DNA of 64,000 nt from Karstenula rhodostoma CBS 690.94 (taxonomy: Eukaryota; Ascomycota; Dothideomycetes; Pleosporales; Didymosphaeriaceae), in contig MU001505.1 of NCBI GenBank assembly GCA_010093485.1, forward strand, positions 1,081,375-1,145,374. Reading direction: 5' to 3'. Each line of letters begins with the position of its first letter. Position 1 is the stretch's first letter. Of this stretch, positions 1-64,000 are shown one piece after another. A program made the position numbers and the translations under genes. Under the pieces are notes generated by a model, which saw only the letters and a program-made list of their open reading frames with translations, had not been told where the DNA came from and did no database searches.

Positions 1-1
1 T

Positions 2-391
2 CCAATCGGAGGAGGCAGTGCGACCAACCAGGCTGCCCAAGACTACAACGCACAGTGGGCCGCATACTACGCGCAACAAGGTCAGCAAGGACAGCCGGGA
101 CAGCAAGCCGAGGACCCATATGCAGCTTATGGTGGATACGAGGCGTACATGAAGATGTACTACGCGTACTATCAGCAGCAGCAGGCTCAAGCTGGAACCC
201 AGCAGTCACCTCCTCCAGGTACTGCGGCTGCTCCCCCGCCTCCACCTGGAGAGCCTGCTCCTCCTGGTGCTGCTCCCCCGCCGCCGCCTCCATCTGGCTC
301 GCCTCCTTCAGGCTACGGCGCGGTATGTATCCCAACTGCTTCTAATTGACCATGCTGATCGTGTTAGGTTCCGCCGCCTCCTGGTTTGTAA
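2..391 (+). CDS. KH-type RNA-binding protein, C-terminal fragment
   Basis: This is the last part of a gene whose 5' end lies outside the window. The frame opens at base 2 and encodes a Tyr/Gln/Gly-rich stretch (NAQWAAYYAQQG, DPYAAYGGYEAYMKM) followed by runs of proline. Such tails are typical of fungal FUSE-binding-protein-like KH-domain RNA-binding proteins, which act in nuclear pre-mRNA processing. A 45-nt intron fits at 323-367 (GTATGT...GTTAG). Splicing it gives a final VPPPPGL and a stop at 389-391. Without the splice the frame reads a few unrelated residues to a stop at 347-349. No KH domain is visible here, so the family call rests only on tail composition. A branchpoint-binding or other Pro-rich splicing protein is the main alternative. 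Confidence 0.6.
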
Positions 392-853
392 GCATGGGGG
401 TTGGGGATTCTTCACATCATTAGTGATTTTTCCACTTCATTCCTCATTAGGGCGGCATCATGTGGTTTTTTTTTCCTTGGTGTGAATCAAATGCAAGCAG
501 ATACCACCGTCGTGCGAGGCATGTATGCAGTTGCCGGCCTTGGCCCATCTCTTTGACGACAGCTGTTAGGATAGCAATGAATCAATCAAAGATCCAGTTG
601 AACTATACACTATGCTCAATTGTATGTAAACGGTGACGCACGGAAAACTCAGCATGCTTTTGCATAACAACCGTGGTTAAAGCTGTCCTAATTTACCCTG
701 CGCCCATTGGGATGCGTGAACCCTGATGACTCCTAGTCGCGCCTGATTGGCCAGAGCTACCCCAGAAAGACGCCGGGCCGACTTCGCAATCGTAAATTTC
801 GAGACAGACATTCGCCCTCCTCCGCCTCCACCGCGTTGTGCCAGACAAATACG
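392..853. other. Intergenic region between KH gene and aconitase
   Basis: This stretch would hold the 3' UTR of the upstream gene and the promoter of the aconitase gene. I see a T-rich tract near 468-477. The open frames are short and on the wrong strand, and I recognise nothing else. Confidence 0.5.
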
Positions 854-3654
854 ATGCGGTCGCCAGTGATGCGGTCCGTACAGGCTGCCAATTGCAGGGT
901 GAGTTTCCTCCTGACGCGCTGCAGCAACCCTTCCGTGTTTGCGCCTGTTTATCGAGCATGCGACACCGCTCTGGGAACATTGAGCGCTGACATCTCCAGT
1001 TACTGCTACAGACTTCCCTCCGAACCCCCCACCTCCCCTCGCGAAGATGTCTTGCGACCTCGCACAATGTTTCGCCGTCTCAGAAATTCGATATTGTGTC
1101 TCGCACGCCGCCGTACCAGAAGCTGCTCAGACGTCTTGAAGAAGTTCGCCGCGTGCTCGGTTCTACGAGACAATTGACCCTCGCCGAAAAGATCTTGTAC
1201 TCGCATCTTGCCAATCCCGAGGAGTCGCTGCTCTCCAACACCAACAATGGCAAGGACATCAGGGGAAAGGCGAACCTCAAGCTTAAGCCTGATCGCGTGG
1301 CCATGCAGGACGCCTCGGCGCAAATGGCACTGCTTCAATTCATGTCCTGCGGCCTTCCGAGCACGGCAGTTCCCGCCAGTATTCACTGCGATCACATGAT
1401 TGTTGGCGAGAAGGGCGCGGATACCGACCTACCCAACTCAATCGCAGGAAACAAGGAGGTCTTCGATTTCTTGGAGAGTGCGGCGAAGAAGTACGGCATT
1501 GAGTTCTGGCCACCTGGTGCGGGTATCATTCATCAGTCTGTGCTGGAGAACTATTCGGCTCCTGGTCTGATGATGCTCGGAACCGACAGCCACACACCGA
1601 ACGCAGGTGGTCTAGGTGCTATTGCGATTGGTGTTGGCGGTGCCGATGCGGTTGACGCTCTCGTGGACGCACCGTGGGAACTGAAAGCGCCCAAGGTCTT
1701 GGGTGTCAGGCTGGAAGGCGAATTGAGCGGATGGGCTTCGCCAAAGGACGTAATCTTGAAACTGGCGGGAGAGCTCACAGTCAGGGTATGTGAGATCTAA
1801 TCCTAAGAGAACATAATTAGCTAACGTGTATAGGGCGGAACCGGGTTCATCATCGAGTACTTTGGCCCTGGCGTTCAGACGCTCAGCTGCACAGGCATGG
1901 CGACGATCTGTACGCGAATCTTCTGATTTTACTGTTGCGACGAGCTGACATGATGTACAGGTAACATGGGCGCTGAAGTTGGCGCTACAACATCGCTGTT
2001 CCCCTTTTCTCCAGCCCACGTACCGTACCTCGAGGCCACACATCGCAAGGTTATTGCCGAGGAGGCTTCAAAAATTGCGAACTCGCCCATGCAACGGAAT
2101 CTCCTGCGCGCCGATTCTGAAGCCGAATACGACAAGGTCATCACTATCAATCTCTCGACCTTAGAACCCCATATCAATGGCCCTTTCACACCCGATCTTT
2201 CTACGCCTTTGTCTAAGTTCAAGTCGGTTGTCGAAGAAAAGAACTGGCCCAGAACATTCGGCGCTGGTCTCATCGGCAGTTGTACAAACAGCTCCTACCA
2301 GGACATGACACGTTCCGAGGAAATTGTCAAGCAAGCAGAAGCTGCTGGTCTCAAGCCGAAGGCAGAATTCTTCATCACTCCCGGTAGCGAGCAAATTAGG
2401 GCGACTCTGGATCGCGACAACACTCTCTCCACCTTTACGTCTGCTGGTGGCACCGTTCTTGCAAATGCATGCGGGTAAGTAAGCCATCAGGTACAGAGCG
2501 AATACGTCTTTTTTGCAGAAGAGCATCTACTCTCTTGCCCAGCTGAGACATACACGATGTATCTATCCATCCCGACCTGGCTCACACTGACTTTATGCCT
2601 TAGGCCGTGTATCGGACAGTGGAAGCGTAACGACGGCCCAGCTAAGGGCGAATCCAATGCTATCTTCACGTCTTACAACCGGAACTTCCCCGGTCGCAAT
2701 GACGGCAACCGAGGTACTATGAACTTCCTCGCCTCTCCCGAACTCATCACGGCGATGTCTTACTCTGGATCCACGACCTTCAACCCTATGACCGACAGCA
2801 TCCCTACGCCATCAGGAGAGGCCTTCAAGTTCTCACCACCAAGGGGCTCTGATCTTCCTTCTGCGGGTTTCGCGGACGGTAACCCTGAATTCTTCGCCAC
2901 ACCGGGGGTCCCTGACCCGAGTGTCGAGGTTGTTGTAGACCCCAACTCTACCCGTCTGGAACTCCTCGATCCCTTCCCCGCTTTTCCCAACTCGGAGCTA
3001 GAATCTCTCCGGGTCCTCTACAAGGTCAAGGGCCAGTGCACGACGGACACCATCTCCGCCGCAGGGCCGTGGCTCAAATACAAGGGCCACCTTACGAACA
3101 TCTCAGAGAACACACTTATTGGCGCTGTCAACGCAGAGACGGACGAAGTCAACGTCGCATACGATGTGGACGGGAAAAAGTCTGGCATCCCTGAACTTGC
3201 AAAAAGGTGGAAAGAGAACGGCCAGGAGTGGCTGGTCGTCGCGGAACACAACTACGGCGAAGGCTCCGCGCGTGAGCATGCGGCGCTGCAGCCGCGATTC
3301 CTTGGTGGTCGCGTCATTCTGACCAAGTCATTCGCACGTATCCACGAAACCAACTTGAAGAAGCAGGGCATCGTTCCCTTGACATTCGCGAACGAGGCGG
3401 ACTACGACCTCTTCGACTCGTGTGACGAGGTTGCGACGAGGGGATTGTTGGACGTGCTGAGGAGCGGAGGCAAAGGTGAGGTCGAATTGGTTCTCAAGAA
3501 GAAGGACGGAAGCGAAAAGGTCGTCAAGACCAAGCACACATTGAGCGAGGATCAATGCGGATTCGTATTGGCAGGGAGCGCATTGAATCTGTTAGCGAGA
3601 AGTGCTGCCGAACAGCGCGAAGAGGTTACGAGGGCGAACGAGTTGTCTGATTAG
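854..3654 (+). CDS. ACO2: Mitochondrial aconitate hydratase, Aco2 type (homocitrate dehydratase)
   Basis: Five exons (854-898, 1000-1785, 1834-1909, 1961-2474, 2604-3654) join in frame to 823 residues. The enzyme is a 4Fe-4S hydro-lyase. The cluster ligands are visible as Cys410 (GSCTNSS), Cys473 and Cys476 (ACGPC). [23 protein letters not shown] and [10 protein letters not shown] are conserved aconitase motifs. The N-terminus ([15 protein letters not shown] plus an Arg-rich, acid-free continuation) looks like a mitochondrial presequence. Residues such as [11 protein letters not shown] and [20 protein letters not shown] resemble the second fungal aconitase (yeast Aco2, Aspergillus AcoB) more than the main Krebs-cycle Aco1. 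The known role of that paralogue is homocitrate dehydration in lysine synthesis. The paralogue call is inference. The first intron could instead end at 1011, which also keeps frame. Confidence 0.93.
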
Positions 3655-4694
3655 GTTATGAAAGAGGAAATATGCAGGCGGGTGAAGCTGGCAATCCGGC
3701 GTTGTATATCTGGGAATGTAAAATGTACACTTCAACTTCCAACTCCCAACTTGCCCAAGCTTGGGCATTCAAGTGGAATGCGCCTGGGCTCTCATCCCTG
3801 CAACGCGGATCTGCAATGACGTCCGAAGGATTGTTCCTCAAGTAGACATGCAGAAAGAATATGCCTGCCTCGGCGTGTCGTCTGTCACGCAACCATGAAA
3901 AAAAAAATAGCGAACTTCACAAGCAGCTGTCGTCGGTTGCAAGCCATTGAGCCCAAAAATAACGCACTAACTCGGAAGCAATAGAAACCCCTCCGCTTCG
4001 CCGTCAATATCCCCTCAAACATGGACATCATCGCATGCAAATACCCGGAGAAGCAAGTTTATCACCGTGTACCGGTCACCCGCTTAGGCTGATCCATAGT
4101 CTTAGTACCAAGAACTGCGTAAGCCACACGCATCAGCCACGCAATCAAGAGCCACAGCTAAACCTAATAGGGAGATCATTCGGCAAACACGGAACCATCT
4201 TAGTCACGAGGTCTGCACGCAAAGGCCCTAGTGCGGCTGTTGGGGCAGCCTCGTCTCACTGTGAGGGTCGCACGGGCCAGTCGATTTACGGGGTGGACGT
4301 GAGAAAGTTGTGAGATTCGCGGAGCCGTGTCGTGTGGAGCCGTGTTGCCGAGAGAGGTGACAGAAGAGCGGCCGACGGGACAGGGTCCCGCATACTTTTG
4401 GGCGGACGGTGACCCACTTGGGACGGGTATGCGGTGATGATATCGCGGCGACAGCTTGGCTGGGTTGGAGGACGTGAACATATAAGACACGGGTATCCCG
4501 CGGGATGAGAGGATCTTGTATCGAGGAACTCTACTACTCGATCTGTCATATTATCGATACCATCACATTACATCACCACAACAGACTTCACATAGCATTG
4601 TGAAGACGACAAACAAACTCCCAACTTCTTCGTCTTCAACACTGCGACCTCATAGCAAAGGTCGCAACCAGCTCACGCCCCCAACCTAAGCCCG
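3655..4694. other. Intergenic region with promoter of the next gene
   Basis: About 1 kb separates the aconitase stop from the next start. It has an A-run at 3898-3906 and a TATA-like site near 4480. Small open frames on both strands show no family resemblance and are not called. Confidence 0.5.
4479..4487 (+). promoter_or_regulatory. TATA-like element of the small Ser-rich gene
   Basis: The sequence CATATAAGA lies about 210 bases upstream of the ATG at 4695. That fits a core promoter followed by a 5' UTR of ordinary length. It is a motif match only. Confidence 0.35.
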
Positions 4695-5225
4695 ATGAAA
4701 GACCACCACAACTACGCCGTCGACCCCCGCGACCTGACCAAACGTCTCAATCGCATCCAGAAGTCGCACTCCACGCCCAACAATGGAGACCGTACGTCCT
4801 CTCCCTTCCCATACCCACATGCACACCCACTCACTTTCTCCACAGGCATCTCCCGACTCCCCCGACTCCCCGGACGCGCAGAAGGAACCTCCTCCTCCAC
4901 TTCATCCCTCTCCCGCCTCCCCACCTTCCGCAAATCCGCAACCATGTCCACGACCTCCTCCTCCTCGACGCTGTTCTCAGCCATGCGCGCCTTCCCCTCT
5001 GCGCGCGAGACCAAGGCCAGCGCCGAGGTGCGCAGGGGCGACTTCTCCAAGCCGCGTGCTGGCAGCGCGAGGCGCAGATACAGCATCGGAAGTGAGGGCG
5101 CGAAGAGCGTGCCTGAGTTTCAGTACTATGGACGGCATGCGAATACGTGGTTGTTTAATGATTGGAGCTTTAGCGAGAGTGTTAGGAAGGGGTGGGGGAA
5201 GGTGTTTAAGGGGAGGGAGGAGTGA
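4695..5225 (+). CDS. Small Ser/Thr-rich hypothetical protein
   Basis: The ATG at 4695 opens MKDHHNYAVDPRDLTKRLNR. A 54-nt intron is likely at 4792-4845 (GTACGT...CCACAG, with CTCAC as branch site). It is a multiple of three without a stop, so the unspliced reading (176 aa) is also open. The spliced form has 158 residues. The middle is rich in Ser, Thr, Arg and Pro, with runs such as SSSTSS and TTSSSSTLF, and looks disordered. The C-terminus (YYGRHANTWLFNDWSFSES, then RKGWGKVFKG) is aromatic and basic and is probably the conserved part. I recognise no family. The TATA site upstream, the splice signals and the conserved-looking end support a real gene. Confidence 0.6.
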   Translation: MKDHHNYAVDPRDLTKRLNRIQKSHSTPNNGDRTSSPFPYPHAHPLTFSTGISRLPRLPGRAEGTSSSTSSLSRLPTFRKSATMSTTSSSSTLFSAMRAFPSARETKASAEVRRGDFSKPRAGSARRRYSIGSEGAKSVPEFQYYGRHANTWLFNDWSFSESVRKGWGKVFKGREE

Positions 5226-5445
5226 GGTGGTGGAGTGTGGGACAGAGGGGGTGGAAAGGTCATTCGCTTTGGAGGGTTCGTGGGTGTTTGCTGTGTTGCT
5301 TCGAGCGCATGGTTGTCGTTTGTTACAGGTATTATTCGCTCAGGTGAGCGTTGGAAAGCTAGCACTGCAATATCATCATCGTTTTCCATTTAGGTTCTCC
5401 TCTTACATGTCGGTGTATGCGTCGAATCTTGTATCGCTCTTCCAT

Positions 5446-6748
5446 TCACTCGTAATACTTGATCTTTACCCCCTTGACGATTTCAACGTCGATCTCCTCG
5501 TTATCGCCTTTGGCACTTCCCGTCCCTGCTCCTAGATTCTTGATGATCCTCTGCTTCACCCACTCTCCCGCTTTTACCGGCTTGCCATCCCCGTCTAGCA
5601 CTTGCGTACTGGCAAGTCCGAGACGTTGGAGGACAGGCGAGTCGGGTATAGGTACCAGATCGGTGGAGTCCTCGATGCGGACCATGTAAATGACGCCCAA
5701 GCGGTTGATGTGCGCCTGGTCGCGTGGAGGCGCAACAACACGGTGGATACTGGATTTGAGGTAGCCGTCTATCGAAGCGTTATTCCAAAAACACATCGAC
5801 TATAGCTTCACGGGAATGGCGTACTCGTCAGAAAGTGGAGAGCGTCAGCCAAATTGCACGTCAGCGCATCCGTCTGTGGCCGCACCCACTTCCACGTCCC
5901 ATCCTTGGCCAGGACCTGCAGTGCGGCCACAGGCTGGCGGAAGAGCAGCGTCAAGCTACCCATATCGGAATGTCTGTCGATGATATCAGAACGCCACACC
6001 GCATCGAAGTAAACTCCGTCACTCACCCCTTCAACCACACACCTCCCAGCTTCTTATTCTCTTCCTCGCTCCTCCGTAAATACTTCATGTACCTCAAATG
6101 ATCGCCACTTGACTCCTCATATCGATGCCTTTTCACGAACCACTCCTCATCCAACAGCTCCAATGAAATCGCAAAAATGACAAGCAGCTTCTTTACAATA
6201 CGCTCATGGACCTGCTTCGAGAACGCTTCGATAGTGCTCCAGTGTTCGCGTACCACTTCCGGTTGCGGACGACCAGCGTGCTCGGGGAGAAACTTGGGGA
6301 TATTATAGATTTCGAAGTTGTCCTTGACGCCAGGAATCAGGTCGCGCGTCCCAGGAGGCTTCCATCCGTTGTAATCGCCTGCTTCTAGCGCGGCACGATA
6401 GGGCTGCTTCTGGTCGGGTGAGAGAGAGAGAACGGATTTCGCGAGAGCGTATTGCGTGTCGATGTCTTCTCTGCTCAGACCGTGACCAGTGACGTAGAAA
6501 AATCCTGATTTGTGTCTTATTAGCATGGATGGTTAAGCTACTGGCTGGAGCGGTGAAAAATCGGTAAGTATGGACTACATACCAACTTCCTCAATAGCGC
6601 GCTGAAACTCCGCCGCCAACTCATATTTCCCTCCTTCGCGCTCAAACTTTGAAAGGTCGAGCGTGATGAGATCTGCCCAATCCAAGTTCTCAGCGGTTTC
6701 GGGCGCCTGTTCGTAGGGCAGCGTGACGGTTTCTGTGGTTGTAGCCAT
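5446..6748 (-). CDS. 2-oxoglutarate/Fe(II)-dependent oxygenase (isopenicillin N synthase-like fold)
   Basis: Four exons on the minus strand (6748-6583, 6504-6027, 5973-5825, 5768-5446) join to 371 residues, a normal length for this family. The N-terminal DIOX_N-like part includes EVGFFYVTGHGL. The iron site is His216-Ser-Asp218 (GHSDMGSLTLL) and His273 (SSIHRVVAPP). Arg287 lies where the co-substrate carboxylate is usually bound, although the usual RxS reads R-L-G. All three introns restore family motifs. Enzymes of this fold hydroxylate, desaturate or cyclise small molecules in the cytosol, and the substrate cannot be read from sequence. The gene is divergent from an MFS transporter across 475 bases, which suggests a shared promoter and a joint role in handling a metabolite. 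Confidence 0.9.
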
Positions 6749-7223
6749 GGTGCACCTTTGCGACTAGAGAGATAATTCAGCGGGTTGCGGAGATCAACTA
6801 CATATGCGAGTATATACTTGTACCACATAAAGTTCTGGCTTGAAAAGCGTCCCCGGTCGTTTCTAGCCGAGTTCCAAAACGTCGGCATCTGCCGAATGAA
6901 CACAATCGGCGCTTACAATGGCGCGATGGTATACCCACTTTATACTCTCCAATAATTACTCCTTTCGGTGGCAGCGTATATCCTAGCCTATGTGAGCCGC
7001 ACGTATCTCATGCGCTCGGATTTCCGCGCAGGCATAGCGGCCAAGAACAAGCATCAAGTACACGCTGGGCATCAACAATTAGCTAAACCCTCGGCGCATG
7101 AGTCGTGTTCTGATGTCGACATCCAAGCCGCTGGGATAGCCCTTATCTCGGTCTTGTATAAAGTTTCCTGGAGCGACGTGTGAGTTGTATTAGTAACTGC
7201 GCGTATCGCTTTCAGCTATAAGC
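6749..7223. promoter_or_regulatory. Divergent promoter region of oxygenase and MFS genes
   Basis: These 475 bases lie between the two divergent ATGs at 6748 (minus) and 7224 (plus). The region should carry regulatory sites for both. I see no clear palindromic operator. The ATG of the minus gene was chosen because it begins MATTTETVTLP and keeps the first exon in frame. Confidence 0.45.
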
Positions 7224-9009
7224 ATGAATGTGCAGCGAAACGGTTCGAAAGATGGCGCTGGGCTTGAGGGAGAGAAGGTCGGATGGGATACCACCATCTC
7301 TGCTCCGGCAGCAGAGCTGTTGGGAGACGAAGCCCAACCGATTGACCCCGAGGTCGAGAGGCGCGTTTTGAGAAAGATAGATTTGTTTCTCATGCCTGCA
7401 ATGGTTATAGGTAAGAGCTGTCTCTGGTGGCGTTGAAACCGTTCATGCTAATGCAGTGCGCAGGGTACGGGCTTGTATACTACGACAAGGTAAATAGCCA
7501 ACAACTTTAGCATGTCGAAGACGCGATTGACACAGTGGCATAGGCCATCCTAGGAAGCGCTGCGCTCTTTGGGATGACAGGAGATCTTCACCTATCCGTC
7601 GTGGACAAGACGACCACCCCGCCTACGACAGACACCACACGGTTGAGCTGGGCCACGTCGATCTTCTATTTTGGGCAGCTTATCGGATCGTATCCCATGA
7701 CATATCTGTTGCAACGGTTTAATACACGGTATATTTTAAGCCCGGCCGTCATGCTATGGGCTGTAATCTGTGCTTCTACTGCTGGCGTGGGCGACTGGAA
7801 AGGTCTCTTGGTGCAACGCTTCTTCCTGGGTCAGTCTCAAGCTCAAACTTTTCGACAATGCTGATATAGTATTAGGCATTACCGAATCCATCGTGCCTAC
7901 GGCGTTCATGATAACTGTCAGCGGATACTACACGCAGTCCGAGCAGGCCCTTCGCCAGACTTGGTGGTTTAGCGGTACAGGCTGGTTTACCATTATTGGA
8001 GGCGTGCTCAATTACGGTTTCGCGCAAATCACAGGCGGCGCTCTCGCACCATGGCAGTACATCTATGTACTGGCTGGCGGACTGACTTTTCTCTTTGGGT
8101 TGTGGTGCTTCGCGCTCCCTAACTCGGCGCTCGATGCCTGGTTCTTGACGCCCGAGGAACGCATCGTCGCAGTAGAACGATTGCGGGCCGGCCAAACTGG
8201 CGTCCGTAACCAGCAGATCAAATGGTACCAGATCAAGGAAGCGCTCTTGGATGTAAAGATTTGGCTCGTTGCATTGACCATGGCTTCTGCGTACGTACAA
8301 ATTTGTCGACCACTTCTTGTTACTAACATGCTGTAGATATACCGTCAACGGCGCAGTGTCTGGATTTGGCCCTCTGATCGTTGCAACGTTCGGTTATACG
8401 TCGTTACAATCCATTTTGTTCCAGTTCCCACTCGGAGCTGTATGCGCGGTCGGCATTCCGTTAACAGGGTGGCTCTGTTCACGATACCGCAACATCCGCA
8501 TCCCGCTTTTGCTTCTGTGCTGCCTGCCGGTCATTGCAGGATTCGTCATGATATGGAAGTCGGAGTGGGGTCACCGGCCTGTGGCTCCTGTGGCAGGATA
8601 CTCCATTGTTGGATTCTTCGGTCCTGTGGTAGGACTTACAGTTACGCTGGGGGCCGCAAACGTAGCTGGAGAGACAAAGAAGAGTTTCATGGCTTCCGCA
8701 GTGTTCGTTGCCTACTGCGTGGGCAACATTATCGGGCCGCAGTTGGTGAAGAGTCAGTCAAAAGCGAAGCACTACCCCGAGTTGTGGACTGGTCTTATTA
8801 TCTGGTGCGTTCCTCTTGCTGTTTTGCAACGTAGCTGACAAGTACTTAGTTATTGCATTACGATAGCATCTGCGTCCACTCTCTACTTCGTACTCCACCG
8901 TGAGAACAAGCGCAGAGCTGAGTTGGCACTGGATGATCGTGAGGGTGATCGTCTTGCATTCAAAGATTTGACGGACAAAGAGAACCTTCACTTTAGATAC
9001 GCTTTGTAG
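7224..9009 (+). CDS. MFS transporter, allantoate permease (Dal5) / anion:cation symporter family
   Basis: Six exons (7224-7410, 7464-7489, 7544-7829, 7876-8290, 8337-8804, 8850-9009) give 513 residues. All introns are 45-54 nt, and the fourth carries a textbook TACTAAC branch site. A cytosolic N-terminus ends in RKIDLFLMPAMVIGYGLVYYDK, the first membrane segment. DKAILGSAALFGM, SWATSIFYFGQLIGSYP and WWFSGTGWFTIIGG are typical of fungal allantoate/nicotinate/pantothenate-type permeases. About twelve hydrophobic segments can be counted, and the C-terminal tail is charged (ENKRRAELALDDREGD). The family imports organic anions at the plasma membrane, and the substrate is unknown here. It shares a promoter region with the 2OG oxygenase and lies next to an FMO relic. 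Confidence 0.92.
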
Positions 9010-9650
9010 GAGCAGTTTGAGAACGACGCAGGAGGCGTGAACAGGTTTTTTTGAGAATGATATCAGTGAATCCTTGCCCATTCTGCGGCTTCGCTTGTCG
9101 TTGATTTTATCAACCTGTAGTGCATTTTGAAGGAGTGGAATACGCACCCAAGAGACGGTATGATTATTGGAAAACCCGAAGATGTAACTGAGCGTGCTTT
9201 GACCAGATAGAGGCTGTCGTGGTCAATCTACCAAGTCCCTTGGCCACGGGTTCGGAACCAGCCCACAGAATTCCAATTTTGGAGAACTCATGTAATGACT
9301 CATGTTTCAGTGTTGCTGCAAGGATTGTCGGTCGAGTCAATATCGAGAAGGCCCTTTTCTCAATCCTTGGTGTAACTGACGCCATTCGACGAAGATGCGA
9401 CGAGCACGATATAATGGTATCGGATGTTATCTCCGGCCTAGAAAAGTGGTACGAGCACGATATAATGGTATCGGATGTTATCTCCGGCCTAGAAAAGTGG
9501 TACGAGAATATACGTCGGAGGAAAAACACGTGCATGGCATCGGCAAGTGGATCATGCCTGCGTCGGCAGTTGTGGAAGTGTGTCGCGCCGCAAGCGCATA
9601 CGCAGTATCCTTTACTGTGTCTTGCCTTTGCGTTGTCGTTACCAGTAGCC
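9010..9650. other. Region upstream of the FMO relic, with a tandem duplication
   Basis: This stretch holds the 3' end of the transporter gene and the presumed promoter of the FMO relic. An open frame in phase with the FMO starts at 9219. It shows no FMO homology and includes a repeated 51-base unit, so I treat it as non-coding. Confidence 0.4.
9402..9503. repeat. Perfect tandem duplication, 2 x 51 bp
   Basis: Bases 9402-9452 and 9453-9503 are identical. The unit begins GAGCACGATATAATGG and ends AAAAGTGGTAC. The identity implies a recent event. It sits about 150 bp upstream of the FMO start codon, so it may lie in its promoter. Confidence 0.9.
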
Positions 9651-11173
9651 ATGGCAGCAATCAGACGAAGAGTAGCTGTAATTGGAGCTGGCCCAGCTGG
9701 TGCGATTGCTACTAATGCACTGGCGAAAGAGCAAGCATTCGACACTATCCGCGTCTTTGAACGGCGACATGCAGCGGGCGGCACAGTAATGCGTTCATGG
9801 CCTAGCACCGGTATCCATGTCTAATAAAGCTTCAGGACATTGACGCGAGAGCATGACCCTTGGATTCCGTCGCTTCGGGCGCTGCTGGACGGGGAAGCTG
9901 ACAGACCGGTACCAGTACCGCCTCGATTGCCTTATGACACCCCAGAAGATGAGAATATCAGATCGTTGAACCTTCGGTATTCGGATACCGGCGCTCATAT
10001 ACATCTGCACAGCGATCTACCGCCTGAAATCATGCGCTTCTCGAACGAACCTATTTCAAAGGTACTTTCTGAGCGAACCTTGGCCAAGTTCGGAAAAGAT
10101 GCACCGTTCCGTCACAGAGGTGTTATGCAGGCCTGGGTCCAGGGAGTGTTCAACAACAGTGGCTCGGAAGACCTCATTGAGTTTGACACCTGCGTTGAGC
10201 GAGTAGAGCAACGAGATGTTAAAATAGGTCCTAACTTTAAGAAAAGCTTCGCCCGGATCAAACAATGGCCCATGGTGGCAAGAATGCTTTGACGCCGTTG
10301 TGGTAGCTACGGGGCACTATAATGTTCTAGCTGTGCCGAAAATTCCTGGACTGGCTGAATTCGACGAGAAGTTCCCGGGAAGAATACAACACAGCAGACA
10401 TTACCAGACAGCGGAAGCCTACCGAAACAAGGTGAGAAAAGACTACAGACGAACCCCAGGGATCCGATCTAACCTGAGCAGCGTGTAGTTGTAGTGGGAG
10501 GTTTTGTTTCAGCTTTCGATACGCTACACGATGTCCGGGCGGTATCGAAGCTGCCCGTGACATCGTCGTTACGAAGGCCTTCGCCAATCTTCGGATCAGC
10601 GCCTTTCACGCATCCTGATATATTGAATCGCCCAACAATAGCTGCGCTTGATGCGGACAGTGGCCGGGTCATATTTGCGGATGGCACGCATGCTGACGAC
10701 GTTGACCGCATCATCTTCGCTACAGGATATGAGTTCAGCTTCCCATTCTTGCAAGTCATAGGATCTCAAAACGGACGCATACCTAGCTTGTACCAGCACG
10801 TGTTCAAGGCCAACGATCCAAGCTTAGCTTTCATCGCGATGGTGACCGGCAGTTTCGGTTTGCGCATCTTTGAGTGGCAAGCAGTTGCAACGCCCCGAGC
10901 TTTTGCAGGTAGAGCATCATTGCCATCGTATGCGGAGATGAAGGTGTGGGAGCAGGAACGAATAGCCGAGCGTGGAGATGGCGTGGCATTTTGGGTGCTC
11001 ATGCCGGACTTCGAGCGCTACTTTGAAGATCTACGCGCCATTGCGGGTGACCCAGCACCAGGGACAACTGGCCGCGTTCTGCTTCCGTATGATAACGTGT
11101 GGGGCGAGGCATTCTGGCGATTCGTGAATTGTGGAGGAAGGATGCGGCAGACGTGGTCGCTTCTCTGCCTTAG
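9651..11173 (+). pseudogene. Flavin-containing monooxygenase relic
   Basis: The ATG at 9651 opens a standard FMO start with the FAD site VAVIGAGPAGAIA and FERRHAAGGT. Family resemblance continues to the end: FRHRGVMQAW, VVVATGHYN, IPGLAEF and FATGYEFSFPFL. One normal intron fits at 10432-10481. Several breaks are visible. After GGT there are two in-frame TAA codons (9822-9827), which only an intron with a weak acceptor (9786-9851) would avoid. An extra base around the A-run at 10221-10224 shifts the frame, and a TAG (10225-10227) stands where Trp is usual. The NADPH-site GGxVSAFD has Phe for Ser. The frame is lost again near 11127-11131, where a one-base loss hides the normal ending and stop at 11171. 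I infer an inactive gene of the neighbouring metabolic block. Sequencing error is the alternative for single indels. Confidence 0.8.
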
Positions 11174-11326
11174 TCATCAAATCTCACCTGTGTGATGTCG
11201 GCATCTTTTGTCGCATCACGCAATGAGGCTTGTTCGCATCGAACACCCCCACAACTTGGCTGTAAACGCGAGTCGTGTCTTTGAATACAATCCGGCATCG
11301 GGAGAATTGCCCTATCGCTCGCTGGC

Positions 11327-11333
11327 TATATAT
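11327..11333 (+). promoter_or_regulatory. TATA box of the HCCA isomerase-like gene
   Basis: TATATAT stands about 65 bases upstream of the ATG at 11397, a good distance for a short-leader fungal gene. Confidence 0.5.
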
Positions 11334-11396
11334 GCGTCTTCGCACCTTACTCGCAGATACAGTTATCCCGCTTTCGTCTCATTGTAGGCACTCACC

Positions 11397-12044
11397 ATGG
11401 CTGCCCGTCCCGTTATCGAATACTACTTTTCTTTCATCTCGTCTTGGTCTTACATTGGCAGTCGTCGCTTCCGAGACCTTGCACAGAAGCACAATGCGCA
11501 GGTAATCTACAAGCCTGTCGACTTGATGCATCTCTTCTCCGTCTCTGGCGGATTGCCTGTCAAAGATCGCGCCGTGCAGCGGCAGGCCTATCGCCTTTTG
11601 GAAATCGAGCGATGGACGAAGAGGAACAATCTACCTATTGTCAAGCATCCAAAATACTACCCAGCTGACCCATCGCTCGCTCATCGCCTGCTCCTCGCCG
11701 CCATTAGCGAATTTGGACCTGACAGCAACTTAATTCACGACTATGTATTACGCAGTCAAGATACGGTGTGGGAGAATGAGGCAGATATTGCAGATCCGAG
11801 TGTCGTGTTAGCGAACGCGAATGCGTCGGGTTTAGATGGGATCCGTTTACTAGGAAGGGCGAGGCAAGAGAAAAGGTTTCTGGAGCAGGAGCAGGCTTTG
11901 ACTGATGAAGTCGTCAAGAAGCAATATTTCGGCGCACCTACCTACGTCTATCGAGGAGAACCGTTCTGGGGCCAGGACCGGATAGATATTCTGGATGAGG
12001 TCCTGCAGAGTCGCAGGAAGCCGATAGCCTTCCCCTCCGCCTAG
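11397..12044 (+). CDS. 2-hydroxychromene-2-carboxylate isomerase-like (DsbA/GST-kappa fold)
   Basis: A single exon encodes 215 residues. The start region IEYYFSFISSWSYIGS matches the catalytic Ser-containing segment of HCCA isomerases and GST-kappa proteins. Further family marks are VIYKPVDLMHLF, GGLPVKDRAVQRQAYR, LPIVKHPKYYP and FGAPTYVYRGEPFWGQDRIDIL near the C-terminus, a normal complete length. Bacterial relatives isomerise aromatic ring-cleavage products in naphthalene-type catabolism with glutathione. Fungal copies often sit in catabolic or secondary-metabolite loci. No targeting signal is evident, so a cytosolic location is likely. Its position beside an oxygenase, a transporter and an FMO relic suggests aromatic or xenobiotic metabolism, which is inference. 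Confidence 0.9.
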   Translation: MAARPVIEYYFSFISSWSYIGSRRFRDLAQKHNAQVIYKPVDLMHLFSVSGGLPVKDRAVQRQAYRLLEIERWTKRNNLPIVKHPKYYPADPSLAHRLLLAAISEFGPDSNLIHDYVLRSQDTVWENEADIADPSVVLANANASGLDGIRLLGRARQEKRFLEQEQALTDEVVKKQYFGAPTYVYRGEPFWGQDRIDILDEVLQSRRKPIAFPSA

Positions 12045-13159
12045 CCGCAATTGGCGAGCCTCTCAAAAATACACTACAGCATATTAGACAACTATCTCTT
12101 GTTGGCGCCGACGTGAAGCAGCAACACAATGCGACTGCAGGCGAAATTCAGGCTGGAGCTATACTAATGCGATACACGTGCCCACTGCTCTCAGCCACCG
12201 TACAGTCCGTTGGATAGAAGCCACAATGCTAGCAAATGCTAAGCGAATGTTCAGCTCCATGAGATAGATCCCAGTTTCAGGTGATCCGAACGATGGACGG
12301 GTGTTCCGTGCCTCACTGCGGAGAGACGGACTCTCACGTCTTATCTCACGTCTAGCAGTAAAGTGCGACCACTACTTGACGTCACTGCGACGGAAACGTC
12401 GAAGTTTCCACAACCACAAGCATCCCTACGTACTTCAATATGTATAGTGCTAATATTAGTCTCACCACGTGGAGATGTGCGTTAGGTTTGATATTCCTTG
12501 CTTCCCTGGGCGCCGGCAGCGGGACAACTGGGTCTCGGAAGACCGCCTTGCGGGCCACCTTGGGCATTAGAAAGCTTCGAGAAACGGACTTTCAGCCTCC
12601 CGCCACGTGCTACAACGATATACTCCAAACATACTGTAAGGCGTTCCGGGCTCTCGGCGTTCAAGCATCGACTAATCGAAGTCCGGCCCAATCACGCAGG
12701 ACTTGCATGTCGATCATCCCAGCTACGGCCCCCAACCTCACCCAAACCCCCCAAATTGAACATTTTCCATGCTCGTGCGAACGACATGCGCCCAGCTGTC
12801 GCACAGTGCAGTTGTTTACAGCATGTATGCCCCAGAGCCGGGTGGAGAACCTCATTGCGGCGCATTGTGAGGCATGCAAACACGCGGTGCTCTACGCCAC
12901 CTTGTCAGGGATACTTTTGGCGGTTTGGCAGGGTGCATCCTATTCCACTGCCCGTTTCAGAGAACAAATCAGGCCCCGCAAGTGTTCGGAGAGTAGTCAG
13001 GAGCATGTACCAAAGTCCGGTTCCTTCACTCATAACATGCACGACACCCGCTGCTGCTACCCGTCTGTCGGCTCTTGATCGATTCATGTCCCACTTTACT
13101 GCTTACGCCAATCTGGCTCCAACCGTTTGCGCGACCACCAACACAATAACGAATACGAG
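12045..13159. other. Intergenic region between isomerase-like and receptor-like genes
   Basis: About 1.1 kb without a supported gene. Two overlapping frames (12440-13078 and 12498-13172) stay open, but their products have no domain, signal or repeat logic and overlap each other. Confidence 0.5.
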
Positions 13160-14949
13160 ATGGCGCCTATAGCCGATGCCATCTATGCGAGAGAAGACCC
13201 AGCAAAGCTGGCCGCGCAGCTGGGCATTCCCCCCAATGTAGATCCGAGACCAATACTCCTCGCGCTTCCGGGTATGACGGGCGATGCTGTACCACTTGGA
13301 GCAGATAGAACGATGACGGTGGATTCGCCGGATCAAAACTGGTTTTTGATTGTAGCGATTCTCTGCATTGCTTTTGCTGGGATCTTCCTCATAGTACGGG
13401 TGTATACTAAGCTAGCAATCGTGAGGTCCTTTGAACTTGCGGACTGTAAGTGCTCCCTCTTCTCTAATATGTAGGGAATGAATACTTACATATGGATAGA
13501 TTTCCTGTTTATGACTTTTGTAAGTCGTCACAGGCAACGAACCACATAACACAGCTAACGCGCCGCAGCCTCTCATCCTAGCAGAGGTGGGTATTGGATA
13601 CCAGATGGTCAAGTGGGGATCTGGCGTGCACCAATGGCAGGTTACAAATGACCAGTTATTCCATCAGCTCTATGTATGTCCTCCAATACTTCTTACAGCC
13701 GCGCGCAAAGCTGACCCCGGAAGTGGGCAAATATAGGACAGATAGTATATTGTCCACTGAGTTTCTTCGTCAAGATGGCAATCCTGGTCCAATACCTCCG
13801 CCTCTTCGCGCCCAGTCGCAGCGTCAACAGGTCTATGTATTTTGGTGCTTGGGGAACGATCATCTCGTGCATCATTCTCTACACTGTACTGATATTCTGG
13901 ACCGCTTTTTACTGCCACCCAAGGAAGGCTATTTGGGACAAGCTTACGCCCGATGCGAGGTGCTCCGACGTGAACGACATTACATTGGCACAAGGTGCTT
14001 TCAACATGGCATCTGATATACTCATCCTCATACTTCCTACGTCTGGATTGTGGTCGCTGAACGTTCCTCTGGGCCGCAAAATTGCGGTCACGTTGTTGTT
14101 CGCCACGGGTTTACTGTGAGTATTTTGAGAATTTGGGGTTAAATGCACTAACGCGGATTTAGAGCCTGCATTGCATCGGCTATGCGGATTGTTTTTACAG
14201 TCAAGATCGCTCCCGTGATCACCGAGGCTGACGTCTCACACAACGCACTTTTCATCGGCCTTTGGACCGAAACTGAATGCACCCTCGGATTTGTGGTCGC
14301 ATGCGCCCTTTGTCTCCCCAAGTTGATCCAGGCCAAGGGCAAGAAACTCAAGAATGCAGTGTCGAAAGCCTCGTCTCCCTTCAACTCTCTACGTAGTGGC
14401 CTAAGCAACATGTCCCGAAGTGGCACCTTCAATTTGTCTCGAGGCGAGAAATCTCGAGATAACACCTTGAACAATTCACGAAACGATACCATGCAGAGCA
14501 TTTCCCGAAACAGCACGCAACTGCAACCACCGCCGAATCAGTTCGTCGAAATGAATCAACTGCAACAAAGCCCGCCTTCCATGAGCGAAGAGTTCGAACT
14601 TCCTCACGAGCATCGATACACGCACCTTGGCCCACCATCATCTGGCAGCAGCATGTATTCACAGTCTATGGGGCCCAACTCAGCTGCTCCAAGCCCTATG
14701 ATTAGCAGAGACAACAGTACGAAGATCATGCCAAAGCCGCTGCACGTGCCAAAAGCATCGAGCAGCGATATACACGAAAGTATACGCAGTCCGACGAACC
14801 GGATAACAAGGGAATATATGAGCCCTGAACAAATAAGAGAGGAGATCCAAACATTGCAAGCATTCAAGTTCGACCCCAGTAAGCAGAGCATAGAAAGTTT
14901 GGCGCAGCGGAGAAGAAGTATACCCTTTCAGCATCATCACGAGCAATGA
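13160..14949 (+). CDS. Rhodopsin-domain integral membrane protein (Pth11-like)
   Basis: Five exons (13160-13445, 13500-13519, 13569-13673, 13742-14115, 14163-14949) give 523 residues. The second exon is only 20 nt. Seven membrane segments can be traced, from FLIVAILCIAFAGIFLIV to FVVACALCLPKLI. Family marks are VYTKL, LSFFVKMAILVQYLRLF, ILYTVLIFWTAFYCHP and ARCSDVNDITLAQGAFNMASD. Fungal members include plasma-membrane receptors of the Pth11 type that sense surfaces or host cues, but most are uncharacterised. A cytosolic tail of more than 200 residues follows, rich in Ser, Asn, Gln and Pro (SRGEKSRDNTLNNSRNDTMQ). It offers many possible phosphorylation sites. The acceptor of intron 3 was placed at 13741 because the nearer AG at 13734 leads to a stop. 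Confidence 0.9.
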
Positions 14950-15137
14950 GATTCCCATTCGTTATGTTCACATGATCTAAACGTTTCCTTGTCTGTATTC
15001 ATATCCATTTGTCCCTCATCCCTGCACCGGACTAGGTACAAAGATCCTCTAGGGTAATGGGTTTGCAGTTGCCGATTCACCCGCAACATCGCCTTCTCCA
15101 TCATCGCCAATAATGTTCTTGCCCTCCTCTTTCGCCA

Positions 15138-16649
15138 CTAGCACGTCAGAAACCCATGAGCAACATCCGAAACGGCAGTCTCCGGTGCACCACTGTATTC
15201 GATGAGAAAACCCTGAATCTCTGCAGGTGTCAATCTGAGGTTGGGACTCTGGGAAGCAAAAGCATCGCCTAGTTCGCCTAGCCGCGTAGCAGCGAAAGTG
15301 TCTTCGAATCCGGGGGCGTTTGAATCGTTTTGGTACATGCGGACATAGATACTCTTTGCCACAACTTGACTGACATTTCCGAAGAGCACTTGTTTATCGA
15401 TACGACCGGGCCGTATTAGGGCTTGCTCCAGAGACTCCGGTCTGTTGCTAGTCATAACAAGCACGACACCATCAGGAAGACCATCGATCGCACCGAGTAA
15501 TCCGGACAAGCTGACTCTAGGCTTTGTCCTCAGCAACCTTCTGCAACAGCACTTCGACATCTTTGTCATCCAACCTCTTCAATCGTTCTGCATCCGTCAC
15601 TTCCGAGGTCCATGGAGCTTTCTTCTCCCCACCGCGCATGTTCTCTCGCATAATCCCTGCAGAGTCGATGTCCTCTAGCAAAAGAATATCGCCTTTCTGT
15701 GGGCTATGGGATAGCTTCTTCAAGTGTCGCTCGTTCTCAAACTCATTGAAGCTCATAACATATAAGCTAGAGATGAATCTGCCGGCCAACGCGTGGCACA
15801 CTTGTTTTGCCCGTCCCGGGCGGCCCAAAGAACATGTAACCTCTCCGATACGGTATGCCCCGATTGCCATACCATTGTGATCTCGAGTCATGCATGAAGC
15901 GGTCGATATCTGCAACCAGATCCGACTTGATGTCATCGTCCAGGTCAATTGTTTCGAGAGGACGAGAGGCTCTCAGTCGATGCTTCCAAAGCAGTTCCGA
16001 CCCTTTGCCATACTGCGTGTTATCTGGATGGACCTCAAAGAGCACCGTGGTATTAGACTCAACAGCTTTGGCTGCATTCACATGTTTTACGAACCGCTCA
16101 AGTAAAGCACAGGACCACCCGGGTGTCGAGATGCGGATCATATAATTCTTAGTCCGGTATGAATACGATTCGTCTTCGGAATCTTCGACAACTCTGACTT
16201 CCTGCGCATCAGGCGGATGTTGTAGCACCTCAAACTTGATGGGGTAGCTCTCGAACTAAAACCAGCCGCTCGTCATCGCAGTTATCATAGCGCCGTGCCA
16301 CTCTATTTCGCGTGTCTTTTTTTAATCCCGCTCGGCCGGCGAGGAACGATGTATGGCGCTTCGCAACGCCTTGGATGTGGGTTGCTATCCAGGACTGCAT
16401 CCTCCGGGAGGTTTGGTGCTCGGTCGGGAAGGTCATGCTGCATGTAAACCAACGCATGAGGCTTGATGAGATCAAATCCCAGAATGCTTTGATGCCAATA
16501 AAAGCGCCAGCTGCGATGATGGGCTTGGTGGTCCCGGCACAAATACTATGCTTGCCGTCCTTCAAGACCATCCCATACACGATGCGATACAGCGGTATCA
16601 GCACAACAGGCATACCGGATGGTGCGGTGACGCGACACGCAATGTCCAA
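15138..16649 (-). pseudogene. BCS1-type AAA ATPase relic
   Basis: Read on the minus strand, the region shows a membrane-anchor-like N-terminus (AAGAFIGIKAFWDLI), the BCS1 middle and an AAA module. The module has Walker A GPPGTGKTS, Walker B ILLLEDID and the SRH-like VMTSNRPESLEQALIRPGRI. Intact relatives translocate folded Rieske protein across the mitochondrial inner membrane. Fungi also carry many uncharacterised BCS1-like paralogues, and this resembles those. The frame is broken at least four times: at a seven-base T run (plus strand 16317-16323), by a TAG where Trp is expected (16256-16258), just after Walker A near 15800, and near 15518-15525 before the sensor region. No GT-AG intron repairs these. 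The start is uncertain, and I infer a decayed gene. Confidence 0.8.
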
Positions 16650-17588
16650 GATTGTCTATCCTCTAGAGCGTGGGCCAGGAGCAAATGTTGTCGAGGTGCG
16701 GCATATGCAGGATGGTTTCGTCGGACACGTACGCTCCTGATGTGTGGAAGAATCTCGTGGATATTCCTCGAACAGCTTGTCATCTAAGTTCTTGGGCTTC
16801 CCATCGTCTAAGAGCGTGACGTCAGCTACCACCGCACGTATACATCGCGGTATTATCTACCAGAAGGTAGAATGTTTATTTCCTGGCCTAATAGGGGATG
16901 CGCAGGGTGGGAATCCTCGGTTTTCACGTTGGACATGCTTGATTCTTGGGTGCGCGGATACTCAATATTTTGGAGATCTTTCGAAGTAGAGTAGGTTGTT
17001 CTGGGTTTTCGAAAATGACAGGCGATAGCTCTATATATATTACTGTAACTGATGGATATGCTAACGCGCGCATTCGAGGGCCTACATAAGTTGTCGTGAA
17101 GGAAAGTGGCGCGAAATCATGTCACTCGTGGTCGAGCCAGGAGGTGGAGGTCCCAACCTCTTCACCTCGCCTCACGCTGCTGGAGAAATCAAGTGCTACT
17201 TTCGCGGCCATGCACACGAGGCCCAACGGACACATTGAGGCAGACCTCATCGGGCATTTAACGCGAAATATCACGGAAAGTAGTGCATTGATAAGGGAGA
17301 GAGTACATATTCAGCACTCACAGCATATACACTCCATATGTTAGAAAACTAATTTAGCAAAGAGAAATCATGCAGCTGTTTTTATTGAGTGCCGCAATCA
17401 ACAGATGATATGGGTATTCGGCGCGCATGAGGAAGCGCTTTCCTTCAAACATATTGATCCACTAGAATACATGCACGCCCGCATTTGCTTTCACTCTATT
17501 TGCGAGAACCGCGACTGTGCAAGCAGACTCCAAGGCCACCAACATTCATGAACGACCTCATCTCCTAGGTCCCATCACTTCACGTTCA
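16650..17588. other. Intergenic region between ATPase relic and J-like gene
   Basis: Roughly 0.9 kb with short open frames only. A short TA-rich patch lies near 17030-17042. I see no gene or repeat. Confidence 0.5.
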
Positions 17589-18803
17589 CTAGCCTCTCCA
17601 GCCCACAGCAGCCAACCGCCACATGGTGACCTTGCCGTACTTCATCTTCAAGACTTTTTCATTCCCCAAGTTTTTGTAGACAGTGGCATTGACTCCCTTA
17701 TCTTTTTTGAGCTCACATTCAGGACTACCAGCGCCCACGTAGTCCTGGAAGTAGTCAGGAAATTCCTCGCGGCTGAAGACCAAACATGTGCCTCGCCGAT
17801 GCGATCGAACACCCTCATTCAGATCAAAGTCGAAGCCAAACTCCCAGGGCAAGTGGCAATCAGCCTCAGGTAGAGCCTCCGCGGTGAGGGTGAGGGTGAG
17901 AGTCGGCATATCTGCAATTGACTCCTTGAAGACGGTCTGTAGACGAACGATTCCCCAGGTTTCTCCTGTTCCTCCGCAAAATTCCTTGGGAAGGGATTCG
18001 ATCTGCACCACGAGCTCGGTGATGGTCGCTTCGAAAGTCTCGCGAGAGCTGGTATTGTATGTAAGGCCGATTTGGAAACTGACATTCTCGTCGTCGCGCC
18101 GGTCTGAGAGCTCAGAAACATCGTTCAAAAACCTGAACTTCGAGGACAGGTGGAGTTTGAGCCGCCACTTGCTAATAGAAATGTCAACCACGGTACCTGT
18201 ATCTGTCTCCATATGGCGGGACGCTGCCTCGGGGTAGGATGGCCCTTCGTCAGCCCAGTCTGCGGTATCCCCGTCATCTTCAGGAGAGCTACCGCGAGTA
18301 CCGGGTGTCTCGCGCGGGCCACCAAACGGTCGACCGAAGAAATCGCTAGAGGTAGAAGATTTTGTTTGACCGCTCCCGAAAGGTGTACCCCCGCGCGCCT
18401 CATTTTGAGGCCACTGTCCAAAGGGTGTACGGGACGGGTTGAAGGGCATCCGAGAGTTCTCCTTGGGTTGCTGGCTGTCTGGTCGGCGGTCGTTCTCCGA
18501 TTGCTGATCGCCTTTTGGTTGGTAATTCTTCTTTGGTCGGTAGCCGTCCTTTAGTAGTTGCTCGTCCTCTAGTCGTACTCCGATTTTCTCGTTGTAGGCC
18601 AGCCTCGCGTCCCAATCTGATAGAACAGCCCATGCAATATTGGCATCCTTCACCGCCTTCATGGCGAGCTGTCTACGGAAAGGAGGAAGATCCTCGGTAG
18701 CATTGTCGCGAAGGATGTTTTGGTGTGCATTTTTCAGCTCCTCGTAAGTTGCAGAAGGGCGCACGCTTAAGATTTCAAAATAGGTACGCCCGGAGTCAGA
18801 CAT
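17589..18803 (-). CDS. J-like-domain protein lacking HPD, 404 aa
   Basis: A single minus-strand exon. Residues 6-75 resemble a J domain: YFEILSVRPSATYEELKNAH at the start and ANIAWAVLSDWDARLAYNEK at the helix III-IV end. The HPD tripeptide that stimulates Hsp70 ATPase is missing; the loop reads LRDNATEDLPP. A charged low-complexity linker rich in Gln, Lys, Pro and Asp follows. It carries repeated TPFG/RPFGG motifs near residues 120-160 (SRTPFGQW, GGTPFGSG, GRPFGGPRETP). The last 210 residues look folded and acidic (FQIGLTYNTSSRETFEATI, WEFGFDFDLNEG) and match no family I know. It is likely a J-like scaffold that does not act as a classical co-chaperone. A good TATA element stands about 70 bases upstream. 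Confidence 0.8.
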   Translation of the reverse strand: MSDSGRTYFEILSVRPSATYEELKNAHQNILRDNATEDLPPFRRQLAMKAVKDANIAWAVLSDWDARLAYNEKIGVRLEDEQLLKDGYRPKKNYQPKGDQQSENDRRPDSQQPKENSRMPFNPSRTPFGQWPQNEARGGTPFGSGQTKSSTSSDFFGRPFGGPRETPGTRGSSPEDDGDTADWADEGPSYPEAASRHMETDTGTVVDISISKWRLKLHLSSKFRFLNDVSELSDRRDDENVSFQIGLTYNTSSRETFEATITELVVQIESLPKEFCGGTGETWGIVRLQTVFKESIADMPTLTLTLTAEALPEADCHLPWEFGFDFDLNEGVRSHRRGTCLVFSREEFPDYFQDYVGAGSPECELKKDKGVNATVYKNLGNEKVLKMKYGKVTMWRLAAVGWRG

Positions 18804-18870
18804 GGCAGTTACGAGTTGAAGTGCGATAGGGTGGCAGAAGGAGAGGATAATATAACTCTTGAGGTTCTGG

Positions 18871-18880
18871 GTTTATATAC
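18871..18880 (-). promoter_or_regulatory. TATA box of the J-like gene
   Basis: On the minus strand this reads GTATATAAAC, some 70 bases upstream of the ATG at 18803. Confidence 0.5.
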
Positions 18881-20675
18881 AAAATGAGTTGATTCTGGGT
18901 CACAGTGCGCTAACCACCCCGCGCTTTTTGCTTTGTGAATGAAAGTTTTTCAGGGTGACCTGGCCACTCGCAACCTCAACACAATCTAGAAACCTAGTGA
19001 AAGAGCAAATAGAACAATTAAGAAGCACCGTATACGCTATACAGCTTGGTACAGGAGTGAATAGCGATCGAATTCTAACCCGACGCTGAATACATCCCTA
19101 TGGCAGTGGCGAAGACCCAGTTGACGTTCGAACGGGCTCGATTCAACTATATCCTGCTCTACACTCGTATCAATCAATCAATCAATGAAGCGTGTTTGCT
19201 TCTTTTCTTCAAGAGAGTCTGCCCCAGAACTATAATGTCGGTACAGGCTGTATTATGCCTTAGGTAGGACATTAGGATGCTTTCGAAGCCGAAATGAGGT
19301 GGCGAGGATAGATTAAGGGCGTGTGTACTATTAGTGGCTGTTAGAATCTCTCTCGCTGCCTTCATGACTTCGATTTCCAAGCTCAAAATCGCCACCAAAA
19401 TCCTATTTGCATGCTATCATTGCTCTTTGAAGCAAGACATGATAGTGTCGGCACGGTAGCACCTACAAGAAGTCAGCCTTTCAATGCTAATAAAACTAGT
19501 ACAGCTCATGTATAAGTGACGTATGGATGGGTTTGCATACCATAGAAATGTAGTTTAGAGAATTACACACCTGCCGAATATTGCTGGCATGGATATTGTT
19601 GATTTTGCGGCATAGCCGAATATCGTGAGAAAAATCCCTGAGTTACGGCATACAGCATTCTTCGACAAGTATCACTTCGAGCATAGGTCTATTTTTGTTA
19701 GCTTTGTCAATTAGGCGCGGTACATGATCCCCGAAGTTTGGTCATACAAACAAGACACTCGCCGAAAGCCAGCTAGGGACGCGGACTAATTGTCGCTTTG
19801 GCTGTCAATATAGATAAAGGTGACGACTTGCTTGATTTGGACCACTGGCACCGAGTACATGTCAGCATCCATCCGCGTGAAATCCTTCGTGCCAAGCTGT
19901 AGACCCGGATGGCACGTTTAGCCGCACATGTAGCTAGCATAGCCGTACCAAGGGCAGAAACAAGAGTCATCTCCAGTGAGTGCACTTCGGCAACGGTGTG
20001 CGCTTGCGGATGCGTAGCCGTGCACGCAAAAGATTGAGACCGGCGTAGATGTCGACAAGGTCCATGCAAGGCGCATTTTGATTTGAGAGTAGTTTTGGTT
20101 CTTCTGAGCGCACCAACGGTGGTAAATTATCGTAGAGGTCGCGATACTGCTCTAGTAAGTATATTCGACTAGATCCAGCGCCTGTCCTCGAACTCCGCGG
20201 ACGCGTGTCTGCTGTGATCTGGATGACCTGGAATCGACAAAACGTGAGCGCACATGCACACCAGACCTATTACGTCCTCGTCTATAGTCGCTTGATTCAG
20301 TGGCCCGGTCAGCACAAGGTATGGGCCCAAGTTGAAACATGAAGCTAGCGACACGCGGCCTTCAACTGAAGATCTGTACTTTCAAATGTATACAGCTTGT
20401 CCTTGCTGGTTTGGAACATCGCTTCGTAAGGGCGTACGTACTCTGCTTCCTTCCCAAAGCGTGGAATGCTTCCTGGGGCGCAATACCACGAAGCGTCATT
20501 GCGTCTATCGTGGCCAAAGAGCGGTAGGGGGGCTACAGAACCACATCTTCAAAGGCTACGGCTATCTCATCCGCGCGGCGGATGGTCGTATAAGGTCTCC
20601 AGATTTTCCGCGATATGCAATTCATCAAGCTCACACCTGACCATCTACATTTTCACTCGTTCGCGAATCTCCACG
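18881..20675. other. Long intergenic region
   Basis: About 1.8 kb with no supported gene. A short CAAT-type repeat lies at about 19170-19185. The small frames on both strands lack any family or signal feature. Confidence 0.5.
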
Positions 20676-21074
20676 ATGTGCTTCACTCTTGTGTCAATCC
20701 TGGCCGGCCTTGCCGTAGTCAATGCTTTCCCAGTCGCAATGCCCAACCGTGACGGGCCAGCTGCTACAGTCACGGCCTCCTGGGTTACAAACGAGCCTAC
20801 GGCAACAATCACCGCCTCTTTGGTAGGGGACGAGCCAACTGCAACGATCACGGCTTCTTTGGTAGGTGACGAGCCGACGGCAACGATCACGGCTTCTTGG
20901 GTTGGCGACGAGCCGACGACCACTGTCATTGCATCTGAGGTCGAAGCGACAGGCTACTACACCGGGTACACTGGTTTCCCTGGCTACACCGGATACACTG
21001 CGACAGTGGAGGCAGTAGCAAGGGAGACAGCCCCAGTCAATTACCGCTTTACCCCCGGTGGTAACATTGTGTAA
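20676..21074 (+). CDS. Small secreted protein with four 13-residue repeats
   Basis: The ATG at 20676 opens a clear signal peptide (MCFTLVSILAGLAVVNAFPV, cleavage likely after VNA). Residues 30-81 are four tandem 13-residue units of the type ATITASLVGDEPT (units 1 and 4 have W for L), with a degraded fifth. The C-terminus is Tyr/Gly-rich (GYYTGYTGFPGYTGYTATV). The length is 132 residues with no cysteine beyond the signal region and no dibasic site between units. Thr/Ser content suggests O-glycosylation and a cell-wall or secreted role. It borders a RIP-mutated transposon block, a common setting for fast-evolving secreted proteins. It could be a cell-wall protein or an effector candidate; no known family is recognised. 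An upstream in-frame extension to 20466 is open but would bury the signal peptide. Confidence 0.75.
   Translation: MCFTLVSILAGLAVVNAFPVAMPNRDGPAATVTASWVTNEPTATITASLVGDEPTATITASLVGDEPTATITASWVGDEPTTTVIASEVEATGYYTGYTGFPGYTGYTATVEAVARETAPVNYRFTPGGNIV
20763..20918 (+). repeat. Coding minisatellite, 4 x 39 bp
   Basis: Four in-frame 39-base units encode the 13-residue repeats of the secreted protein. The repeat also keeps the antisense frame open. Confidence 0.85.
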
Positions 21075-21540
21075 GCAAAGGCTTTAAAAAAACAGACCGG
21101 AGTGTGATCTAACTTTGAGTAGCTTAGAGCAGGAGTAGGGTTGTATTCGATACTCGCCGGGAGTGGAATACACTTTGACAACATCGCAGGTAGCGATGTG
21201 CGCATGGTCTTTTGGATCAAGTAGCATGTTTTTATCGTGGTTTAGCGTGGAGTTCAGCTAAAAGTCGCGACTCAAGAAGCAATCCAAGAGCAGCAGGAAC
21301 TGGTGCAGAGTTATTATCGTGGATCAACAATCACTCGTTTAATCAATGTATTTGGCAGAAATTTTAGCACCTCCGTATAGTCAGTCATCTGTTAACCAAA
21401 CGTTCAGCAGCAATTTCGAACCTTACATTGACTGGTCGGACTTTTCTCTGTGTATGATCGCATCATGGTACGCGCCACACTCCGGGCTATGCGGCAGAGA
21501 TGTCTCCTTAACTTCCTGCGAAGTAGAAGGAGCCTATTAA
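21075..21540. other. Flank between secreted-protein gene and AT-rich block
   Basis: Normal base composition and no gene. It is the left shoulder of the RIP block, and composition changes abruptly at about 21540. Confidence 0.5.
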
Positions 21541-21641
21541 AGTTATATAGGCACTTTAGCGAAACCTTATATTACCCTAGTTAAGTAATATTAATAGTAT
21601 TACTATTTATAAGGAGTATAATCTCTCTATAATAGACTATA

Positions 21642-22119
21642 ACGCTGGGCGCGCCTTAGCCGCTTTTTTAGTCCCTTTACGCATTGGTAAAGTACAATAC
21701 CTTCTTATCCCCCCTACTTTATTGAGCCACCCTACCTTATAGTGAATCTCTATAATATATAGACTATAATAATAATTTTATAGATATCTTTTATAAAAGA
21801 TTTCTAGATTAAACTAATAGCTAGTACTAGTATTAATATTTTAGTAAACTTTAGTAAAGTTTTTTTTACTTTTATTTATATAGTAAGGGCTTTAGTTTTA
21901 TTAGGGTAAAAAATAGCTAGGCTTAGAATTATAAATAACTACTTTAAAAAATTAATTTTAATTATAATATTTAATATATTCCTATTAGCTTTATATATTA
22001 TAGAGATTTACTATAAGGTAGGGTAACTTAATAAAGTAGGGGGGATAAAAAGGCGTATTGTGCTTTACTAATATATAAATAAAGGGGGACTAAAAAAGTG
22101 GCTAAGGCGCGTCTAGCGT
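21642..22119. mobile_element. Candidate inverted-repeat (MITE-like) element
   Basis: The arms 21643-21762 and 22002-22118 are inverted copies of each other, spaced by about 240 bases. The outer ends read ACGCTGGGCGCG and, on the right, CGCGTCTAGCGT. The 5-mer CTATA flanks both sides and could be a target duplication. The same arm sequence occurs alone elsewhere in the window. The right-hand homology with other copies extends beyond this end, so the boundary is tentative. Confidence 0.5.
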
Positions 22120-22139
22120 CTATATACAGGCTAACTAGA

Positions 22140-23748
22140 AAGGGTATAGCGCTAAGCTAGCTAAAATAGGACTAGTATAATACTAACCCTAAATAGACTT
22201 AGTATATACCTACTAATATATAAGAATTCTAATAATAGAGAGTTATTAATAGATAAAAAGGATAGTTCTTATTAAAACTAAGAGAAAAATATATATAGGC
22301 AGGTACTACTACCTATATTACTTTTTCCTATCCTATATTCTATTAGTTATTAATAGCGTGTATATAAGAAGAGAAAAGAATATAAGTAAAATACCTATCC
22401 CTAGTATATAAATCCTATTTAATAGTATAATACTCTACTTATAGTTTCTAGGCTTACTAATATATTACCTATACCTTAGAATTAACCTAACTAATAAACT
22501 TATATAGGTAGAGATATACCTATTCCCTACTATCTATCTAGGGATAATAATAATAACTAATACTTATAATATAGCTATAAAGTATAGTAAGGAATTTTAA
22601 ATAATAATAGTAATAATAGGTAAGAATTATAATATCTATAAAATTAAGAGCTAGCTAGGATCTAAAGTTATATATATAGGTATAAAGAAAGCGCTTATAC
22701 TATATAAACTAGATTAGCTAGTAATATAATACTTAATAACTAGTAACTATAGATATATACTATAGTAATAGGAGATATAAGGTATATAAAATTACTATAA
22801 TAATAAAGAGGAGACTAAGGAGAATAAAAAGTTTATAGTAGAGATAATAAGTAAGGCGAGTATCTACTAGATATAAGAGATCCTATATAGTATAGTAGTA
22901 TAGGTAAAGTTCTAAGTCCTATCCTATCCTAAGCCCTAAGCGTAGAACCTATAGAGTAATATATAAAGGGTAAAGGATAAAGGGTAAAATAAAGAATAAA
23001 GATAGTAGCTATATAGGGTTAGTATTTAAAGGTAGAGTATTAGGGGTATATAGTATATTTAGTTATAAAATACTAAGTATAGGAGCTTAGTATCGTATTA
23101 ATAGTAGAATAAGGTAATAAGGATTATAATATAAAGTTAACTAGTATCTAGCTATAATTAGTAGCTTTTAATAGATCTTAATAACTAGTTCTAGGGAAAG
23201 ATAGTAATTAAATAAACTTAACTTAGCGAAATAAGGATTCTAAATAAATAAATAAAGAGGTAACTAACTAATACTGGCCTTAGCTTTATATTTATACTAT
23301 TATAGTAATTATACTTATAGAGGTTATAGTTAATATACTAGTATTTACTTATATATAAATAGAGATAAATAAAGAATAGATAAGTATTATAATATAGTAA
23401 TACTATAATATATATACTTATCCTAATAAGAAAAAGTAATTATATTTTAACTAAGGTTTTATAATAAATTATTAAGTTTTACTTATTTATCTAATATATT
23501 TATTTATTTATAATACTTTTTTTATATTACTTTTAAATAGTAGTCTATATTTATATTTATCTATTACTTTATAGAATACTATTTTATAGTTTAAGTTAAT
23601 AATTAGAAAACTATATAATAGAGAAGTACTAAGTATAATATATAGATAGTTAGTACTTAGTATAAAAGTAATATATTAGAAATTTATTATTATATATAGA
23701 GTATTATTTATAATAATAGTATAGAGAATAAATAAAATACTAATAAAT
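22140..23748. mobile_element. RIP-degraded repeat family with inverted copy at 62.6-63.3 kb
   Basis: At least 22680-22830 and 23160-23290 match 62560-63290 as reverse complement, in matching order. Coding content is unreadable after RIP, so class is unknown. Confidence 0.6.
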
Positions 23749-23753
23749 ATTAC

Positions 23754-24042
23754 TATTAGATTATATATATATATATTATTACCTATAGTATAATATATTT
23801 ACTATTATAGTAAGTTATAGTAATTACTTATAGTAGTAAGTAATAAATATAAAAAAGAGAGACTAGAATATTTTATACTATTATAACTAGTATAAGGTAC
23901 TAAAGTATTATTTAAAAGTATATTTTAACTAGACTTAGAATAATAATTAATTATAATAATTTATATAATTATATAATATATAACTAACCTATCTTTATTT
24001 ATAATTTATAGTAATCTATTATTATTTATAGTAAATTTAATA
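23754..24042 (+). repeat. Copia 5' LTR
   Basis: This 289-bp LTR is directly repeated at 36742-37030. ATTAC precedes it. It is mutated over its whole length. Confidence 0.88.
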
Positions 24043-24149
24043 ATTAAGAGTTTTACTATCTTATTACTAACTATATATACTAAATAATATAGTACTATTT
24101 ATTAAATCTATAAAGACTTTTTTTATTATTTCTATATAGTATATAGAAT

Positions 24150-24320
24150 AGCTATATTATATATAATCACTATAAGGGTAGATAAATTAATAAAGTAAAG
24201 GGGATAAAAAGGTATATTATACTTTACTAATATATAAATAAAGGGGGACTAAAAAAGTAATTAAGGCTTATCTAGTATTTATATATAGGCTAACTAAAAA
24301 GGGTATAGTACTAAGCTAGT
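24150..24320 (+). repeat. Short dispersed repeat, copy C
   Basis: Same core as the inverted-repeat arms (CACTATAAGGGTAG ... GGGGGACTAAAAAAGT). It sits in the copia interior, and its right flank matches that of copies B and E. Confidence 0.7.
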
Positions 24321-25709
24321 TAAAATAGACTTAGTACGTGTTTATAGAATAGCTAATAGTACTAGAAATATAAATAAAAGCTAATTAAGTATAGTATATA
24401 TTTAATCTAACTAATAATAAGGTATTAAAGTTATAATTATAAATATTATAGTTACTAGACCTATATTAATTTATATATAATAATAATCTAATACTAAGTA
24501 GCCTATATATTTTTATAAATATATAAAAATTATAATAGAACTTATAAGTTAAATACTATAAACTATAATTAAATTAGTATAAAATAGAACTAGTAAAATA
24601 TTATATAGAGGTATAGGGAGTAGAGAAGTTTATATAATATCTATAGAGTTCTATTATAACTAACTTATTTAGTATCTACTACCTTTCTAAGAAATTATAT
24701 AAAAAATAAATCCTCCTTATTATAAAGAAAATAGGAGTTAATAATAAAAAAGTAAAGTTATAAGTATAATATAAATACCTATATATTATCTAAAATATTA
24801 AAAGGTTAATTAAATAAAACCTCTAGCTAGCTAAATATAAAAATATAGTATTTATTATTAAAAAGTAAAATTATATAGAGACTATAAATAATATAACTAT
24901 TTTTAATAATTTTATAAGAAATATTATAGTACTAAATAAAGTATATACTACTACTTTTAAATAGGCTCTTTAAAATAAATAAGAGATAATATACTAAAAT
25001 ATAATAAAAAGATTTAGACTCTATATAGAGTATTATTATTTAAATAAAATTATAATTAGAGCTATATTTATTACTAAAAAAAAACTAGATACTAGTATTA
25101 AAAAGAATATCTTTTATACTAGTAATAGTATACCTATATAAATATAAGATACTTAAAAATAAAAATAAAATATAATAATATTCTTATAGGGATTATATAA
25201 CTCTAAATTACTTATACTATATAGGTAAAAATCCTTTATACTATATAGATAAAGCTCTATACTATATAAGTAGAAAGGTTATAAAAGAAATAAAATACCT
25301 TACTAGTAAATAAATAATTAAGATATAAATAAAGAAAAGTATTCTATATATTCTATAGAATATATATTAAAGAATTACTACTATACTTTTTTAGAAAAGA
25401 CTTTAGTATAATAGAAACTATAACTAGAATAGAATAGTTTTATTAAATATAATATTTAAAATAATTCCTTAATATAAAAATAAATATATATATCTAAATA
25501 AGTATAATTTAGAATATTATAAATTAAATAGTTATATACTCTTATACTAACCTAAATATTAGAGACTAGTAATAAGTAACTAAAAAAATAAAAAATTACT
25601 ATAATCCCTATAAACTTTTAAATAACCTTTTAATCTAATCCTTATATATACCTATTATAAACCTTATTAATTCTTAACTTAAATACTATATATTATATTT
25701 TTAATAATA

Positions 25710-26218
25710 TATTATAAGGGGTCTCCTATATATCTAATCTAAGTCTATACCTTAAGAATTATTTAAGGAATAAAATATAATAGAGATAAATACTAAGTTA
25801 ATTAATAATTCTATATTATAATAGAATATAATATAATAATACTAAAAAAAGACTAAGTATTTATATATAAATAAAGTACTTTAATTTAAGTATAAAAGTT
25901 AACTATAAAGAATAAAAACTATATAGAGATTTTCTTAGACTATATACTAGTTATTTTATTTTTCTAATATCCTATTATCTTATATAAAGGAGGTTATCCC
26001 TAGAATATTTATTATCCTTAGAATATCTATTCTATATAGAATAATATTATATAACTCTATTATTTTACTAACTCTATACTTCTATAGAATATTTTTATAT
26101 AATATTAATAGCTAGTTTTTTTAAACTTTACTACTAGCCTTTTATTTTTTATAGTTAGTATTATTTTTTATTATATCCCTTTCTAGTATACCTTTTATAA
26201 TTATAATATTACCCCTCT
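25710..26218 (-). repeat. Gypsy LTR, left copy
   Basis: Begins TATTATAAGGGGTCTCC and ends TATAATTATAATA. It pairs with 32620-33118. Confidence 0.88.
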
Positions 26219-29200
26219 ATTTAGGGTTATTATTTTAATATTCTATTATTATTTTTATAGTATAATTATTATATAGTATTCCTACCCTTATTAGATTCTA
26301 GTATATAAAGGTAAGTCCCCTTTAAAGTTAACTTATATTATATTCCCCTTTAGACTTTTTTTACTTTTCTAACTATACTAAAAGCTTCTTAATAATTAAG
26401 TCTTATTATACTTATATATAGAAGATTAAATCTTAAAGTCTAGAAATATTAAATTTACTAGATTATAAGTATTATTAGAAGCTAAAGCTTTATTATTTTA
26501 TAAATATAAAAACTAGCTACTATACTAGCTATTTTTCTATATATATAGACTATAGTCTTTAAATACCTAATAAAGAGTAGAAGTATATTTAAGTAGAGAA
26601 ATATAAAAAATATTTTACTCTTCTTTATATTATAGCTAAAGTTACTTACTTTAAAATAGAAATTATAAAGATAGAGAAGTAAGAGTATTCTATTACTTAA
26701 TATAATTTTTAAGTTATTAGTATTATAGATTATTTATAAGAGGAGGGTTTTTTATCTATAAAAAATATAGTTTTTAATAGCTAATATATACTTTTACTAC
26801 CTTTACTAATAATTACTAATAGTAATTAATTATAGACTAATTCTTCTTCTTTTTTTTTTTATCTTTTTAATTTTTTTATTAATTTTAACTTTATATCCTT
26901 TCTACCTAACCCCCTTAGAATTATTCTAGCTAGAATTCCTTTAGTAATTTCTTATAATTTATAAAATTTCCTTCTAGTTCCTATATATTATATTACTCTA
27001 GCTATTCTTTCTACTTAATTAGGTATTTTTACTAACTCTTAACTATTTATAGATTCTTAATTACTTTAATTTTATACTTATTATCTTCTAACTCTAGTTA
27101 GGTCTTAATCTAAGTATTTAATAGTACTAGTTCTAAAAGTAATTTATAGAAGATAGAATATATTTTTATATTTACTAGTAGAAGTAATTTAATTATAACT
27201 AGTCTCTTTATTTTTTAAATTTTAAAAGGTTCTACTTATAGGTAATTTAGTTTCTTACTTAGTTATTTTATTTTTAAATTTTTTTATAATAGGAAAACTT
27301 TTTTTTTTTTTTAAATTAATTTTTTAATTCTTTACTTATTTATATTCTTAAATACTATAAGGGCTCTATAGGTAATTCTTTTCTATAGAACTTTATAAAG
27401 TTTCTTTATTTTCTAAGCTTTATTTTAGGCTTTAGTAGAAATACTTTCTATATTTTATAGATTTTAATAAGTAATTAGCTTATATCTATAGTTTATATAG
27501 TAGGGTAAATATTTTATTATATTTAACTTTAAACTATTATATACTAGCTATACTATTAGTAAGAGTTTTACTTAGTTATTTTATTATTTATTTATATAGA
27601 ATTATAGATACTACTTAAGTATCTAATTTATATATTTTATTTATTTATTAGTCTTAGAATAGAAGCTTATTAAAAGTTTTTAATTTATTTCTAGGACTAT
27701 AGTAAAAGTATTCTAGTACTTTAAAGTAAAGAGCTTATTTCTATTTATAATAAATTCTTTTAGTAGTTTATACTTAGAGAATAGTATATTATTTATTTTA
27801 TAAATAAGTTTCTTAGCTATTATAAATTCTTCTATAGATCTAAACTTTATTACCTTTATAAATTAGTCTACTATTACTATAATAGTATTATATATATATT
27901 TTATTTCTAGTTATAGTAATTTTAGAAGTTTTATAATAAAATTTATTATTATACTTTACTATAGTTATTATACTACTAGTAATAGTTATAGAAGTCTATA
28001 AGGTTTATATCTCTTAGACTTATTTTTCTAGTAAACTAAATAGTTACTTATTTCTATTATAACTAATTACTTAAGTTTAGAAATAATATATTTATTTATA
28101 ATATAATATATTATTTCTTTAATATCTAGATATCTCTATTTTTAGAATTTATATAGCCTTCTAATTAAGATAGATATATATCTATTATTAATAATAATTC
28201 TCTAATAATAGTTCTATCTAGTTTTATTAAAACTATATTTAAAGAGGTTATACTTTTCTTTTTATTCTTAATTAAATTTCTTATAATCTAGAAAGTTATA
28301 TACTTTTAGTCTAGTATACTATAGGCTAGTAGTCTATATTTTAATTTTTAGTTAGTTATATTTAAGTATACTATTTTTATATTTATATAAAACTATATTA
28401 TATAGCTTAACTTTATCTTTAATTAAGTCTAACTATCTACTTAAGATATTTACTATACTATTAAGAGTTCTAGGATAATAGTATATTATAAAGTTAAAGT
28501 TTACTAAAAACTCTATTTATTATATTTATTATCTATTAAACTTCTTAGTTAATATAAAACTAGTAAGATTCTAGTAGTTTATTTATACTTCTACTTTAAA
28601 ATAGACTCCTATAAGCTATACTTTTTATTATTTAAAAGTATTTACTATAACTAGTAGTTCCTTATTATAAATATTATAATTAAGTTCTATTCTAGAGAAT
28701 TTTTATAAATAGTAAAATATTAATCTCTATTTTTTATTTTTATTTAGTTATAAGAAAATTATTTATAATATATAGTTAAATATATTTATTTTAATTCTAG
28801 CTAGTTTTCTAGAGTTAAATATTTATAAAAGAGAGGCTATTAGAAATATTACCTATAATTTTCTAAATACTTCTAGTAATTTTTCTTAGATAGGCTATAT
28901 AATCTTATTATTATTCTTCTTTATAAGATCTATTAGTAGTATAGTAATTTTAGAATAGTTTTTAATAAATTTCTAGTAGAAGTTAGTAAATTCTAAAAAG
29001 GACTAGATATTCTTTATTAACTTAGAAACTAGCTATTTCTATATAGTAGTAACCTTTTTTAAATTTATTAATATACCTTCTCTTAAAATAATAAATCCTA
29101 GGTATTCTATTTTAGTAATATAGAACTTATACTTATTTAGATAGAAAAGTAACTAATATTTTTTTATTTTTTTAAGTACTTTTTTTATATATCTAATATA

Positions 29201-30195
29201 TTTCTCTAGTATTCTAGTAGAGTAGATAAGTATATTATTAAAGTATACTATATAAAATATATCTAAGTATTTATATAGTACTTTATTAATAACTATCTAA
29301 AATATTATAGTAGTATTTATTAATCTAAATAGTATAACCTAGTATTTATAAAGACTATATCTAATTCTAAATACTATTTTCTATTTATATTTTTTAGTAA
29401 TTTATATATAGTAATATCTATTATATATATTAAATTTTATAAACTACTTTACTTCTTAAAGTTAATTTATAAGCTCTATAATTAAGGGTAATAGGTACTA
29501 ATTCTTAATTATAGTATTATTTAGCTATTTATAATTTATATAGAATTATAGCTTACTATTTTTTTTAGGTATTTATAGAATTAGAAAGGCTATAGAATTA
29601 TAACTTTTTTAAATATACTTTTATTTTAAATTTTTTTATAAATACTTTTATACTTTTTTTTTTAGTCTACTAATATTAGTCTACTAATATTAGTCTTAGC
29701 TATTCTAGTTATAGTTTTATACCTTCTTTTAGAAATATTTTATAATTTTATTTTTAGTAATTTAGTAATTTTTCTCTTTTAATTTCTTTAAAGAGTTTTA
29801 TATACTTTTTATATTTTAATAAGATTATAAATAGTTTCTCTATAACTTAAAGATCTAAGTATTATATTTAGATAATTTATATTTATTCTAGGTTTTTTTT
29901 TAGAATTCTAGTAATTTTAATAGCTAAGATCTCTTTAGTCTATTATTATATAGCTTACTTAGTTAAAATATCTAGGGCCTTTAGTTTTACTTTCTATAGG
30001 TACCTTATACTAGTAATTTATAATATTAATCCTTAGCTATATATTATTTAATCTTTCTAGTTAATATCTAGATTATTCTCTAATAACTAGTTATAGTTTA
30101 TAATAGCTTCTAGGCTTCCTATATCTATTATAGTAAAGCTATATTAGCTTTTAAATTCTTTAATACCTACTAGTAATAGTAGTATCTTAAGATAT

Positions 30196-30311
30196 ATTAT
30201 ATACGATTACTATAAGGGTAGGTAAATTAATAAAGTAAGGGGGATAAAAAGGCGCGTTATACTTTACTAATATACGAATAAAGGGGGACTAAAAAAGTAG
30301 CTAAGGCTTTT
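30196..30311 (+). repeat. Short dispersed repeat, copy D, with 9-bp flanking duplication
   Basis: A copy of about 116 bp inside the gypsy interior. TTAAGATAT stands on both sides (30187-30195 and 30312-30320), which looks like a target duplication. It still holds GC-rich patches such as AAGGCGCGTT. Confidence 0.7.
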
Positions 30312-32619
30312 TTAAGATATAACTAGCCTTTATTATATTTTTAAGAAAATATTTTATCTATTATTTCTAATTAGACTAGCTTTATTTTATTTTAATATAG
30401 TAAGTTATATTTCTTTACTACTTAGAATAAGATTAGATATCTAGTTATACTAGAGTTTATTAGTATTTTTATTTAGAATTCTCTAATTATAATCTACTTT
30501 TCTATCTAAAATTCTATAGCCTTACTATTTTTAAATATCTATTAAGCTTTTAGAATATTTTTATTAACTTAGCTTTTTATTTAGTAGTATTTTAGTTTTT
30601 TAATATTATTTATATTTTAATTTAGGGTCTTTCTAGATATCTATAGTTATTATAAAGGGGGTAATTAGTATAGTATAGTTTTATAATATACCTTTTTATT
30701 AGTTTTAAATAAGCTTAGAAATTTTTAGAATAATTTTAAATTATATATCTTTAGTATTTTTTTACTTTTATTACTTTTATAATTTCTCCTTTATTAACTT
30801 TATCTTAGTATTTTAAGTATCTAGTAATTATATATTTAAAGAATTTTTTTTTTTTATAATTCTTATTACTTTAGTTATATATAACTACTTTCTTTTTACT
30901 TAGATATTTTAGATACTATTTTAAATAGTTATAGTAGTATTATTTAACTTTATATATATATTATATTTTATCTCTAGTTAGATAAATAGTTTTTTTATAT
31001 TTATAGAATACTTTTATATCTCCTAAGTTTTTTCTAGTTAGTTAATAATATATAATATACTTCTATCTCTAATACTTAAAATAGCTTTCTATATAATATT
31101 ATTACTATTTTAATATATTATAGTTATATAACTATTATTTTAATTAGTAGATATAATATTATACTTCTAGATAGTTTTTCTTTAGAAGTTTTTTATAGTC
31201 TAGTTATCTAGGGATTTTAGCTATACTAGTTTTCTCTTTTTTATAGTATCTATAGCTATTATAGTTATAGTACTACTATTTAATTTTTAAATAATTATTA
31301 TTAATTTAAATTTATTATATAGGTACTAGAATATTTTCTTATTATTCTTTTATTTAATAGTATATTCTATTAATATCTATATCTATAATTCTAATTTTAT
31401 AGTTATAGACTAGTATAAAGTACTTATTACTTCTATATATCTAGTATAGATTTTATAGAATTTAGTTTATAATATTCTTTTTATTAGTTATTTTTTAGAC
31501 TTTCTTTAGTAATTTAAAGAAATTAGAGTTATTTTCTATATTATTCTTTTATAGTAGTATAGGGGTTCTAGGCCTTAGTATTACTATAGCTACCTATATT
31601 ATTTAGACTTACTTACTCTAGAACTTCTTAAAAGAGTATTTAGTTTTAAAGTATTTTTTTTTTTATAGTTTAAATAAACTTTATCTTTAAAATATTATTA
31701 TTAAATATTATTTTACTTCTTTTACTATAGAGTTTATTCCCTTCTTTTATAGATCTTATCTTTTATAATTATATCTTTATTATAATTCCTTTACTTATAA
31801 TATATTTTCTATATATTAGTCTTTAGACTAAATACTAGTTTAGTAAATTTTTTCTTTTCTAGCTATTATTTATATAATTAGTAATTAATTTATACTACTA
31901 GTTTAATTAGTACTTTTAGGTTATTAGGTTTTTTATAATAGAGTAGTTTATTCTTAACTAACTCTTTTAGACTATTATAGTATACTACCTATAATAGGGT
32001 ATTATTCTAATTAATTTTAGCCTAGAGCTATTAGAATATAGTAGAGTATTTACTAGCTAATCCTATTTATTTAATATATTAAATAAGTTATTTAGCTTAT
32101 TATTCTTTATCTATTTTACTAAATATAATTTTAATTTACTTTTTAAATTCTCTTTAGAATTTAAATATTTTTATACTTTCTTTATTTTATCTTTTTAGCT
32201 CTATTTTATATACTAGAAAGTCTTTAATAATAGAGTATATCTATTCTACTACCTTTTCTATTATATATATTATAGCTACTAGAATTTTAGTCTAGTTATT
32301 TCTAAATATATTACTATTATACCTATAATATAATTTTATATTTATAAGAAAAGTTTTAAAATTACTTTTAACTTTTTTATTATAATTTTCTAGAATTTTA
32401 AAATTAACTTATATTAGATTAGCTATTACTACTAAAGTCTATATCTACTTTAAAATAGTAGCTAGCTAGGTTTTAAACTACTTTATTTTCTTAGTTTATA
32501 TAGCTAAGAGAGTAGCTAGACTACTAGCTAGGCCTAAAATTAAACTTCTACTTAAGCCTCCTATACTAGTAGATATATTTAGTAATACTATATTAATTTA
32601 AACTTTTAAGTAATTAAAG

Positions 32620-33118
32620 TATTATAAGGGGTCTCCTATATACCTAATTTAAATCTATACCTTAAGAATTATTTAAGGAATAAAATATAATAGAGGTAAA
32701 TACTAGATTAGTTAATAATTCTATATTATAATAAAATATAATATAATAATATTAAAAGAAAACTAAGTATTTATATATAGATAAAGTATTTTAATTTAAA
32801 TATAAAAATTAATTATAAAGAATAGAAACTATATAGAGATTCTTCTAGACTATATACTAGTTATTTTATTTCTCTAATATCCTATTATTCTATATAGAGG
32901 GAGTTATTTCTAGAATATTTATTATCCCTAGAATATCTATTCTATATAGGATAATATTATATAACTTTATTATTCTACTAGTTCTATACTTCTATAGGAT
33001 ATCTTTATATAATATTAGTAGCTAGTTTTTTTAAATTTTACTACTAGCCTTTTATTCTCTATAGTTAATATTATTCTTTATTATATTCCTTTCTAGTGTA
33101 CCTTCTATAATTATAATA
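32620..33118 (-). repeat. Gypsy LTR, right copy
   Basis: Direct repeat of 25710-26218. TAATA follows it. Confidence 0.88.
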
Positions 33119-35271
33119 TAATATTAATTAATTTATCTTATTTTAATTATTAATACTAAAAGACTTTATATAGATAGGTAATATATAGATCTAAATATAA
33201 GAATATAAAAGTATTTATCTTAAACTATAAAATTACTAAGGAAATAGTATAATTAAACTTAATAATATAACTTACTACCCTAACCTATTCTATAACCTAG
33301 TATTCTTTTAATTACTTAAATATTAAGAACTATAGTAGGATATTAAATTAGAACTTATAGTACTAAAATAGACTAATAATACTATTATAATAAAACTATA
33401 AAAGCTATATAATTAATAAATACTAGAGTATAAACCTATTAATAGTATTTATATTATTATATAAAATATAGTATATACTATATATAAGGTAATAATATAT
33501 ATAAAGTATAAAATAAAAATTATAAATATAGTTATATAGTATAAATAACTAGACTACTTAGAACTAAATATACTTAAGTATTTAGTATAGTAAGTTAAAG
33601 GGGTATATATTAAAAATATTCCTATAGTAAAATATAATATTTATAAATAAGTTAAATTAAAATAATAGATTAGATATATACCTTAACTAAATAATTAAGA
33701 ATCTAGTAAGTATATTATAATTAACTTTTATAACTTTAAACTTAATAGCTCTATTAAAAAGAAAAGCTAAATATTAATTACTAATTAATACTCTAGTTAT
33801 ATATAGGACTTCTATTTTAGAAATAACTATCTAGTAAAAACTATTATTAAAATACTTATTAGTTTTATACTATTTATAAAAATATAGTTTAATATAATAG
33901 TTAAAATTATTAAATTAAATAATAAGATTTTTATAATAAAAGTAAATATTAAATACTAGTATATAAACTAAGATATTAAAATTAAGTCTTTAGTACTAGA
34001 TATATAAATATAAAATAGAGGAACTAAGTACTTAAAAGATATAATAAAAGAAAAAGCTTATATAATATAATTTAATATAAACCTTTTATAGGAAATATAG
34101 TCTAAAATTACTATAACTATAGTATACCTATATAATTAAATACTAAATTATAAAAATTACTAGTACTTACTATATAAAATATTCTTTATAATAGTTACCC
34201 TTATTAATAAGATAGTAACTTAGCCTTAGAAACTAAATCTAGTATACCTTAAAGTATATAGAAGTAAAGCCTTTACTATAACTAATAATATATAGTATAA
34301 GAAAAGTAAGCTATAAAAACTTAATTTAAAGATATAGATTAAATATTTTATAAAATACTAATTAATAAATATCTAGTATATATAGATTCTATTACTATTA
34401 AAAGTAATTAGTATCTATAATATTATATTTAATAGAATATAAAAAAAGCTTATAGATAATTTTATATATAGTACTCTAGAAGAGATTATATTATAGATTA
34501 GAACTATAAAAAGACTACCTACTCTAATAACTAAACTAGAGATAACTTTATTCTATAAAAATAAATTAGTTATAATAAGTTATAATAACTTATAATAATA
34601 ATAAAAGATATTAGAAGAGTTACTAGAGAGAAAATATAATAGTATCTACTTATTACTATTAATAATACTACTACTAGTTATATTATTAATATAATTTATA
34701 ATATAGAATATACTATTACTAAAAATATAAATAATAAATAACTATATATAATAACTAATAGTAGCTAGTATAAAAATTATATCCTAAATAGTTATATTTA
34801 TAGTAAATACTTTAGTAGGTTATAAAAGTATATATAAAGGCTATAACCTTAATAAAATATAAGTAAAATAAATACTTATAAAAGAACTAAAGCCTTATTA
34901 AAGCTAGCTACTACTACTACTAATAATCTAAACTAGACTTAAGAATTATCTAATAGAGAAATTATTTTAAAAAACTAAATATAAATACCTTACTAGCTAT
35001 TAATAAATAAACTTATAGATAGAAATACTATAGAAACTAATTAAATAAGTAGATTACTAAATCTTTAATTATATATAGGTATATATCTATAAATATAATA
35101 AATATTATTAATTTTTAAAGTATAAGGCTTAACTAGTTATATAAAGAGACTAGTAAAAGAATATTATTTTATAAAATACCTATATAATAACTTTAGCTAA
35201 TTAATTATTTTATATACTTATAGTAATAGTGCTATATCCTTTTTAGTTAGCCTATATATAGATACTAGATA

Positions 35272-35397
35272 AGCCTTAGCCACTTTTTTAGTCCCCCTTT
35301 ATTTATATATTAGTAAAGTATAACGTGCCTTTTTATCCCCCTTACTTTATTAATTTACCTACCCTTATAGTGATTATATATAATATATAGTAATAGC
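35272..35397 (-). repeat. Short dispersed repeat, copy E
   Basis: Reverse-oriented copy interrupting the copia coding region just before the reverse transcriptase part. TACTAGATA is present on both sides (35263-35271 and 35398-35406). The left one is also part of sequence shared with other copies, so the duplication is tentative. Confidence 0.65.
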
Positions 35398-36741
35398 TAC
35401 TAGATATAACCTTAAATTAAAATAATATAATATAACTAATATATTTATATATATAATACTTAATTAAGAAGTCTATATAAGAATACCTATAGGTACTAAA
35501 AAAGAGGTATAATTCTTAAATTATAAAAGGCCCTCTATAGACTATAAATTATATTTAAACTATAGTAGAATAAATTTATTATAATACTTAAAAGTATAGA
35601 TTTTACTATAATTCTATATAAATTATACTATATAATTAAAAATAGTATTATTATCTTCTTTTATATAGATAATATTATTATTACCTATTACTAAATAAAG
35701 GAGGTAGTAGTAATTAAAGTAGTAAAACTACTTAAATAAAAATATACTATAACTAGAGGAGATAATTTATAATAGTTTCTTAATATAAAGGTTATTTAAA
35801 AATAAAATTAATAACTTATATAATTATTATAGATTTTATATATTAAGAAGATCTAATAACTAGTAAATAAAACTAACTATTACTATAATATACCTATAAC
35901 TAGTATAGAGCTTAAGTTTTAAAAAAGTCTAGTCTTACTATTAGAGATTAATAAGTATTAATAAAAAATTAGATTATTACTATTTATAGTAGTTATAATA
36001 TAACTAGATATTACTTTTACTATATTATAGCTAGTCTAGTTTTTATTAAACTTAGACTAAGTATATTAAAATACTATTAATAGAGTATTATTATATCTCT
36101 TAGCTACTAAATATAAAAGTCTATAGCTTAAAAGTAAATTATACCTTTAAATTACTAGTAATACTTTATTTACTAATAATATAATTAATAAAAAAAGCTT
36201 ATAAGGCTATATAATTAAATTATTTAATAGCCTAATAATATAGAAGATAAATAAATAAAATACTATTACTATCTCTATAATAGAGGTAAAATTACATACC
36301 CTATTATAAATAACTAAAAAAGCTATTTATATTTTAAAATTATTAAAAGAGTTTAGAATTATATTACCTAGCTCTATAATTATAATATAATATAATAATT
36401 AATAGATAATTTACTTAGTAACTTAGAAAGTATTAAAACTCTAAACTAAGCTCTAATATATTAATATTTATAATTACTAGCTATAATAAAAAGTCTTTAT
36501 AAAAATAATTACTATTAAGTATATTAAATTAGCTAAAATAATTACTAATAAACTTATAAAAATACTACTAATAAATAAATAACTAAGCTTTTTTAACTAG
36601 CTTAGATTAGTTAATATAAAAAATTAAAAGGTAATAAGTATTATACTATTTAAAAAAATCTAAAACTACTTTTATTAAGTATTTTAAACTATTACTTATA
36701 ATCTAGTTTAGATAGTCTAAAAGTACTAAGCTAAAAAGATA

Positions 36742-37030
36742 TATTAGATTATATATATATATATTATTACTTATAGTATAATATACTTATTATTATAGTA
36801 AGTTATAGTAACTACTAATAGTAGTAGATAGTAAATATAAAAAAAAAAGGCTAGAATATTTTATACTATTATAACTAATATAAAGTACTAAAGTATTATT
36901 TAAAAATATATTTTAACTAGACTTAGAATAATAATTAATTATAATAATTTATATAATTATATAATATATAACTAACCTATCTTTATCTATAGTTTATAGT
37001 AATCTATTATTATTCACAGTGAATCTAACA
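36742..37030 (+). repeat. Copia 3' LTR
   Basis: Pairs with 23754-24042. Its last 16 or so bases (CACAGTGAATCTAACA) keep CpA and TpG, unlike the left copy. Confidence 0.88.
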
Positions 37031-37665
37031 ATTACATAACCGTGTCCGCGACAAGGCGAACTATGAGGAGGTTGTTTGCTACGCACATCAGCCTTTCCAG
37101 CGCGCCGCGTGGGCCAATTACAGGCACCCTGAAGCTTAGATGTGAATTCGAGTCCAGGTTAACTGAGAGGCCAAATTTTTGAGATGAAGAACCACCCTTT
37201 TCGATCGAATGTAGTTGTCGCAGGTCCGTAGCACATGTCATTGGCCAGCCTCATCCCTACGGCCTGATCGCTCCTCGAAGGCTCCGACAAACACGAAAAC
37301 GTCATCCTCCAGCGATTCTACAAGCCTTAAACTTGATTTTGACGTTAGATAAAGGCCGGAGTACTTGATTCTATTACATACGTGTAGGCGTGCCTAGTCA
37401 CGTGTGCTCTTATCCCCCGCAATCAAACGTCATCGGGCCGTGCGAGCCAACACCATGGCCGGATCTCACGATCTGCAGTTCGCGTGCGGCAAGGTTATCC
37501 GAAAAGCAAAACAATACACCCTGCACGATCTCCATCCGTAGAAGCTTTGTCAACCGAATTGCTCCCTCTGTCTTCCTCGACGTATATAAAATCTCGTGCA
37601 GGCAACTATCGAAAGAACGCTGGGAAGTCCCACTTGTATACAAAACCTACCTACAGACACGCGAT
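37031..37665. other. Flank between transposon block and kinase gene
   Basis: Normal composition resumes at once after the LTR. It should hold the kinase promoter. Open frames here are short and overlapping. Confidence 0.5.
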
Positions 37666-38555
37666 ATGGAAGAACAAGTCGATCGTCTCGTAAAGAAAAC
37701 GTGGGGTGAGTCTCTACTGCTCGCGAGCTTTGCATGGAAAGGCTACTAATCCAGCAAAGAATCGTATCAGAATGTTTCACCCTCGAAGCGTCTCCTCATA
37801 GCCGTGTCAGGGATACCGGGCTCAGGTACGCCAAGTTCCCAAACATCTACCATGGTACCCTCTCAAACTTCTTCATAGGGAAGACCACCCTCGCAGCTAT
37901 AGTATCGAACCGCTTAAACGAGTTGCACGCTCAGCATTCTCCGGGCACTTACAACAGCAACCCGCTCTCAGCCTTCCTCCCTATGGATGGATACCATCTC
38001 TCGAGGCGTCAACTTGACGCCCTACCTGACCCAGTATCTGCACATGCTTGTCGTGGAGCCGAGTTCACGTTTGATGGAGAGTCGTTCTTGAAGCTCGTCA
38101 AGAAATTGAGGGAACCATTGTGCGCCGAGACACACACCCTCTTCGCGCCTTCTTTTGACCATGCGATGAAAGATCCAGGTAAGTGAATTTCTAGTGGGTA
38201 CATGTCGGTTACTAATCTACTACTTTTCTATACGATAGTTGCTGATGACATTGCCATCGCACCTTCAATCCGAATCATCATTTTTGAGGGCAACTATCTT
38301 TCCCTTGACAAGCCGCCTTGGAAGGATGCTGCAGCGATGATGAATGAACTGTGGTTTGTAGACGTTGATGAGGATGTCGCTAGGAAGCGTTTAATCTATC
38401 GACACGTCAGAGCAGGGATCGCGGACAATGAGGAGAGCGCTGCTAAGAGGGCAGATGAGAATGATCTTGTGAATGGTAAGGAGGTCATAGAGAATAGATT
38501 GGACGTGCACGAAGTCGTGACCAGCAAGGATGATGACGGGTGGAAGCCGGAGTAA
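37666..38555 (+). CDS. P-loop kinase, uridine kinase/phosphoribulokinase type (Yfh7-like)
   Basis: Four exons (37666-37705, 37760-37825, 37879-38178, 38239-38555) give 240 residues. Walker A is GIPGSGKTTLA, and intron 2 falls inside it. PMDGYHLSRRQLD is the substrate-side motif of the phosphoribulokinase/uridine kinase superfamily. IIIFEGNYLSLD is the second acidic strand, and WFVDVDEDVARKRLIYRHV the lid region. Fungal Yfh7-like proteins are soluble small-molecule kinases of unknown substrate. The acceptor of the first intron was set at 37759 (CAAAG). The nearer CAG at 37754 shifts the frame into a stop. This is the first gene right of the transposon nest, about 0.64 kb from its edge. Confidence 0.87.
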
Positions 38556-39210
38556 CAAGATCGGTGAAAACCTGTCACCTGGCCCGCATGCGCGAGCCTT
38601 TGGACGGGTGCGCAAAGGCTTGCACGAGTTGCAGGAGATGGCAAAAGGCAGCGTCAAAAGGCTTGTCTACGGACGCTACTCGTATAAAGCAACCATTCAT
38701 CTGCACGTATCGTCTCGTAATACGAGATGTTCTCAGCTTCAACCTCCTCATATTCTCATTATCTACAACCTCGACTGATTGATCATGCACGGCGTAGCTT
38801 GGCTAAGATTGGGGCGCGGCCTGGTCCCTCTCCACTGGACATCCGAACCCTGAACGTTGTTCGAATCTAGGTAAGTGCCAATCTGTCGCATGCAATTGAT
38901 TGAGAAAGATCAGGCGCGGCTGAAGTCGACGCTCCGGGCGCACACATCTTCTGCAAGACTCCCACAAAAGCCGATTCTGGCCCCCAGTGGCGTATCCGGG
39001 TACATAACGACCAATCGACGGTTCGAGGCCATGCTTCTCGATATTCATAGACACGGCTGATCTTCCGCTTGCGGTCCTATCAGCAAGGTTGAAACTCAGC
39101 CTTGCGCCTAGAATGCGATTCACATATTCTGCCTGTTCCCTAGGTAAATGCTTGAGATTTCTACGATTCACGAGAGCCTTATTCTTGAGATTGACAGCGC
39201 GTATCCAGAA
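38556..39210. other. Intergenic region upstream of the patatin fusion gene
   Basis: About 0.65 kb with no supported gene. An in-frame upstream ATG at 39148 would extend the next protein by 21 residues. Confidence 0.45.
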
Positions 39211-42200
39211 ATGTCGCACACTGCTCGAAGAAAAGCGCAAGATGGCCAGTTTTCCTCGCGACCTCCTCCTTACACTGGACGACCACCACCCGAGATCCCC
39301 GTCAGCAGAAGCTCGAAGACAGATGGCTTAGAGAAATCTGGTCAGCATCGTAGCTCTTTCTCCAGAGCGAGCGAAAGATATACAGCAAAGTCGTTCTCAA
39401 ATGCTGAACCTGCCAATCGGAACGAACCACCTGCAGAGGTCACACATACGAAGACCTGCGGTTTCTGCGATGAACAGAAATCGCCAATATGGAACTGCTC
39501 ATACTGTGATACGAGCTTTTGCGATCCTTGTTGGGACTTGCAACTTCCACATCGACCTGGAAAAAAAGGGCCAGATGGGTTGCCTCACGAGAAAGCCAAC
39601 CCTACGATTGTGAAGAGATTAAAAGACATCCTGACCCCAAGTCAGGACCATTACGAGCAACATGCGCTACATATGGAGGACGAAGATACTACGTGGTTTG
39701 GCTTGGACCGAGACAGTCAAAATCGTCCCGTTTTCCAAGATTACGGTCGCTATTCGGCCATTATGGTCGAGAGCAACAACGGCGACTACAGGTCGCGATA
39801 TCCGCAATTGGTCTCGTTCATCGGACAGACTGGTGCAGGGAAAAGTACCCTCATAAAGATGCTGATTGACCAGCAGGAGAGAAAGTCCGTGACGCGAGAC
39901 TGGGGCTTTCCTTCTCCAGTAGCGGGATCATTGGCCAACGGGGGCAGTGTTCCAACCTCCGGTGACGTACACTTGTATAGCGATCCGAAGACCCACGCCT
40001 CGGGGTATCCTATGCTCTACGCCGACTGTGAAGGTCTTGAGGGCGGCGAAAACACACCAATGGCTGCGCAGTATCGTAGTAGTGTACCTGTTCCGCACAA
40101 AGAGAAGAAAAGAGACGAGCACATACCTAGAGAGCACCGCAAGCGGAACAAAATCACTAAGCCACTTCATTGTACGCAAAGGGACATCAAGTGGGCGAAC
40201 TCACCAGAGACATTGAAGCGGCAATATGCAGTTACGGAACTTTACCCTCGCCTGCTGTACACCTTCTCCGACGTGATAGTCTTCGTACTTCGCAATCCCA
40301 AGTATGTACCCGCGCATTCTATATATATTCTACTAACTGTCTCGTGCCAGAGTATTCGAATCTACAGTCATCTCCTTGCTCATCAATTGGGCGTCAACCT
40401 CGCTTGAAAAATCCTTGAACCAGCCCACGCTACCGCACGCTATAATTGTGCTGAACGCAACGGACACCAAAGTGAACCAGGGAGAATGGGACCCAGAGTA
40501 CGCGACGAGCCTACTCATGTCCAGCGTATCGGGTGCTATTGAGAGAGACCCGGATTTCCGGGCGCTCAAAGAGCACTGGTCAGAGCAAGGTAAACACATC
40601 CAAACCATGAAGGATCTTCTCGAATGCTACTACTCCTCCATTACCGTGGTTCGTATTCCTGGAGAGGGTCGCTACATGATGATCGATGATCAGATCGAGA
40701 AACTCCATGACGAGATCTCCAGACGCTGTAGTGAATCATTGAACGCGAAACGCAGATCCCGCATGCTGTCCAACTCTGAGACGCTGAATACCTATCTTCA
40801 ATGCGCTTTCGACCACTTTGCACAGGATCTCCATCAGCCTTTCGATTTCATGGACGTCTCTTTCAAAATCAACCCAATACCTTCGGATTTTGGTGGTAAT
40901 ATCCTGAAGTTGGCTGTCGCTATGAAATCCAGATACGACGATCCGCGAACCATGTTTAAGGACCTGAGCTACATAGTTGCGTCGTGCATCCTGTTAGACT
41001 GTGCGCGCCAGAATTCGCAAGGTACGTACTTCCCTCAGAGTTCGGTGCATCGTCCCTGATTGTGACAGGGCTTGCTGAGCAAATACTGGATAAACACTAC
41101 CTTCCGCACTGCGACTACGCACTCGAAGATTATTGTGCTATCTTTTGCCCCTGCACATATCGTAATAAGCGTGGCGAACAATGCGTGAATGTCAAGGAGC
41201 GGCATTCAAAAGGCCATCAGAACAAGCGCGGTCACATCATTGGCACTGGTCCATACGAAGCATACTGTACGTGATATCGGGAAACAAAGTGGATGTGTCT
41301 GCTGCTACCAAGGTCCCAATACTTCAGATAGTAGCGCGCAGGACACACCTACTCTTACCTATATCCCACTGATTCTCAATTATTTCACTGACTTTGTACC
41401 TCTATCTAGTCACTTTCGACAACTTCATGGAGGATTGGGCGCACCACCTGCGAGCTTCTCTTACTGATTTCCAGAACACACTTAGCTCTAAAAGGATGAT
41501 GTCACCTTCCGTTGACGAGGTACAGATCGTCAGCAAGATTCATCATGCTAACCTGAACAAATTCTACAGCCGATTGGGAGGAGCCCAGTGCTTCGTAAGT
41601 CACACTACATGCTTCTGTTGCCTGAGAGAGTTAGCCGAACATGCCCTTCCGTGTGGGCATGTGCTCTGCACACCCTGCATCAAAGGCTACGGCAAACCAC
41701 ACAGCGATCTCTCGGGATCCTTTACTGTTGCGTCCTGCCCTCTACATGAGTTCGATACGATATTCCCGGAGGCTTGGGACGTACACTTCAAGCCGCCACT
41801 GGCGGGTGTTCGCGTCCTTTCCTTGGATGGGTATGATTCTATACGGACTGATAAGCTCTCTCTGACATCGACAGTGGTGGAATGAGAGGAATCGTTATTC
41901 TCGAGGTTCTTCGGCAGCTCCAGACTGAACTGCGTGGAATGCCTGTTCAAGACTTTTTCGATCTCATCGTGGGTACAAGGTACGTTGCTTGATATTCGTG
42001 CAAGTATCAAAATTCGACTCTTTCCAACGTACGAGATCGCCATTAACTGTTCGCTTAGTACGGGAGGTATTCTAGCACTGGGTCTAGGCATCAAGAATTG
42101 GAGCATATCGACCTGTATCACCCTTTTCACAAGAATGGTAGACAGAGCGTTTACTCCAAGATTCCTTGGAGGAGTCAGTTTTGGCAAGCCAACATACCGC

Positions 42201-44138
42201 GCCTCTCCCCTCGAAGAATCTTTGAAAGAATGCTTCGGGGAAGAGTCAATTTTCGGAGGTGGACGGGAAACTTCCATCGCTTGTACGAGAAAAGTGGCGG
42301 TAACAGCTGCCACCGAAACGGGGGAGCGAGCTGTGATATTCACGAACTACAACCGCGCAGACGACGAAGAAGGTAATAGCAACCCTCCGTCTGCATGTTC
42401 GTTCTGACTCTTTCCAAGTCGGTTATCAACTGGTTCGGCCTGATAATCCGAAGAACGACCTTCGTGTACGCGAAGCGTAAGTGTTCAGTGGCAACTCGAG
42501 CATAACAGTTATGTGCTAACTAGTACCGAAGCGCTCGGGCTACCTCGGCTGCTCCCACGTTCTTCAAACCTTTCAGAAATCCAGACACCAAGGAAGGTTA
42601 CGTCGACGGCGCGATCTTCCACAACAATCCCGTAAGGATTGCAAATTACGAGAGCAAGCTGCTTTGGCCAGACGTCGAAGACCGCCATCCGGATATTCTG
42701 CTTTCCCTGGGTACTGCTCATCACGGGTCCGACAGAGATCAATCTCTACAGGCCACCAGTTCCGATCGAAGGCGTATGCATATCCGCAGGGTTTTCAGCT
42801 CAGTGGGTGAAAAACGCTCTACGCCTGCCTTGAGAGCTTTTGGTGAGATGGAAAGCTGGGTCACCATCTTCAAGAAGCGCATTGAGAGTGTGCTCGATGC
42901 CGAGTTGACGTGGAAAGAGTTTCGAAAGGAGATACGCGGAAAATCTTCCGAGATTGCTGTCGAGAGATACATACGCATCAACCCAAGGACCAAAGATCGG
43001 ACTCCGAAAATGGATGACAAGGATAAGATCCGCATTTTGCACGACGAGATCAAAACAGGTCTGACAAGAAACGATATGCAGATCAAAATCAAAACCATAG
43101 CCTACCGCTTGGTAGCTAGCTCATTTTACTTTGAGAAATCTGGACCCTGCAGGGAGGCAGGCGGTCATGTCACTATATCTGGTAAGTCTGATCCATGAGC
43201 TTGTCTTTGAGGTAGCATCTGACATAGGCAAGGCATGATTCGTTGTAGATTTGCAGCTGGATCTGAGAACCTACGTAATCTGGGAGATTACATGCGAAAG
43301 CATCAACGAGGCGAAAGGTTCCAGCCTTTCTTTCGTGTGCAAGAAGTCAACCACGATGAAAGCGTCCACAGCATCCCAATCACTGCCCAAGCCATACGTG
43401 ACATGATCGAGAGGGGACGTTTCGATTTGGGAAAGCTTGCCATACCCGTCACTTCCGAGATGTCTATCGTCTCAATCGATTTGCATCTTACCGACGACAA
43501 AGCAAGATATTTCGTAAGGTCAGGTTTCCCAATCAGCGGCTTTCCAAGAAGTCTATCAGATGGAGACGTTCTCAAAAGAATTCGTAAGTAATCTGCAGAG
43601 TGCCACCGTGCTTTCTCTAACAGGCACAGCTTCTGACACGGCATCGATGCCCGAGCGGCCAAGAATGGCTTCCAAGAGGCAGTCCCTGCGCGAGAAGCGC
43701 CACAACAACAGCCGCATATCTTTGGATCGGCCATCCAGCGATAGTAACATCTCCTACGAACTTCAGGGCTCTTCGAAAAATAGCAACAGCTCGAGATCTA
43801 ACCTGAGCTTTCCCGACACGCCCGACGATGTTTCGAGTTGGTCTCAACGTCGAATGGAGGCAAGCCGTCCCCCGCCGAAGCCTGTACAGCAGATGACGAG
43901 TGGGGGGCATTATCACATGGGTTTGCCAGGTCAACCTTTAAATGAAGAGCTCTACGAACTCGATTCCGAGCCCGTCGCGCGGTTTGAGGAGATGGGCCAT
44001 TCGGATGAAAATGACGAGGCATTGGTGCAGGTGCTGGAGCGTAGCCGCTACGAGGCGCAGTCGTTGCAGAGGACCGACACAGGGACCGATGAGGAAGAGC
44101 TGGCGAAGGCTTTGTCACTGTCTATGCAATTTCAATAG
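39211..44138 (+). CDS. B-box-like / GTPase / RING-like / patatin lipase / UIM fusion protein
   Basis: Ten exons (39211-40301, 40351-41021, 41069-41266, 41410-41830, 41875-41979, 42059-42372, 42419-42476, 42532-43181, 43233-43583, 43624-44138) join to 1457 residues. In order: a Cys/His zinc region (CGFC at 83, NCSYC, FCDPCW); a GTPase-like P-loop GQTGAGKST (205-213) with DCEG (272-275) and NATD (399-402), recalling dynamin/GBP proteins; a RING-like Cys/His cluster (721-760); and a patatin phospholipase domain with GGGMRG (794-799), nucleophile Ser829 in GTSTG and Asp978 in DGA. A Ser-rich linker and two ubiquitin-interacting-type helices (1414-1432 and 1442-1457, DEEELAKALSLSM) end the protein. 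Patatins hydrolyse membrane lipids. The other parts suggest GTP- and ubiquitin-controlled action, which is inference. Intron 4 is long at 143 nt and its position is the least certain. Confidence 0.88.
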
Positions 44139-45790
44139 GTATTTCTGCTCTTTCTATTTTGCTTTTCGTCAAGCTATATTGCACATGTAATTTTGAGGTC
44201 ATGTACGGTCGTAGCAAATGCCAAATTTCCCATCGTACTCAATTGCAGTTATTGCTTTCGTTGTTTTCAAAATGACTCGCTTCCAACGCGTACGAGCCAG
44301 ACGGTTGCCGCGTTGATCGCGCCACTGGCATACCGCGCCTGTCCAGCGGACGGGCCTTGGACTTAAAGTACGCGTGTAAGGCTGCGGCTTCCAAACTCCC
44401 ACACGCCTTCCTGAAGACCAACAGGCTTATCTTTCAGTCAGAGTACCCGGACTCTGCAGGCTGTAAGGACTTCGGATGTCGAGGATTTCGTTCGCGAGCG
44501 GGCAGGTTTGCTGCGCTCCTGCATTGTGTTAGTTGGACGAAAAGACTGATGCTTGGGCATGCAGCGGCTTGTGTGGACGACCCGATTATCGAACCGTGGT
44601 GAAAAATGTGCCTGGAGCCGATGGTCTTTTCCGCAATGTCTGGACAGCAATCTCCCGTATAGACAGTTCTAACGGATGGAGGTAGTGGCTGAGGTCATTG
44701 GGGGAAGAGCCTCACGAAACGCTCGACATATAGCAAATGGTGGTGTGACGCTATTAACCTGACCTTCAGGCTGGCCTCAGCCCTCCCGACCAATTCCCGG
44801 TGGTGTAGAATGCACTTCTGAGGATGTAGGAAGAACTGCTGTGGTGAGTGAAGGCGTTGTCCTTCACCATCATTCGCTAGCTGCGCGCAATTTCCAGGTA
44901 CATCCCCAACCGTTCGATTGGCAACTCACGTTACGCTCCGTCGGTAGAGCCGGGCCTCAGCTCCCGCATGTGCATGTGCATATGCATGCGAGCCTGAGCA
45001 ACTGCAATCACGCCGCCAGTCACAGTGACCTGCTGGTGCCTGCAGGAGAACGCTCAAGTCAGCCACCCGGGATGGACCTCTCGTTCCGTCGCTATTCATG
45101 AAGACTGCACGCTCCGTCGTGCATCTTGTGTTGTCGGAGCGTAGCCACTGGCACCTACTTCCCGTTTCCTACTCTTGTTCTTCTGCTTTGGCATCATCGC
45201 ATCTGTCTCACCTCTGCCCCAAGAAGTGACTCTCGAAGCCCATAAATCAAGCCCCACCTTCCTGGACCGTCAGTCCACCCAACGCACATACCAATGTAAC
45301 CGAACTATCAACAAGAGGCAATTTGAAATCTGATTCATTACAAGGTGTATATAACGGCTCACTCACAAGCAGCGCGACTTTTCCAATCTACTCTCTTCAT
45401 TCCTGACCTTCGTCCCAGAATACCCGGTCCCATGACAATAAGAAAAGTCTCCAGTTAAAGTGAATGCCGCACCTTTTGTGTACCACCGTCCACATACGTG
45501 TGTAAATACATACTCATCTACCCTCGCACAAACGCGGGGGCTGCCGCCTTGCGTCGCACCCGTCCCCCTGTGCATCGCAGCACAGTATGCGGCTGTCAAA
45601 CCAAGCTCTCAATGCCGATACCCGCGCACGAAGCAGGTGCGAAAGAAATAGAAACAACATGACCAAACCTATCTCGAAGAAGTGCTGCAGAATCGCCGAC
45701 AAACGCCACTGTGGATATATATATATATAATCGAGATGCTGGTGAGAGAAATGAGAAAGACATCAAAAGAGCTTAGGATCAATGAGTGAC
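44139..45790. other. Long convergent intergenic region
   Basis: About 1.65 kb between the 3' ends of two convergent genes. It holds a short TA repeat at about 45716-45728. No frame here has a recognisable product. Confidence 0.5.
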
Positions 45791-47326
45791 CTAGAAGTTC
45801 TGTGCGATGCCGCTATTGCCCTGTTGGGGGAACACGGAAGGGTTCTCAATCCTCGTGTTTCGCCGCGCGGACACGTCTCTTATAATAGGCTGCTGGCCTC
45901 CACCGTACGAGTTGTCGTATGGACCAGAGGAGGGGTAGTATCCATTGTTGTCGTAGTACTCCTGCGGGTTATTCCCGGGGACGGGGTAGTCGCCCGAGTT
46001 GTCTGATCTGTCGGCAGCAGAGTAGGAGGAAGACGCGTTGGAGGGACCGCGGGCAACACCAGCTTGGTTCTGGGCGGCAACGGGAGCGGCACCAAGCGCG
46101 CCAATGCCATCTGAGTCCAAGGTCTCTCGTCGGCCGTTGACCAGAGGGTCGCCAGAGTGGTGGTCCGAGTAGGCGTGGGTAGGGGAGCCAGGGTTAGCGT
46201 AGACATCGGGGTTGCTGTTGCTGTCGGAATAGGTCATGCCACTGGTGAGCGTGGTGGAGGCCTTGCGGTTGGAGCTGGTGGCGGTGTTGCCCCAGCCTCT
46301 GTATCCGCTTTGGTCTTCGGCCATCTCCGACTGCATGCCGACGGCAGGGAGGGTAGGGTCCTCGTTGGGGTTGAATCCGTACTCCTCGACCTCTTTCCTG
46401 CGCGCCTCCTCTGCATGCTTCTTCGACTTGCGCTTCCGCCAGAACCAGAGTCCGGCGAGGAGCAGCAGCGCAACGGCAACAACGGGAATGACGACGGCGA
46501 TGGCCGTCTTTCCAGCAGGGCTTAAGCCGCCAGTTTCGTGCTTGTTCTGGGGATTCTGGAGCGTTGCTGGGTCTGTCGAACTGGTCCCAGAGCTTGTCGG
46601 AGATGCGACATTGGTGTTGGTTGGGTTCGGCGCATTGGACTTGATGACAGTTTGGATGATGGTGATGGGGGTGGGGGTCTCATCGGGCCTCGTCGCACTG
46701 GGGGTGACGACGGAAGTGACGAGCTGGGTCGATGTCGGGGTGGGTTCGGCGGTGACGGTCGCAGTTGTGTCGGGGTCGGTAGAGGGGGCAGGGGTCGAAG
46801 GTGGTGGTGCGGCCGAGGTTGATGGTGGTGGTGCATCGGTGGTCGACGGCTCGGGTGCCGATGTCTGGGGGTCTTCGGTCGACGGAGGCTGCTCAGTCGT
46901 CTGGGGCGGCTCGCTGCTGGGGAGCGACACGGGCGACGAGGGCGGCGGCGAGGAGGAGGGCGGCGGCGGCTCCTCGCTGGTGGGCGCTAGAGAAGGCTCA
47001 GTAACGGGCGCGGACGATGCTGGCGGGTCCTCTGAGGGCTGCGAGGATGCGGGCGAAGGCTCTGGGGCGGGCGAGGGCGAGGCCGTGGGCGGCGCTGCAG
47101 AAGGCGATGTTGGCACAAGACTCGGCTGCGATTCCGAGGGGGCAGGTTGCGATTGAGAGGGGGCAGGTTGCGATTGAGAGGGGGCAGGCTGCGATTGAGA
47201 GGGGGCAGGCTGCGATTGAGGCTGCGAGGGAGACGGCTCGGCGGCAGAAGGAGAGGCAGGAGAAGGAGAAGGAGAAGGGGTAGGAGAGTCAACGAGCGAC
47301 GTACCGGCCGTGCCGTTGTTGGACAT
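45791..47326 (-). CDS. Mid2/mucin-like single-pass membrane protein
   Basis: A single minus-strand exon of 511 residues from the ATG at 47326 (MSNNGTAGTSLVD). The first ~275 residues are almost all Ser, Pro, Thr, Ala and Glu and surely O-glycosylated if exposed. They include four QPAPSQS-type heptads. One membrane helix (TAIAVVIPVVAVALLLL) is followed by the stop-transfer cluster WRKRKSKK and a cytosolic tail of about 190 residues with Tyr/Gly/Asn-rich segments. This layout is that of Mid2/Wsc-type cell-wall stress sensors, which signal to Rho1 and Pkc1. The WSC Cys domain is absent, so Mid2-like is the better label. No N-terminal signal peptide is visible. An in-frame upstream start at 47395 gives a more basic leader and is possible, or a 5' exon was missed. 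Confidence 0.75.
   Translation of the reverse strand: MSNNGTAGTSLVDSPTPSPSPSPASPSAAEPSPSQPQSQPAPSQSQPAPSQSQPAPSQSQPAPSESQPSLVPTSPSAAPPTASPSPAPEPSPASSQPSEDPPASSAPVTEPSLAPTSEEPPPPSSSPPPSSPVSLPSSEPPQTTEQPPSTEDPQTSAPEPSTTDAPPPSTSAAPPPSTPAPSTDPDTTATVTAEPTPTSTQLVTSVVTPSATRPDETPTPITIIQTVIKSNAPNPTNTNVASPTSSGTSSTDPATLQNPQNKHETGGLSPAGKTAIAVVIPVVAVALLLLAGLWFWRKRKSKKHAEEARRKEVEEYGFNPNEDPTLPAVGMQSEMAEDQSGYRGWGNTATSSNRKASTTLTSGMTYSDSNSNPDVYANPGSPTHAYSDHHSGDPLVNGRRETLDSDGIGALGAAPVAAQNQAGVARGPSNASSSYSAADRSDNSGDYPVPGNNPQEYYDNNGYYPSSGPYDNSYGGGQQPIIRDVSARRNTRIENPSVFPQQGNSGIAQNF
47153..47236 (-). repeat. Coding minisatellite, heptad repeat of the mucin-like protein
   Basis: About four 21-base units encode QPAPSQS-type heptads. 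Boundaries are approximate. Confidence 0.7.
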
Positions 47327-49187
47327 GGCGAGAGAGATGAAGGAGCAGAGGCTGGGTAGCCGACGGCGATGGGTGAGATGGGCGGTGCGAGGCAATGGAG
47401 GCCGGGCAGGGCGGCAGGGCTTGCAGTGTCGGAGAGGAGCTGCGATGCGGGCGGCTTCCTAGTCGTGGAACGTGTCAGGCAGGAGGTACGGGCGAGGCAG
47501 CTCGGCACACGAGTGGACGGCAGCTCGGTGCGTCGACTCTTGACGACTTATTTGTGGAGAAGGCGGCGAATGCAGCAGCGCGAACGGGGACGACGACTGA
47601 ACAGCGCGCGCAGACGAGTGGAGATGCAGCGAGGAGGCGGCGATGCTCAGCACTCAGCAGCAGTCAGCCTTCCAGTACGGGTAGTCCACTGCCCAGTAGT
47701 GGCTGGCTGCACGCCTTGGAATACGCGGGACCGGGACCCGGCCAACGAAGCGCGCAAATTACAAGGCACGCACCGCAACGGGAGTGACGATCAGACGGAC
47801 GATAACACAGGCAGGCAGGATGCAAGCGACGACGACGACGACGAGAGCAGCGCAGCGCAGCGCACCGAGGGCAAGGCGGTGGTTTTGATCCGGATCCCAC
47901 GCTGAAGAGCGCCAAGCCAATGGACCGGGCCGACAAAGAACCGAGTCGCTGCATCTCGTCTAGCGCTTCTCTTTCGGGCAGCGGCCACCTGCACCTCTGC
48001 TGACGGCCTCCACCATGCCTGCCCTGCCTTTCCTTGCTCATCCTCCCCGAACATCTTCCACGCCTTCCACGCCTTCCACGCCTTCCATGTTCCCTACCGT
48101 GGCCCCTCGTACTTGACAGCGACCACCCCAGGCTGCCAACCGTCAACCGTCAACCGTCAACCGTCAACCGCCAACCGTCAACCGCCAACCGTCAACCGCC
48201 AACCGTCGCATTCCTGCAATTGCATCATGTCGCGCGCTCTGGCCCGCTTTCAGGCCTTCATCCCGGCTTCCCGGCGTCATAACCGTACTGCTCCTGCTAT
48301 TAATATCAACGTTGCTTCGGCATGTTGCACGCAGCCATGCACCAGCGCAGCATCGCCTTTGTTCTCCAGATGCTGACTACTACTCACTACTACTGACCAC
48401 TCCTCAGCGTCTTGCACTCGCTGCAATCGGCTGTTTGCAGACTCTGTTCCCTGCATCAGCACGCTGAAACTCACCTGACACATCTCTTCCCATCCCCTAT
48501 CAGCATCAGGGTCCGGCGTGAGAGCTTGTCCAATAGCGTCCATCTATCCGAGCGTTTCAGCACTGCCTTTTTCATCCGGTATCCCGCGTTGGATTTTATT
48601 GAAAGCACATCACTTGCCACACTCCACGAATAGGTTTCCGTCGCATCGAGGTCATGTCGCTGCTCCACCCGTCCCCGGCAATCTGGGTCTCTAGCTCAGG
48701 GGACCCGAGTTTGGTTGAAGAGCGGCGCGCAACGGCTGCCAGCCACTGTCGACGCCATTGGGACCGACCACTTAGTGTGCTGGGCAGCAACATCGAACCA
48801 CCTAATTGCGAGCCTCGGTGCACTTGGCCATGACATGTCATCTGGACCACTAACAATCCAGCTACACATCAACATCACTGCACAAATACTTCACGTCTAT
48901 CAAGCGCGTCAGAAGAACGCTAAACCGCATCTACCAAATGCACAAGACCAAGGTCAAGTATAATCTTCCCATCATGTTATTCCATCCCATACATCTTTCT
49001 TAATCTATCATACAAATGTCAAGCGTCACGTCCCACGGCAGCTTCTCTACTGGAGGATGTCGGAACCCACGCCCCTTCTCTTGACCCCACTCCCCGCCTG
49101 GCTTCCGGCTTTGCGCACGTCTTGCAGTTTCGTCTGTGCATTTCGACTTTGCCAATCGCTTCACGGTGTTGTCCTCCTACTCCATGT
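47327..49187. other. Intergenic region with two minisatellites
   Basis: About 1.9 kb containing the promoter and leader of the minus-strand membrane protein. It has a 9-base repeat (CTTCCACGC, 48056-48087) and a 7-base repeat at 48137-48206. Overlapping GC-rich frames here have low-complexity products and are not called. Confidence 0.5.
48137..48206. repeat. Minisatellite of ten 7-bp units
   Basis: Ten consecutive units of CAACCGT or CAACCGC. The two unit types alternate in the second half, which suggests recent expansion. Confidence 0.85.
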
Positions 49188-49655
49188 CTATTGGGGCGCA
49201 GCTTTGGTGTTGATTGCCGCGTCTCTTGCATCGTTGGGCACAACTTCGACTTTTGACGTGGTCACGCCCCGCGTGTCGATGGGAATGATGTCAATCTTGG
49301 ATGTTGTGATGCCTCTCCTGTCGTTGGGTATGACATCGACCTTTGACGTTGTTATTCCTCGCTTATCGTTGGGTATTACGCCAACCTTGGATGTTGTGAT
49401 GCCTCGTCTGTCGTTGGGTATAACGTCGACCTTGGACGTGGTGACGCCACGTCTGTCGTTGGGTATTACGTCGACTTTTGACGTTGTCACGCCTCTCTTG
49501 TCATTGGGTATAATATCAACCTTGGACGTAGTTATGCCTCTGGGGAGCGAGGCTTCCACAGCTCGAAGGCCATCACCTTGCTGAAGAGGGGCAGCGAAGG
49601 CGTTTAGGGAGAGCGCGCCCAAAGCGCAGATGCTGGCGGTGGTAGAGAATCGCAT
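49188..49655 (-). CDS. Secreted Kex2-processed repeat precursor (KEP-type), 155 aa
   Basis: A single minus-strand exon. Residues 1-21 form a signal peptide (MRFSTTASICALGALSLNAF, then AAPL). Residues 40-144 are seven tandem 15-residue units of the form G(I/V)TTSK(V/I)D(V/I)IPND(K/R)R. Units 1-5 end in KR or RR, the classic kexin site; units 6 and 7 end in TR and AR. Cutting would release several near-identical peptides of about 13 residues. This is the layout of fungal KEP proteins, which include precursors of ribosomally made cyclic peptides (ustiloxin, phomopsin and epichloecyclin types) and peptide pheromones. The core has no Tyr, Trp or Cys and is not a known pheromone. No DUF3328 (UstY) modification gene is seen nearby. 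Function is unknown; a secreted signalling or interaction peptide is my inference. Confidence 0.85.
   Translation of the reverse strand: MRFSTTASICALGALSLNAFAAPLQQGDGLRAVEASLPRGITTSKVDIIPNDKRGVTTSKVDVIPNDRRGVTTSKVDVIPNDRRGITTSKVGVIPNDKRGITTSKVDVIPNDRRGITTSKIDIIPIDTRGVTTSKVEVVPNDARDAAINTKAAPQ
49224..49538 (-). repeat. Seven 45-bp coding repeats of the KEP precursor
   Basis: Units differ mostly at synonymous sites and by V/I or K/R swaps, so the peptide appears conserved while the DNA drifts. Confidence 0.88.
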
Positions 49656-50351
49656 GTTGCCTCGACCAAGCTACTGTCCACCAGATGTAGAGTTGGAAAA
49701 GGCTCACTTGGAGCTACAAACGAACAAAAGTAGAATGAGTGGACGGTGACTATAACACGCGACAAATGATCGGGAATGAAAGGAGGTGGACGACACAGCA
49801 CCGTGACAAGAGGACAAATCAAAGGAGAGCAGACGAACGCTCGGTATATCCTCCTCAGTGCTCTGCGGCAAAGTCGTGGATACGGAGTTCGGGCTTTTCC
49901 ATGCCAATAGGCGGCACAGGCTGCTATGTATGGTATGGCGGCTGAGGGCGAAACAGAACGTTAGCGAGGTCCGGCTGACGTTTGACCAGGGTAGGATTAT
50001 CCAACACCAGGCCCGAGAACTGGAGTCCTGTACTACTGTAAAAAGCACCGCCCTTTGATTGCGTGCTCGTTTTCAAATGCGATACTTCTGGAGATCGAGG
50101 TCGAGCTTGTGTGTATTGAGCCGGGGACGGTGTGGAAAGGCGTACGGCTCGCTTGCAGGTCGATCATTGATTCACGCTCGAGAATAAGCTTACCTGGGTT
50201 GCAAATGCTTTCCCGCGACACACCACGAATCGACATTGAAAGACATGAGCTCAAGGCTCTGCTCCTACATGTGCCCTACTGCGCCGTACATTCCATGACC
50301 TACATACCTCTCCTCGTGCCATGATTACTGCTGACCCACGGTCAATCCCGC
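49656..50351. other. Intergenic region between KEP precursor and NLR-like gene
   Basis: About 0.7 kb. It holds the KEP promoter (a TATA-like ATATAC on the minus strand near 49845) and the 3' flank of the NLR-like gene. No gene is recognised. Confidence 0.45.
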
Positions 50352-53300
50352 TCAAGTAGTCGAGCGCACTACACCAGGCGCTGCAGCAACAGCCTCTGCA
50401 AACGCAGTGAAAGCCTCAACGTCCGACCCGCGAGGCAGGCCAATCTGCAACGAAACCTGCGTCGCCTCCCCGAGAGCAAACAGCAGCAACTCCAGCGTGT
50501 CAAGGAGCTCCGATAGCTTCCTGGACCGCAACTCGCTCACGAGCCAGGGTGTCAGCGACGCCCCGTCCCGAGGACCTGTCTGCGGAGGCCGGTTGAATCG
50601 GACACGCTGCTTTGTTCCCTTCTGCGCTTGGATGGCGATTCGACCGGCCTTTGGCGGTGTTTTGTCTAGGCTGATGTAGCTCTGGGGAGGGTGTGTCGGT
50701 TCTAACACGTTTCGAGGGTCTGGATTGGATGTTGCTTCTGGGGTTTGAGGTTCTGGGTTGGATGATACCTCTGGGGGTGGCTGTGGTGTTTCTTCTTGGG
50801 GTGCCAGTGTGTCCGGAACGCTGTTGTTGTGGATATCACGCATTGCTTCTGGTGGAGAGTGCGTTTCAGGAGCGCTTGCGTCTTCTGAGCCACGCATGGC
50901 TTCCGTCGTTGCTCCCGTGATCGCTTTGGGCTGCGTCACTGTCATCGTCTCCGGAGAGGCGTGGGAGCGACTTCTTGCCCGCCCCTTGCTCCGATTATTC
51001 CAGACTACGACTTCCGCGTTGAGCATGGCAATGCCGGGGTCGAATGCCGCCGTCCCAAGCACCGCACCATCATATAGGGCTATTATGTCAATGTGAGTTC
51101 CGTCGGGCTCGTACCCCGTCCCATGCGAACAGAAGACAGCCATTTCCGGAACCTGCAGGCTGTATTCTGTGTTTTGCAGCACGACGGTGCAACCTAGCAC
51201 TTGTACTTGCTGCACGTCCAGAACATTGGACGCAACCGCGAATCTGAGAGGTGTCTGGTCGTCATCGTTGCCAGACTCAACCACCGGGGGTTCTACAGCA
51301 GCATAAGGATCGTAATTCCACTTGGTCATAACTGACGTTGACAATAGCCACAACGGCTCGGCAATGCTCCTCAGCGCGTTAAGCCATCTAGCACTTCCGA
51401 CGACGCAATATCGACGTTTTCCTTGCCGATGGCGTTCAAAGCTGATGATCTCATGCAAAGACCTTCGCTCTTGTGACGAGAACACGCGTGAGAAGACGTC
51501 GGATAGTGATGCGTATCGGGCCCCTGGAACGTCCAAAAGGATTTCTGGGTCTGCCTGATGAAGGAGGAAGCACCTCGCCATCTCGTAATGCAGTCGCATG
51601 CGGCCATGCTTAGCAGCCCCTTTTCCAGCAAGATAGACAGCTCGTAGAAACGAACCCCAGATCGTTTCCTGACGAATCGGATCAAAAATAATATTTGGAT
51701 CCGCACCATACCGAAAGAGTATCTTAAGCAAGTCGAGGTATAATTGGGTGACGTTTCTGGGTGCGTGGAGCTTTTGCATCGCCATGACGAGATGCCCCCA
51801 TGCTGCCACCCCTTCCGAGCGGCTAGTAGCGGTATTCTCTGGAACGTAATCTGCATTTATGTTGGCCTTATTGACAAGCAATATCTCGAGCACCTCCTGC
51901 CTCTGTCGTATCACATTAGGATCTGTGGACAGCCGAGAAGCCCCTTCTCTGGTGTAACAGATGTCGTGGAGATAATTGCCAAATACGGTGGATTGTCCAT
52001 ACCATTGGTTTGGATCCACGCCCTGCTGCACGAGAAATTTGACCATCTCTGGTATTTCAGCATCCTTGTTTTTGAGTGCCGGAGAGAAGCGCAAAGCACT
52101 GTTGAGAAGCGGTCGAGGACTCTTGCGAATGAGATGAGGGTCGTCTTTCAGCGATGCTGCTACGTATAGGCGGAGACCTGACCTAACAGCAAACTCCAGA
52201 AACGTCTTACAAGTTTTATAGCTGCCGCTTGTGAATATATCCCAGATAATCTGGCAGTTGCCGTGAGAGGAAGAAAGCCAGATAGCCGTGTCTTCGAGCT
52301 CGTCGAGAACATGGCGTGGAGACGCGTCCATTTCGAATTCAGCTTGTCTAGCGTGATACATGAATGTGTGCAAGAGTTCCTGGAATATACTGGGACGTAT
52401 TAGATTCTGTCTCCTCCAAGGCATTGCCTTCACAAGCGAGAGATAGACTTTGCAGAGGGACTCGTTCGCATTGAAAGCTGGTCGTCTGGCACTCAGGTAG
52501 CTGGAGAGTAGTTTCTGAATCTCTTTCAACTGAAGAAAATCGTGGACTGTGCGATGGAAAAATTCGACGCGGTAACCGAAGAAGTCACTTGCAGAGCTTT
52601 CGGCAGAGACTTCCAGCAGGCCTTTGTAGCGACCGTTGATTCGTCGCTTAGTCTGTCTGTGGCGAACAAATATATCGTTACGATCGAAGGCTCTGATTCG
52701 GGCGTTGATTGCGTAGTCTGGATCGGCTTCGTCCAAGAAAGAGTAGGCTATCAACGTCAATGGCTCAGTAGCCTGCAGTGCAACCTGGAAGGTCCTCGCC
52801 ATGATTTCACGATATTCTACCTCAACGCTTTCAATTATAAGCCTGAAATAGTGTTCCAGATCCGCAGGTAGGCGACGGACTCTTTCTTGGAGTAGGTACA
52901 CATCATCCCCGTTGGTCAACCCTTCGCACAAAGAACGGACCACGAGGAAAACCCAAAGGAAGACGCCCTCGGCTTTGTTGACGATGTCTTCGATCAGCCC
53001 GTCATACCCGTCCTCGGCTATCGAAAACATGGTTATCGCCGTGTGCTCCTCGAACTTACTACGGACGTAGTCTTCGATGTCGCCACGGGTTAGATCTTCG
53101 AGATATAGTAGGCGAGAAGCGTCCCTTCCGTAGGCATCCTCGAACACGTTCCACTGTCTACTAGACACACACACCTTGACAGATTGGGTGGACGACGCCA
53201 GGGTATCTAAAATGCGAACAATGTCGAGGTGTCGGCCTTCGTATTCGTCCAGACCGTCGATGAAGAAGCAAAACTTGGTGGTGGATGCATGTTCGGAACT

Positions 53301-54490
53301 AAAGATGCGAAAGATGACGTCGCTGAGTTCAGCCAGGTCCCAACCTTCACCATCTGTCGAAGTGTCCTCTGCGATCCATCGTTCAGGGCACGCCGTTGCT
53401 ATCAGATCTGGGCATCGTCTGAAGATTTCGAACAGCAGACACCGAAGCAAGCCTTCTTGGGATTTCTGCATTGGCGTCCCAACGCTCCAAAAGAAGAATG
53501 CAGCCATGACGAGCTTAGAACCGTCTGCCCATACGTGGAGAGCTTCTCTTGTGCGCTGCTCCTCGTACAGGTACTTCATCAACGTCGACTTTCCGGAGCC
53601 TGGTTTACCGGATATCCAATAAATCCCTCGGTCATGATGCAGCCAGTCAGTAAAGCCAGCATCGCAGTCGGGATCAAAGATCCAGCTGAAAGTCGTACCA
53701 TGCGCTTCCTGGATCCTTGACAGACGTGCGGACATGGTTTTGAAACGGAGGCTTCCAAGAATATGTTGTTCCTTAGCTAGACAGGATGCACGACTATTCA
53801 ACTCGACGAGTTTGACAGAAAGGGAGTGCAGGTCAAGTTGACTCGGAGCAGAAGATGCAGAGTCCTGTATAGTTCGCCGAAGCGACTCTAGAGCATCCGC
53901 CAGGCCATCAATTTTCTCTGTTTGGTTGGCGTTCATCCGTCTGTTCTCGCCAGCTAGAACTTGCAATTCGTGCAGGACGCTCGATTGTCGGTCTCTGTGT
54001 AGAGAATCAACGTGGCTCTTCTCTTGGAAGATGCAAATGCTGGAGACCCCTACCCAAGAATGCCTAAAAGACGGACCGTCAGTTGTCCGCGGAAATCAGC
54101 AAGCCTCTTTTGGAGATTGTCTATGTCGGTCTGTTTCCATGTAGACTTCATAGCCTGGCGGAAACTTCGCCACTTCCGATGATGGCCATCTGCGTTGACC
54201 TTCAAGGCGTTGATGATGTTGAGGAGCTCATTGGCAACAGTTAGGCAGGAGGCCGCTAGTTGGCGTAGACTCTCTTCTTCCGGGGTTTGGCTGCTGTTGT
54301 TTGGCGTCTGAAGGCTCTTTGTGAACTTGATCAGATCGGTATAGATCATCTCTAGTTCGACTATTCCGGTGGAAGTGCCTGTGGCGGACTTGTAGATTTC
54401 ATGGGACTCGGATACCAGCTTGCTTCCAAACTCGATGAACTGTACCACGTTCGCGGCGATGCCCAGGGCGGAGAATGGATCCAACCCCAT
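50352..54490 (-). CDS. NACHT STAND receptor (fungal NLR-like), 1359 aa
   Basis: Two minus-strand exons (54490-54054 and 53994-50352) are joined by a 59-nt intron that restores LLGILGDRQSSVLHEL. Residues 1-145 start MGLDPFSALGIAANVVQFIE and form the helical N-terminal domain common in fungal STAND proteins (SesA/Helo-like, Fungal_N). A coiled segment leads to the NACHT domain, with Walker A GKPGSGKST (275-283) and Walker B FCFFIDGLDEY (about 388-398). A winged-helix-like region follows (FFGYRVEFFHRTVHDFLQ). Residues about 790-960 hold degenerate ankyrin-like units (VKFLVQQGVDPN, LKILFRYGADPN). A Pro/Glu/Thr-rich linker (about 1150-1270) and a final helical segment end the protein. Relatives control heterokaryon incompatibility and possibly immunity through nucleotide-driven oligomerisation. 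Confidence 0.9.
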
Positions 54491-55368
54491 AGCTTATCAT
54501 GGACGGCTGGTAAACTTTTCGTAGGACAGATACGAAGTGAAAGTTGTAGAATGAGGAAAGCAGCATGTCGAAGGCCGAAGACTAAGGAAATGGAAGGGTG
54601 GAATATGCATGTATCTAAGCAAGGCTGTGCAATGGAGGGGTAGGCCAGAGACGAGCTGCCCCTGCGAGATGGCGCACCGGTGAGAGGGCTGGTCGAAGCC
54701 GGGGCGCTCTACCCCACAACATTTGTTTCTGGATCCCATCGCAATGCATCGCCACATTATGTTGTCAGTCCAAGGCACCAATGGAAGGTCACTCAATGGT
54801 CGTATAGGTTGCTGAAAGATCAGTTTCAGTTGACGACTTCACCTGTGTGCACAATAGCAAAATGCGAGTACTGGACCGGCGGTCTGATATCTCGCCCCCA
54901 CAGGGCCATTAACGAGATAGAAGTGCTCACCGACATTATATGGCTGTTCCGTAAGAAAGAATGTTCATTATTTCGAGATGTGTCTGGGTGTGCGGCTCGG
55001 ACGGCGGGCGGCCAAGACGCTTACTGGGCGGTGCAGTTGCCCATGCTTATAAGAATCTCTGGACAGCGCAGCTTGCCCCTCTACATTCGCAATGACGCTG
55101 CGATCACTTCTATCTGAATATATGAATACGATGGCCGTACCAAGCGGGCAACGGAGCTGCGCAGCGAGCCAATGCTCCTCCAGTCGGCATGGCGCGGCTG
55201 TGAGGTTGTTTGTGCCATGACCTCATCATTTTGCCGGCAGCCTCAATCTGATCCATGCATCTCTGAACTTCATGCGACTTTCTCGACGGTTGGTCTCCTG
55301 CGACTAATTGAACGGCTACAAACATCACATATAATTACTTACACCTCTCTCGAGGCTTCTGAAAAGCT
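54491..55368. promoter_or_regulatory. Divergent promoter region of NLR-like and reductase-like genes
   Basis: About 0.88 kb between divergent starts. Open frames are present but featureless. No clear operator is seen. Confidence 0.4.
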
Positions 55369-56354
55369 ATGGTGCTCATACCGGGCGTTCTGCCACCGTC
55401 ACGCAGCACATGGCAAGCCGCGTGCACGCTGTTCCAGTACTTCCCTCTGGTATGTTACGATTGCGCAAACAGTACACAAGAGAGTCGCGAAACTATGGCT
55501 CACATATTTCGCAGGTGACATCGCTACAATGGGTGCTCGACTGGTATCCTATGGGCAAGACGTCCAACACATCACGCTTCAACGTTCCCGGGAAATGGGG
55601 TTGGGCTGTCACCGAATCCACAGGCTTCATCACGCTCTTGTACGTAATGTATACCCTGCCTGAGCAACAAGGCATCAAGGCGCTGCCATGGGGCAACTGG
55701 ACAATGGCGGGCTGTTTCGTACGTTCCCAGCGCCTACCCACCCTCCTTACCGCATGCTGACCAAGTCGCCCACAGGTAATCCACTACCTCTACCGCGCAG
55801 TCCTCTCCCCGCTTTTCCTCAACCCAAGCATGTCCCCCATGCATCCCATCCTCTGCCTTGGCATGGCCCTCTTCCAGATCTTCAACGCCGTCTCCATCGG
55901 CGGCTGGCTCGCCGGCTACGGGCCCACCACCGAACAGGACTGGCAGGGCCGCTACTGGTCCATGGAGATTGGACTTATAATCTGGGCCTGGGGCCTCCTC
56001 GGCAACGCCTTCCACGATGACGACCTCCGCGAGATTCGCCGGTCTGCGGACCGCAAGCAGCGCAAGGAAGCCGAGAAGACGGGTAAGCCGGTTGAGGGCG
56101 TGGAGAAGGTGTATATGATTCCGAAGAACGGGCTGTTTAGGTATGTGCTGTTTGCGCATTATTTTTGCGAGTGGGTCGAGTGGGCGGGTTTTTGGGCTAT
56201 TGGTGGCTGGAAGTGTCACCCGGCGAGGACGTTTTTAGTCAACGAGATTGCGACCATGTTGCCGAGGGCCTTGCAGGGGAAAAGGTGGTACGAGGGGAAG
56301 TTTGGCAAGGATAAAGTGGGGGATAGGAAGGCGGTCATACCTGGGCTGATATGA
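55369..56354 (+). CDS. Steroid 5-alpha-reductase C-terminal-domain membrane protein
   Basis: Three exons (55369-55449, 55515-55718, 55776-56354) give 287 residues. The start MVLIPGVLPPSRSTW joins in phase to VTSLQWVLDWYPMGKTS. TESTGFITLLYVMYTLP, HYLYRAVLSPL and the C-terminal NGLFRYVLFAHYFCEWVEW are hallmarks of the 3-oxo-5-alpha-steroid 4-dehydrogenase family. Members reduce double bonds of steroids, enoyl-CoA or polyprenols with NADPH in the ER membrane, and several hydrophobic helices are visible. The extreme C-terminus (MLPRALQGKRWYEGKFG) is basic. Which substrate applies is unclear; a fungal-specific lipid reductase is likely. The gene is divergent from the NLR-like gene. Confidence 0.87.
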
Positions 56355-56694
56355 GTGCCTAACGATCTCCCGCCAGTTGAGAAGACTCGCACCACCTCGC
56401 ACTGCACGCCAATACAGAGATAACGCGTCGCTGAGTTTGGAGACGGCGAGTACATGGGCTATCCACAGGTGTCATCCGTCCGACGTGTCGCAAGCAGGAG
56501 CACTCTCGACATACCAACATCTCTCACAATATCATACATGATAATAATTTGATATGGCAAGAGTTCGCACTCCTACCAACAAACAACCATGAAACCCGCT
56601 CCATCGCTCGACTACTACATCCAAGAAAGCTTCTCCAGCACACGACCCTATGGCAACACACCTTAACACCACAATGCCCCTTCCTCCCAGCTAT
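56355..56694. other. Convergent intergenic spacer
   Basis: Short spacer between convergent genes. I see nothing specific. Confidence 0.45.
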
Positions 56695-57240
56695 CTACGG
56701 CTTCAACACCCTCTCCTCAATCCAAAAAATATCATAACACCACCCCTCCCCCTCTCCCACCGTTTCCTTCACCAACGTCCGCCCGTTGTCGATCGGCAAC
56801 TTCGCCTCCGCAGCACTCATCACATAGCTCTCCCACTCCAGCACAAACCCGCCAGGCGCCTCCCTCTGCCCAGCCAGATAACCCACCGCGGAATCCAGCG
56901 ACGTAAACACGTCTACGACCACCGCATAGGCCCCGGGCGTCGTGATGATGTGGAAGTCGCCTGGGGCGGCGCCGCCGGTGGAGTAAGCATAGCGGATGAG
57001 GTAGACAGAGGTGGGAACAGTGGGAGGGGGGTAGTAAGGGAAAACACGAGAACTGCGCGCGCGGAAGCTTGCGGTTTGGGGATGGTTCGGGAAGGGGATG
57101 GGGTAAAGGGGGGTTGTGCTGGTGATGGGAGAGAACCGAAACTGGTCGTTGTAAGGGTTGGGCCGGGTGTGGGCTCTTGGGGGATTAGTGGGTGGGCTGT
57201 TTTTTGGTGGGTTGCCTTTTGGTGGAGGGTTGGTTGACAT
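56695..57240 (-). CDS. Hypothetical protein, 181 aa, Pro-rich N-terminus
   Basis: A single minus-strand exon. The first 30 residues are Pro/Asn-rich (MSTNPPPKGNPPKNSPPTNP) and look disordered. The rest appears folded: SVYLIRYAYSTGGAAPGDFH, AYAVVVDVFTSLDSAVGYL and a C-terminal WCYDIFWIEERVLKP. Aromatic and hydrophobic spacing fits a small alpha/beta domain. No signal peptide, membrane helix or catalytic motif is visible, and I do not recognise the family. The coherent folded-looking composition and absence of stops over the whole frame support a real gene. Confidence 0.65.
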   Translation of the reverse strand: MSTNPPPKGNPPKNSPPTNPPRAHTRPNPYNDQFRFSPITSTTPLYPIPFPNHPQTASFRARSSRVFPYYPPPTVPTSVYLIRYAYSTGGAAPGDFHIITTPGAYAVVVDVFTSLDSAVGYLAGQREAPGGFVLEWESYVMSAAEAKLPIDNGRTLVKETVGEGEGWCYDIFWIEERVLKP

Positions 57241-57875
57241 GGTTTTAGTTGGGTAGGGGTGGTATGCTTTTTTGTGGGTTGTGCAAAGGTAGGCCGTAGT
57301 GGATGCTGTATGCAGTGTCTGGATTGGAAGTGGGTTGTGGGGCGTATATGTAAGTACAGTGGGGGAGACGTTTGTGTGTTGGTATGCGGTTGTTGTTATA
57401 CAGACAACACACGTGCTATGAGTGGGAGAGGTCTCGTGATGTGGATGTATGGAATTAGGTAGTTTTACGTTTCGTCACTGCTGCAGAGACCTTGACGGCC
57501 CTATATACCCGAACCTTGAGCTTGCAATCAGGGTTATTTTGCCATCGCTGAAAGATAGCGAAAATAACACCGGCTGTTGACAAGCTTGTATGTTGGTAAA
57601 GACCTCTTGCTAGTTGTAAGCTTGCCGAGGAAGGTGAATTGAAGGAACGATTCGACAAGCGGTTTGGGGAAAGATATAGCATTGAAGCGTCAAAGTCTAC
57701 GAAGCTAAGGGTAAAGAGAACAATAACCTGAAGCTATGCTCCACAGAAAAAAAAAACAGAAGGCATAACATAAAGGAACGTGTTGCCCCCGTATTCTGAT
57801 GACGTATGCGCCTATATTCTAGGTTGATCAAGTCTAGTCCGGATGCGCTCGCGTCGAATCCCAATTCAACGCCCA
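57241..57875. other. Intergenic region with promoter of the hypothetical gene
   Basis: About 0.63 kb, G/T-rich at its left end. A poly-A tract (about 57747-57756) lies near the 3' end of the GH114 gene. No gene is seen. Confidence 0.45.
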
Positions 57876-58765
57876 TTAGCATTGCCCACCCAATACATCA
57901 AGACCCAACGGCTTGAGAACCGTCGAAAGGTTGACAGTAGGGTCTGTCGGATCCTTGCAGTAGACGTTCTTATCATCGTGATACTCAATGTTGAACACAG
58001 CTTTCCCGGCCTGAGTGAACGGCGCGTAGTCTGGGCAGTCCCAAGTGGTTCCCTCATGGCACTGTTCATTGACAGCAAACTCGACGACGTCCAGTACGTT
58101 CTCAGATATTTCGAGGGCGTTCTTCAAGCCTGTGACAAGATTGTACTGGGTTGCAGTTGCGGAGAGCCACCTGACGTAGTCGATGTACACTTGGTTGTCG
58201 TAGGTGTAGCCGTCTTGGTGTGCTTGCCCTTCGTTGTCCTCACTCTACTTGAATTAGCAATGCGCAGTCGATGATATCTCATACCACTTACATATCCGTC
58301 AATGTTGTCAGGATCAATTGCGTGGCATCCTGCATCGGCAGCTCTCTTGATCCTGGCCTCCATGATGCTCTTCACATTAGCGCTCTTCAGATCGAGCCAC
58401 CATTCATCCCAGTCCTCCATCTTCCTTCCATAGTCGGCCGGTAGGAACAGTCCCGCATCTTCACGCCAAGGCTCATAAGTCCCGGCACTGAAGTAACAAA
58501 CGACGGTCTTTGTCTTCGCAAGCTCTTTAATCCAGCCCTTGGTGTTCTCCGGTGTGGAGTCGTTGTCTTCAAGATCAATATCGAGGACAGTTCCGGCTGC
58601 TGCCTTCAACTGCTCCAATGGAATGGTTGCGCCCTGGTCATCGTCGTCTTTGCCTTGCAGAACAATATCCCAGACAGTGCCCGGCTTGAAACGGTCGTCT
58701 TGGCGGCTGGCAAGCGGTGTTGCGCTGGCCAAGGTGGCGAGTGCCAAAACGAGAGAGGGGCGCAT
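57876..58765 (-). CDS. Secreted GH114 family glycosidase (polygalactosaminidase type)
   Basis: Two minus-strand exons (58765-58292 and 58244-57876) give 280 residues, the usual length of a single GH114 TIM-barrel domain. A signal peptide (MRPSLVLALATLASATPLAS) precedes FKPGTVWDIVLQG. Family marks are VLDIDLEDN, VVCYFSAGTYEPWREDAG, WDEWWLDLKS, GCHAIDPDNIDGY, NLVTGLKNALE and the C-terminal KAVFNIEYHDD. The acceptor was set at 58245 because it restores DNIDGYSEDNEG. Fungal GH114 enzymes such as Ega3 and Sph3-class proteins act on galactosaminogalactan or galactosamine polymers in the wall or biofilm matrix. The exact substrate here is inferred from family. A TATA box lies about 107 bases upstream. 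Confidence 0.92.
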
Positions 58766-59590
58766 ATTGGGTAAGAATTGCTTCTAGAAAGGACAGATCC
58801 AAGACTGGAAGATGTTAAGCAGGTTGGAACGAGTGTGTCGATGGATATGAAATGGGAGCGTACGCGCTCACTTTATAGATCCCATCGTAAGCTTCGAGTG
58901 CTCACAGGATGGAGACCATGATCGAATGGAGAATACGCATTGCGCGGGGCGGAGCACAGAAGGATTGAAACAACCACGCGCACAAGTGCAAGACCTTTTT
59001 CCGTCTGCGTAGGACGCACGTCGAAGCTAACCGCGAATTATGATTCCGCACACCCGGTTCAGTAATATTCGAGAAGTACATATCCACGTGCTAGATGGAG
59101 GTCTAATGTAACCTCAGGTGTTGAATTTTCCTGCTTTTTCATGTCAATTTGCCTGTCCAGAATTCGAAAGGAGTAATAGTGTCGCTATCATGCGATCTAT
59201 CATGCGCCGCAGACTAGCGGATCCATAACGTCCACGTGTGTTCGCTTTCTAAGTATACAATCCCCTTTTAGGCTAACGGACGTACTTTCGATGACTTGTG
59301 GGGGTGAAAAATGCCTGAGATGGAATACTACTCGTGCGACAAGGTATAACAACCGTGCTCGTTGGTCAGAGTTTTACAAAACGTGCCCGTGCAACGCGGG
59401 AAGTTTATGCCTATTAGTCAATGATGTCAGCACTTGTACGAATGCTAGGAAAATGGATTCTTTCCGTGTCGAGGCCCCGTGGGGTGCGACAGCTTTCATT
59501 CAAGGACGATACGTTCGCGTGTTTGATTTGACACGAGGATTGGTGTCTGTGCCACCCATATGGGGATCCCGGAGTCGTAGAAGACAATAG
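58766..59590. other. Flank between GH114 gene and second AT-rich block
   Basis: Normal composition. A frame at 59291-59590 has no features and is not called. The block ends in GC-rich near-repeats (GGCGCCTATA) at the transposon edge, about 59594 and 59619. Confidence 0.45.
58872..58877 (-). promoter_or_regulatory. TATA box of the GH114 gene
   Basis: TATAAA on the minus strand, about 107 bases upstream of the ATG at 58765. Confidence 0.5.
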
Positions 59591-60195
59591 GGAGGCGCCT
59601 ATAGGTACCTATTAGGAGGGCGCCTATAAAGAAGAAAGAGTATTAGAGTAATTAATAAGATAAGTTATATATAATTATAACTCTAGAATTATTATTACTT
59701 TAACTATTTTAATACTACTTAACTACTATAAAATAGAGTAATAAGTTATAAATATAGTATATAAATTAAGAAGATATTATAATCTCTTACTTATTATAAT
59801 TAATTATTATAATATACTACTCTCTATATTTAGACTCTAATTATTTTAATAATCTATATATCCTCTATATACTATTTAAAAATACTAAAATTAGGATTAT
59901 ATATATAAATCCTTATTATATAATAATTAACTATACTATTTACTAGCTTAAAGGACTCCCTAAGAAATTTAATAGTAAATTATAGCTCTTTTATTATTAT
60001 AGTAATACTAACCTAATATAGATAAAATAATAATATAGTAGATTAGACTTACTAAATAACTTCTTTATAATATAAAAGTAAGTTATATACTTTAGAAAAG
60101 GTATAAAAACTATATTAAGAATCTAAATAACTTCTTCTTAAATATATATTAATAAAGTAATTAAATTAAATAGTTTAATTATATATATATTATAT

Positions 60196-60640
60196 ACTGT
60201 AAGGTAATAAGATCCTGTGCCACCTAATAAGGTAATATCAGGATATCTAAATAAACTTAGGATCCTTTCACTCTTATCGCCCAGTAACTGTGGCTTGTAA
60301 TCGGGAGGACATCTTAATGCTGCAACGTATCCGCCTCTTGGCTACATAGTCTACGAGCGCCATGTGTAGTCGCGCTGCTCACTGCACAGTGCGCAGGATT
60401 CCTGTTTCAATAAAATCCAGCGGGGATAATTTTGGCTACTCAATATCGAATGGATGCGCTGCTATAGATCCTGTTCCGTTTCTTTCTCAAACGAATAAGG
60501 ACTGACGATAAGGTGGCCACGCTGAGCGCGGTTATCCGATGTCAAAGATGTAATGAGTCGTGAGACTATTCTGCCGTGCTTGAAGATGTCACATTCAAGT
60601 GTCTATTAAGAATATGTTCTAATTATTAAATAATTTCATT
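60196..60640. other. Normal-composition island inside the RIP block
   Basis: About 450 bases keep CpA, TpG and CpG (for example CACTGCACAGTGCGCAGG). No gene is recognised. It may be single-copy host DNA or the end of a less mutated element. Confidence 0.6.
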
Positions 60641-60999
60641 TTAGGGCCTGTTCAGTTACCTTTAAATATCTCACCTGGTGTCCCTATATAGGTAAAGGCT
60701 TTCTATTACTAATAATAATATATAAGAAATAAAGGGGTTTTTTTTTTAAAATATAAAACTACTATTATAACTATCTAGTAATAAGGAAATATCTAGAAGT
60801 ACTACTATATAGATCTATTAAATAGCTCTAAGGAATAGTACTATTTATAATAAGAGAGAAAGAAGAAAGGGTACCTATAGTAATAGGATTAATTAACTAA
60901 GTATTAACTTACCCCTATAAGCGTTATATAACGCCGCGCTATAATACTATATAATACTAGTAGAAACTTATTACTTACTTAAAGTTATAATCTTAAATA

Positions 61000-61135
61000 T
61001 AATATCTATTATATATATTATAGAGATTTACTATAAGGTAGGGTAACTTAATAAAGTAGGGGGAATAAAAAGGTATATTATACTTTACTAATATATAAAT
61101 AAAGGGGGACTAAAAAAGTAGTTAAGGTATACCTA
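61000..61135 (+). repeat. Short dispersed repeat, copy F
   Basis: Carries the core TTTACTATAAGGTAGGGTAA and GGGGGACTAAAAAAGT, closest to copy B at 22002-22118. Confidence 0.7.
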
Positions 61136-61171
61136 ATATTTATATATATTTATACCTATACTATCTAAAGT

Positions 61172-61219
61172 ATATAGGTATATATAGGTATATATAGGTA
61201 TATATAGGTATATATAGGT
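61172..61219. repeat. TATATAGG microsatellite-like tract
   Basis: About five units of 10 bases (GTATATATAG) in tandem. Confidence 0.65.
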
Positions 61220-61798
61220 ATACTAGATTTATATAAAATCTTTATAAAAGAGAATTTCTTTATTCTTTAATAACTTTTATAATATTAAAGCTATAATTAT
61301 AATTTTTTAATAGATTTATAGGGAAATCCTTATATAATTTTATTTATTTAAAAAAGTCTATTTTATATTATATTTATATACTATTAGTATTATATAATTA
61401 TATTTTTAAATAGTATTATTAAAAAGTCTATTAGTTATAGAGTTATTAATTAATATTTAAAATAAACTAGTTTTCTTTACTAAACTACTAGTTTTCGCCT
61501 ATTCTAGTTCTTTTAATATATTATAAAACTAAATTTTTTATATTTTTAATATAATAAAATCTTATATTTTAGATTAAAATAGAATTTCTATATAGATTAC
61601 TAGTATATATAACCTATTATACTATTATATAGTAATAAGGCTTTTAAAACTTTAAAACTTTAAATTAAGAATTTTTTACTTACTAAGCTACTTACTAAGT
61701 ATATATAAAGACTACCTAGGTACTCTAGATATTTTAGATATTTTAGATACTTAAGGTAATATTATAGTATATCTATATATATTCTTATATATATATAC

Positions 61799-62327
61799 TA
61801 TTATAAGGGGTTTCCTATATATCTAATCTAAATTTATACCTTAAGGATTATTTAAGGAATAAAATATAATAGAGGTAAATATAAGATTAGATAATAATTC
61901 TATACTATAATAGAATATAATATAATAATACTAAAAGAAGACTAAGTATTTATATATATATAAATAGCTTTAATTTAGGTATAAAAGTAAACTACTTTTA
62001 AATAATATTTTAAATTAACTATAAAGAATAGGAACTATATAGAAATTCTTTTAGATTATATATTAGTTATTTTAATCCTTACTATTTTAGAATCCCCTAG
62101 TCTACTCTTATAAATCCTACCCTTTTAATAAAAGTATCTATTTTATTTTTACTAAAATTTAGTATTTTTAGAATTTTATACTCTTAGTAGAATTATAGTT
62201 ATATAACTTATAATATAAGTTACTCTATAGATTTATATATAAATACTTATTAGCCTTATCTCTATTACTATTATTTTATATATAATTCTTTTCTTCTTTC
62301 TAGTCTAGTTCTATTATAATTATAATA
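61799..62327 (-). repeat. Gypsy-family LTR, third copy
   Basis: Begins TATTATAAGGGG and ends TATAATTATAATA like the nested element's LTRs, with insertions and divergence in the middle. The bases that follow resemble the start of that element's interior, so a second, truncated copy is likely. Confidence 0.8.
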
Positions 62328-62559
62328 TTATCCCTTCCTTTAGAATTATTATTTTAATACCCTATTATTACCTTATAACCTACTATTATAGTATAATTTA
62401 GGGGTATAAAGATTTATTCTCTTATACCTCTAGATATAATATTATATTCTTCTTTAGATTCCCTAAACTTCCCTAACTATACTTAAGGTACTAAAATAAT
62501 TATTAACTAATTATTATTATATCTATACTAATAAGGTTTATTATTATAGTCTAGTAATA

Positions 62560-63290
62560 CTAATAAAGTATACTTATTATATAGAAACTAGTATTAGTTA
62601 GTTACCTCTTTATTTATTTATTTAGAATCCTTATTTTACTAAGTTAAATTTATTTAATTACTATCTTTCCTTAGAACTAGTTATTAAAATCTATTAAAAG
62701 CTTTTTTAGTATTTTATAATTAAATACTATATACCCCTATTACTATTATTAAATATTAATTATATATAACTATTATTTTTATTATTTTTTATTCTTTATT
62801 TTTTACCCTTTATTCTTTACTCTTTACCCTTTATCTATTACCCTATAGGCTCTATACTTAGAACTTAAAATAGGATTTAAAACTTCTTTACTATTACTAT
62901 TACTATTACTATTACTATTACTATTACTATTACTATTACTATTATTATTATCTATATCTATACTACTATACTATATAGAATCTCCTATATTTAGTAAATA
63001 TTTATTTTATTATTTATTATTTTTATTATAAACTTTTTATTCTCTTTAGTCTCCTCTTTATTATTACTATAGTAATTCTATATATTCTATATCTTCTATT
63101 ACTATAGTATATATCTATAGTCTAGAAATAATAAATATTATATTACTAGCTAATTTAGCTTATATAGTTTAAATACTTTTTTTATATTTATATATATTTT
63201 AAATTTAGATTTTAGCTAGCTCTTAACTTTTTAGATATTATAACTATTACCTATTATTATTATTATTATTATTATTATTTAAATATCTTT
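62560..63290 (-). mobile_element. Inverted copy of the 22.6-23.3 kb repeat
   Basis: Reverse-complement matches are seen at both ends of the stretch to 23160-23290 and 22680-22830. An ACTATT microsatellite of about ten units (62889-62950) lies within. Confidence 0.6.
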
Positions 63291-63321
63291 ACTATACTTT
63301 TTTATTTTATTATAGGTATTA

Positions 63322-63326
<5 letters not shown>

Positions 63327-63417
<91 letters not shown>
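63327..63417. repeat. ATT trinucleotide microsatellite
   Basis: About thirty ATT units run directly into the gap, which probably stopped the assembly. Confidence 0.9.
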
Positions 63418-64000
63418 NNNNNNNNNNNNNNNNNNNNNNNNNNNNNNNNNNNNNNNNNNNNNNNNNNNNNNNNNNNNNNNNNNNNNNNNNNNNNNNNNNN
63501 NNNNNNNNNNNNNNNNNNNNNNNNNNNNNNNNNNNNNNNNNNNNNNNNNNNNNNNNNNNNNNNNNNNNNNNNNNNNNNNNNNNNNNNNNNNNNNNNNNNN
63601 NNNNNNNNNNNNNNNNNNNNNNNNNNNNNNNNNNNNNNNNNNNNNNNNNNNNNNNNNNNNNNNNNNNNNNNNNNNNNNNNNNNNNNNNNNNNNNNNNNNN
63701 NNNNNNNNNNNNNNNNNNNNNNNNNNNNNNNNNNNNNNNNNNNNNNNNNNNNNNNNNNNNNNNNNNNNNNNNNNNNNNNNNNNNNNNNNNNNNNNNNNNN
63801 NNNNNNNNNNNNNNNNNNNNNNNNNNNNNNNNNNNNNNNNNNNNNNNNNNNNNNNNNNNNNNNNNNNNNNNNNNNNNNNNNNNNNNNNNNNNNNNNNNNN
63901 NNNNNNNNNNNNNNNNNNNNNNNNNNNNNNNNNNNNNNNNNNNNNNNNNNNNNNNNNNNNNNNNNNNNNNNNNNNNNNNNNNNNNNNNNNNNNNNNNNNN
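63418..64000. other. Assembly gap (N)
   Basis: 583 undetermined bases. Confidence 0.99.

Follow-up and report, generated by a model that had tools for sequence, protein, structure and literature searches.

Among patatin immune effectors, the known gates are cyclic dinucleotides (CBASS) and NB-ARC switches (fungal NLRs), and GBP-class GTPases are known from animal cell-autonomous immunity, as patatins are from bacterial and fungal immunity. A RING is combined with a dynamin-superfamily GTPase in RNF112 (neurolastin), the E3 and GTPase activities of which are reported as unrelated in the portion of the source available. As regards the fungal patatin NLRs, a cell-death role is attributed to PLP-1 in the accessible portions of two articles (PMC12881547, PMC10197012), and patatin NLR domains are mentioned in PMC4986451 and PMC9815663, whose accessible portions contain neither RING nor GTPase. 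Moreover, the bacterial patatins ExoU and VipD are gated by ubiquitin and by Rab5, respectively, so that gating by ubiquitin or by a GTPase is possible (PMC12871566, available part).

Here, a gene of Karstenula rhodostoma CBS 690.94 is described in which one chain combines a GTPase of the GBP/atlastin type with zinc fingers of the ubiquitin-system type and a patatin phospholipase. The window analysed was the whole stretch of 64,000 nucleotides (64 kb), in which Rfam and tRNA scans were empty. No published description of this architecture or domain mix was found in the open-licence PMC literature (preprints not covered), in agreement with a preliminary description of the locus, which knew of no described protein with this full order.

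Gene structure and relatives

The gene occupies positions 39211..44138 on the + strand and encodes 1457 aa in ten exons (39211-40301, 40351-41021, 41069-41266, 41410-41830, 41875-41979, 42059-42372, 42419-42476, 42532-43181, 43233-43583 and 43624-44138). The single spliced frame proposed in the preliminary description could be rebuilt, and relatives agree with it. All nine introns, of 40-143 nt, are GT-AG, and a CTRAY branch-like site was found in eight of them, in one case with just 7 nt left to the 3' end. The spliced frame reads through without interruption from its start codon to its stop codon; after splicing, frames 1 and 2 carry 50 and 59 stops. Around each of the nine exon joints, the close relative P0002 has 11-16 of 16 residues identical; the last joint is weakly kept in remoter relatives (1-8 of 16 residues). 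The differences from the deposited model of the same strain (P0001, 1441 aa) are confined to the surroundings of exon 7, which in the rebuilt gene encodes the conserved block preceding ARATSAAP, and to the exon 9/10 joint.

Single database proteins of comparable length are present across many genera and this, together with the exon joints matching P0002, indicates one gene and not two. That annotation had joined two or more adjacent genes is hardly conceivable: although some database proteins are shorter, e.g., P0025 and P0031, the identical fusion appears in many genera and from several sources, the exon joints match those of relatives (the last one in close relatives alone) and the spliced frame has no stop between start and end.

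The protein is a member of a large family of multidomain proteins in filamentous ascomycetes (family A), with 680 relatives at E<=1e-3, the best of which covers 100% of the protein; the fusion recurs in many genera, as regards the survey in other fungi that had been proposed. Counts for family A refer to the best 120 of these 680 relatives, and the tallies over 121 rows were taken from the same set, which includes P0059, labelled Quercus suber (a plant) and treated as a fungal contaminant.

The G domain

The G domain covers residues about 154-525 (39670..40834, + strand), is interrupted by the intron 40302-40350, and carries G1 GQTGAGKST (residues 205-213, 39823-39849), a switch-I-like PTSGDVHLY (39952-39978), G3 DCEG (residues 272-275, 40024-40035) and a G4-like NATD (residues 399-402, 40454-40465). 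Of the best 120 of the 680 relatives, 118 retain the P-loop lysine, and the G4-like position holds Asn in 119 and Asp or Glu in 116 of 121 rows. The canonical G4 is NKxD, that of GBP and atlastin takes the RD form, and the own Sey1 of this genome reads VIRD at this position. The RD-type motif is absent from this protein, where NATD is found, and since the G4-like motif NAT[DE] is neither NKxD nor RD, GTP specificity is not assured.

The preliminary description had made its reading depend on a GTPase fold around residues 190-450. Such a fold is present in the structure models of two homologues, in which the domain is predicted to be of the GBP/atlastin class of the dynamin superfamily, in support of the GBP/dynamin type that had been put forward. 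Atlastins, Sey1 and RNF112 are among the proteins whose G domains come nearest in fold. The region that follows (residues 501-600, 40760..41106, +) stands at the position of the GBP/atlastin middle domain; its equivalent forms long helices in both homologue models, helices being the only basis on which a GBP-type middle domain is suggested, and some GBP/atlastin structure alignments extend into it, mostly with rmsd 6-15.

The class was assigned from the fold alone, as the sequence controls were all weak: 41% over 73 columns for the own Sey1, 48% over 40 for dynamins, 57% over 24 for septin and 66% over 24 for NACHT. Neither Pfam GBP (PF02263) nor RHD3 (PF05879) matches this protein at E<=10, and the families listed at E<=1 for nine members include neither of them; Dynamin_N appears below its cut-off in five of the nine (best 0.0017). 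In the genome search, the GBP and RHD3 profiles both match one place only, on C11.

Other labels were rejected. AIG1/GIMAP (PF04548) has no Pfam match in this protein, the nine members or the genome, and the AIG1 membership raised earlier was therefore abandoned; GIMAP2 ranked only 48 (E 4.1e-3) in a Foldseek search. A small-GTPase label has no family-level sequence match. The ABC, AAA and RsgA matches, as well as the PADLOC matches on P0001 to LeoBC (2e-4) and LeoA (0.008), are drawn by the P-loop and were not counted as kinship, and labels like 'energy-coupling factor transporter ATP-binding protein', carried by fragments, were judged P-loop artefacts. A fungal NOD-like receptor was also discarded, with no NACHT or NB-ARC above cut-off and a GBP/atlastin-like fold. 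As regards prokaryotes, two peptide patterns gave at least five loci matching in short stretches only (query residues 5-100) and no relative of the G domain was seen, which is a weak negative. In a viral fold library, patatins and dynamin-like proteins appear as separate rows.

Zinc modules and possible ubiquitin links

The zinc ligands are kept overall in 101-121 of 121 rows (best 120 of 680 relatives), the exceptions being mostly gaps. The B-box-like module (residues 81-128; 39451..39594, +) has the ligands C83, C86, C96, C99, C104, C107, H114 and H126, each kept in 101-120 of these rows, again with gaps as the main exceptions. The zf-B_box family reaches E<=1 in seven of nine pieces (best 1.2e-5), and PDB profile matches include Midline-1 (0.0027) and p300 (0.0066). 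The zinc region announced in the preliminary description is thus present, and is called B-box-like only, since the window piece scores 14.4 bits against a PF00643 cut-off of 24.1. A C2H2-like cluster, absent from that description, lies at residues 614-639 (41146..41223, +; C616, C626, H633, H637), each ligand being conserved in 118-119 of 121 rows.

The Cys/His cluster described earlier as RING-like (residues 719-768; 41604..41753, +) presents the eight zinc ligands in RING order. C721, C724, C735, H737, C740, C743 and C763 are conserved in 118-121 of 121 rows, and the eighth, H766, is His in 115 and Cys in four (best 120 of 680). TRIM34 (0.0016) and RNF141 (0.0017) are among the PDB profile matches; the scores lie below the Pfam cut-offs (zf-RING_UBOX 13.6 bits vs 25.2, zf-C3HC4 10.8 vs 21). 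The TRIM order is RING, B-box and coiled coil, and a TRIM protein was rejected, the B-box-like module here preceding the G domain and the RING following it.

The UIM-type helices of the preliminary description have two candidates in the tail (43995..44129, +), the first being weak (residues about 1411-1426) and the second (residues 1441-1455) fair, although below the Pfam cut-off (PF02809, 13.7 bits vs 21). The acidic-L-x-x-A-L-x-x-S core is retained C-terminally in many close relatives. Of the best 120 relatives, 24 show a UIM-like pattern within their last 200 residues (mean 2.9 and maximum 8 after shuffling), and a stricter one occurs in the last 250 residues of 20 of 121 rows. Since such tails are restricted to about a fifth of the best 120 relatives, mainly the closest ones, UIM-based sensing of ubiquitin is not shared by the family as a whole.

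The patatin domain

The patatin fold (residues about 785-1155; 41802..43138, +), present in the models of two homologues, is matched by PF01734 with 87.8 bits against a cut-off of 27.7. The glycine-rich oxyanion loop DGGGMRG (residues 793-799, +), the nucleophile Ser829 in GTSTG (827-831, + strand, its codon split by the intron 41980-42058) and the catalytic Asp978 in DGA (978-980; 42605-42607, +) are all in place, so that the catalytic pair reported earlier is borne out. Among solved structures, the patatin part is matched best at the profile level by CapV, from bacterial CBASS (1.5e-25), which is also the top Foldseek match of the P0060 model; the VIA Z values of patatin-17 (32.1), CapV (31.2) and iPLA2-beta (31.1) are nearly equal. 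Behind it, residues about 1171-1290 (43235..43634, +) form an alpha/beta domain, well predicted in the P0060 model and probably PF28431, a placement drawn from carriers and non-carriers of this family: residues 1181-1290 are at least 87% covered in 60 of 60 carriers and mostly absent in six of 60 non-carriers.

Among the best 120 of 680 relatives, Ser is kept in 78, and Ser together with Asp in 75, while 42 have lost the nucleophile, 33 of them in one clade. On the tree, parsimony (with regain as well as loss allowed) gives at least six changes of nucleophile state; Ser-to-Gly was read from predicted proteins, and loss of Ser was equated with loss of activity. Lipase action is therefore not a function shared by the family. 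The lipid cutting formerly proposed is compatible with the intact Ser and Asp of this protein and improbable for the 42 relatives without nucleophile.

These figures bear on an explanation that we consider quite unlikely, in which the protein is first of all a ubiquitin ligase or scaffold, RING, B-box-like module and GTP-driven assembly doing the work and the patatin fold being mainly lipid-binding or structural. The steadiness of the RING ligands (115-121 of 121 rows) against the loss of the nucleophile points that way, as does the clade of 33, which still keeps the patatin domain (identity 0.734 vs 0.812 for the G domain). Nevertheless, most of the best 120 relatives retain Ser, as here, and the RING stays below the Pfam cut-off, its E3 activity being putative.

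A sister family

A sister family (B), also present in this genome, has no P-loop in any of 48 covered rows and keeps the nucleophile in 54 of 54; the rows are P0241-P0294 plus the own gene (n=55), the last 25 of 79 matches (P0295-P0319: short pieces, animal iPLA2-gamma and others) being omitted from the tally. Judging from sequence, the two families appear to have undergone opposite losses, family A often of the lipase active site and family B of the GTPase site. A (live G domain, dispensable lipase) and B (dead G domain, lipase kept) might share the work by forming G-domain heteromers, as SMG8-SMG9 or septins do, GTP on A licensing lipid cleavage by B and UIM, SPRY, ankyrin or SH3 tails picking the target, in what would be an undescribed kind of fungal machine for membrane damage or defence. 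This is improbable as it stands.

Proposed mechanism

The reading that we favour, tentatively and at somewhat below an even chance, is that of a GTP-switched, ubiquitin-coupled membrane lipase or scaffold, whatever its purpose. The GBP/atlastin-class G domain would most likely bind GTP and then dimerise or oligomerise on a membrane, an assembly that would toggle the attached patatin and RING between an idle and an active state. Coupling to ubiquitin may be provided by the RING and, in this lineage, also by the UIM-like tail helices, through the marking of targets or through recruitment to ubiquitin-coated membranes. As the patatin dyad is intact in Karstenula rhodostoma, the output here is probably cleavage of phospholipids or lysophospholipids next to the scaffold. 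About half of the weight given to this reading goes to a defence or cell-death purpose, and a role in stress or defence is plausible.

The main rival to defence is a housekeeping role, in which an atlastin/RNF112-like GTPase would remodel membranes or organelles, the patatin trimming lipids at contact sites, droplets or vesicles and the RING serving its own turnover. The nearest G domains by fold would suit it, as would the single full-length copy found in this genome (a lower bound) and the whole-length conservation in close relatives. However, the tails vary by lineage (UIM-like, ankyrin+SPRY, or SH3), two members each are seen in some species among the matches listed (e.g., Aaosphaeria arxii and Boeremia exigua), and the tails, the nucleophile changes and the P-loop loss in the sister family are more like a fast-changing recognition system, so that we hold the housekeeping role to be rather unlikely.

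The GTP-switched, ubiquitin-coupled lipase or scaffold would unite in a single chain a GBP-class GTPase and a patatin, both linked to immunity elsewhere, and would extend the known patatin gates by a GTPase of GBP/atlastin type acting in cis, beside a RING, in many filamentous ascomycetes. Furthermore, the repeated loss of either active site makes the essential activity directly testable.

Comparison with known systems

RNF112 carries its RING before the G domain, whereas in the fungal protein the RING comes after it; the available portion of the source mentions no patatin, and identity is 12% over the aligned part. The unrelated E3 and GTPase activities of RNF112 count against a GTP-switched RING. 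GBP1 and atlastin-1 have the RD G4, in contrast with the NAT[DE] of the fungal family, which has no Pfam GBP or RHD3 match and whose G domain, unlike theirs, is fused to zinc modules and a lipase. SMG8-SMG9 works with the SMG1 kinase in mRNA decay, without a lipase. The partners of ExoU and VipD act in trans, and VipD first appears at rank 48 in the Foldseek search of the P0060 model. CapV is a stand-alone effector under the control of a cyclic dinucleotide (cGAMP), while the fungal patatin stands in cis with its GTPase. PLP-1 and other fungal patatin NLRs, as far as the accessible portions describe them, likewise carry the patatin and a nucleotide-binding module in one protein (PMC12881547, PMC10197012), but PLP-1 has NB-ARC and TPR repeats where a dynamin-type G domain, a RING and zinc modules are found here.

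Gene model and neighbourhood

The window's contig extends over 1,754,722 bases of a 44.3 Mb assembly from Karstenula rhodostoma, a Dothideomycete of the Pleosporales. The gene at 39211-44138 of the forward strand, spliced by hand, comprises 10 exons and encodes 1457 residues; the single ten-exon frame of the preliminary description could be rebuilt, with GT-AG borders in 9/9 introns and 50 and 59 stops in the two other frames of the spliced sequence. A CTRAY branch-like site is present in 8 of the 9 introns, in one case just 7 nt from the 3' end. The deposited model, P0001 (Karstenula rhodostoma CBS 690.94), is 99% identical to this protein, but it lacks exon 7 (42419-42476) and reads differently around it (region 42373-42531), and therefore a block conserved in relatives is lost. 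Exon 7 is supported by the relatives.

Some 6 kb from the gene, a 1247-codon frame on the reverse strand (50355-54095) encodes a NOD-like receptor with NPHP3_N/NACHT, DUF7791 and an ankyrin match. A low-complexity repeat followed by N occupies the right end of the window (63216-64000). Elsewhere in this genome (L038, G000:C11:481500-482600), a 1026-codon open frame encodes a dynamin-like GTPase with GNTGAGKSS, which differs from canonical dynamins.

Domain organization

Only Patatin passed a Pfam cut-off (87.8 bits, residues 790-990); the other modules were assessed via profile searches, folding and conservation over 121 rows. At the N-terminus lies a B-box-like C6H2 module (zf-B_box matched by 7/9 pieces, best 1.2e-5), with PDB profile matches to Midline-1 and p300; the RING has 8/8 zinc ligands, the eighth being His, and matches TRIM34 and RNF141. 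A C2H2-like cluster at residues 614-639 was absent from the preliminary description. For the patatin part, CapV ranked first (1.5e-25), iPLA2-beta giving 9.6e-21, and P0001 matched a PADLOC phospholipase effector model at 3e-39. Residues 1171-1290, placed by comparing carriers and non-carriers of Pfam family PF28431, probably represent this family.

The modules C-terminal to the core differ between relatives and seem to be interchangeable, serving for reading or targeting. The UIM-like pattern, previously noted at the C-terminus, exceeds the shuffled level, being found within the last 200 residues of 24 of the best 120 relatives (shuffled mean 2.9, maximum 8), mainly the closest ones. Other tails occur elsewhere: SPRY and ankyrin repeats in P0035 (ankyrin under cut-off) and P0037, SH3 in P0061, and precomputed SPRY also in P0038, P0052 and P0054.

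Reciprocal loss of active sites

The search for family A, the window protein and its relatives, returned 680 proteins at E<=1e-3, from which the best 120 were counted; their named sources are, as we take them, filamentous ascomycetes, with one exception labelled Quercus suber. Of these 120, 118 have Lys at the P-loop lysine position (1 gap, 1 Ile), whereas at the patatin nucleophile 78 have Ser and 40 have Gly, with Asp and Asn once each; the minimum changes on a FastTree tree are 1 for the lysine and 6 for the nucleophile. By alignment, the constant feature of the best 120 is the GTPase site rather than the lipase site. A clade of 33 (support 1.0; within P0059-P0120), presumably in large part Capnodiales/Mycosphaerellales judging by species names, has Gly throughout and keeps the Asp. 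It also retains the patatin domain, with an identity of 0.734 vs 0.812 for the G domain, the reverse of the Ser-keeping rows (0.561 vs 0.541). Both Ser and Asp are lost in P0065, P0078, P0079 and P0087, which we take to be Xylariales. In Karstenula rhodostoma itself, the lipase of the window protein is probably active.

The sister family B is represented in this genome by a gene of 5 exons and 971 aa (G000:C19:730513-734271; L015 241-3339; deposited as P0241), carrying a degenerate G domain, a RING, a patatin with intact Ser and some of the C-terminal region; its model shows no B-box-like module, and GTRRKS stands at the expected P-loop place. Profile comparison of the B N-terminus with the family A G domain gave 98.5% (pairwise E 2.3e-15, 208 columns) and, with more rows, 99.5% (4.1e-22, 213 columns). 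In control comparisons, no match came from an alignment of an unrelated zinc module, and dynamins, septin and NACHT (24-40 columns) and Sey1 (73 columns) reached 41-66%. Since G-x4-GK[ST] is missing from the first half of all 55 aligned B rows, 48 of which cover the place, while the nucleophile is Ser in 54/54 covering rows and the Asp is kept in 41/42, B resembles a pseudoGTPase whose lipase dyad is intact, a mirror image of those A members that have lost the Ser.

Both families co-occur in the window genome; elsewhere this was seen only through names common to both searches, e.g. Saxophila tyrrhenica, where P0067 belongs to A and has lost the Ser, and P0276 belongs to B. A heteromer in which GTP binding by A would license lipid cleavage by B is opposed in its general form by the apparently lower spread of B: with 79 matches vs 680, B looks less widespread than A and could therefore hardly be an obligate partner everywhere.

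Proposed mechanism and comparison with known systems

GTP leads to dimerisation of GBP-class G domains, and the best-supported picture is that GTP would drive a membrane scaffold that positions RING and lipase. The CapV-like patatin, the changing tails and the reported precedents of PLP-1 and hetC (PMC12881547, PMC10197012, PMC11138114) hint at a possible defence role, the main rival being a housekeeping membrane role. As the preliminary description had anticipated, no protein with this full domain order was found in the open-licence PMC literature; the parts are known, and what is new is their combination and the reciprocal loss of two active sites between sister families.

Among known systems, RNF112 likewise joins a RING to a GBP/atlastin-type G domain, and one account reports its E3 and GTPase activities as unrelated (PMC12012479). 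Patatins gated by ubiquitin (ExoU) or by a GTPase (VipD with Rab5) have been described (PMC12871566). Moreover, SMG8-SMG9 is reported to pair one nucleotide-binding with one non-binding G domain (PMC5473137), and septin pseudoGTPases are reported to retain their assembly interfaces (PMC10731463).
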